Source: an uncultured Pelagibacteraceae bacterium
GTDB taxonomy: Bacteria > Pseudomonadota > Alphaproteobacteria > Pelagibacterales > Pelagibacteraceae
Reading direction: 5' to 3'
Assembly (NCBI GenBank): GCA_902609685.1
Contig: CACLSR010000008.1
Coordinates: 1-42,282, forward strand
Length of the DNA: 42,282 nt
Shown here in pieces: positions 1 to 42,282 of the stretch. Under the pieces are notes generated by a model, which saw only the letters and a program-made list of their open reading frames with translations, had not been told where the DNA came from and made no database searches. How positions within the stretch are numbered: position 1 is the stretch's first letter; each line of letters begins with the position of its first letter. The position numbers were made by a program, and so were the translations under genes.

Positions 1-2
1 CT

Positions 3-332
3 AATTATATTAATAAATTTAAATTTGAAGGTAAAACTAAAGTAGATGAATTATATAATTTCATTAAACAGATTAATAAAAATTTTTCTTTTGAATTAAA
101 ATTAATTAAATGGGACTCTGGGGATGAAATTGATACTGGCGAAGGTCATGGTAGAAGAATTTATAGCGATTATGGAGGGTTTGATACTGGCTATATGCCT
201 TTTGAAATTCATAAAGATGATCCCAAAAAAGGGGGAATTATTACTAAAGATACCTCCATTTCTTGGATTGATGAACAAAGTTATTTGGAATGGTCTAAAA
301 TTGGTGATGTAATTTCCTCTAGACAGCCATAA
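3..332 (+). CDS. Hypothetical protein, 3' end only
   Basis: An open frame enters from the left edge of the window and ends at TAA 330-332, giving about 109 residues with no start visible, so the gene begins upstream. The visible part is mixed, fairly acidic and aromatic (for example GEGHGRRIYSDYGGF in the middle and EQSYLEWSKIGD near the end), which looks like a soluble globular protein. I do not recognise the family. Its stop codon lies inside the hairpin of a terminator, so it closes a transcription unit separate from the sigma-factor gene that follows. Codon use matches the rest of the window. Confidence 0.6.
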   Translation, partial: NYINKFKFEGKTKVDELYNFIKQINKNFSFELKLIKWDSGDEIDTGEGHGRRIYSDYGGFDTGYMPFEIHKDDPKKGGIITKDTSISWIDEQSYLEWSKIGDVISSRQP

Positions 333-347
333 TTTTGCTGTTTTTTT
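321..347 (+). terminator. Rho-independent terminator
   Basis: A 5-bp stem ACAGC (323-327) / GCTGT (337-341), extendable by A-T and G-T pairs at its base, is followed directly by a run of seven T (341-347). The stop codon of the upstream gene lies in the loop. It should end transcription coming from the left edge. Confidence 0.6.
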
Positions 348-377
348 GTAGTATAAGAATATTAAGAATATAAAAGT

Positions 378-405
378 TATACACTTAAAAAGTGTATATT
401 TCTTT
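378..405 (+). other. Perfect inverted repeat before the sigma-factor gene
   Basis: TATACACTT (378-386) and AAGTGTATA (390-398) form a perfect 9-bp inverted repeat around an AAA centre, followed by TTTCTTT. It could be a second, weaker terminator or a palindromic operator for the gene starting at 490. The sequence alone does not decide between these. Confidence 0.4.
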
Positions 406-489
406 AAGAGATTATTGAAAAAAATATAAATAATACCTATTTATATACTAAGACACTAAGAAAATAACATTGATTGCCTCCCTTATGAT

Positions 490-1365
490 ATGGGCAACAA
501 AACCTCAAAAAGTGTCTTGGAACACTCTAAAATCAACCGTGAGATAGTTGATTGCATTGAAAAAATGCAATCCATTAATCTTTTTGCAAAAGACGTTTTG
601 TCTGAAGATCAAGAGTATAGTCTTTTAAAAGAAGCAAAATCTGATGACGAAAAAATTTCTAAAAAAGCTACAGATAAATTAAGTAGATATTTTTCAAAAT
701 TCGCATTTAAACACGCCAAAATCAAATTCAACTCTATTGGAAAAAAAATAAATTTTGAGGATTTATTTGCTGAAGCAAATGTTGGTATTCTTATAGCAAT
801 TAAAAACTTCAAAATAGAGAAATGGGGTATCCAACAAGAAAATGGTGTTAAACTTAGATTTTCTTCTTACGCACAATGGTGGGTTAAGAATACATTAAAT
901 GATTATTGTTTAAAAAATTCTTCAAGTATCAAATTTTGTACAACTAAAGAAGATGAAAAAGTATTTTATAATATAGCATCTACTATAAATGAATTAAAAA
1001 TTAACAAATCATGCTGTGATCTTGATAATAAAGAGATTTCAAGAGTTGCAAAGAAATTGAAGGTTAAAGATTATAATGTCAAAAAATATATCAATTCTAT
1101 AAATGTTTCAAATTCTGAGATAGATATTGAAAATTATTTCTTTAATAATTCTTTAATTAGATCTAATGAAGATCAATTAAAAATTGACTCAATAATTGAC
1201 GCAAAAAGACTTTTAAGTGATAAAGAATATAATGTCTTTAATTACTACTTAGCTGGTTACGGTTTAGAAAATATAGCTGAAAAATTTAAGTCAAACAAAG
1301 AGTCTGTGAGACAATTAATTATTTCATCAAAAACAAAATTAAATACAGAAAAAAAATTAATTTAA
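490..1365 (+). CDS. Divergent RpoH-like sigma factor
   Basis: A sigma-70 family protein of 291 residues, close in size to RpoH (about 285-300). Region 2 is clear: DLFAEANVGI at 91-100 (region 2.2) and SYAQWWVKNTL at 126-136 (region 2.4). Region 4.2 is a plausible helix-turn-helix at 259-277 (NIAEKF...ESVRQLI). The RpoH box, normally QRKLFFNLR, is degenerate here (DEKVFYN, 155-161), and about six extra residues (around WGIQQEN, 112-118) interrupt region 2. It would direct RNA polymerase to an alternative promoter set. It is too divergent for me to call it the main heat-shock factor, and it may be a paralogue. The ATG at 490 has no clear ribosome binding site. It reads toward the folded RNA and the nurA-herA operon, which makes self-contained regulation possible but unproven. 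Confidence 0.8.
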   Translation: MGNKTSKSVLEHSKINREIVDCIEKMQSINLFAKDVLSEDQEYSLLKEAKSDDEKISKKATDKLSRYFSKFAFKHAKIKFNSIGKKINFEDLFAEANVGILIAIKNFKIEKWGIQQENGVKLRFSSYAQWWVKNTLNDYCLKNSSSIKFCTTKEDEKVFYNIASTINELKINKSCCDLDNKEISRVAKKLKVKDYNVKKYINSINVSNSEIDIENYFFNNSLIRSNEDQLKIDSIIDAKRLLSDKEYNVFNYYLAGYGLENIAEKFKSNKESVRQLIISSKTKLNTEKKLI

Positions 1366-1438
1366 CCCTACTTATTAATTATGCGTTTTAACTTTAAACA
1401 TAAACTTAACAACAGGAGGTCCACTTCAAATAACGTAA

Positions 1439-1553
1439 TTAGCTTTAGTAAAAGCAGCTGTCGAGTAGCGGCAACGCCTCGTACCCTTGGGTCCCTTCAT
1501 TTTCCTTTCTTTCATAACCAAGGGTCTTTCAACAGCTGCAATACTAAGGCTAA
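1439..1553 (+). ncRNA. Structured RNA with a three-way junction
   Basis: A G+C-rich patch in an A+T-rich gap folds cleanly. Closing stem: 1439-1450 pairs with 1542-1553 (12 bp with one U-G), a small internal loop, then GCAGCTGT (1454-1461) with ACAGCTGC (1532-1539). Inside sit two hairpins. One is CGAG/CTCG plus GCG/CGC capped by a GCAA tetraloop (1462-1481). The other is ACCCTTGG (1483-1490) with CCAAGGGT (1518-1525), closing a pyrimidine-rich 27-base loop. The GNRA loop and the U-G pair only make sense on the plus strand. AGGAGG at 1414-1419 could pair with CCTTC in that loop as a pseudoknot. It does not look to me like tmRNA, 6S RNA, SRP RNA, RNase P RNA or a riboswitch I know. It may be a leader of the nurA mRNA or a separate small RNA. 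The whole gap 1366-1718 otherwise holds only an A+T hairpin at 1631-1649. Confidence 0.65.
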
Positions 1554-1718
1554 AAACAAAATTACTAAAATTCATTTAAGAAGCTTTACTAGTAGAAAAT
1601 CATGCTGGGTATTTAAACAAATCTTAAGAAGAAAATTTCATAAATTTTCAAATAAAAAATTAACTATTCGAACAAATATTCGAGGAACTAAAATTCAATA
1701 TTTTTGTGGAGCAAACCG

Positions 1719-3032
1719 ATGAGTAACGAAACAGATATTAAAAATAAAATAAAATCAAACTCATCTTTATTTACGAATTTTGTAAAAAATGCTGTTTCAG
1801 CATCTCCAAAAGTACAAAATAACTTTCTAGATGTTAGCGCTCAAGTTGCCCTTACTATTCAGAAAATTTTAGAAGATGCAGATTTAATTACAAACCTTGA
1901 GTACAAAGGGAAAGATTTCTGGTCTGAAAATAAATGTAAAACTTCATGCTTTGTTGATGGTGGAGTTGATAAAACATCTATAATCAGTAGTGCACCACTT
2001 AGTATAAGAACTGGCAGCTACATCGTTAAGCCAGATGCTGCAGATAAAAATAGAGAATTCTTTGAGGAAAGTATGGTGTTTTTAGGTGATCTATATGACC
2101 CTAAAAATGAACTCTATGACTTTGCTGAGGATGACTTTGATGAAGATCAAATGCTTAACAAGAAAAAAGATGGAGCTAGAATAATTTTTGAGGCAGTTAC
2201 TATTGTTAAACACATTTTGTTAAATAGAAAATTTGATTACTGTTTTTTACATGGCCCTATTGAAGCAACTGTAATGCCATTTACTGTAATGGGTTTTCCA
2301 ACATTTACTAAATTTGCTGTAGAAAATATGCTGCCTTTTTACAATAAAAATAAGCTTAATGCAGAAGCAAGACATTTCATCAATGTCTATTTAGAGGCCC
2401 TTAATTCAATTAAAAAAAGTAAGTTTCCTATTTACGGAATTGTGGAAACATCTAATTCAGCACCTTACATCAAAAACTTACTTTTTAACTATAAGTCTAA
2501 AGGAACTATTTCAGAAAAAGATTTTAAAAGCACTCTTGCAACTATCAAAAACTACAAAATTACAGACTCTCACTTACTAGAAATAATTCTACAAAGTGGC
2601 CAGGCAATTAAACCTCTTGAAGTAAAAAAACAAATTAAAGGATTTAGCGTTACTTCAGGATCGGCTTGGGAAGAAAAAATGGACTCTTTTCCAAGTGTTC
2701 ATATCGGATATATTAAAATCAATGATCATTCAGCTCCAATTAGAATTGAATCATTAAATCCATCAAAAAACTTAATTAAAGATTATGAATATATCTTAGC
2801 AACAGCAAGATTATTACCTAACTATGGTTTTCCAGTAGGTTTAAATGTAGTCGATAAATTTGCCAAAATTCCAAATTGGATGAGTAAGGCCTCAAGAAAA
2901 TATTATGCAACTCATTTATTAAAACAAGCTATCAGAAGTAAAGATCAGAACACAATCAGTTTAGCAGTAAAGATTTTATCAAAAAAAGTAAGGTCTTGGA
3001 GAAATAGACCATTAGGAGGGTTAGCAAGATAA
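1719..3032 (+). CDS. nurA: NurA-like 5'-3' nuclease
   Basis: A 437-residue protein of the NurA family, nucleases that work with the HerA translocase to resect DNA ends in archaea and some bacteria. The family metal-binding start of the core is visible as FVDGG at 78-82 (Asp80), followed by beta-rich segments, an internal GIVETSNSAPY segment and the C-terminal HIGYIKI...APIRIESL block that resembles the last conserved NurA strand. The ATG at 1719 is preferred over an in-frame TTG at 1704 because GGAG at 1708-1711 sits at ribosome-binding distance from it. The stop overlaps the herA start by one base, so the two are translationally coupled. It lies 353 bases after the sigma-factor gene, behind the folded RNA. 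Confidence 0.8.
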   Translation: MSNETDIKNKIKSNSSLFTNFVKNAVSASPKVQNNFLDVSAQVALTIQKILEDADLITNLEYKGKDFWSENKCKTSCFVDGGVDKTSIISSAPLSIRTGSYIVKPDAADKNREFFEESMVFLGDLYDPKNELYDFAEDDFDEDQMLNKKKDGARIIFEAVTIVKHILLNRKFDYCFLHGPIEATVMPFTVMGFPTFTKFAVENMLPFYNKNKLNAEARHFINVYLEALNSIKKSKFPIYGIVETSNSAPYIKNLLFNYKSKGTISEKDFKSTLATIKNYKITDSHLLEIILQSGQAIKPLEVKKQIKGFSVTSGSAWEEKMDSFPSVHIGYIKINDHSAPIRIESLNPSKNLIKDYEYILATARLLPNYGFPVGLNVVDKFAKIPNWMSKASRKYYATHLLKQAIRSKDQNTISLAVKILSKKVRSWRNRPLGGLAR

Positions 3033-4714
3033 TGAATACTAAAAAATGGAAATCTATTGGTACTGTTTTGGGTGAAACAAATATAAGTGAATTTTACTTT
3101 AGCCTAAAGAACTATAAAGCTAAAAAGGGTGACATTATTACTACAGAGTCAAAAGTTCCATCAAGTGAGGGAAAAATTGAAGAAGTAACAGTTTGGGGTA
3201 AAATTTCCTCAATTGAAAGCACAAATGTTTTCTTTCCAACTGAAGCTGCTCAAGAATTAACAAATGAAAATATTAATATTAGAGACACTATTCTTCCAAC
3301 AACTAGAGATGAGCTAATTTGTAAAGTTATTATCTTGGGTTTTACTTTGAAAAATAACTTAAAATTAATGCCTTTAAACTATCCTGTAAGACCTGCTGCA
3401 CCAGTGAGTTATCCATCTAGTGAAGATGTAGAGGCTTTATTGATCTCTGATTTAAACTCTGAACATCCGTTATTTATTGGAAGTTTACTAGCTAGAGATG
3501 CAGTTAAAATTAAAATTGATGCTGATAATTTAGTATCACGTCATGTTTCAATATTTGGAATGTCAGGTTCTGGTAAAACAGTAATGGTTAGAAGAATAAT
3601 GGATGAGCTTTTAAAGAAAAAGTATCCAATGCTAGTACTTGATATTCATGGTGATTATTTAGGATTTATTCAAAAACAAAAAAAACTATATCCTAAAAAT
3701 GAAGTTAAATTATTTTATCCTAATTTATCTGTTAGCTCAGATGACAAAGAAATTATTTATACATTAATTGATAAACTTGGAAACTCATTAACAGATCCTC
3801 AAAAAGATTTTTTAAGCTCACTATTAGAAAAAGTAAAATACGAAGGTGGTAGTTTACTTAAGTATATCGAGCTATTAGTTAGAAAAGCTAGAGAGTATGC
3901 ATCAGACTCCTCAAAATCTTTTAAAAATATTCGTCCAGCTTCAATGTATGTTGTGGTTAGAAGTCTTGGCCAAGTTGCAAAAAAGTTAAAAAATATGGAG
4001 CAAACTAACTTTAGACATAGACAAAAAATGAGTAAATTAAAGTTCGAAGAATTACCAGATGCTGCAACTGAACCAGAAAAAATTATTAATAAAGGTCAGT
4101 TAAGTATTTTATATCTTAAAGGATATGAAAACCTTCCAGCTAGTGCGATTGTATCAATATTATTGGAAAATCTATTTAAACATAGACAAGAAGTAGAAGA
4201 AGAAATCCCACCATTTTTAACTATAATTGAAGAGGCCCACAATTTTATCCCTTCAAGATCTGAAGACAAAGATAATCTTCCATCTGTTGATACTATAAGA
4301 AAAGTAATTACTGAAGGTAGAAAATTTGGAACCGGAATAATGATTATTTCCCAAAGGCCATCAAGATTAGATGAAACCATTGCTTCACAATGCAATAGTC
4401 AAATTGTATTTAGAATGGTTAATCAAAAAGATCAGAGAGCAACTACAAGAGACTCAGAAACTTTAAGTGTAGATGATTCTAAACAATTGCCTAATCTTGC
4501 GAACGGCCAGGGTATAATAAGTGGACAAGTAGTAAATTTTTCTCTCCCAGTTCAAATTAAATTTGATGCTGAATTAATCAATGATGATATCGGAAATGAA
4601 AACTTTATCTCAGCTGTAGAAAATTGGGATGACAAAGAATCTGTTAAACAAAGAAAAAAATTTGCTAAAGATTTCTCTAATATCACTTCAATTGATAGAC
4701 GGAGAGCTAATTGA
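3032..4714 (+). CDS. herA: HerA-like hexameric DNA helicase/translocase
   Basis: A 560-residue ATPase of the HerA/FtsK superfamily. The N-terminal 120 or so residues fit the HAS-barrel, followed by Walker A GMSGSGKT (176-183), DIHGDY (204-209), a Walker B-type block ending in IIEEAHNFIP near residue 400, and the HerA signature with GRKFGTG and SQRPSRLDE. In archaea HerA forms a hexamer that pumps DNA and drives NurA, and the partner is encoded immediately upstream. GGAGGG at 3015-3020 serves as ribosome binding site. A role in end resection, recombination or defence against foreign DNA is possible; HerA is known from several bacterial anti-phage systems, but no Sir2 or DUF4297 partner is present here. 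Confidence 0.88.
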   Translation: MNTKKWKSIGTVLGETNISEFYFSLKNYKAKKGDIITTESKVPSSEGKIEEVTVWGKISSIESTNVFFPTEAAQELTNENINIRDTILPTTRDELICKVIILGFTLKNNLKLMPLNYPVRPAAPVSYPSSEDVEALLISDLNSEHPLFIGSLLARDAVKIKIDADNLVSRHVSIFGMSGSGKTVMVRRIMDELLKKKYPMLVLDIHGDYLGFIQKQKKLYPKNEVKLFYPNLSVSSDDKEIIYTLIDKLGNSLTDPQKDFLSSLLEKVKYEGGSLLKYIELLVRKAREYASDSSKSFKNIRPASMYVVVRSLGQVAKKLKNMEQTNFRHRQKMSKLKFEELPDAATEPEKIINKGQLSILYLKGYENLPASAIVSILLENLFKHRQEVEEEIPPFLTIIEEAHNFIPSRSEDKDNLPSVDTIRKVITEGRKFGTGIMIISQRPSRLDETIASQCNSQIVFRMVNQKDQRATTRDSETLSVDDSKQLPNLANGQGIISGQVVNFSLPVQIKFDAELINDDIGNENFISAVENWDDKESVKQRKKFAKDFSNITSIDRRRAN

Positions 4715-5037
4715 TACCAGATCCGTACCTACTTAAAGCAATATTATTTGCTGCAAAAGCTACATTAATTTTTCAAGCATGCTTAGTGTTTTACTTTTTT
4801 GGAAAAGATGAAAAAGTTCCTTATGCTGCTAGGAACATATTTTTTGTATTAGCTAATGCAGGATGTTTATTCTTAGCAAGTGGTATAATTCAAGAAAACT
4901 CTTTCTTAATCAAATCTGGTATTTTTATCCTAATAGCTCAAGGTTTGATTGATGCTCATTTCATCATCGCAAGATACGAAAGAATTAAGAAAATTGAAAA
5001 GGAAATAGAGAATGAAAAATCAGATGCAAAAAAATAA
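4711..5037 (+). CDS. Small membrane protein in the nurA-herA run
   Basis: A 108-residue protein with three hydrophobic stretches (about residues 8-27, 43-60 and 67-85) and a charged C-terminal tail rich in Lys and Glu that could be a short coiled coil. The start is TTG at 4711, which overlaps the herA stop TGA by four bases; this coupling is why I accept a non-ATG start. I recognise no family. Its place in the operon suggests a membrane anchor or accessory for the nuclease-translocase pair, but that is inference only. Confidence 0.6.
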   Translation: MIPDPYLLKAILFAAKATLIFQACLVFYFFGKDEKVPYAARNIFFVLANAGCLFLASGIIQENSFLIKSGIFILIAQGLIDAHFIIARYERIKKIEKEIENEKSDAKK

Positions 5038-5209
5038 ATTCCTAATTCAATGTCCCGCCTGTGAAGGTTCAAAAAAGGTAAAAAATGTAAAAACAATAAT
5101 TCAAATCGGTAAGTTCTATTTAGGTAAAGAAGTCATGGAAGAATGTAAGCTTTGCTCTGAAAAAACTTTAAAGCAAGTTTTTGAATTAGATGGGGATACA
5201 ATTCATTAA
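5012..5209 (+). CDS. Small zinc-ribbon protein
   Basis: A 65-residue protein with two CxxC pairs, CPAC at 14-17 and CKLC at 45-48, spaced as in a zinc ribbon or half of a DnaJ-type zinc finger. It overlaps the previous membrane-protein gene by 26 bases and the next gene by one base. A second in-frame ATG at 5024 could be the real start. It likely binds one zinc ion. Its function is unknown. Confidence 0.6.
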   Translation: MKNQMQKNKFLIQCPACEGSKKVKNVKTIIQIGKFYLGKEVMEECKLCSEKTLKQVFELDGDTIH

Positions 5210-5493
5210 TGACAAAAGTAATTTCTATTGATGATATGGAAATCGAATTTGAAAAACAAAATACTGAAAGTATATGCAAGTGGTGTGTCTATATTCGAGT
5301 TAGAAAGAAGGACAAAGATCAATTAATTTTTATGTTTAAAACTAATCATAAACCTCTTACAAGATTTACATACAATTCAGGTAATATTATCAAAAAATCA
5401 AAAAAAACTTTAGCAGAAATTTTGAATGATACAATGGAGGATATAGAAGAACTTAAAACTATAGAGAAAAAAATAAATGATGAAAAAGATTAA
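5209..5493 (+). CDS. Hypothetical protein, 94 aa
   Basis: A small soluble protein with a single CxxC (CKWC, 23-26), a beta-rich middle and a charged helical C-terminus (TMEDIEELKTIEKKIND). The ATG overlaps the preceding TAA by one base, and the 3' end overlaps the following gene by 17 bases, so it belongs to the same transcription unit. I do not recognise it. Confidence 0.55.
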   Translation: MTKVISIDDMEIEFEKQNTESICKWCVYIRVRKKDKDQLIFMFKTNHKPLTRFTYNSGNIIKKSKKTLAEILNDTMEDIEELKTIEKKINDEKD

Positions 5494-6058
5494 TTTCTAT
5501 ATTTTTTTTTTATTGAATGTCATTTATTTGTCATTAATTATAAATCATAACAATTTATCTTTTGCTGAGGAAAAATGGATAATTAAGAAGTATCAGAAGC
5601 TTTCTTATGCGAGAGTAGTAGGTGAGGTTCAGCCTGAAGATACTTTAAATTTTTTTATTCTTGCTGAAGACAATTGTAATAAAATTTGGAATACATTTTC
5701 ATTTTTAACTTTTGAGAAATCTGTAGAAACTGAATATTTATTACATAAAGAAATACCTATAAAACTTAATGGTATAGATCTAACTGCTAAGGTGGAAGAT
5801 ATCAAACCCTTCTCTAGGGGATATCAGATCATGTTTAGTATGGGAGTATTTCCAATTAAAGAATATGTGTATTTTTTAAATGAATTTTATTCTGAATTAA
5901 AAAAATTTGAGATTGAAATAGTAGATGGAGTTAATTTTAAAGCTGATAAATATTTTGATATTCGTATAAATAATTGGAAGTTAGAGAAACTTATTGTTTC
6001 AATTTCTAAAGCTAATAAACTATGTAGGGAAATAATAAATAATACTGAAAAAATATAA
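5477..6058 (+). CDS. Hypothetical exported protein
   Basis: A 193-residue protein with a lysine-containing N-terminus, a hydrophobic core at about 6-27 and a likely signal-peptidase site after SFA (about residue 30, followed by EEKW). The mature part is mixed alpha/beta with KLNGIDLTAKVEDIKPF near the middle and two Cys (one in EDNCNKIW, one near the C-terminus, KLCREI). It is predicted periplasmic. No family is recognised. The start is ATG 5477, with a second ATG directly after it. It overlaps the upstream gene by 17 bases. Confidence 0.6.
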   Translation: MMKKINFYIFFLLNVIYLSLIINHNNLSFAEEKWIIKKYQKLSYARVVGEVQPEDTLNFFILAEDNCNKIWNTFSFLTFEKSVETEYLLHKEIPIKLNGIDLTAKVEDIKPFSRGYQIMFSMGVFPIKEYVYFLNEFYSELKKFEIEIVDGVNFKADKYFDIRINNWKLEKLIVSISKANKLCREIINNTEKI

Positions 6059-6061
6059 TTT

Positions 6062-6232
6062 ATGACAAAGAAAAAGGTTAAAAAACCTAGGCAAAATGGT
6101 CTAACGATGTCTCAGATTGAAAGTTATCTTAAAAAATCTAAGGGAAGCAAAAAATTATATTGGAAAGGTCGAAAGGACTCGTTCAAAGGATCTATGAGAT
6201 ACCAAGATTGGTTATTATCTTTAAAAAAATAA
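6062..6232 (+). CDS. Small basic protein, 56 aa
   Basis: ATG at 6062, three bases after the previous stop, opens a 56-residue frame ending at TAA 6230-6232. The product is very basic (starts MTKKKVKKPRQNG, with repeated Lys/Arg) and has aromatic residues (LYWKGR, RYQDWLL), suggesting nucleic-acid or ribosome binding. The only support is tight spacing in an operon and normal codon use, so it could be spurious. Confidence 0.45.
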   Translation: MTKKKVKKPRQNGLTMSQIESYLKKSKGSKKLYWKGRKDSFKGSMRYQDWLLSLKK

Positions 6233-6241
6233 TTAATAAAT

Positions 6242-6373
6242 ATGGATTTTTTTTTGGTTTTAAAAATATTGTTTGTTATTGGAGTGATGATCGCTCTATA
6301 TGCGATAATTAGAAATTTAGATATAATAAAGATTATTTTAGTTTACTTTAAAGATAAATTACTTGGAAAGTAA
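6242..6373 (+). CDS. Single-span membrane peptide, 43 aa
   Basis: ATG at 6242, nine bases after the previous stop, encodes 43 residues with one long hydrophobic stretch (FFLVLKILFVIGVMIALYAI) and a basic C-terminus (YFKDKLLGK). It is the last gene of the plus-strand run and its 3' end overlaps the 3' end of hisG on the other strand by 15 bases. No terminator is seen between them. Function is unknown. Confidence 0.4.
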   Translation: MDFFLVLKILFVIGVMIALYAIIRNLDIIKIILVYFKDKLLGK

Positions 6374-7045
6374 TTTAATTAAATTATTTAAATTCTTTTT
6401 CTTTACATTTTTTTTTGAAGTTAAAAGACAAGCTTGAGATTTTAAAATTTCACCATCCTTCAAAATACGTAAATTGTTTGCTTTTAAGGTCTCACCTGTG
6501 GATGTAATGTCAGTAATCAACTCAGCAGATCCAGTAAAAGGATAGGCCTCAGTAGCTCCTAAACTTTCAACTAACCTAAATTGTGTAACACCTTTTGAGA
6601 ACAAAAAATCTTGTGTTAAATTTGGATATTTAGTTGCAACCCGAATTCTTTTTTTTTTAATATCTCTAAATTCAAAAGCAATTTCCTCAAGATCAGCAAT
6701 AGTCTGAACATCAATCCAAGGATCTGGAATTGCTACCACTAAATTTGCTCTTCCAAAATTAAGTTTTTTGGCAACATTTATTTTATTTTGGACACTTATT
6801 CCACTTTCTTTTAATAAATCAAAACCAGAAAAACCAATATCTAAAGAGCTATCACCTAGTCTTTCAATAATTTCTCTAGCATGTAGATATAAAATCTTAA
6901 CATATGGTTTATTTTTAATTGATCCAATTAAATCTCTTTCTCCTCTTTCAGATATAATTTTCAATTTTTTTTTCTTAAAGATTTTTAAAACATCTGCCCT
7001 AAGTCGACCTTTACTTGGAATACCTATATTGATTAAATTTTTCAT
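6359..7045 (-). CDS. hisG: ATP phosphoribosyltransferase, short form
   Basis: It catalyses the first step of histidine synthesis, ATP plus PRPP to phosphoribosyl-ATP. At 228 residues it is the short HisG form, which lacks the C-terminal regulatory domain and needs HisZ. The N-terminal GIPSKGRL (8-15), DIGFSGFD (69-76) and the PRPP-site block ending in TGSAELITDITSTGETL (171-187) are all present. It lies one base after hisZ, the partner subunit, at the end of the tRNA-His-hisS-hisZ-hisG unit. Its 3' end overlaps a small gene on the opposite strand. Confidence 0.95.
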   Translation of the reverse strand: MKNLINIGIPSKGRLRADVLKIFKKKKLKIISERGERDLIGSIKNKPYVKILYLHAREIIERLGDSSLDIGFSGFDLLKESGISVQNKINVAKKLNFGRANLVVAIPDPWIDVQTIADLEEIAFEFRDIKKKRIRVATKYPNLTQDFLFSKGVTQFRLVESLGATEAYPFTGSAELITDITSTGETLKANNLRILKDGEILKSQACLLTSKKNVKKKNLNNLIKLLSK

Positions 7046-7046
7046 T

Positions 7047-8099
7047 TTAATAAATTAAATTTAAAGCAGCACCAACTGCTGGAGTTTGTTTTTTTGAACC
7101 AAGGTCGGAAATCAATTTGTCATATCGGCCGCCATTGCAACAATTAATAATTTTTGATTTGGATTTAATATCTATTTTAAAAACCATACCCGTGTAATAT
7201 TCAAGCTGTCTGCCAAAAGCAGCTGAAAAAGTCACATTTAATTTATTAATTTTATTTTTTGAGATTGGAAAATATCTCTGATCTACCAATAAATTAATTT
7301 TATGTTTCTTGAAAAACTTATTTAATACTTTGGCTGCATTATTTATTGGACATTTAATTTTCAAAAATTCCTTAATAATTTTTGAAATATTTCTTCCTTT
7401 ACTAGGTCTCCTTGGATCTTTAATCTTTTTATCAAATCTACTTAAAATCTCATTAATTGTTCTATTTGCTATAATGGTTGATTGATCATCTTTTAACATT
7501 CTAAAATATCTTTTTTTATCGATCTCAACTATTGTTGGATCAACATCTGAATTGGTCTCTAATCTTTTGAGAAGATCATTAAAATAATCTTCTCTCCAGA
7601 AATGTCTTGAAAGTCTTAATTTCCATCTTTTAGGAATATCTAATTTAGATATAAGAAGATTAAATATTTCTACATTCCCAATTGTAATCTCGCCTGATGA
7701 ATAATTAAAATTTTTTAAAGATTTTAATGAAGTATTTATTATTTCCTTATCATCATTTTTCTCGTTTCGTGACCCTATGATTTCAAAACCAACTTGATTT
7801 CTTACAATGGAGTCCTTTTTGTTTTCAGATTTACGATATGCTTGACCATTATAAAATATCTTCTCCTTGCCCTTTAGATTATTTTCTAAGTATCTAAGAC
7901 AAGATACAATTGTTAGATCTGGCCTTAAACAAAGTTCATTTCCTCCTTGGTCGGTAAATGAGAAAATAAATTTTCGAAAACTTTCACCAGATCTTTGTAC
8001 GATATGGTTAGCCTCAATTACTGAGGGTAATTCAATATATTTAAAACCATTTGATTTAACAGTTTTAAGTATGCTGTCAGATAAATTTTTTGATTTCAT
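7047..8099 (-). CDS. hisZ: ATP phosphoribosyltransferase regulatory subunit
   Basis: A 350-residue paralogue of histidyl-tRNA synthetase that forms the hetero-octamer with short HisG and mediates histidine feedback. It keeps the class II synthetase fold: a motif-2-like strand pair (GQAYRKSENKKDSIVRNQVG), a HisRS-like FGRQLEYYTGMVF segment, and CNGGRYDKLISDLG near the C-terminus, but it is shorter than HisRS and lacks the anticodon-binding domain. It overlaps the end of hisS by 23 bases. The HisZ call over a second HisRS rests on length and adjacency to short hisG. Confidence 0.9.
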   Translation of the reverse strand: MKSKNLSDSILKTVKSNGFKYIELPSVIEANHIVQRSGESFRKFIFSFTDQGGNELCLRPDLTIVSCLRYLENNLKGKEKIFYNGQAYRKSENKKDSIVRNQVGFEIIGSRNEKNDDKEIINTSLKSLKNFNYSSGEITIGNVEIFNLLISKLDIPKRWKLRLSRHFWREDYFNDLLKRLETNSDVDPTIVEIDKKRYFRMLKDDQSTIIANRTINEILSRFDKKIKDPRRPSKGRNISKIIKEFLKIKCPINNAAKVLNKFFKKHKINLLVDQRYFPISKNKINKLNVTFSAAFGRQLEYYTGMVFKIDIKSKSKIINCCNGGRYDKLISDLGSKKQTPAVGAALNLIY

Positions 8100-9474
8100 T
8101 TACTAAATTTTCTTTTGAAAAGGTAATTTGATTATCTTCTCCCTTAACACCTAGGAGGTTCTTAAGTGTAATTTTACTATCTTTAAATTCATTCTCTCCA
8201 CAAATAACTGCAATCGGGCACCCTCTTTTATTTGCATATGTCAGTTGTTTCCCAAGATTTTTTTTACTATCTAAAAAAATTTCTGAATTAATATTATTTT
8301 TTCTCAAGATATCTAAAATTTCGTAATAATTTTTTAAATATTTTTCATCCATTACGCAAACAATGACTGGTTTTTGATCATCTAATTGAACTTGATTTAT
8401 TTGAGACATAGCAAACAAAAGTCTATCCACACCAATGCTGACACCTGTTCCGGGTATATCGACCCCTTTAAATCTTGAAATTAACTTATTGTATTGTCCA
8501 CCAGAGCATACGCTACCAATATCAATTTCTTTACCTTTATTATTTGTTGTTTTAAAATTTAGATTGGTCTCAATACAAAAACCATCATAATACGCCAATC
8601 CTCTAACTATTGTGAAATTTGTTTTGACTAACTCAGAATAATTTCCAAAATCTAGCATCTCAAATAAATCCTCGAGCTCTTTAATCCCTTCTTGGGTAAT
8701 AGGATTTTTAAAATCTTGTTTGAGTTTTTTTAAATCTTTAATTTTCAAAAAGTTTAAAATTTTAGAAACTTGATCATCATTTAGATCAGCTCCTTTAGTT
8801 ATCGCACCACTTTTATCTTTTCTCTCTTTTTTTAATAGATCTTCAACTCCTTTTATTCCAAAATCTGGTTTGTCTAACTTATCAATTGCTCTCATCACCT
8901 TGATCTCTTTATTTGTAGGAATTTTCAGATCTTGAATTAAACCTTGAATAATCTTTCTATTACTTACATTAATTGTAAATTGATCTTTTTTTAAACCACA
9001 TTCAATTAGAGTGCTTGCAACCAGATTACATAATTCAGCATTTGCTTGTGCTGGATTTACATTGCCTACAATATCGCAATCAGCTTGAGTAAATTCTCTG
9101 AAACGTGCATTGCCTGACTTTTCATTTCTAAATACATTTTGAATAGCGTATCTTTTATAAATTGATGGAAGTTCTTGATTATTTTGAGCAACAAATCTTG
9201 CTAAAGGACTAGAAAGATCGTATCGAAGAGTAATATTCTTTTCACCATCATTAAAAGAAAAAACATCAGACATAGGATTATTATCATCCTCTGCAAGAAA
9301 GGATCCTATATTTTCTGCAATTTCAAATGATGGGGTTTCTAAAGGATCGAAACCATATTTAATAAAATTACTCTCAATGACTTTTAATAGTCTTTTTTTG
9401 AGAATTAATGTTTTATTCCATCTATCTTCAAAACCTGAAGGTAATCCAGGAATTAATTTGTTTTCTTTATTCAT
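8077..9474 (-). CDS. hisS: Histidyl-tRNA synthetase
   Basis: It charges tRNA-His. From ATG 9474 the protein is 465 residues. Class II motifs are visible: motif 2 FRNEKSGNARFREF (about 115-128), a HisRS signature LAYYDGFCIE, SVCSGGQYNKLI, and motif 3 GTGVSIGVDRLL, then a C-terminal anticodon-binding domain. The motif 2 loop differs from the usual bacterial RP..GRYRQF type and matches the alphaproteobacterial type that reads tRNA-His lacking G-1. An in-frame extension to 9522 is rejected because it runs through the tRNA-His gene. The start is only four bases after the tRNA CCA, leaving no room for a separate ribosome binding site. The 3' end overlaps hisZ. Confidence 0.95.
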   Translation of the reverse strand: MNKENKLIPGLPSGFEDRWNKTLILKKRLLKVIESNFIKYGFDPLETPSFEIAENIGSFLAEDDNNPMSDVFSFNDGEKNITLRYDLSSPLARFVAQNNQELPSIYKRYAIQNVFRNEKSGNARFREFTQADCDIVGNVNPAQANAELCNLVASTLIECGLKKDQFTINVSNRKIIQGLIQDLKIPTNKEIKVMRAIDKLDKPDFGIKGVEDLLKKERKDKSGAITKGADLNDDQVSKILNFLKIKDLKKLKQDFKNPITQEGIKELEDLFEMLDFGNYSELVKTNFTIVRGLAYYDGFCIETNLNFKTTNNKGKEIDIGSVCSGGQYNKLISRFKGVDIPGTGVSIGVDRLLFAMSQINQVQLDDQKPVIVCVMDEKYLKNYYEILDILRKNNINSEIFLDSKKNLGKQLTYANKRGCPIAVICGENEFKDSKITLKNLLGVKGEDNQITFSKENLVNEIKKFI

Positions 9475-9478
9475 TTTT

Positions 9479-9553
9479 TGGTACCCGGGCTGAGAGTCGA
9501 ACTCAAACTTAAAGTTCCACAAACTTCCGTGCTAACCATTACACCACCCGGGC
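9479..9553 (-). tRNA. tRNA-His (GUG), CCA encoded
   Basis: Read on the minus strand from 9553. The acceptor is GCCCGGG/CCCGGGT (first pair G-U), D stem GTGT/GCAC, anticodon stem GAAGT/ACTTT with loop TTGTGGA (anticodon GTG), T arm TTGAG-TTCGACT-CTCAG, discriminator A73, CCA at 9479-9481. Position -1 is A, so there is no encoded G-1 and no C73, as known for alphaproteobacterial tRNA-His. hisS begins four bases downstream. A TATAAT at 9594-9599 (minus) may be its -10 box, but I see no good -35. Confidence 0.95.
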
Positions 9554-9622
9554 TTATCCTTTTTGTTTTTATCTTATTTTGTGTGGATTTAAAATTATAA
9601 TATAAATGATTATTCGCTAGCT

Positions 9623-9724
9623 TTAGCCAGCATGGAAATGAGTATGCGCAACTCTACTAGTTCCTTCAAGAGGTTTTCTTAAAGTACTTTTCATTGCCAA
9701 CTTATTTAACTCAATTTTTTTCAT
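9623..9724 (-). CDS. Possible small peptide, 33 aa
   Basis: ATG 9724 to TAA 9623-9625 encodes 33 residues ending in RVAHTHFHAG. The open frame continues upstream without a stop to the csp stop codon, giving a hydrophobic stretch (YLLVDIRPFLLGVALSIFL), but without a good start codon. No ribosome binding site is evident and the csp terminator lies inside the upstream part. The end overlaps a small hairpin (GCTGGC-TAAA-GCTAGC). This could be a real conserved peptide or chance. Apart from this, the csp terminator and the possible tRNA-His -10 box, nothing else is seen in 9554-9823. Confidence 0.25.
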   Translation of the reverse strand: MKKIELNKLAMKSTLRKPLEGTSRVAHTHFHAG

Positions 9725-9763
9725 TAAGTGCTTTTTAGACAAAAAAATTGATAATGCAACCCC

Positions 9764-9803
9764 TAAAAGAAAAGGACGTATATCAACTAGTAGATATATC
9801 GCC
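9764..9803 (-). terminator. Terminator after csp
   Basis: On the minus strand GG...GATATA... (from 9803) loops through 9785-9792 and returns as ...TATATC...CC, with a 3x3 internal loop, followed by TTTTCTTTT at 9773-9765. It lies about 20 bases after the csp stop and reads as a weak intrinsic terminator. Confidence 0.45.
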
Positions 9804-9823
9804 CTTTTTATAATTTTAGAAAA

Positions 9824-10036
9824 TTAGTCTAATTTTTTTAAATTTACTGCTGAAGGGCCTTTCGGACCATCTTCAAGAGTAAATTCTATTTTATCACCCT
9901 CATTAAGATATCTCATGCCCGCTGCTTTAACTGCGCTTGCATGTACAAACGCATCTTTTTCTTTATCGTCTCTTTCGATAAAACCGTAACCTTTTTTACC
10001 GTTAAACCACTTTACTTTTCCTTGTATTGTACTCAT
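9824..10036 (-). CDS. Cold-shock domain protein
   Basis: A 70-residue single cold-shock domain protein of normal length. RNP1 is KGYGFIER (about 15-22) and RNP2 is DAFVHASAV (about 28-36), the single-stranded RNA/DNA-binding surfaces of the OB fold. It probably acts as an RNA chaperone. A purine-rich AAAGGACGAG precedes the ATG at slightly long distance. It stands alone between tRNA-Phe and its own terminator. Which csp paralogue it is cannot be told from sequence alone. Confidence 0.93.
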
Positions 10037-10113
10037 CTTGTTTACTCGTCCTTTTGTTATTTATTATTTTAAGAGGTTAATTTCTTTTGCAGTTATTTCA
10101 AGTTGAAACTTTG

Positions 10114-10189
10114 TGGTGGGCCCTCCAAGAATCGAACTTGGTCTTTTAGATTTTCAGTCTAACGTACGCACCAGCTATACCAAAGGCCC
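10114..10189 (-). tRNA. tRNA-Phe (GAA), CCA encoded
   Basis: Read on minus from 10189: acceptor GGGCCTT/AGGGCCC, anticodon stem TTAGA/TCTAA with loop CTGAAAA (anticodon GAA), T arm CCAAG-TTCGATT-CTTGG, A73, CCA at 10114-10116. It lies 13 bases after infA on the same strand, so it is probably cotranscribed and processed out. Confidence 0.95.
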
Positions 10190-10202
10190 TTATTTTATCA
10201 AA

Positions 10203-10418
10203 CTATCCCCTGAAAATTATTCTTCCCTTAGTCAGATCATATGGGGTCATTTCTACTGTTACATTATCACCTTGTAACACTCTTATTCTATTTTTTCTTA
10301 ACTTGCCGGCAGTATGTGCTGTAACTTTTGCCCCATTTTCAAGCTCAACTCTAAACATTGCATTAGGAAGTAAATCAATTACTTTTCCTTTAAATTCAAG
10401 TAAATCTTGTTTTGCCAA
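10203..10418 (-). CDS. infA: Translation initiation factor IF-1
   Basis: A 71-residue S1-type OB-fold protein that binds the ribosomal A site during initiation. The conserved [24 protein letters not shown] and [13 protein letters not shown] segments leave no doubt. The start is a TTG at 10416-10418, two bases after the hisD stop, with AAGGAG at good spacing inside the end of hisD. The length is normal (71-72). It is cotranscribed with hisD and followed by tRNA-Phe. Confidence 0.97.
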
Positions 10419-10420
10419 TT

Positions 10421-11704
10421 TTATTTTCTCCTTATTCTTTTTTTTACAGATTGAGCATGTCCTGCTAACCCCTCGTAGTTTGCAAGAGTTATAACTGATG
10501 GCCCAAGACTTTCAATACCCTTTTTTGATAAGTTTATGTAAGAAATTCTTTTATAAAATTCATTAACACTTATACCACTAGAATATTTTGCTGATCCATT
10601 AGTTGGCAATATATGATTTGATCCAATATTATAATCTGTCATTGCCATAACCGCATATTTTCCTAAGCATATTGAACCAGAATTTTTAATTTTGGGTATG
10701 AAAGATTTGTAGTTTTTTACGTTCAATTCCAAGTGTTCAGGTGCAATTTTATTTACGATATTAATTATTTTACTATCTTTGGCTACATACATTAAAATTC
10801 CATTTCTCTTTAAACTTTTTTTTGCCACAGACTCTCTTGGAATACTTTTTAATTGTTTTAAAATTTCCGTCTGGACTTTACTAATTAGTTTTTTGTCTTT
10901 TGAAATTAATATACATTGTGCTTGAGGATCGTGTTCTGCTTGGCCGATTAAATCACTTGCAGCCCATTCAGGATTTGAGAATTTATCACAAACAATAGTT
11001 ATTTCAGAAGGCCCTGCAGTCATGCCTTCGATTCCAACATCTCCAAAAACTTCTTTTTTTGCAGCTGCTACATATGAATTCCCAGGTCCAACTATTTTAT
11101 CAACTCTTTTAATTTTTTTAGTTCCGTAAGAAACAGCTGCTATAGCAGATGGACCACCAATAGAGTAAATTTCTTTAATTTTACATTTTCTTGCAGCGTA
11201 TAAAACAGCTGGATTTTGGTTTCCCTTGAAACCTGGGTTTATCATTACAATTCTTTTAACTCCCGCAACAATTGCTGGTATAGCATTCATAAGCACACTT
11301 GATGGATAAGATACAAGTGAACCAGGAACATAAATTGCTACAGACTCTAATGGTAAATATTTATATTCAAGTTTGTTTTTAAATTTATCCGTATAAGAAA
11401 TATTCTTAAATTTTTGTAAAGAATGAAATTTGTAAATTCGATTATAGGCTGTGTCGATCGCTTTTTTGACCTTAGGATTTAAAGACTTTATTAACTTAGA
11501 AATTTTTAAAGCAGTAGGAATGATTGTAGAATTTTGGTTAAATTTCTTTTCATATTTAATCAATGCTGTATCACCATTTTTTTTTACGTCATTGATAATA
11601 TTAGTTACAGAAACTTTGTCAGTTTTAATGCTTTTTCTCCTCTTAAAAAGTAAATAATCCAAATTTTTATCGAAATTTTTAGTTTTACTATTTAATATTT
11701 TCAT
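10421..11704 (-). CDS. hisD: Histidinol dehydrogenase
   Basis: It performs the last two oxidation steps of histidine synthesis, L-histidinol to L-histidine, using NAD and zinc. At 427 residues it is full length. Visible family blocks: [69 protein letters not shown] with the catalytic Glu-His pair, and [12 protein letters not shown] near the C-terminus. It starts two bases after the DUF2948 gene and precedes infA by two bases, so murA, DUF2948, hisD and infA form one operon. It is separated from hisG/hisZ by about 2.3 kb. Confidence 0.97.
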
Positions 11705-11706
11705 AA

Positions 11707-12099
11707 TTATTTAATTTCGTTTTGATCCTCAAGCCGCGCCTCGATAGTTTCTGTTGTTAAAGCTATGTGGGCATTATTATTAAAAATAAGATTTATTTCA
11801 TAATCATCATTATTTTTCAAATAATCAATTCCAATTAATTCTAAAACTAAATCTTTGTTTGATTGATTGATATTTTTTGATCTTACTTTATCAACAAAAT
11901 CAAATCGACAAATACTATTGATTTTCTTACCCTCTTGATCAGTTTCAATTTTAGTTCTTTCAATTGATAACAAAAAAACCTTATTAGATGCCAGATACTT
12001 TATATCTGTCACTTTAACTTTTGCGCCAGAACTACAAGCAGAAATCATTTGTAGCCCCTCTTGATCATTTGCAATTATTTTTGCTAAATATTTACTCAT
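11707..12099 (-). CDS. DUF2948 family protein
   Basis: A 130-residue soluble protein that I place in the DUF2948 family, a small alphaproteobacterial family found next to murA and hisD. Supporting features are the N-terminal LAKIIANDQEGLQMISACSSGAKVK pattern (split around residue 20), the SIERTKIE/ICRFDFVDKV core and an acidic C-terminus. The function of the family is unknown. Its ATG overlaps the murA stop by one base and hisD follows two bases after its stop, so it is translationally coupled to both. Confidence 0.75.
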   Translation of the reverse strand: MSKYLAKIIANDQEGLQMISACSSGAKVKVTDIKYLASNKVFLLSIERTKIETDQEGKKINSICRFDFVDKVRSKNINQSNKDLVLELIGIDYLKNNDDYEINLIFNNNAHIALTTETIEARLEDQNEIK

Positions 12100-13358
12100 T
12101 ATTTCAATCTTTTAATTTTAACACCAATTTTTTGTAATTTATTTTCAATATTTTCATATCCTCTTTCCAAGTGATAGACTCTTCCAACAATACTTTTACC
12201 ATTCGCCACTATTGCGGCTAATACTAAAGCAACACTGGCTCTTAAGTCACTAGACATTAATTCAGCACCAATAAATTTGGTATTGCCATCAATCAATGCT
12301 TTATTATTTTGAACACTTATTTTCGCGCCTAGTCTTTGCAACTCAGCAACATGCATAAATCTATTCTCAAAAATACTTTCAGTTATAGAACTTTTCCCAA
12401 CGCTCTTGCACATCAATACCATTAATTGTGCTTGAAGATCTGTTGGAATGCCTGGAAACTCTTTAGTTTTTATATTTTTAATAGGTTTGATTTTGTCAGG
12501 TCCTTTTATAAAAATTTTGTTACCAGAAGTTTTGATCTTTGCCCCAACTTTTTTTAATAGCTCTATTTCGGTATTAATTATATTTGGGTCTAAATTTTTA
12601 ATTTGTAAATTACCTTTAGTAAGCGTTGCTGCTACACAAAAAGTTCCCGCCTCTATTCTATCAGCCATAACTGTGTGACTTGTTTGATTGAGAGAATTAA
12701 CTCCTATTATGGTGCAGGTTCTTCCAGACCATTTTATATTTGCACCTGCTTGACTTAAGAATTTTGTTAAATCTTTAATTTCAGGTTCCACGGCACAATT
12801 TTTTAAAATTGTTTTGCCTCTAGCTAAACATGCAGCTATTATAGAATTTTCTGTAGCGCCTACACTAATTTTAGGAAAATTTATTTTTTTGCCTTTAAGT
12901 CTTCCATTTGATTTGGCTAAAATATAACCATCTCGTATTTTATACTCCATTCCCAGCTTCTTTAAGGCACTAAGGTGATAATTTACAGGTCTTGCACCTA
13001 TAAGACATCCGCCAGGCAAAGATGTTTTAGATTTATGAAATTTAGAAATTAATGGACCCAACACTAATATTGAACCTCTCATTGTTTTAACAAGTGAATA
13101 ACTTGCAAAAGTTTTCATATTCTTTTTATTAATAATTTTTGCAGTTTTTCTGTCTTTAGATAAAATTATTTTTGATCCAAGAGATTTTAATAAATTAAGC
13201 ATAGTATCTATATCTCTTACTCTAGGTAAATTTTTAATAATTACTGGTTTGTCAAATAATAAAGTTGCTGCAAGAATTGGTAGAGATGCATTTTTAGAAC
13301 CCGAAATCGAGACTTTGCCCTTGATTTTACAAGGACCATTGATCAGAAATTTATCCAT
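12099..13358 (-). CDS. murA: UDP-GlcNAc 1-carboxyvinyltransferase
   Basis: It catalyses the first committed step of peptidoglycan synthesis, transfer of enolpyruvate from PEP to UDP-N-acetylglucosamine, in the cytoplasm. The 419 residues match the family. The N-terminal SGSKNASLPILAA motif and the active-site loop PGGCLIGARP with Cys118 (the fosfomycin target residue) are present, as is the C-terminal GMENIEEK-like LERGYENIENKL. It starts four bases after the dcd stop on the same strand. Confidence 0.97.
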   Translation of the reverse strand: MDKFLINGPCKIKGKVSISGSKNASLPILAATLLFDKPVIIKNLPRVRDIDTMLNLLKSLGSKIILSKDRKTAKIINKKNMKTFASYSLVKTMRGSILVLGPLISKFHKSKTSLPGGCLIGARPVNYHLSALKKLGMEYKIRDGYILAKSNGRLKGKKINFPKISVGATENSIIAACLARGKTILKNCAVEPEIKDLTKFLSQAGANIKWSGRTCTIIGVNSLNQTSHTVMADRIEAGTFCVAATLTKGNLQIKNLDPNIINTEIELLKKVGAKIKTSGNKIFIKGPDKIKPIKNIKTKEFPGIPTDLQAQLMVLMCKSVGKSSITESIFENRFMHVAELQRLGAKISVQNNKALIDGNTKFIGAELMSSDLRASVALVLAAIVANGKSIVGRVYHLERGYENIENKLQKIGVKIKRLK

Positions 13359-13361
13359 AAA

Positions 13362-13922
13362 TTACTTTTTTATTTTAGCAACCTGTATGGTGGTTTGTCC
13401 CTGATATTTACCGTTTTTTGATTTATATGTCGTTTCTGGCTGGGTGTCTGATTTAAAAAATAAAAATTGAGCAATACCCTCGTTTGAATAAATCTTCGCA
13501 GGATTAGGAGTTGTGTTGCTTAATTCGATAACAATATTACCTTCAAATTCATTTTCAATTGGCGTTACATTACAAATAATTCCTGTTCTCGCATAAGTAC
13601 TTTTTCCAACACAAATACAAAGGACATCTTTTGGAATTCTAAAATATTCAATGGTTTTTGCCAAAACAAATGAGTTTGGTGGAATTATACAGTATGGCCC
13701 CTTTCGCTCAATAAAGTTTTCATCAGAAAAGTTTTTTGGATCTACTAACGAACTATTAACATTTGTAAATATTCTATACTCATCTGAAATTCTGACATCG
13801 TAACCCATGCTACTTAACCCATATGATATCTTTCCCTCAGAGACCTGATGATCCAAAAAAGGTTCAATCATGTTATGCTCTTTACACATTTTTTTAATCC
13901 AAGTATCAGGTTTAATAGACAT
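13362..13922 (-). CDS. dcd: dCTP deaminase
   Basis: It converts dCTP to dUTP, supplying dTMP synthesis. The 186-residue length matches the homotrimeric enzyme. Visible blocks are [43 protein letters not shown] with the active-site Ser and Arg, and the catalytic-Glu region [17 protein letters not shown], then [16 protein letters not shown]. There is no sign of the bifunctional dUTPase variant. The ATG overlaps the small gene upstream by 11 bases. Confidence 0.95.
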
Positions 13923-14037
13923 TACTTTTCTTTCTTTTTATTTTTTTTTGGAAAATTTTTCTTCTTTTTAAATTGCCACGTAGTGCTATAGCCTCTCTAT
14001 TTTTTCTCTCTTTTATTTTATCAATTTTTTCTTTCAC
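13912..14037 (-). CDS. Small basic protein, 41 aa
   Basis: GTG at 14035-14037 overlaps the TGA of the preceding 66-residue gene (GTGA overlap) and the frame ends at TAA 13912-13914, inside the start of dcd. The product is a highly charged helix ([20 protein letters not shown] then NLKRRK and a Lys-rich tail). The stop/start overlap on one side and the 11-base overlap with dcd on the other are the main support. It may bind RNA or the ribosome. No family is recognised. Confidence 0.5.
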
Positions 14038-14234
14038 TCTTTGTTGGGATTTGTAAGGAAATCTAAAGTTATTGGTTTAGATGCATCTAAAGCTTTATCC
14101 TTATTATCATCTTTTTTTGGGCCTTCTTTTGCTAATCTTTTTGCTTTTTTTTCAGCAAGTTTTCTTTCCCTTTTCGCTTGCTTTTCCATGAGCTTGGCAC
14201 TTTTGGTTGATTTATAATCGTAATGAATACCCAT
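14034..14234 (-). CDS. Small charged hypothetical protein, 66 aa
   Basis: A 66-residue protein starting MGIHYDYKSTKSAKL, with a long Lys/Arg/Glu/Ala helix (about 15-37) and a C-terminal part ending [13 protein letters not shown]. It could form a coiled coil or bind nucleic acid. It leads a minus-strand run into the 41-residue gene and dcd. I do not know its function. Between 14235 and the tRNA-Thr at 14335 I see no gene. Confidence 0.65.
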   Translation of the reverse strand: MGIHYDYKSTKSAKLMEKQAKRERKLAEKKAKRLAKEGPKKDDNKDKALDASKPITLDFLTNPNKE

Positions 14235-14334
14235 AAAATTTCCTTGGTAAGATATAAATCATATTAATCAAAAAATTAAGGCAATAATTTGGAAAAAATG
14301 CTCTATTATCAATAAAAATAGAATTGATCCAAAT

Positions 14335-14408
14335 GCTCCTATAGTTAAATGGCATAACGTGTCCATGGTAAGGATAAATTCCAAGTTCGATTCTTGGTGG
14401 GAGCACCA
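14335..14408 (+). tRNA. tRNA-Thr (GGU), CCA encoded
   Basis: Acceptor GCTCCTA/TGGGAGC, D stem GTTA/TAAC, anticodon stem TGTCC/GGATA with loop ATGGTAA (anticodon GGT, reading ACC/ACU), T arm CCAAG-TTCGATT-CTTGG, A73 at 14405, CCA at 14406-14408. G1-C72 and C2-G71 fit known threonine identity elements. It is a single plus-strand gene between minus-strand units. TTGGAA at 14289 with ATAAAA 17 bases on is a weak possible promoter. Confidence 0.93.
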
Positions 14409-15134
14409 CTAATTTTTATAAAAAGACTTTCTAAGAAAAATTGTAATCAAGACTAAACTAAAAAAGGCTAAAATTGGAATATATATTTCAGGTGAAAAAA
14501 TTATGTCTGTAATTTTAGGAACTTGTGAATTTTGTTCTATTACTTTTTCCAGACCACTACCTAAAGAAACAGCTAAAAAAATTTGAGGTATAATTCCTAT
14601 TAATGATGCGAAAAAAAAATTTTTTACCCTTACATCAAAAATTGTAGGCAAAATGCAACTAAGTTGCCAGGGTATTCCTCCAATAAATCTATATATTAAT
14701 AGATAATAAAATTCAGATTTTTTAAATTTTCTCTCTAGATTTTGATATCTATTTAAAAATTTATCTCTAATTAGATCTTTTAAAAAATAGTTTCCAAAAA
14801 TATATAGAAATGTTGCACCAACACTCATACCTATGACCACAATTATAGTACCCAGCCATTTGCCAAAAATAAATCCTCCTAGTAATGCAATTGGAGAACC
14901 AAAACCTAAAAATGGGAAAACCCATAATATTGTGAAAATTAAAAAAATTATGGATATTAAAAACAAATTAGAATTTTTTAATTTTAGAAAATACAATCTG
15001 TTTTCTTTAATGAAGTCATAAGAAGTTATTTCTTGGATACTAAATTTTGAAAAAAACAATAACACAAATATAGTAAGTAAAACTAAGTATGATAAACCTA
15101 TTATTATTTTAGTTTTCTTAGCTTTTTCCATCAT
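14409..15134 (-). CDS. TVP38/TMEM64 family membrane protein
   Basis: A 241-residue polytopic membrane protein with about six hydrophobic segments. The core matches the VTT/TVP38-DedA type: WVFPFLGFGSPIALLGGFIFG with GKWLGTIIVVIGMSVGATFL, then YRFIGGIPWQLSCILPTIFD and IGIIPQIFLAVSLG. Relatives are thought to act in lipid movement between membrane leaflets. Two ATGs in a row start the frame at 15132. The stop codon begins on the base directly after the CCA of the convergent tRNA-Thr. No operon partner is evident. Confidence 0.85.
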   Translation of the reverse strand: MMEKAKKTKIIIGLSYLVLLTIFVLLFFSKFSIQEITSYDFIKENRLYFLKLKNSNLFLISIIFLIFTILWVFPFLGFGSPIALLGGFIFGKWLGTIIVVIGMSVGATFLYIFGNYFLKDLIRDKFLNRYQNLERKFKKSEFYYLLIYRFIGGIPWQLSCILPTIFDVRVKNFFFASLIGIIPQIFLAVSLGSGLEKVIEQNSQVPKITDIIFSPEIYIPILAFFSLVLITIFLRKSFYKN

Positions 15135-15161
15135 GGTTCATGGTATTTATAAATCTTCTAT

Positions 15162-15190
15162 TTGCTATTTATATATTTAATTATTATAAA
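15162..15190 (+). promoter_or_regulatory. Promoter for rpmH operon
   Basis: TTGCTA (15162-15167) and TATAAA (15185-15190) are separated by 17 bases, a good sigma-70 pattern, about 32 bases before the rpmH ATG. It would drive rpmH-rnpA-yidD-yidC and possibly the genes beyond. Confidence 0.5.
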
Positions 15191-15221
15191 GGGCGAAATT
15201 TTATATAAATTTACCGCTTTT

Positions 15222-15383
15222 ATGAAAAGAACATATCAACCATCTAGGAAAAAAAGAAGCCGAACCCATGGTTTTAGATCGAAAATGAAAACTAAGGGAG
15301 GTAGAAAACTTTTAAAACGAAGAAGAGCTAGGGGAAGAAAAAATTTAACAGTATCCTCTACTGTTAAAAGAAGAAGAAAATAA
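15222..15383 (+). CDS. rpmH: Ribosomal protein bL34
   Basis: A component of the 50S subunit. It starts MKRTYQPS at ATG 15222, the universal L34 start, so the in-frame upstream ATG at 15162 is rejected. The conserved RTHGFRSKM and RRRARGRK are present. At 53 residues it is longer than the usual 44-46 because of a basic tail ([13 protein letters not shown]). It leads the classic rpmH-rnpA-yidD-yidC order, with ten bases to rnpA. Confidence 0.97.
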
Positions 15384-15393
15384 AGCCAGCTCA

Positions 15394-15735
15394 ATGAAAA
15401 GCAAAATTGTTGCTCTTTCAAAGAATGAAGACTTTAAAACTTTGCTCAAAAAGAAAAAAGTATCAAACAGATATGTAACAATTTTTTTTGGTAATATAGA
15501 TAAAAAAAATAATCAAAAACTTAATATTTCTTTTGTAACTAAGAAGAAGATAGGAAATGCTGTAAAGAGAAACAAAATAAAGAGGAGACTAAGGAATATT
15601 ATGAATGATGCTATTAAAGAAATATCTCTAAAATATCACTATTCATATCTTGTTATTGCTAAGTCAACTATGCTAAATAATGAATTTAAAATTATAAAAG
15701 AAACCTTATTTCAGGATTTTAAAAAAATTAAATAA
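15394..15735 (+). CDS. rnpA: Ribonuclease P protein component
   Basis: The protein cofactor of RNase P, which trims the 5' ends of tRNAs. At 113 residues it has the RNA-binding signature [19 protein letters not shown] in the middle, and its position directly after rpmH is diagnostic. The stop overlaps the yidD start by one base. Confidence 0.95.
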
Positions 15736-15974
15736 TGAACATTTTTACAATTATACTTATAAAATTAATTCAGGGTTACAAATACCTAATAAGTCCATTA
15801 CTTGGTAACTCTTGTAGGTACTTTCCATCTTGTTCTGATTATAGCATTGAAGCATTAAAAACTTATGGTTTTTTTAAGGGTGGATATTTAAGTTTAAAAA
15901 GAATTCTTTCATGCCACCCTTTTAAAGAAGGTGGAATTGATCCCGTAAAAAAAGAAATAAAAGCTAAAAAATAA
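15735..15974 (+). CDS. yidD: Membrane protein insertion efficiency factor
   Basis: A 79-residue YidD family protein that assists YidC in membrane insertion. The family core is clear: [20 protein letters not shown], then [15 protein letters not shown] and [14 protein letters not shown], with the conserved cysteines. An amphipathic N-terminal helix probably lies on the inner membrane. It overlaps rnpA and yidC by one base each. Confidence 0.95.
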
Positions 15975-17653
15975 TGGACTCTAAAAATACAATAGCGGCT
16001 ATAGCTTTGTCATCTGCTGTAATTGTTTTGTGGGCATTATTCTTTGTTCCAGAAAAATCAACAGTGGATCAAAACATTGTTGAAAAAGAAAAAATTGAAC
16101 AAAGCGGTGATGCGCCAAGTTTAGAGCAAAAGGAAACACAAATTACAATTTCACGAGATGATGCATTAAAAGAAAGTGAAAGAATTCAATTTGAAAATGA
16201 TAATATTATAGGTTCAATATCATTAAAAGGTGCATCAATTGATGATTTAACTTTCAAAAATTATAAAGTAACCCTCGATAATGAACAAAGAGTAACTTTA
16301 TTAGGACCTCGAAATATTAAGGAGGGATATCTAATAGATAGTGGTTTTGTTACTTCTGATAAAAATATTGATGTTCCTAACTCAGATACAATTTGGTCAA
16401 TAGAAGGTAATAACAAACTCACAGACGGGTCTCCAATAAAACTATCATGGTCCAACGAACAGGGTCTAAAATTTGAAAAAATAATATCGTTAGATGATAA
16501 ATATCTTTTTACTGTTAAACAAAAGATAATTAATGAGAGTAATAATAAATACGATTTTTACTCATATGGACAAATAATAAGAAATGAAATTCCGGAAATA
16601 ATTGATTTTTTAATTCTTCATGAAGGACTCATTGCAACTTTGGATGATGAATTAATAGAGGAGGATTATGATGATATTCAGGAAAAGAAGTTTACTAAAA
16701 TAGCTAATAAAGGATGGTTAGGGATAAGTGATAAATATTGGATTACTTCCTTAATACCACCAAAAGATAAAGAGTTTAAAACAACATTCGACTATAAAAA
16801 TAAATTTAGAGCAAATTTTATTTCTACAGATCCTTTGGCATTAAATGAAAAAAGTTCAATTGAAGAAGAATTACAAATTATCGTTGCGGCAAAAAGAGTG
16901 GATGTGATAGACGGATATGCTGAAAAACTCAACATAGATAAATTTGATTTAGTTATTGATTGGGGATTTTTATACTTCATAACCAAGCCTCTATTTTATG
17001 GAATTGATTATTTCTTTAAACTACTTGGAAACTATGGTTTGGCAATTATAGCTATCACTATTTGTATTCGTTTAGTTTTTTTCCCATTAGCTAACTTTTC
17101 ATTTAAAAGCATGGCAAAAATGAAAGTTCTTCAACCAGAAATGGTTCGCCTAAAAGAGTTGCATAAAAATGATAAAATGAAACTTCAACAAGAAATGATG
17201 GCTCTTTACAAAAAAGAAAAAGTAAACCCAATGTCAGGTTGTTTGCCAATTCTTGTTCAAATACCTGTATTTTTTGCATTATATAAAGTTTTGTTTGTCA
17301 CTATTGAAATGAGACAAATGCCATTCTATGGATGGATTCATGATTTAAGTGAGAGAGATCCTACAAGTATATTTAATATTTTTGGTTTGTTGCCTTACGA
17401 CGTTCCAAGTTTCTTGGTTATTGGGGCTTGGCCAGTAGCAATGGGAGTTTCGATGTGGGTGCAACAAAAATTAAACCCCGCACCTACTGATCCAATGCAG
17501 GCTAAAATTTTTGCTTTCTTCCCGCTTTTCTTAACTGTAATACTTGCACCATTCCCAAGTGGGTTAGTAATTTACTGGACTGTTAATAATATTTTAACAA
17601 TGGCTCAGCAAGTATTTATTATGAGAAGAACAACAGTCAAAACGACAACCTAA
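15974..17653 (+). CDS. yidC: Membrane protein insertase YidC
   Basis: An inner-membrane insertase of the YidC/Oxa1 family working with and without Sec. At 559 residues it has the Gram-negative layout: N-terminal transmembrane helix (about 6-24), a large periplasmic beta-domain (about 55-335), and the conserved five-helix core. The core contains CIRLVFFPLANFS with the groove Arg near 366, the cytoplasmic hairpin with Lys/Glu-rich helices, NPMSGCLPILVQIPVFFALY and the last helix ending in VNNILTMAQQ. It has a one-base overlap with yidD, and argB follows 20 bases later. Confidence 0.97.
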   Translation: MDSKNTIAAIALSSAVIVLWALFFVPEKSTVDQNIVEKEKIEQSGDAPSLEQKETQITISRDDALKESERIQFENDNIIGSISLKGASIDDLTFKNYKVTLDNEQRVTLLGPRNIKEGYLIDSGFVTSDKNIDVPNSDTIWSIEGNNKLTDGSPIKLSWSNEQGLKFEKIISLDDKYLFTVKQKIINESNNKYDFYSYGQIIRNEIPEIIDFLILHEGLIATLDDELIEEDYDDIQEKKFTKIANKGWLGISDKYWITSLIPPKDKEFKTTFDYKNKFRANFISTDPLALNEKSSIEEELQIIVAAKRVDVIDGYAEKLNIDKFDLVIDWGFLYFITKPLFYGIDYFFKLLGNYGLAIIAITICIRLVFFPLANFSFKSMAKMKVLQPEMVRLKELHKNDKMKLQQEMMALYKKEKVNPMSGCLPILVQIPVFFALYKVLFVTIEMRQMPFYGWIHDLSERDPTSIFNIFGLLPYDVPSFLVIGAWPVAMGVSMWVQQKLNPAPTDPMQAKIFAFFPLFLTVILAPFPSGLVIYWTVNNILTMAQQVFIMRRTTVKTTT

Positions 17654-17673
17654 ATTTTAATTTAAAAAAATTA

Positions 17674-18522
17674 ATGGACTTAAAAAAAATTCTTCCTGAA
17701 AACGGACCCCCAATAAACGAGGTTAATAAATATATAGAAAAATATAAAAATGACTTGATAGTCATTAAATATGGAGGAAATGTTTTAATTGATAGAAGTA
17801 TCTTTGATAATTTTATTACTGATTTAAGTATTTTAAATAAGTTAGGTCTTTCAGTTATTGTGGTTCATGGTGGGGGTCCAAGAATCAAGAGAGAATTGGA
17901 TAAATCTAATATTCAATCAAAATTTATAAGAGGGCTGAGAGTCACTGATGAAAAAATTATAAACATTGTTGAGTCAGTCTTAATAGATTTTAACAATGAT
18001 ATTGTAAGCTCTTTGGACAAAAAAAATACAGAAGCAGTCTCCATCCACACTAAAAAAGATAATATTATTGAGGTCGTACCAGAAGCAAAAGAACTGGGTT
18101 TTGTTGGTCTACCAAATAAGATTAATAACGATATTTTATTGGATATAATTCAACAAAATAAAATACCGATTGTTTCACCATTAGGCTTAGATAAAAACAA
18201 TCAAACACATAATATTAATGGTGATACTGCGGCAATGGCTGTAGCTAAATCTGTCAAATCAAGGAGATTACTATTGATGACAAATGTGGATGGTGTTTTA
18301 AATAAAGAAAAAAAACTTATAGATGAAATATCATCATCCGAAATATTAGAGATGATAAAAGATGAGACAATCACTGAAGGAATGATACCCAAAATAAATG
18401 CTTGTCTAGATGCTGTTAATAATGGAGTTACTGCAGCAGGTATAATTAATGGTACAAAACAGCATTCTTGTTTATGGGAAATTTTCTCAGACAAGGGATC
18501 AGGTACATTAATACGAAAATGA
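17674..18522 (+). CDS. argB: Acetylglutamate kinase
   Basis: It phosphorylates N-acetylglutamate in arginine synthesis. The 282 residues show the amino-acid kinase fold: IKYGGNVL (31-38), VVHGGGPRIK (63-72), NGDTAAMAVA, LMTNVDGVL and EGMIPKINACLDAV with the nucleotide-site Lys. It follows yidC and shares a four-base ATGA overlap with the HAD gene. In many alphaproteobacteria an engB gene lies between yidC and argB; here it is absent. Confidence 0.95.
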   Translation: MDLKKILPENGPPINEVNKYIEKYKNDLIVIKYGGNVLIDRSIFDNFITDLSILNKLGLSVIVVHGGGPRIKRELDKSNIQSKFIRGLRVTDEKIINIVESVLIDFNNDIVSSLDKKNTEAVSIHTKKDNIIEVVPEAKELGFVGLPNKINNDILLDIIQQNKIPIVSPLGLDKNNQTHNINGDTAAMAVAKSVKSRRLLLMTNVDGVLNKEKKLIDEISSSEILEMIKDETITEGMIPKINACLDAVNNGVTAAGIINGTKQHSCLWEIFSDKGSGTLIRK

Positions 18523-19208
18523 ACTTAAAAGAAAAAAAATATTTGCTACTTGATCTTGATGGTGTTTGTTATGGAAAGCATAATAACTATTCTTTAGAGC
18601 GTGTATTTGGTCAAGTTTCAAAGAGGATGACTCAATTTATATCTGAAAAACTTAAAATTGATAAAGATAAAGCCAAAGAATTACAAACAAATTATTTCTA
18701 TAAATATAATACATCATTAAGAGGATTAATGGTCCATAATGGAATATCACCGGATGAATTTTTATCTTACGTCCATGAAATTGATTTATCATTTATGAAA
18801 GAAGATAAAATTATGAGAAATGAGCTACAACAATTAGATATGGAAAAATTTATCTTTACCAATGGTAGTGCTGAACATGCTGCTAATATTTTAACTCACT
18901 TGGGTGTGTATGATTTATTTGGAAGAGATAAGGTTTTTGATATTAAAGATGCTGGTTATGTACCCAAACCAGAAGCGGAAACCTTCGACTTAATGTTAAA
19001 AAAATTTGGTATAAATCCAAAAGAGACTATTTACATTGAAGATATAGCTAAAAATTTAAGTATAGGTCACGAACGAGGTTGTACAACCGTTTGGTTAATT
19101 AATGATGAGCATTTTGGAAAAATGGATGCAGACAAAGATTTTATTTCACACAAAATTGAAAATCTGTCTTTATTTCTAAAAGAAATAAGGCTATTAAAAA
19201 GTAATTAA
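18519..19208 (+). CDS. HAD-family pyrimidine 5'-nucleotidase
   Basis: A 229-residue haloacid-dehalogenase hydrolase of the pyrimidine 5'-nucleotidase (SDT1-like) group. The catalytic DLDG is at 12-15, motif II FTNGS at 113-117, and motif III/IV are the KP near VPKPEAE and EDIAKNL. It probably dephosphorylates nucleotides or a similar small phosphate. ATG 18519 overlaps the argB TGA and is chosen over an upstream in-frame start that would overlap argB by 55 bases. The argB-HAD-dapD order recurs in alphaproteobacteria. Confidence 0.85.
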
Positions 19209-19210
19209 TT

Positions 19211-20038
19211 ATGTCTTTAGAAAAAATAATCAATGATGCTTGGGAAAATAAAGATCAGGTAAACCAAAATTCTGATCAAAATTTAAAAGATGCTATTAAC
19301 CAAGTTATTGCTGATTTAGATAGTGGTAAATCAAGAGTTGCTGAGAAAATAAATGGAGAATGGGTAACTCATCAGCACCTTAAGAAAGCTATAATGTTAA
19401 GTTTTAGAATTTACCCAATGGAAAATTTAAATGGTCCTTATAGTAGTTGGTATGATAAATCACATTTATTAAAAGGTAAAACTGCAGGATGGACCGAAGC
19501 TGATCATGAAAAAGCGGGTTTTAGAATGGTTCCGAACTCACCAGTAAGAAAAGGTTCATTTGTTGGAAAAAACGCTGTTCTCATGCCATGTTATGTAAAC
19601 ATTGGAGCATATATTGACGAAGGAACGATGATAGATACTTTTGCAAGAGCTGGTAGTTGTTGTCAGATAGGTAAGAATTGCCATATTTCTGCAGGTTCGG
19701 GTGTTGGTGGAGTTCTAGAGCCCGCACAAGCTTTACCAACAATCATAGAGGATAATGTATTTCTTGGAGCGATGTCGGAGGTAGTTGAAGGCGTAATTGT
19801 TGGAGAAGGTTCAGTTTTAAGTATGGGTATGTATATTGGTCAATCAACTAAAATAGTTGAGAGAAAAACTGGAAAAATTACTTATGGTAAAATACCACCT
19901 TATTCAGTTGTAGTTCCAGGCTCGTTGCCTGATAGAAATAATTCTTCTGCACCCTCCTTGTATTGTGCAGTAATAATTAAACAAGTTGATGAAAAAACAA
20001 GATCAAAAACTTCTATTAACGACCTCTTAAGAGACTAA
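19211..20038 (+). CDS. dapD: Tetrahydrodipicolinate N-succinyltransferase
   Basis: It transfers succinyl from succinyl-CoA in the lysine/diaminopimelate pathway. The 275 residues match the family (274 in E. coli). It has an N-terminal helical domain, then a left-handed beta-helix of hexapeptide repeats (about 105-220), with [17 protein letters not shown] and [12 protein letters not shown] marking the active site. The C-terminal [12 protein letters not shown] is conserved. It lies two bases after the HAD gene and two bases before dapE. Confidence 0.97.
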
Positions 20039-20040
20039 AA

Positions 20041-21198
20041 ATGAAAACTTTAAATGAGTTGAAATTAGCTAAAGAGCTAATCAGATTTCCTTCCATCACC
20101 CCAGTTGATGCTGGAGTAATGAAATTTTTAGAAAAAAAATTAAAAAAATTAGGTTTCAAAACAAAAATATTGGAATTTAAAGAAAGAGGATTTCAGCCTG
20201 TGAAAAACTTGTATGCAAGATTAGGATCTAAGAAACCGAATTTTATGTTTGCAGGACATGTTGATATTGTCCCTCCAGGAAACATTAAGGAGTGGACAGT
20301 AAATCCATTTAAACCATCTATCAAAAAAGGCCATTTAATTGGGAGAGGTGCGAATGATATGAAAAGCTCTGTTGCAGCTTTCGTGTCTGCTGTAAGCACT
20401 TTTTTATCAAAAAATAGAAAATTCAACGGGTCAATAAGTTTACTTATTACCGGTGATGAAGAAGGTGATGCAGTAAATGGCACCAAAAAAGTTGTAGATT
20501 ATTTAAAAAAAAGGAAAGAGAAAATTAACTTTTGTATTGTTGGTGAACCAACAAATCCAAATAAATTAGGTGAAATGATAAAGATTGGACGAAGGGGTAG
20601 TTTAACTGGTAAATTAAATATTTTTGGTCAGCAAGGCCATGTTGCATATCCTCATAGAGCTAATAATCCCTCGACTACAATTGTAAAAATTTTAAAAGAA
20701 TTAAAAGATATTAAATTTGATAGAGGATCAAAAAACTTCCAACCTACAAACTTAGAGGTTACAAAAATAAATATAAATAATAACGTTGATAATGTTATCC
20801 CGGCTATGGCTGAGGCAACATTTAATATAAGGTTTAATAATAAACATTCGTCAAATTCTATTAAAAATAGACTTAATAAAATTTTTAAAAAAATAACCAA
20901 GAAAAATAGATCAAAATTTAAAATTGATTATAGAGTTTCAGGTGAGGCATTTCTAACAAAGCCAAATGAAACAACCCACATGATACAAAATATCATAAAA
21001 AAAGTTACTAAAATTAAACCAAAGTTATCTACTACAGGTGGAACCTCTGATTTAAGATTTATAAGAAAAATATCACCTGGTCTTGAATTTGGTTTAGTGG
21101 GAAAAACAATGCATAAAGTTGATGAAGCTGTATCTTTAAAAGATCTAAAAAATCTTAAGAAAATTTATGAAAATATTTTACTAAATTATTTTAAATGA
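20041..21198 (+). CDS. dapE: Succinyl-diaminopimelate desuccinylase
   Basis: A zinc aminoacylase of the M20 family that releases succinate from N-succinyl-LL-diaminopimelate, giving lysine and peptidoglycan precursors. The 385 residues have FAGHVDIVPPG (His73, Asp75), GRGANDMKSS (Asp106) and ITGDEEGDA (Glu140/141), then a dimerisation domain and a C-terminal metal His in GKTMHKVDE. It is cotranscribed with dapD; its stop overlaps the next gene by four bases. Confidence 0.95.
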   Translation: MKTLNELKLAKELIRFPSITPVDAGVMKFLEKKLKKLGFKTKILEFKERGFQPVKNLYARLGSKKPNFMFAGHVDIVPPGNIKEWTVNPFKPSIKKGHLIGRGANDMKSSVAAFVSAVSTFLSKNRKFNGSISLLITGDEEGDAVNGTKKVVDYLKKRKEKINFCIVGEPTNPNKLGEMIKIGRRGSLTGKLNIFGQQGHVAYPHRANNPSTTIVKILKELKDIKFDRGSKNFQPTNLEVTKININNNVDNVIPAMAEATFNIRFNNKHSSNSIKNRLNKIFKKITKKNRSKFKIDYRVSGEAFLTKPNETTHMIQNIIKKVTKIKPKLSTTGGTSDLRFIRKISPGLEFGLVGKTMHKVDEAVSLKDLKNLKKIYENILLNYFK

Positions 21199-22118
21199 AA
21201 ACAGCGATCATAAATTCTGAATCCTATGAAAAACATAATACTGGTGATGGTCATCCTGAGCAGCCCAAAAGAGTAATTGCTATAAAAGAAAAATTAAAAA
21301 AAAGAAAAGACCTAATCTGGGATAAGCCAGATAGTGTTCCTGAAGATATATTGTCTATGACACATTCTAAGGACTATATAATTAATTTAAAAAATTCTTT
21401 TCCTCAAAAAGGCCTTAAGTTTTTAGATGGCGATACAGTTGTATCACCTGAAAGTAAAAAGGCAGTTTTTGATGCTGCTGGTTCAACAATAAGAGCAATA
21501 GATGGAATTGAGAACAATCAATATAAAAATGCATTCTGTTTGGCTAGACCACCTGGGCATCATGCTGAAAAAAATAAAGCCATGGGATTTTGTTGTATAT
21601 CAAATGCGGGGGTAGCAACGAACTATTTAGTGAAAAAATATAAATACAAAAGAATTGCCTGTGTAGATTTTGATGTGCACTGGGGTAACGGAAATTATGA
21701 TGTTATGCGTGATAATAAAAATTCATTATATATTTCTACACATCAATATCCTTTTTATCCTGGAGGTGGAACAGATAAGGATAAAGGAGACTTTAACAAT
21801 TCATTGAATATCCCTTTGCCCGCTGGCACAAACTCAGAAGAATACTTTAATGCATTTGATAGAGTATTAGAAAGATTAGTACAATATCGACCAGATTTTC
21901 TTATATTTTCAGCAGGTTTTGATGCACATAAAGATGATCCATTAGCTCAATTTCAACTAAGTTCAAAAGATTTTTATGAAATTACTAAAAGAACATTAAC
22001 AGCTACCAATAAGTTTACTGCTGGTAAAGTTGTTTCTATACTTGAGGGTGGATATGATTTAAATGCCTTAGCAGAAAGCGCTAATGAACATGTAAATGCT
22101 TTGGTAGAATTCAATTGA
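21195..22118 (+). CDS. Histone deacetylase family hydrolase
   Basis: A 307-residue zinc amidohydrolase of the histone deacetylase/acetylpolyamine amidohydrolase/AcuC superfamily. All catalytic residues are visible: RPPGHHAE with the His pair 122-123, DFDVHWGNG with zinc ligands Asp160 and His162, GFDAHKDDPL with Asp243, and LEGGYD with the transition-state Tyr287. In bacteria such enzymes remove acetyl groups from small amines or proteins; the substrate here is unknown. ATG overlaps the dapE stop by four bases, so it is coupled to lysine synthesis genes. Confidence 0.9.
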   Translation: MKTAIINSESYEKHNTGDGHPEQPKRVIAIKEKLKKRKDLIWDKPDSVPEDILSMTHSKDYIINLKNSFPQKGLKFLDGDTVVSPESKKAVFDAAGSTIRAIDGIENNQYKNAFCLARPPGHHAEKNKAMGFCCISNAGVATNYLVKKYKYKRIACVDFDVHWGNGNYDVMRDNKNSLYISTHQYPFYPGGGTDKDKGDFNNSLNIPLPAGTNSEEYFNAFDRVLERLVQYRPDFLIFSAGFDAHKDDPLAQFQLSSKDFYEITKRTLTATNKFTAGKVVSILEGGYDLNALAESANEHVNALVEFN

Positions 22119-22148
22119 TAAATATCTAGCTCATCATAAATCATCTTC

Positions 22149-22643
22149 ATGAAATTGTACAAAATTAGAAAATCAAAAATTGATAATAAAGGTCGTGGAC
22201 TTTATGCTACTAAAGATATCGCTGAGGGTACAAAAATTATTAATTATTTAGGAAAAATAATTACAAATAAAGAGGTTGAAGAGTCAGACAAATATGACAA
22301 TAAAAAACCTATTTACTTATTTACTCTAAATAAAAAATATACCCTAGATGGTGATTTCTCATTTAATATTGCTGGATTAGTAAATCATAGTTGTGATGCA
22401 AACGCACGTTATGATGGTAAGGGTTTAAAAATTTGGATAACTGCTGATAGAGATATTAAGAAAGATGAAGAGATAACTTGTGATTATGGCTTTAGTTTTG
22501 ATAAAGAAGATTACAAACAATTTCCCTGCAAATGTAGATCAAAGAATTGTTGTGGTTTTATAATTCGTGAAGAAAGTCGTTGGAGAATTCATCGTAAATT
22601 TGCGATGAGTAATAAAAAAAAATTAATAAATAACTCTCGTTAA
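22149..22643 (+). CDS. SET-domain protein lysine methyltransferase-like
   Basis: A compact 164-residue SET protein. Visible: NKGRGLYATKDIAEGT (N-terminal SET), NHSCDAN at 79-85 (SAM and fold motif), EITCDYGF around 109-115 with the catalytic Tyr, and a post-SET zinc cluster PCKCRSKNCCG (Cys127, 129, 134). It should methylate a lysine on some protein. Bacterial SET proteins of this type are widely distributed, but their targets are mostly unknown. It follows the deacetylase-like gene by 30 bases and overlaps truA tail to tail by 21 bases. Confidence 0.88.
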   Translation: MKLYKIRKSKIDNKGRGLYATKDIAEGTKIINYLGKIITNKEVEESDKYDNKKPIYLFTLNKKYTLDGDFSFNIAGLVNHSCDANARYDGKGLKIWITADRDIKKDEEITCDYGFSFDKEDYKQFPCKCRSKNCCGFIIREESRWRIHRKFAMSNKKKLINNSR

Positions 22644-23363
22644 ATAGAGACCTTGTGATGGTGCAGGTGGTGCACACAATTCTCTTTTTTTAGACTCCAT
22701 TACATTTACAAATTTTTTTAATGTCCATTTTTTTTCCCCAACATATTTTAAACAACCAACCATGGACCGGACTTGCTGTTGTAAAAAAGATTGAGATCTA
22801 AATTCTATTTCAATCTTATTTTTTATAGATCTAATTTTTACAGATTTCATAGTCTTTATTGGACTTTTAGCCCTACAGCTCGATTTTCTAAAAGTGCTGA
22901 AATCTTTAGTACCAATCAATTTTCTTACAGCACTTTTCATCAATTTTAAATCAAGATTTTTTACAATATGCCAGCCTCTATTTTTATCTAAAACTGGTCC
23001 ACTAATCCGATTAATAATCACATAATTATAAACTCTCATTTTAGCTGAAAATCTGGCATGAAAATTATTACCTCTTTTTGTAATTTTAAGTATTGCTATT
23101 CCATGTTTATTTAAAAAATGATTGATTGATTTTAAAAATCTATCAAATTTTACAATCTTATTTTTACAATCAAAATGTGCTGACTGTTCTTTGGCATGTA
23201 CACCAACATCTAATCTTCCAGCTCCATATATAGTAATATTTTCTTTTAATAGTTTTGAAATTTTCTCTTGTAATAATCCCTGGACAGTTTTTCCTTTTTT
23301 TTGAATTTGCCACCCCCTAAAATTAGTGCCCTCATATTCAATTAATATTTGATACCTAAACAT
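22623..23363 (-). CDS. truA: tRNA pseudouridine(38-40) synthase
   Basis: It makes pseudouridine at positions 38-40 of tRNA anticodon arms. At 246 residues it has YEGTNFRGWQIQ near the N-terminus and GAGRLDVGVHA with catalytic Asp52 (the usual form is GRTDAGVHA, so two neighbouring residues differ), plus FLQQQVRSMVG near the C-terminus. The start overlaps the fmt stop by eight bases in the def-fmt-truA operon. Confidence 0.95.
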   Translation of the reverse strand: MFRYQILIEYEGTNFRGWQIQKKGKTVQGLLQEKISKLLKENITIYGAGRLDVGVHAKEQSAHFDCKNKIVKFDRFLKSINHFLNKHGIAILKITKRGNNFHARFSAKMRVYNYVIINRISGPVLDKNRGWHIVKNLDLKLMKSAVRKLIGTKDFSTFRKSSCRAKSPIKTMKSVKIRSIKNKIEIEFRSQSFLQQQVRSMVGCLKYVGEKKWTLKKFVNVMESKKRELCAPPAPSQGLYLTRVIY

Positions 23364-24288
23364 TTGATAACTTTGAGCCCTTTTTAATTTGAGAGCCCAA
23401 CATGAATTCGCTAATTTTTTGCGGTCTTTTTCCTTGTCTTTGAATTTCGAGAATCTTAATAGATTGGTTGTTATTACATGCTACTTCTAACTGATTTGAA
23501 ATAATTTCTCCTACTTGACCTATGCCATTACCAATTACGGCTTTCAAAATTTTATATCTTTCGCCGTTAAAACTAAAGGAAGCTCCCGGGGAGGGAAATA
23601 ATCCATTTATTTTTCCAATAATTTTAGGGGCATCCTCGTCCCAATCAATCTGTGACTCTTCCTTATCAATTTTTTTTGCATAAGTTGCTTTTGAATGATC
23701 TTGATCAATAAACTTCGCCTTATCTTCAAGTATATCATCCACATTATCTAAAATTTTTTCTGCAGCTAAAGCGGATAGTTTTTCTGAAATTTCTTGAGCA
23801 TTTTGGTTTTGATCTATTTTGATTTTATAAATATTACTAACTGGTCCGCTATCCAATTCTTTTTTGATCTTCATAATACTTATGCCAGTTTCAGGATCTA
23901 AATTCATAATTGATCTCTGGATTGGCGCTGCGCCTCGCCAACTAGGAAGAATTGAGGCGTGAATATTTACAAAACCTTTTTTGGTTAAGTTTAAAAAATT
24001 TTCAGGAATTATTTGTCCGTATGCACACACTATTGCAAGATCGGCATTTAACTCTTTTAAAAATTCATACTCCACACGATTATCCTTAAGTGTCTTGGGT
24101 GTTCTATAATCTATATTTAAAGTTTCAGAGATACCCTGAATTGGACTTTTGTTAATTTTTTGTCCTCTATGAGATTTTTGTGGTGGTTGAGTAAAAACCA
24201 CAGAAATATTATAACCATTTTGATATAGAGATTTTAAGATAGGAACACAAAATATTGGAGTACCCATAAAGATAATCTTATTTGCCAT
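23356..24288 (-). CDS. fmt: Methionyl-tRNA formyltransferase
   Basis: It formylates initiator Met-tRNA using 10-formyl-tetrahydrofolate. The 310 residues show FMGTPIFCVPIL at the start, the catalytic Asn and His in FVNIHASILPSWRGAAPIQ, and the catalytic Asp in ELDSGPV. The C-terminal OB-like domain begins around LFPSPGASF. It lies two bases after def, the enzyme that later removes the formyl group. Confidence 0.96.
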   Translation of the reverse strand: MANKIIFMGTPIFCVPILKSLYQNGYNISVVFTQPPQKSHRGQKINKSPIQGISETLNIDYRTPKTLKDNRVEYEFLKELNADLAIVCAYGQIIPENFLNLTKKGFVNIHASILPSWRGAAPIQRSIMNLDPETGISIMKIKKELDSGPVSNIYKIKIDQNQNAQEISEKLSALAAEKILDNVDDILEDKAKFIDQDHSKATYAKKIDKEESQIDWDEDAPKIIGKINGLFPSPGASFSFNGERYKILKAVIGNGIGQVGEIISNQLEVACNNNQSIKILEIQRQGKRPQKISEFMLGSQIKKGSKLSNV

Positions 24289-24290
24289 CT

Positions 24291-24812
24291 TTAAACTACT
24301 ATTCTATCTGGATTTTTTTTGATTTTTGAAATTTTTTTTATAATAAAGTCTTTCTTTAATTTTGATAAATGGTCAATAATTAATTTTCCATCTAAATGAT
24401 TTATTTCATGTTGAATACAAGTAGATAAAAGCCCATCACATTTAAGATTTTTCTTCTCTCCCTTTTCGTCAATATATTCCACCTCACAAATTTTTGGTCT
24501 CTCAATTTCAATAAAAGTTTCAGGTATTGATAGACAACCCTCTTCGTACACCGATGTCTCTTCGCTTAATTTTTTTATTACAGGATTGACTAATGCAATA
24601 GGTTGATTTTCTTCATCCTTATTTGAAACGTCAACAACTAAAACTCTTTTTAGTATACCTACTTGAACTGCAGCAAGACCAATTCCCTTGGATTGGTACA
24701 TTGTTTCAAATAAGTCTTCAATTAATTTTTTTTCATTAATTCCAACTTTTTCAACGGGATCAGAAATTTTTTTTAATATTTCATCTGGAACTGTAACAAT
24801 TTCTTTAAGCAT
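24291..24812 (-). CDS. def: Peptide deformylase
   Basis: A metallo-hydrolase that removes the N-formyl group from nascent proteins. At 173 residues it has all three motifs: GIGLAAVQVG, EEGCLSIP with the metal-ligand Cys, and QHEINHLDG containing HExxH. It heads the def-fmt-truA operon, 21 bases after the large secreted-protein gene on the same strand. Confidence 0.97.
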   Translation of the reverse strand: MLKEIVTVPDEILKKISDPVEKVGINEKKLIEDLFETMYQSKGIGLAAVQVGILKRVLVVDVSNKDEENQPIALVNPVIKKLSEETSVYEEGCLSIPETFIEIERPKICEVEYIDEKGEKKNLKCDGLLSTCIQHEINHLDGKLIIDHLSKLKKDFIIKKISKIKKNPDRIVV

Positions 24813-24833
24813 AATAAATAATTAAACTAATTT

Positions 24834-26609
24834 TTAAACTTTTAAAGGAAGAACTTTAAGCAATATCTTATTTCTCATCCAATCAATATTAAGCTTATTG
24901 AGAGCTGTGATTATAAAATAAATTGTATCTTCATCTATTATGTCAATTTTATCTTGTCCAATCACTTCAGCAATCCTCAAAAGTGCTAAACCAGTTTCAT
25001 TATTATTAATCATAATTTGTATATCTGTAGGAATTTCATTCTCATCAATTTGATACAAATCATCGTATTTTTCTGAAATTTCAATTCCATCATATCTTAA
25101 CGACTCTAAAAATATAATATCTTTTTTAGATAGAAAATATTTTTTGTTTTTTTTTATCTTTTTTAAAAAATTATTTGTGTCTTTAGAAATTTTGGAACTA
25201 GCATAATCACCGTTAAAGTAATTAATTAGTTTTGATTGATGCATTATATCATTATTAAACTTAATTATTTTATCTTCATCCTTTTCAATTTGAATATTTG
25301 TGTAATAAAAACTGGTTAAATTATCTGGTATATCCACTGGATTAATTTTCTCGAGAAAGATTTTCAATTCTAAATCAAACGCTTTGTCTAAATCATCATC
25401 TTTAAATGAATTTTTTAATACTCTTAATAACTTTAATTTTTCTACCATTTCTGACTCAAGTAAAATTTTCTGATAAATAAGAGCTCTGCCTTCAATTTTA
25501 GAGAGTTTTTTATATTCATTTTGAGCATTGAGAAGTTGATTAAAATTAAATTGGAATCTTTTATATAATTTAAATAATTCTTTTTCTGGATAATTTTTGT
25601 CATGAACAGCTTTTTCTATAGTTCCTATTTTCTCAATTTCTGAAACATCAATTTGTTTGAATGAACTTAGTAAATTTGCAGATGAAAGATATTTCCAAAT
25701 TATTTTTTTAGTTTTATCGTTAGGTTCGAAATTAAAATTAGGATTTGTTTGATGGGCTAAATAAAAATCAAATATTGATTTTTCAGATACTGAATCATCT
25801 ATTTTTTTTGTGTATTTTAATAAATAATTTATTTTTTTTTCGAAATATTCATCTTTAAAACCTGTCTCTTTTTTTAAATCTAAAATTAATTGAGCTTCCT
25901 CTCTTTTATTATTTTTAATCAAACAATAGATGTTAAATTTAGATAAATACTCATCTGTAATTAATTCATTATTTTTTGAAAATACACTACAAGCTTTGTC
26001 AATTTTTGAATTAGAGACATATTCATCCACAAGATATTTTGTGAGTTCTGGGTGTAAATTAATTATTTGATTTTGAATTAAATATTCTTCGATTAAATCT
26101 AGGTTTGAGTTTTTTATTAACCAATCTGATTTTAATTTTAGAAATTCGTTATCTGATATATTTTTTTTGGGACTATGAGCATTAATTAAGAGTGAAGTAT
26201 TTATGATTTCAATTGCATCATTAGAAAGATCCATCTTATTAAGTTTTGTTAGTAAATTTGCTAATTGATCTCCATCTGAATTAGCCCACATATCTACATT
26301 GAGGCCATAGTCTTCAGGGTCATATAATCCGATTATTTTAATTTCTTTTGTATTAAACTTTTCATCAAGATTAATAATTGATTCTTGATTTTGATTTTGC
26401 ATTCCAAATACACTTGGCTCGATACTCTCTTGTGATATGTTTTCCCAATTTGAAATTTCTGAATTTTTTGTTATATTTTTTTCTTCAATTTCTTTTTTAT
26501 CTATATTCCAAATATCAACTGGTTTTTCTTCTGCGCTGACAATAGAAGTGAAAAATAAAAAAAATAAAATTAAAAAATTTTTTTTATTTAACAATTTTAA
26601 AATTCTCAT
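24834..26609 (-). CDS. Large secreted helical protein, unknown
   Basis: A 591-residue protein with a typical signal peptide (basic start, hydrophobic NFLILFFLFFTSIV, likely cut after VSA near residue 26, then EEKP). The mature part is Lys/Glu/Asp/Asn/Leu-rich and almost entirely helical, with irregular 30-40 residue helical pairs resembling a TPR-like or superhelical scaffold. No catalytic motif is visible. It should sit in the periplasm. It overlaps by 26 bases a 59-residue single-span membrane protein just upstream, so the two are probably made together. I do not recognise the family. Confidence 0.7.
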   Translation of the reverse strand: MRILKLLNKKNFLILFFLFFTSIVSAEEKPVDIWNIDKKEIEEKNITKNSEISNWENISQESIEPSVFGMQNQNQESIINLDEKFNTKEIKIIGLYDPEDYGLNVDMWANSDGDQLANLLTKLNKMDLSNDAIEIINTSLLINAHSPKKNISDNEFLKLKSDWLIKNSNLDLIEEYLIQNQIINLHPELTKYLVDEYVSNSKIDKACSVFSKNNELITDEYLSKFNIYCLIKNNKREEAQLILDLKKETGFKDEYFEKKINYLLKYTKKIDDSVSEKSIFDFYLAHQTNPNFNFEPNDKTKKIIWKYLSSANLLSSFKQIDVSEIEKIGTIEKAVHDKNYPEKELFKLYKRFQFNFNQLLNAQNEYKKLSKIEGRALIYQKILLESEMVEKLKLLRVLKNSFKDDDLDKAFDLELKIFLEKINPVDIPDNLTSFYYTNIQIEKDEDKIIKFNNDIMHQSKLINYFNGDYASSKISKDTNNFLKKIKKNKKYFLSKKDIIFLESLRYDGIEISEKYDDLYQIDENEIPTDIQIMINNNETGLALLRIAEVIGQDKIDIIDEDTIYFIITALNKLNIDWMRNKILLKVLPLKV

Positions 26610-26763
26610 TAGGAATAGTTTTATCTATATCTTTTTTAGGAGCTGGGAAATCAATCTTGTTCAGTAAAAAAATAATTAAAAAAAAGACAAGCAAAAGTAA
26701 AACTAATTTAGTTACAATACTAACAATACTTCGGCTTGAACTTGTTTTTTTTATAAATTGCAT
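26584..26763 (-). CDS. Small single-span membrane protein, 59 aa
   Basis: ATG at 26761-26763 opens a 59-residue frame ending at TAA 26584-26586. A basic Ser-rich N-terminus is followed by one strong transmembrane stretch (LVLLLLVFFLIIFLL, about 20-34) and a polar tail with PAPKKDIDKTIPNENFKIV. It overlaps the start of the secreted helical protein by 26 bases, which suggests translational coupling and a shared role at the inner membrane. Promoters for it and for aroK must lie in the 57 bases 26764-26820. Confidence 0.6.
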   Translation of the reverse strand: MQFIKKTSSSRSIVSIVTKLVLLLLVFFLIIFLLNKIDFPAPKKDIDKTIPNENFKIVK

Positions 26764-26820
26764 ATACTTTTAACTAATTTCAAATTAAGACATATTTGTG
26801 GTTTTTCAATAAAGAAAATT

Positions 26821-27324
26821 ATGAAATCTGATAGAAATATTGTTTTTTTAGGTATGATGGGATCTGGCAAAACATCTATCGGATTTTTAGTTTCAAAAAA
26901 ACTAAAATTAGATTTTTATGATGTTGACCATTACATAGAAAACAAGCTTAAAATGAAAATTTCAAATATATTCAAAAACAAAGGTGAAAAATTTTTCAGA
27001 GAATACGAGGAAAAAATTACTTTAGAACTCATGAAAATTAAAGGAATAGTAGTGTCTCTGGGTGGTGGTGCTTTTTTAAATAAAAATATAAGAAACGAGG
27101 TTTTAAAGAACCACATATCTTTTTGGCTGAAAACCAAGGATGATATTTTAATCCAAAGAATAAGAAAAAGTGCTAAAAGACCATTAGCTTATAATGTTTC
27201 TAATAGTGATCTACAAAATATGATAAAAAATCGTAATAAATATTATGCAAAAGCGCAAAATAAAATTGATTGTCACAATAAAACTAAAAAAGAAATTGTA
27301 GATAGAATTTTAGATATTATATGA
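26821..27324 (+). CDS. aroK: Shikimate kinase
   Basis: It phosphorylates shikimate in aromatic amino-acid synthesis. From ATG 26821 the protein is 167 residues, typical for AroK. Walker A GMMGSGKT (11-18), the shikimate-binding DVDHYIE and FREYEE, and SLGGGAF are visible, with RPLA in the lid. An in-frame start at 26758 is rejected because it adds 21 residues before the normal N-terminus and overlaps the divergent gene. The stop shares a four-base ATGA overlap with aroB. Confidence 0.95.
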   Translation: MKSDRNIVFLGMMGSGKTSIGFLVSKKLKLDFYDVDHYIENKLKMKISNIFKNKGEKFFREYEEKITLELMKIKGIVVSLGGGAFLNKNIRNEVLKNHISFWLKTKDDILIQRIRKSAKRPLAYNVSNSDLQNMIKNRNKYYAKAQNKIDCHNKTKKEIVDRILDII

Positions 27325-28427
27325 AACCAATTAAATTGATAATTAAGACTAATTCTGAAAAATATCCAATATTTATTGGAAAAAATCTTATTACAAAAAT
27401 ATCAAGTTTGATGGTCAATAATTCCATTAAATCAAAAAAATGTTTATTGGTAGTTGACAGAAAAGTTCCTAAAAAATTTATTTCTGAAATTAAAAAAAAA
27501 CTACGGAATCAAAAAATATTTTTATTCAATTTTAATGCCAACGAAAAAAATAAGAACCAAACTACTATAAATTCAATTTTAGAAATTTTATTGAATAAAA
27601 ATTTTTCTAGAGAGGATAGTTTATTAGCAATAGGAGGAGGTATAACTGGAGACGTTAGTGGTTTTGCTGCAAGTTTATTTAAAAGAGGATTACATTTTAT
27701 AAATATTCCCACAACTCTTTTGGCTCAAGTAGACTCATCGATTGGTGGCAAAACAGGAGTAAATTCTAAGTATGGAAAAAATCTAATTGGTAGCTTCTAT
27801 CAACCAAAATTAGTCATAAGTGACATAGATACTTTAAAAACACTTAATAGAAGAGAAATTGTTTGTGGGTATGGTGAAATTCTAAAACACTCTATAATCT
27901 CTAGAAAAAAATTCTTTAAATATTTAGATCAGAATTTTGATGACGTTATTAATCTTAAATCTCCTTATATAGAAAAGGCGATATTTGAGAGTTGTAAAAT
28001 TAAAAAAGATGTAGTTGAAAAAGATGAAAAAGAAAGCAACCTAAGAAAAAAATTAAATTTTGGTCACACTTTTGGTCACTCATTTGAAGCTTCATTAGGA
28101 TATTCTAAAAGATTAAATCATGGTGAAGCTGTTATTTTAGGAATGATGATGGCTTTAAAATTTAGCAATAAGAATAAATTCCTAAATATTAATGATTATA
28201 AATTAATTTCTGAACATTACAAAAACTCAAAATTACCCTCCGATATTAAAAAATATTTTAAAAGTAAAGATCTTGATAAAATTATTAAATTTATGAAAAC
28301 TGATAAAAAAAATAATTCTGATAAAATAAAGTTGGTATTATTAAAAAAAATAGGCCAAACAATTTTAAATCAAGAATACTCGGTAAAAAATTTAATTGGA
28401 TTCTTAAAAAATGAATTAATTGATTAA
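27321..28427 (+). CDS. aroB: 3-dehydroquinate synthase
   Basis: It converts DAHP to 3-dehydroquinate with NAD and a divalent metal. The 368 residues include LAIGGGITGDVSGFAA, NIPTTLLAQVDSSIGGKTG, GYGEILKHS and the metal ligands in FGHTFGHSFE and LNHGEAV. It is coupled to aroK, a common arrangement. The 3' end overlaps the convergent bolA by 12 bases. Confidence 0.97.
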   Translation: MKPIKLIIKTNSEKYPIFIGKNLITKISSLMVNNSIKSKKCLLVVDRKVPKKFISEIKKKLRNQKIFLFNFNANEKNKNQTTINSILEILLNKNFSREDSLLAIGGGITGDVSGFAASLFKRGLHFINIPTTLLAQVDSSIGGKTGVNSKYGKNLIGSFYQPKLVISDIDTLKTLNRREIVCGYGEILKHSIISRKKFFKYLDQNFDDVINLKSPYIEKAIFESCKIKKDVVEKDEKESNLRKKLNFGHTFGHSFEASLGYSKRLNHGEAVILGMMMALKFSNKNKFLNINDYKLISEHYKNSKLPSDIKKYFKSKDLDKIIKFMKTDKKNNSDKIKLVLLKKIGQTILNQEYSVKNLIGFLKNELID

Positions 28428-28676
28428 AATTTGAATAGAGTGAATATATTTTTTTAATTCTTCATTTAAAATTTTGTAAATCTTTTTATCACTATCGATT
28501 CTTTTCATTTGTTTTAGTTCTCTTGATACTAAAGAAATTTTAAGATGAAATTTACCTGACTGGTTTCCAGAGTGATTTTTATGGAGAAAAGATTTATCTT
28601 CAATTAGAATACTCTCCAAAGCAATTTGATTTTGTAATTTTTTTTTTACGATTGCAATTAAATCATTTATATTCAT
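28416..28676 (-). CDS. bolA: BolA family protein
   Basis: An 86-residue BolA-like protein. Family members bind [2Fe-2S] clusters together with monothiol glutaredoxins, and some bind DNA. Visible: an N-terminal helix, HKNHSGNQSGKFHLKISLVS corresponding to the conserved His/Gly loop and strands, and a C-terminal helix KIYKILNEELKKYIHSIQI. It starts 18 bases from the divergently read J-domain gene. The BolA-J-domain-CobS-CobT neighbourhood recurs in alphaproteobacteria. Confidence 0.88.
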   Translation of the reverse strand: MNINDLIAIVKKKLQNQIALESILIEDKSFLHKNHSGNQSGKFHLKISLVSRELKQMKRIDSDKKIYKILNEELKKYIHSIQILIN

Positions 28677-28694
28677 AAGTATAATTATATTATC

Positions 28695-29228
28695 ATGAAA
28701 AATATTTGCGACTGGAATAATTGTAAAGAAATTGGTGAATATAAAGCGCCTGTTGAAAAGGATAATAGTAAAAAATATAGGATGTTATGTTTAGAACATG
28801 TTAAAGAATTTAATAAAAATTGGAATTATTTTTCCGGTATGAATGATGATCAAGTAATTAATTTTTTAAAATCAGATATGATTTGGCATAAACCTACTCA
28901 AAGTTTTAGTTCGTCTGATAATTTTTTTAAAGTTTTATGGAATAACACTTTAAAAGATGAAATGGATAATGATAAATTTAAAAGTGAATTCAATCATATG
29001 CGTCAATTTAAATTTGACCATAAAGATATTAAAGCCTTTAGTATATTAGGTGTTTCCGTAGGTTTAAAATGGCAAAAAGTTCAAGAAAAATTCAAAACAC
29101 TTGTCAAAAAATTTCACCCTGATATGAATGCCGGAAATAAAAAATATGAAGAAAAACTAAAGTTAATTACTTTAGCTTACACGCAACTAAAGAATACATA
29201 TAGGAAAAAAATTGACACCCAATCTTAA
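28695..29228 (+). CDS. J-domain protein
   Basis: A 177-residue DnaJ-type cochaperone with the J domain at the C-terminus (about 112-175) and the Hsp70-activating HPD at 141-143. The N-terminal half has CDWNNC (5-10) and a later CLEH (32-35), which could bind a metal ion. It should stimulate DnaK on a specific client. It overlaps cobS by 17 bases, so the client may be the CobS/CobT complex. That link is inference from coupling. Confidence 0.88.
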
Positions 29229-30186
29229 CATTCAGCCAGATATTAAAATTTCATTAAAACAATCATTTGGGATTGATTCTGAGATGGAAGTAGACGCTTT
29301 CTCTGAAAAAAGCGAATATGTTCCAGAAATAGATAAAAATTATAAATTTGATAGAGATACTACACTTGCAATTGTCTCTGGATTTGCACACAATAAAAGA
29401 GTTCTAGTGCAAGGCTATCATGGTACAGGAAAATCCACACATATAGAACAAATTGCTGCTAGATTAAATTGGCCCTGTATAAGAGTAAACTTAGATAGCC
29501 ACATCAGCAGAATAGATCTAATTGGAAAAGATGCTATCGTTCTTAAAGAGGGAAAACAAGTTACACAATTTAATGAGGGTATTTTACCATGGTCAATTCA
29601 AAATCCAGTAGCTTTAGTTTTTGATGAGTATGACGCTGGAAGACCTGATGTAATGTTTGTCATTCAAAGAGTTCTTGAAGCTGAAGGTAACTTTACACTC
29701 TTAGACAAAAATAAGGTCATAAAGCAAAATAAATTTTTTAGATTATTTGCTACATCAAATACAGTCGGTTTAGGAGATACCACTGGACTTTATCATGGAA
29801 CACAGCAAATCAATCAAGGTCAAATGGATAGATGGAATATTGTAACAACGCTTAATTACCTTAGTCTAGATAAAGAAATGGATATCATATTAGCGAAGAA
29901 CAAATCTTTAAATAATCCCAAAGGAAAAGAAAAAGTTTCAAATATGATAAAAGTTGCATCCTTAACTCGAAAAGGATTTATAGCTGGCGACATAAGTACT
30001 GTAATGAGTCCAAGAACTGTATTGCATTGGGCTGAAAATGCAGAAATTTTTAAAGATGTAGGTTACGCATTTAGAGTCACTTTTCTAAATAAATGTGATG
30101 AAATTGAAAAAAATACAATTGCTGAATACTATCAAAGATGTTTCGGAGAAGAACTACCTGAGTCACTCGCAAATATTCAAATTTAA
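29212..30186 (+). CDS. cobS: CobS-like AAA+ ATPase
   Basis: A 324-residue AAA+ ATPase of the CobS (aerobic cobaltochelatase subunit) family. Walker [10 protein letters not shown] (68-76), Walker [10 protein letters not shown] (135-143), [17 protein letters not shown] and [17 protein letters not shown] are almost identical to the family. The start is TTG 29212, inside the end of the J-domain gene, because the conserved [14 protein letters not shown] begins upstream of the first ATG. In cobalamin makers CobS works with CobT and CobN; no cobN or other cob gene is in the window, so this pair may serve another protein. Confidence 0.92.
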
Positions 30187-31986
30187 ATGAAAAATAATAA
30201 GGCTGAAAACTTAAGAGAAAAACTTAAGCAAGCTTTAACTTCAACAGCTAGAGTGATTTCTGATGATATTCATCTAAAAACTAATGATGAAAAAAACAAA
30301 AAAGATTTGAATTTTGTTGATATTGAAAATCTTAATTCGAAAGGAGATTTCATTAAAGCCAGAGCAGAGTCCGACTCATCTGCTTTAAAAAAAAAATTTT
30401 CAAATAATGAGATTTATAAAAAGAATTTACCTTTAAATTCCTCATATAAAACTCTTTATTCTATCGCAGAAAAAGTAAGATATGAATGCCTAGGCTCAAA
30501 AATGTTAAAAGGTATAGCAAAAAATCTTAAAGAAAATTATGATCAAATAATCCAATTAAAAAGAAAAGACCAATTAAATTCAAAAGAAGATGTTCCAGTT
30601 GTGGAAGCTTTTGAATTGTACATGTTAAAAAAATTTTTAAACGTTAAATTAAATACATTAACCGGTAATATGTTAGATTTTTGGGAAAAAGACTTCGATA
30701 AAGTAATGAACAAGCACATCGAATTTTTAAAAGAAAACTTAGAATATCAAAATGAATATTCCTCAAAGTTTTCAGAAATATTACAAGAAATGGATATTTT
30801 TAAAAATGAGGACAATGAAGAAACCAGGGAAGAAAACCAAGATGATGGTCAAAATAATCCTTCTAATGATGACCAAGACAACAATTCAGATGACTCTAGA
30901 GATGAAAATGACAATGAAGAGACTGAAGCGAGTTTAGACTCTGAATATGACATAGATGAATACAAACTTGATGAGCAATTAATTGATAGTGAATCTGATC
31001 AAAAAAATAACGAACAAGTTATTCAAAAAAAATCAATTAATGATTTAAATACAGACTATAAGATCTTTACAACTCAGTTTGATGAAATAACAAAAGCAGA
31101 AAATTTAGAAAACTCTGATGAAGCTTCAAAATTAAGAAAAACTTTAGATCAACAATTAATAGGTTTTCAAGATGTCATAACCAAACTTGCGAACAAACTT
31201 CAAAGACAATTATTGGCAAAACAAAACAGGGCTTGGGAGTTTGATTTAGAGGAAGGGTTATTGGATAGTTCAAAATTACCAAGAATAATAATGGATCCTT
31301 ATAATTCATTATCTTTTAAAAAAGAAAAAGATTTAGATTTTAAAGACACTGTCGTTACCCTTTTAATAGATAATTCAGGATCTATGAGAGGACGTCCAAT
31401 TACAATTGCTGCGATTTGCGCTGATATTTTATCAAGAACCCTGGAGAGATGTTCTGTTAAAGTTGAAATATTAGGTTTCACAACTAAAAATTGGAAAGGT
31501 GGAAAAAGTAGAGAATTTTGGAATAAAGAGGGTAAACCAAAAACGCCAGGGAGATTAAATGATTTAAGACACATAATTTATAAAGGGGCTGACACACATT
31601 GGCGACAATGTAAAAATAATCTTGGTTTAATGTTAAAAGAAGGATTATTAAAAGAAAATATTGATGGAGAAGCAATTTCTTGGGCATTTAATCGATTAAA
31701 AAAAAGAAAAGAAGAAAGAAAAATATTAATGGTAATTTCTGATGGTGCACCAGTTGATGACTCAACTTTGTCAGTCAATTCAGGAGATTTTCTTGAAAAA
31801 CATTTAAAGAAAATTGTGAAATTTATCGAAGAAAAAACTGAAACTGAAATTTTAGCAATAGGAATAGGCCATGATGTATCAAGATACTATAATCGAGCGA
31901 TAAAGATTACAGATGTAAATGAATTGGGAGATGTCATGATTTCTCAATTGAGTGAACTTTTTAAAAGTAAAAAAAATTTACATTAA
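30187..31986 (+). CDS. cobT: CobT-like VWA protein
   Basis: A 599-residue CobT family protein, partner of CobS. It has an N-terminal helical part, a very acidic segment (about 205-265, rich in Asp/Glu/Asn), and a C-terminal von Willebrand A domain with the MIDAS motif DNSGSMRG at 395-402. The VWA has [13 protein letters not shown] and [12 protein letters not shown] typical for CobT. It starts directly after cobS and overlaps the convergent kinase gene by four bases. Its role in cobalt insertion is doubtful without CobN nearby. Confidence 0.92.
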
Positions 31987-33251
31987 AGATTGAACAAATC
32001 TTTATTTTTCCACTTTATTGTCACTTCAGCTCCACTTCTTGTTTGAGAATTCCAACAATTAACAGTGGCAAAATTTTTTTCCAGTAAAGTCTTTCCTATG
32101 AATAATCCTAAACCTAATCCACTGTTTTTATCAGTTGATTTGAGATAAGGTTCTCCAATTTTGGATAAAATATCGCTTGGATATCCATCACCATCATCTT
32201 CAATAGTAATTTCAGTAAAGTTATTATCGCTTTTCAAATTTATAAAAACTTTGCTTTTACTAAACTTATTTGCATTACCTATAAAATTTCTTAAACCATA
32301 AACAATTTCAATCGATTTATAAATTTTTTTTGAATTTAGATCTTGTTCTAAATTAAGACTAAATTCTTTTTTACTTGTTTCCTTAAATGATGAAATAATT
32401 TGTCTTAAATATTCTCTCATTGATAAGTCCTCATCAATAAATTCATCCTCCTGATCAGGATTTAAGGATAATCTTTTTAATATTTCATTACACCTTTCAA
32501 CCTGACTCGCTAAGAGTTCTATATCTTGTGAAACATCTTTTTGATCTTTTAATTGTTTTGATAATTCCTGGGTAATTACCTTTATTGTTGATAAGGGCGT
32601 CCCTAATGAATGTGCGGCAGCAGCAGCTTGTCCACCTAAAGATAACATCTCATGCTCTTTAGCCATGATTTCTTCCATCTTATTTAGAGCATCTTTTCTT
32701 AACTTGCTCTCTGCACCAAATATAATTGCAAAATAATTCAAAAAAAGAAGAGCTATTATTAAGGCTAAAGGTATCGCATAGATATAATAGTTACTAACAT
32801 GAAAATGATCATTCAAAGGTTCGGGTAGATCTTTTGAAATAAAAGTTAACCCCAAAATAGATAGAGTAGTTAATAATACTAACAATGAATTAGTTCTAAA
32901 ACTTAAATTTGAAGAAGCAAAAACACTAGGTATTATTAAAAAAATGATGAATGGATTTTTAACACCTCCAGTCAAATAAATAAGTCCACTTAATTGAATT
33001 ATATCAATTAGTAGATGAATGAACGCCGACCTATCTGTTAATTGCGTTTTTTTGTAAACAAAAATTAAATACAAATTACCAATTACTCCAATAGAAATAA
33101 ATAAATTTGCGAAAATAAAGTTGAAGTCAAAATCAAAATAAAAATACACAAGATATACTGATATCAATTGGCCTATAATACCAATCCACCTTAAATTTAT
33201 GTAAATTGACTTTTTTAGAGAATATTGTTTTGAAGTTTCAAAAAACTTCAT
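31983..33251 (-). CDS. regB: RegB/PrrB-type redox sensor histidine kinase
   Basis: A 422-residue membrane kinase. Six hydrophobic segments cover residues 20-175, with the quinone-binding GGVKNPF at 95-101 known from RegB. The H box [12 protein letters not shown] carries His214, and VERCNEIL carries Cys254, 40 residues later, exactly the His225-Cys265 spacing of Rhodobacter RegB, where the Cys is the redox switch. The N, G1 and G2 boxes of the ATPase domain follow ([23 protein letters not shown]). No regA regulator is in the window. It starts two bases after gyrB. Confidence 0.88.
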
Positions 33252-33253
33252 TT

Positions 33254-35317
<2,064 letters not shown>

Positions 35318-35373
35318 TTATTTTATGGAAAAATTATTTATATCATTTTTTACACTAAATTGCTCATTTAATA

Positions 35374-35400
35374 ATTTTATCAATTAACAAAAAATGTCAA
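35374..35400 (-). promoter_or_regulatory. Promoter for gyrB
   Basis: On the minus strand a perfect TTGACA (35400-35395) is followed after 15 bases by TAAAAT (35379-35374), giving a leader of about 53 bases to gyrB. The spacing is shorter than the ideal 17, but the -35 is the best in the window. Confidence 0.5.
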
Positions 35401-35428
35401 ATCGACCGCATAAAATAAAGATTATTTA

Positions 35429-35518
35429 TGGCGGAGAGAATGGGATTCGAACCCATGAAAGAGTTACCCCTTTACACGCTTTCCAAGCGTGCGCCTTCAA
35501 CCACTCGGCCACCTCTCC
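35429..35518 (-). tRNA. tRNA-Ser (GGA), CCA encoded
   Basis: Read on minus from 35518: acceptor GGAGAGG/TCTCTCC, anticodon stem CACGC/GCGTG with loop TTGGAAA (anticodon GGA), a long variable arm typical of serine tRNA, T arm ATGGG-TTCGAAT-CCCAT, discriminator G73, CCA at 35429-35431. It marks the left border of the sugar-modification island. Confidence 0.95.
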
Positions 35519-35537
35519 TAAAAAATTGATATAATAG

Positions 35538-36356
35538 CTAAATTATAAATTCATTATACTTATTTTTATTTTTTAATAAATAATCAGGAAAATTATTATT
35601 TAACTCGACTTTTTCTATAACAATGTTTCTTTCAAAAATATCTTCACAATTATTTATTTTTTTCATTATATAATTTTCATTTAACATATAATCTTTCACA
35701 AGTTCACTGTGTGCAAAAGATTTCATTTTTGTTATAATCTCTGAAGGTTTTTTTACTGAACTAAAATGCCATCCACCATTTTTTAATATTTGTTGATTAT
35801 TAAAAATTTTATTGAATAATTTATCCTGATTTTTTACTTTGATATTTCTTAACCATTGAGGTGATTTTAAATATTTTTTTACACACAAACGGGAGCCATA
35901 CCATGGAGGTTCTGATATACATTTCAAGTTGAATTTATAATAAAATAATTGTTGCTCAAAAAAAGAGTATTTATTTCTCACGTCAAAATGCTGAATTATA
36001 TCAGGATTGGGTAATTCATCTATGTCTGAAATAATAATCCAATCATTATCCGAAGCATCGGTGATATAATTTGAAATTGAGTTTCTTATGGATTGATCAA
36101 CTAAATGGTTTTGGGACCAGTTTTTTTTAATTTTCAAATCTTTATCAATTAAAAGATTTTCTATTGGATGATAACTTATTTTTTTTTCAAACTTTTTAAA
36201 TTTATTTATATCAAATTTAAATTCTTTCAATTTTCCAGTATGTGTGAGATTTGACTCAACTATTACAAATTTATCTACAAATTTATCTAAGATGTTAAGT
36301 CGCAAATCTAATAATAAATCTTCATCAAAATACATGAAACAATCAAATATCTTCAT
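35538..36356 (-). CDS. Family 17 glycosyltransferase
   Basis: A 272-residue protein resembling GT17 (the MGAT3-like N-acetylglucosaminyltransferase family, also found in bacterial surface-polysaccharide clusters). The N-terminal KIFDCFMYFDEDLLLDLRLN and KFVIVESNLTHTG blocks and the metal-binding IISDIDELPNPD (DxD at 111-113) are characteristic. It is cytoplasmic, without a signal peptide. It is read away from the adjoining sugar operon, 56 bases apart. The likely job is decorating a surface glycan; the sugar is unknown. Confidence 0.82.
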   Translation of the reverse strand: MKIFDCFMYFDEDLLLDLRLNILDKFVDKFVIVESNLTHTGKLKEFKFDINKFKKFEKKISYHPIENLLIDKDLKIKKNWSQNHLVDQSIRNSISNYITDASDNDWIIISDIDELPNPDIIQHFDVRNKYSFFEQQLFYYKFNLKCISEPPWYGSRLCVKKYLKSPQWLRNIKVKNQDKLFNKIFNNQQILKNGGWHFSSVKKPSEIITKMKSFAHSELVKDYMLNENYIMKKINNCEDIFERNIVIEKVELNNNFPDYLLKNKNKYNEFII

Positions 36357-36412
36357 TTTATATTTGCAAAATTTAGGGCTTTTAAATAGTTTATTACATC
36401 ATTATACAACAA

Positions 36413-37378
36413 ATGAAAAATGAATTAAAAAAAATTTTTATTACTGGTGGAGCTGGATTTATTGGCTCACACGTATCAGAAGCTTTTTTTAAAAACTTTA
36501 CTAAAAGTAAAATAATAATCCTAGACAAGTTAACTTATGCAGGAAATAAATCTTTTATTTCCTCAATTTTAAAATCAAAAAGAGTGAGATTTATTAAGAG
36601 TGATATAAATGATACCAAAAAATATACAAATTTTTTAAATAATTGTGATTTAGCCATAAATATTGCTGCAGAAAGTCATGTTGATAATTCTTTTATTTCC
36701 CCACTAAATTTTACAAAAACCAATTCACTCGGTGCTCATGCATTTTTTTTAGAATGTATTAAAAAAAAAGTTAAAAAAATTCTACATGTAAGCTCAGACG
36801 AAGTATATGGAGAAAAAGTAACCGGCACCTGTTTTGAAAACCAATTAGTAAATCCTACTAACCCATATTCTGCATCGAAAGCTGCAGCTGAAATATTGAT
36901 AAATAGTTACAAATATACTTATAAAAAAGAAATAATAATTGTAAGAGCTAATAATATCTATGGCATTAGACAATATCCAGAAAAACTTATTTCAACTTCT
37001 ATTGTTAATCTAATTCATAATAAACCAATCCCTATACACGGAAATGGTAAAAATATCAGATATTATTTATCTGCAGAAGATTTTGCAAATGCATTAATAC
37101 TTTTAGTAAAAAAGAGAGATAAAGGCACATTTAATGTTGGAAGTAATTTTTTTGAACAGAATATCAACATTGCTAAGCATATTTGTAAAATCTTCAAAAA
37201 AAATCCAAAAAAATTTATTAAATTTACCAAAGACAGATTATACAATGATAAAAGGTACTCAGTTTCATCAAAAAAAATAAAAAAATTAGGGTGGAGACCA
37301 AAAAGAAATTTAATAAAGGATCTGCCAATGATAATTGAGTGGTATAAAAGAAATTACAAAATATTCAAAAAAATATGA
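36413..37378 (+). CDS. Nucleotide-sugar 4,6-dehydratase (RmlB-like)
   Basis: A 321-residue extended SDR enzyme. It has the Rossmann motif GGAGFIG (12-18), AAESHVDNS (85-93) as in dTDP-glucose 4,6-dehydratase, the catalytic SSDEVYG with Asp129 and Glu130, YSASK (Tyr152, Lys156) and NNIYGIRQYPEKLI. These support dehydration of an NDP-hexose to the 4-keto-6-deoxy sugar rather than simple epimerisation. It heads a four-gene plus-strand operon; the next ATG overlaps its stop by four bases. No rmlA nucleotidyltransferase is present here. Confidence 0.88.
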   Translation: MKNELKKIFITGGAGFIGSHVSEAFFKNFTKSKIIILDKLTYAGNKSFISSILKSKRVRFIKSDINDTKKYTNFLNNCDLAINIAAESHVDNSFISPLNFTKTNSLGAHAFFLECIKKKVKKILHVSSDEVYGEKVTGTCFENQLVNPTNPYSASKAAAEILINSYKYTYKKEIIIVRANNIYGIRQYPEKLISTSIVNLIHNKPIPIHGNGKNIRYYLSAEDFANALILLVKKRDKGTFNVGSNFFEQNINIAKHICKIFKKNPKKFIKFTKDRLYNDKRYSVSSKKIKKLGWRPKRNLIKDLPMIIEWYKRNYKIFKKI

Positions 37379-37800
37379 AAAAAAAATTTAAGTTTGTTCA
37401 TAAGACAGGAAAAGTTTTTGAGGACAAAAGAGGTTACTTGTTGAAAATATTAGATAAAGGCTTTTCATCATCAATAGAAATTTTTTCAAAAAAAGGAACC
37501 ATAAGAGCAAATCATTATCACAAAAAAGATGAGCATTTTTGTTACATATTAAAAGGAGAAATATTATTTTTTTACAGAAATAGATCTAAAGGATCAAAGT
37601 TGAATTATAAAGTTATGAAAAAAGGTGACTTATTTTTTACAACTTATAATCAAGATCATTTAGCCTACTTTTTAAAGAATACACACTTTCTCTCGTATAG
37701 TAGTAGAAAAAGAGACAAGTTCGATTATGAAAAAGATTTGGTTAGATTAAATATGGATAAAGAACCAAAGATAAAAAAAATAATCTCAAAATATAAATAG
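37375..37800 (+). CDS. Cupin protein for sugar modification
   Basis: A 141-residue single-domain cupin. The metal-binding motif is visible as NHYHKKDEH (46-54) followed by ILKGEI, and the GDLFFT...HLAYF second motif comes later. The DKRGYLLKI start resembles sugar epimerases/ketoisomerases and the cupin half of CapF-type enzymes. It probably acts on the 4-keto-sugar made by the upstream dehydratase. The exact reaction (3,5-epimerase, ketoisomerase or binding protein) cannot be told. Its stop overlaps the next GTG by one base. Confidence 0.75.
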   Translation: MKKKFKFVHKTGKVFEDKRGYLLKILDKGFSSSIEIFSKKGTIRANHYHKKDEHFCYILKGEILFFYRNRSKGSKLNYKVMKKGDLFFTTYNQDHLAYFLKNTHFLSYSSRKRDKFDYEKDLVRLNMDKEPKIKKIISKYK

Positions 37801-39041
37801 TGCAAAATAAAGATTGCGTTCAGATAAAATGTTGTCGTTTATGTAATTCTAAAAATTTAAAGAAAGTTGTTGATCTAGGAAAAACTCCACTAGCAAACGC
37901 ATACTCAAAAGTTAAAATAAGTAAGAAATTAAAAAGATATCCCCTAGGCCTAAAATATTGTTTTAATTGTGGACACCTACAATTAACCCATTCTATAAAG
38001 CCGTCTAAAATGTTTAGTAATTACCTTTATAAAACAAATACCTCCAAAAAAAATTTTCTACATTTTAAAAAATATGCTGATGAAATAAAAAAAAAATACA
38101 AAAGTAATGGTGGCAAAATTTTGGATATTGCCTCAAATGATGGAACTTTTCTAAATTTTTTTGAAGAAAAGAAATATTTTAGACTTGGAATTGATCCAGC
38201 TAAAAATTTAAAAAGATTGTCTAAAAAAAAAGGAATAATACAAATAGATAATTTTTTTACTAAAAGAGAAAGTGATAAAATAAAAAAAAGATATGGTGAT
38301 TTTGATATAATAACTGCTAATCATGTGTGCGCTCATGTGGAAAATTTAAGTGACTTTTTTAGTGGGGTTCAAAATCTACTTAAAAAAGATGGATTATTTA
38401 TATTTGAAATTTCTTATAGGGCCTCAGTATTAAAAAAAAATACATTTGATACAATTTATCATGAACATTTAGATTATCATGCGCTGTATCCAATTTGTAA
38501 ATTTGTAAAAAAATTCAATCTCAATGTTATAAATTTTAAAACGCCAGATGCTCAAGGAGGCTCATTAAGAGTCTATGCTTCAAAAAACAAAAATATTAGA
38601 ATTCAAAAAAATATAAAAAAACAAATCTTGAAAGAAAAAAAAACACTAAATTTATTCAAAACTGTCACCTATAAAAAATTTGAAAAAAAAATTGCAGATT
38701 GTAAATATAAATTGCACTCAATTATTCAAAATTGTAAAAAAAATCATATGAATTTTGCAGGCTACGGTGCTGCAGCCAAAACAACTACTTTTTTAAATTA
38801 TTTTGATATTTCTGAAAAAGATATTAAATTTATTTTTGATGATAACAAATTAAAACATGGCTTGTGTATTCCTGGTACAAAAATTAATATTTTAAATCCA
38901 TCTGTTTTAGATAGAAAAAAAATAAACGTTTTAATTATATTTGCATGGAATTATGCAGACATAATAATTAAAAAAAATAAAAAATTTCAGAAAAAAGGAG
39001 GAAAATTTTTAATCCCCTTTCCAAAACCAAAGTTACTTTAA
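37800..39041 (+). CDS. Zinc-finger sugar C-methyltransferase
   Basis: A 413-residue SAM-dependent methyltransferase of the TylC3/NovU type. It has an N-terminal zinc domain with CRLC (12-15) and CFNC (54-57) plus the family LGKTPLANAY, the SAM loop ILDIASNDGTFL (107-118), YHEHLDYH in the catalytic region and a C-terminal Rossmann-like domain (GYGAAAKTTTFLN). Relatives methylate a 4-keto-6-deoxy sugar at carbon, giving branched sugars. The start is GTG 37800, overlapping the cupin stop by one base; the stop overlaps the next ATG by one base. Confidence 0.87.
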   Translation: MQNKDCVQIKCCRLCNSKNLKKVVDLGKTPLANAYSKVKISKKLKRYPLGLKYCFNCGHLQLTHSIKPSKMFSNYLYKTNTSKKNFLHFKKYADEIKKKYKSNGGKILDIASNDGTFLNFFEEKKYFRLGIDPAKNLKRLSKKKGIIQIDNFFTKRESDKIKKRYGDFDIITANHVCAHVENLSDFFSGVQNLLKKDGLFIFEISYRASVLKKNTFDTIYHEHLDYHALYPICKFVKKFNLNVINFKTPDAQGGSLRVYASKNKNIRIQKNIKKQILKEKKTLNLFKTVTYKKFEKKIADCKYKLHSIIQNCKKNHMNFAGYGAAAKTTTFLNYFDISEKDIKFIFDDNKLKHGLCIPGTKINILNPSVLDRKKINVLIIFAWNYADIIIKKNKKFQKKGGKFLIPFPKPKLL

Positions 39042-39874
39042 TGAAGGTATATAATATTGGACTAATAGGCAGAGGTAAAATGGGTAAGGCTTTTCAGGGA
39101 GAAATTGAAAAGTCGAATAAGTTTAATTTAGTTAAAATTTTTTCAAAAAGGGACATGCGGAAAAAAAAACAGAACATTAGAAAATTTTTTAGATCAAATA
39201 TATTTGATCTTATTATAATCACTTCACCAGTCGACTCGCACTATCAGTACCTAAATTATGCTATGAAAAATAAAAAACATATAATTGTTGAGAAACCTTT
39301 AGTGGAAAATTTCAATGAGCTTAAAAAATTATCAAAATTGAATAGAAATTTTAAACAAAAAATTATGATACATCATAATGATATTTTAAATTTTGAAAAA
39401 TATAAAATTTTTAAAAAAGGTTACAAAAACTCCAAAAAAATTGAAATGATCTATGGTAAAAAAGATATAAAAAATAGCACCAAAAAACCTTATTTTGATT
39501 GGTTGCCTCATCCACTTGCTTTAATAGTAAAATATTTCGGTTTTCCAAAAAAATTTAAGATTTTGAATTACTCTAAAACAAAGAAAGAAAGTGGGTTTTT
39601 TGAGGAATTAAAGATTGAATTTTCATTTAAAAGATTACAAATATATTTAATGTTTTCAAATTTTCTTAAAAATAAAACAAAGAAAATATTCATTTTTAAA
39701 AATGTTAAAAAAGAAATATATGATGGATACAAAAAAAAGAATCAAAGAAGTATAAAATTACTTTTAGAAAAATTTTATAAAAAAAATAAAATTAATGAAA
39801 TATCATTATTTTTTAAAAGTTATGATTTATTATTTAGGATAAAAAAAGATATTGAAAGAAGAAAGATAAACTAA
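39041..39874 (+). CDS. Gfo/Idh/MocA family oxidoreductase
   Basis: A 277-residue NAD(P)-dependent oxidoreductase. The Rossmann start [10 protein letters not shown] (6-15) and the nicotinamide-site VEKPL (83-87) are clear, with a HHND segment and WLPHPLAL as candidate catalytic parts. It would reduce or oxidise the keto-sugar at the end of the small pathway. It is extremely Lys/Phe-rich in the C-terminal half and shorter than typical family members (around 330). It overlaps the convergent lepA by four bases. Confidence 0.82.
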
Positions 39875-41676
39875 CTTTTATCAATTCTTAAGACACCAAT
39901 AAATGCTTCTTGAGGAATCTCAACTTTTCCAAATTGTTTAGATCTAGCTTTTCCTTTTTTTTGTTTCTCTAATAACTTACGCTTTCTATCGGTAGCGCCA
40001 CCACCATGAATTTTTGTTAAAACATCTTTTTTAAATCCTTTGATAGTCTCTCTAGCAATAATCTTACCTCCAATGGCTGCCTGGATTGGTATCATAAAAT
40101 TATGCCTTGGAATTAGTGTTTTTAATTTTTCACATACCTCTCTTCCTGTTTTCTGGGCAAAGTCCTTATGTATCATTATTGCTAAGGCGTCTACTGTCTC
40201 ACCATTTACTAATATACTTAATTTTACTAAATCGCCCTCACGATGTTCTAATATTTCATAATCAAAACTTGCATATCCGCTAGTCATTGATTTAATTCTA
40301 TCATTGAAATCAAAAACAACTTCATTTAATGGTAGCTCATAACTTAATACAGCTCTATTTCCAGAATAACTTAAATTTGTTTGAACTCCTCTTTTGTCCT
40401 GACAAAGTTTGATAATTGATCCAAGATATTGGTCTGGTGTTATAATAGTTGCCTTAATCCATGGCTCTTCAATAAAATTTATCAAAGTTGGGTCAGGAAG
40501 ACTTGAGGGATTTTGTAAATCAATAATTTCTCCGCTATTCAAATTAATCTTATAAACAACCCCAGGAGTTGTAGTAAGTAAATTGACATCAAATTCTCTT
40601 TCTAGTCTTTCAGTAATTATTTCCAAATGAAGAAGGCCCAAAAATCCACATCTAAAACCTAAGCCCAAAGCAGAGGATGATTCTGGTTCAAAAGAAAAAC
40701 TAGCATCATTCAATTGTAATTTTGCCAATCCATCTTTAAGTTTTTGATATTCAGAACTATCAACTGGAAATAACCCACAAAATACGACAGGTTTACTTGG
40801 TTTAAAACCAGGTAGCGCATCTGGAATTGGTTTTGAAGCGTCACAGATAGTGTCACCAACTTTAGTTTCTGAAAGAATCTTTATTCCTGTTGTAATAAAA
40901 CCAATTTCTCCAGTATTTAATTCATCTATATTTTTTGCTTTTGGAGTAAAAACTCCAACTTTTTCAACAATATAATCTTGATTTGTAGAAAGCATTTTAA
41001 TTTTCATATTTTTAGTTAATTTACCATTAATAACTCTAACTAATATTACAACACCTAGATAAGTGTCATACCAGCTGTCAACTAACAAACATTTTAAATC
41101 TTTTTCAGAATACCCTTTTGGGCTTGGTAATTTATCTATAATTTGTTCCAAAATATCATTTATACCTTCCCCTGTTTTTCCTGAACAAGGAATTGCATTT
41201 TCAGTGTCGATTCCTATCACATCCTCAATTTGTTTTTTTGTTCTATCCAGATCGGATGCAGGTAAATCAACTTTATTTAAAACTGGAATTATTTCGTGAT
41301 TAATGTCGAGAGCTTGATAAACATTAGCTAGTGTTTGAGCTTCTACACCCTGAGTACTATCTACAATTAATATTGACCCCTCACAAGCATACAAAGATCT
41401 GCTAACCTCATAACTAAAATCTACATGACCGGGGGTATCTATTATATTTAAAATATAATTTTTTCCATTTTTTGCTTTATAGTTTAATTTTACAGTCTGT
41501 GCTTTTATTGTGATACCTCTCTCCCTTTCTATATCCATAGAGTCAAGTACTTGTGATTTCATTTCTCTCTCTGTCAAACCACCACATTGATGGATTATTC
41601 TATCAGCTATTGTAGATTTCCCATGATCAATATGGGCAATAATTGCAAAATTTCTGATATTATCGATTGTACTCAT
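39871..41676 (-). CDS. lepA: Elongation factor 4
   Basis: A ribosome-bound GTPase (EF4/LepA) that acts during translation and ribosome assembly. It has 601 residues, the usual length. Visible: G1 AHIDHGKST (14-22), [30 protein letters not shown], and the LepA-specific C-terminal region with [19 protein letters not shown]. It starts seven bases after the pheT stop on the same strand, and its 3' end overlaps the sugar island's last gene. Confidence 0.97.
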
Positions 41677-41683
41677 TTTAATT

Positions 41684-42282
41684 TCAAGATCGAATTTTAG
41701 CGCCAGTTTTATTTTCTACTGCTTCTATGATTGAATTATTAATTTTCTCTAAGTCCTTATCGTTCAAAGTTTTTTCTGATGACTGAATTGTTATACTGAT
41801 CGCTATAGACTTTTGGTTGTCTGGAATATTTTCACCTTCATAAACATCAAAAACTTTTATATTGCTAATAAGACTTGGATTCACATTAGAGATTACGCTT
41901 ATTAACTCTTGGGCTTCTACATCTTTATTAACTACAAATGCAAAATCTCGCTCTGATTTTTGAAAATCTGATACAGAAAACTTTAATTTTTGATCTTTCA
42001 ATGTTTTTCTTGAAAGTTTTAAGTTTTCTAAAAAGATTTCAAAACCTATTAAATTTTCAGTTTTAATATCAATTTTTTTTAGAATATTAGGATGAATTTC
42101 ACCAAAATAAGCTGCAACTTTATCTTTACTATGATCTAAGAAAATTCTACCGGACTTTCCTGGATGATAATAATTGGGTGTTTTGCTATCAATAAAAAAA
42201 TGATCAGAATTATAACCTGCTTCACTCAAAGTTTGCACTACATCCCTTTTTGCATCAAATAAATCAATATTTCTCTCTTTAT
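41684..42282 (-). CDS. pheT: Phenylalanyl-tRNA synthetase beta, C-terminal part
   Basis: The frame is open to the right edge of the window, so only about 198 C-terminal codons are present. The visible part contains the end of the catalytic-like domain ([24 protein letters not shown]) and the FDX-ACB anticodon-binding domain (about the last 95 residues; [24 protein letters not shown]). A GTG at 42238 is internal, not a start: the preceding codons read FDAKRDVV, which is family sequence. lepA follows seven bases later. Confidence 0.93.

What the first reader, a model, noticed from the sequence alone, without database searches (positions are those of the whole stretch)
1439..1553. Unrecognised three-way-junction RNA between a sigma factor and nurA
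Four helices pair without conflict: a 12-bp plus 8-bp closing stem, a GCAA-capped hairpin and an 8-bp hairpin with a pyrimidine-rich 27-base loop. The GNRA loop and a U-G pair fix the plus strand. The patch is G+C-rich in an A+T-rich genome, and the open frame across it gives a product without a single Asp or Glu, so it is unlikely to be coding. An AGGAGG 20 bases before the first stem has no start codon after it and could pair with CCUUC in the big loop.
Basis: seen in the sequence. Interest (0 to 1): 0.8.

Follow-up and report, generated by a model that had tools for sequence, protein, structure and literature searches.

The report
Folded RNA inside a nurA-operon gene
In some SAR11 ocean bacteria, the messenger RNA of a small, very basic protein just ahead of a nuclease-helicase pair can fold into a conserved three-armed RNA shape, so the same letters are under selection twice, as protein and as RNA; what the fold does is not yet known.

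Summary
Window 1439-1553 folds as described (z -6.95) and also beats shuffles that keep the protein (0 of 500). In relatives, down to about 45-60% NurA identity, most helices are kept by compensatory changes. A UA bulge and a GNRA loop stand in 22 of the 22 sequences used. No Rfam family matches the stretch.

The "not coding" inference is wrong. The RNA lies inside ORF 1381-1722, which is open in every relative examined and evolves as protein, most clearly 3' of the RNA. Synonymous change drops from 0.465 there to 0.264 in the RNA: dual constraint.

The in-frame AGGAGG uses a rare codon twice, yet stands in 28 of 29 loci. Its pairing with the big loop is no better than loop composition gives.

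The element opens a fairly constant module (ORF-nurA-herA) of an accessory locus. The sigma-like gene upstream differs beyond BLAST recognition, or is below 60% identical, in 29 of 36 pairs of near-identical nurA loci.

Most likely it is a 5'-proximal cis-regulatory RNA inside the first cistron, controlling translation of the adjoining nurA-herA. That function is inferred, not shown.

The parts
1381..1722 (+). ORF (113 aa, no Asp/Glu, 31 K/R/H) that contains the RNA; its stop overlaps the nurA ATG
   Evidence: frame open in every relative examined; third-position excess outside the RNA; pN/pS 0.32 in the 3' part, 0.58 in the RNA part, 0.76 in the first 19 codons; no match in Pfam, NCBIfam or PADLOC, PHROGs best E 0.38
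1414..1419 (+). AGGAGG, an in-frame tandem of rare Arg codons (AGG AGG), Shine-Dalgarno-like, with no start codon after it
   Evidence: 28 of 29 loci; AGG is 7 of 136 Arg codons in ten window genes and 1 of 180 other Arg codons of 21 ORFs
1439..1450 (+). P1 outer stem, 5' strand (12 bp)
1542..1553 (+). P1 outer stem, 3' strand
   Evidence: pair 1447:1545 is A-U in 6 and G-C in 11 of 17 sequences
1454..1461 (+). P1 inner stem, 5' strand (8 bp)
1532..1539 (+). P1 inner stem, 3' strand
   Evidence: weakest helix, 89.7% of cells paired
1462..1481 (+). P2 hairpin: CGAG - UA bulge - GCG - GCAA loop - CGC - CUCG
   Evidence: UA bulge 22 of 22 and GNRA loop 22 of 22 sequences used; not formed in L049 and absent from the reduced clade
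1483..1490 (+). P3 hairpin, 5' strand (8 bp)
1491..1517 (+). P3 loop, 27 nt, pyrimidine-rich, holds CCUUUC (1504-1509)
   Evidence: synonymous rate here 0.42 against 0.20 and 0.23 on the two sides
1518..1525 (+). P3 hairpin, 3' strand
1526..1531 (+). junction J3/1 with CUUUC
   Evidence: CUUUC in 19 of 22 sequences; exceptions L035, L037, L046
490..1365 (+). sigma-70-family factor, the exchangeable upstream neighbour
   Evidence: Pfam Sigma70_r2 24.2 bits (cut-off 24), NCBIfam sigma70-ECF 50.7 (cut-off 42.9); exchange:
1719..3032 (+). nurA
   Evidence: Pfam NurA 23.5 bits, cut-off 21
3032..4714 (+). herA
   Evidence: Pfam DUF87 (HerA central domain) 102.7 bits; PADLOC HerA 160.9 bits

Best explanation
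It is a new conserved structured RNA that is also protein-coding. It sits near the 5' end of the first cistron of a nurA-herA module and most likely acts in cis as a translational control element. Shown: the fold as computed, its conservation by compensatory changes, the coding of the same letters, low synonymous change in the stems, the rare-codon AGGAGG, and the gene order. Inferred: that the genes are one operon; that ribosomes start at ATG 1381, directly after the exchangeable sigma gene or on a near-leaderless transcript; that they are slowed or held at AGG-AGG (rare codons plus anti-Shine-Dalgarno pairing) in front of the three-way junction; and that the state of the fold, perhaps set by ribosome density or by binding of the basic protein itself, decides how much of the ORF and, through the stop/start overlap, of nurA and herA is made. 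This would keep a nuclease-helicase of probable defence function under tight control whichever sigma module stands upstream.
For: Fold and codon-shuffle controls. Compensatory changes: 477 of 505 cells paired and 56 cells changed on both sides against 12.5 (sd 2.8) in shuffles, 22 sequences; on the MAFFT alignment of 17 alone, 93.9% paired and 16 such cells against 5.6. A covariance model built on those 17 finds L050, L051, L049 and L066 at 77, 65, 52 and 39 bits. Coding. Synonymous rate 0.20 and 0.23 on the stem sides, 0.42 in the P3 loop, 0.465 in the 3' part. AGGAGG constraint. Stop/start overlap or abutment with nurA in 26 of 29 distinct loci. The RNA codes for residues within the part predicted disordered (1-60, pLDDT about 42-51); the confidently folded part (61-110) lies outside it. 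In the order scan the 8 genomes with the ORF are 8 of the 9 with this NurA profile.
Against: No expression, binding or reporter data. AGGAGG-loop pairing is not above composition, so no switch is demonstrated. One locus with an open ORF (G703) lacks AGGAGG. P2 is not formed in L049 and absent from the reduced clade. In one search the measure 'further pair types' does not exceed shuffles (15 against 14.1; 167 of 500). The first 19 codons show only weak codon-like constraint (pN/pS 0.76), so the start at ATG 1381 is likely, not proven. Shuffle controls ignore phylogeny, and five distant rows were cut by hand to fit the structure. The function could lie in the RNA as a molecule and not in translation.
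Confidence: 0.42

Rival explanations
1. The Shine-Dalgarno-like sequence drives an alternative, internal start, and the fold gates it, giving long and short forms of the protein.
For: In the reduced clade (G527, G792, G694, G690) AGGAGG is followed 6 or 9 nt later by an in-frame ATG in 4 of 4 loci. In L050, L051, G569 and G728 an out-of-frame ATG follows 4 nt later. AGGAGG is kept at nucleotide level.
Against: In the main clade, the window included, no ATG/GTG/TTG follows at normal spacing; G703 has no AGGAGG.
Confidence: 0.2
2. The RNA is a working part of the system (bound by the basic protein or by the NurA-HerA machine), and the ORF is a dual-function transcript.
For: The 5 genomes with the RNA in the family scan all hold the nurA family. 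The conserved GNRA loop and UA bulge suggest tertiary contacts (inference). The protein is very basic (31 K/R/H of 113, no acidic residue).
Against: No evidence of a separate transcript. An RNA-less relative of the protein follows the ORF in G534 (profile match, E 7.5e-6) and, judged by eye only, in L049. The reduced clade has a single long hairpin.
Confidence: 0.12
3. The hairpin acts as DNA, as a folded single-strand site at which modules are exchanged.
For: The exchange junction lies between ATG 1381 and AGGAGG, just before the hairpin.
Against: G-U outnumbers A-C 28 to 9 and the loop is GNRA, which point to RNA. None of the neighbouring proteins scanned gave an integrase match, though not all neighbours were scanned. 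Exchange of whole genes explains the junction equally well.
Confidence: 0.06
4. Only the protein is conserved and the fold is a by-product.
For: The frame is open in every relative examined.
Against: 0 of 500 protein-preserving shuffles fold as well, twice; low synonymous rate on the stem sides; compensatory changes; in L066, L090 and L094 the loop motif CCUUUC stands in another reading frame than in the main clade (read by eye).
Confidence: 0.02
5. Pure non-coding RNA.
For: Strong fold and covariation.
Against: Conserved open frame and codon-like evolution, clear in the 3' part and weaker through the RNA.
Confidence: 0.03

Closest known systems
Candidate structured RNAs of 'Candidatus Pelagibacter ubique' (PMC2704228; passages read)
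   Same: Same bacterial group; cis-elements found by covariation ahead of operons (rpsB, rpsL and metY motifs in the passages)
   Different: That survey worked on intergenic regions and excluded those with a conserved coding sequence, so an element inside an ORF would be missed; its main text has no nurA or herA
Shine-Dalgarno sequences within coding regions (PMC5100845; abstract and start of introduction read)
   Same: SD-like sequence inside a translated frame
   Different: The paper reports depletion of such sequences in highly expressed genes; here one is kept through rare codons and precedes a conserved fold
Frameshift and bypass elements such as those of dnaX, prfB and phage gene 60 (recalled, not read)
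   Same: SD-like sequence and/or RNA structure inside a coding frame
   Different: No frame change is needed here: the same frame stays open before, through and after the RNA in every relative examined; slippery sites were not tested
phi29 packaging RNA (recalled, not read)
   Same: About 120-nt three-way-junction RNA that works with a ring ATPase
   Different: Here a terminal loop is GNRA, and the Rfam scan gave no match; loop-loop pairing was not tested

Membership tests
Any Rfam 15 family | score at or above the gathering threshold | tested here: not met
   Whole window: only four tRNAs elsewhere. Region 1366-1720 at E up to 10: four matches, the one overlapping the RNA being RAGATH-30 with 14.9 bits against 59.5 required
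cis-regulatory structured RNA | helices kept by compensatory change across species | tested here: met
   (shuffle controls not tree-aware)
cis-regulatory structured RNA | constant place before the same genes | tested here: met
   ORF in 8 and NurA in 9 of 297 order genomes, the 8 shared; the ninth, G141, has another nurA locus without the ORF. In genus g5, 9 of 151 genomes match NurA; 8 of them have the ORF upstream, G781 was not examined
cis-regulatory structured RNA | changes expression of the downstream gene | not testable with these tools
   needs reporters
Protein-coding gene | open frame with synonymous excess in relatives | tested here: met
   pN/pS 0.32 in the 3' part, 0.58 in the RNA part, 0.76 in the first 19 codons
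SD/anti-SD pseudoknot switch | pairing of AGGAGG with the loop beyond loop composition | tested here: not met
   27 sequences; median fraction of shuffled loops pairing as well 0.42, lowest 0.12
Translational bypass element | frame interrupted across the skipped segment | tested here: not met
   frame open through the RNA in every relative examined
NurA-HerA pair | NurA domain gene next to HerA ATPase gene | tested here: met
   above Pfam cut-offs
PARIS (AriA-AriB) | AriA ATPase with AriB partner | tested here: inconclusive
   AAA_15/AriA-like hits for the ATPase of L084 only; the three partner genes scanned have no hit; the window's contig does not reach that far

The most novel reading that the evidence does not exclude
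The fold is not a switch but a subunit: a translated mRNA whose 5' three-way junction is bound by its own basic product and by the NurA-HerA ring, serving as built-in RNA sensor or scaffold of a modular anti-phage machine whose sigma and ATPase module is swapped between strains.
Probability: 0.08. Interest if true: 0.92.

Novelty: new variant of a known kind. Interest (0 to 1): 0.64.

Why it matters
At least one survey of structured RNAs in this group set coding regions aside (PMC2704228), and this element shows what that can miss: letters under selection both as protein and as a branched RNA fold. It marks the start of the constant part of a modular, probably defensive locus in SAR11, dominant bacteria of surface oceans (PMC11066056, abstract). 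It also makes testable whether an SD-like pair of rare codons in front of a fold controls a nuclease.

Tried and rejected
Rfam at gathering and at E up to 10: nothing for this stretch. The AGGAGG-loop pseudoknot is not above composition. Viral contigs: no relative of NurA or of the ORF family and no exact match to two P2 patterns, so no phage link seen in that collection. Fold of the protein: C-terminal beta-alpha-beta-beta; whole-model mean pLDDT 66.7, pTM 0.44. VIA-align best Z 6.1 over 58 residues, a level its note calls common; Foldseek had no PDB match at E 0.001 or better. These rows exclude no family. The sequence hit 9hnh_A (E 0.00074, four weak stretches) I read as chance. A start codon shortly after AGGAGG, in frame, exists only in the reduced clade. 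A link with ribosome-deprived pelagiphage-infected cells (PMC11066056, abstract and section list seen) was considered and left as speculation. PMC10853773 and PMC12839542 were searched for four terms only; no NurA in either. Earlier reports of this RNA: five searches, of which I saw the listed top rows only, plus term searches in PMC2704228; none seen.

Rows left out. One search uses 22 of the 27 RNAs in the script's file: L049 (P2 not formed) and the four reduced-clade RNAs were dropped; L038, L053 and L064 had not been entered (close to or identical with entered ones). Five distant rows (L050, L051, L066, L090, L094) were cut by hand to fit the structure, with one bulged base removed in three, and the outer part of P1 is not in that count. 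Shuffles are not tree-aware. One search uses 19 of the 29 upstream stretches, a motif chosen after looking, and single-base shuffles. Searches use 18 of 21 ORFs (L049, L050, L051 left out of the 'close' set). L040 starts inside the element and was left out. One search lists G574, which is L047 again; counts here are without it. In one search L051 fails the stop/start test, but its nurA start there is a partial alignment start.

Full report
OBSERVATION. Free energy is -45.2 kcal/mol against a shuffled mean of -23.7 (z -6.95; 0 of 200 as low). Because the stretch proved to be coding, I added protein-preserving controls: with synonymous codons permuted or resampled, 0 of 500 reached the native -45.9 (means -26.5 and -15.9). 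G+C is 45% in the patch, 28% in the window, 31% and 24% in the flanking parts of the ORF.

RELATIVES. A NurA search of GTDB contigs gave 21 loci. 20 of them hold AGGAGG and the ORF upstream of nurA; L040 begins inside the element. The ORF family is sparse: 9 of 399 genus genomes, one of them the truncated L040 contig, and 8 of 297 order genomes. The same 8 are among 9 of 297 with this NurA profile; the ninth, G141, has a different nurA-herA locus. In the sister genus 9 of 151 genomes match NurA; 8 have the ORF upstream and G781 was not examined.

RNA EVIDENCE. On a plain MAFFT alignment of 17 sequences, 93.9% of cells pair; 6 of 34 pairs change on both sides (16 cells, shuffled mean 5.6), and sliding the partner by 1-3 columns drops pairing to 26-44%. 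One measure, further pair types, is no higher than in shuffles (15 against 14.1). A covariance model from these finds L050 (77 bits), L051 (65), L049 (52) and L066 (39), and in a family scan 5 of 247 genomes match, among them G688 (the L050 contig) and G703 (L090). Adding L050, L051, L066, L090 and L094 by hand (22 sequences, 23 inner pairs), 477 of 505 cells pair, 15 of 23 pairs have changes on both sides (56 cells, shuffled mean 12.5, sd 2.8), G-U cells are 28 and A-C cells 9, and the UA bulge and a GNRA loop (GCAA, GUAA or GAAA) occur in 22 of 22. These five rows were cut so as to fit the structure, so the second count leans towards it.

EXCEPTIONS. L049 keeps P1 but P2 is not formed. Four loci of the sister genus (G527, G792, G694, G690) have a reduced form: an outer stem plus one long hairpin with a pyrimidine-rich loop and no P2. 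The model does not find the one given to it, L067/L081 = G527. L048, L050, L052 and L054 depart from the usual place or letters of CCUUUC in the loop.

CODING EVIDENCE. The frame 1381-1722 is open in every relative examined. Differences by codon position among 18 close sequences are 0.165/0.153/0.31 in the 3' part, 0.17/0.16/0.21 in the RNA part and 0.23/0.12/0.30 in the 5' part. pS falls from 0.465 (3' part) to 0.264 (RNA part); within the latter the two stem sides have 0.20 and 0.23 and the big loop 0.42; pN is about 0.15 in both parts. The first 19 codons are less clear (pS 0.27, pN/pS 0.76). The ORF stop lies within -25 to +1 nt of the nurA start in 26 of 29 distinct loci. The others are L049 and G534, where another small gene intervenes, and L051, whose nurA start was taken from a partial alignment. 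A frame of at least 150 codons ends -8 to +27 nt from the ORF's ATG in 23 of these 29. AlphaFold gives a confident beta-alpha-beta-beta C-terminus (residues 61-110) and a disordered N-terminus (1-60), within which the RNA-coded residues fall. No protein family matches.

AGGAGG. It stands in frame as Arg-Arg in 28 of 29 loci, the exception being G703. AGG is 7 of 136 Arg codons in ten window genes and 1 of 180 other Arg codons in 21 ORFs, so the nucleotides appear selected. It can pair with the big loop, but shuffled loops pair as well (27 sequences, median fraction 0.42). The likeness of CUCCUUUC in some loops to the 16S tail is recalled and untested.

CONTEXT. In L082, L083, L084 and L085 the genes before the sigma-like gene are an AAA ATPase and a variable gene. 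The ATPase of L084 has AAA_15 and AriA-like matches; three variable genes scanned have none. The window's contig starts too late to show them. The sigma-like gene of the window passes curated cut-offs; of six from other loci five have sigma-70-family matches below the cut-offs and one (L082) none. Flanking gene clusters are shared between loci of both genera; that they are exonuclease- and hisG-like is recall from the sequences. Among 36 locus pairs with NurA at least 95% identical, the sigma-like protein is below 60% or undetectable in 29, while 3 pairs share a sigma-like protein at 79-82% with NurA at 80-89%. So the upstream module is exchanged, and similarity begins between ATG 1381 and AGGAGG. 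In 11 of 19 upstream stretches a TTGRA-N11-14-RMG motif occurs (shuffled mean 0.4, maximum 4), a post hoc hint of a promoter at the end of the sigma gene and of a near-leaderless transcript; the window and L042 lack it.

INTERPRETATION. A conserved RNA fold about 60-170 nt into the first cistron before nurA-herA, preceded by a rare-codon SD-like pair, is best read as cis control of translation. The internal-start rival is strongest in the reduced clade. No experiment decides. I saw no earlier report in the rows listed by the searches; the Pelagibacter RNA survey PMC2704228 (passages read) excluded regions with conserved coding sequence and its main text does not mention nurA or herA.

Noticed in passing
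490-1365 and L034-L054: Sigma-like genes upstream of near-identical ORF-nurA loci are unrelated by BLAST or under 60% identical in 29 of 36 pairs: an exchanged sigma/ATPase module in front of a constant nurA-herA module.
   Followed up: partly
60 nt before the ATG 1381 equivalents: TTGRA-N11-14-RMG promoter-like motif shared between unrelated sigma classes (11 of 19 stretches, post hoc), suggesting each sigma may drive the constant genes.
   Followed up: partly
L068 (G534); L049 after 2741: A second small gene related to the ORF (profile match in G534; by eye in L049) stands before nurA without the RNA structure.
   Followed up: partly
L081, L092, L093, L096: Reduced single-hairpin form with AGGAGG plus in-frame ATG; in L081 no sigma-like gene lies directly upstream.
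   Followed up: partly
1-332: End of a gene running off the window start, in the place of the unmatched variable gene of other loci.
   Followed up: no
L085 10886-11548: Extra 220-aa gene between nurA and herA with a weak DUF7508 match below the cut-off.
   Followed up: no
L094 (G728): The nurA match holds one in-frame TAA, so that copy may be broken or mis-assembled although its ORF/RNA is intact.
   Followed up: no
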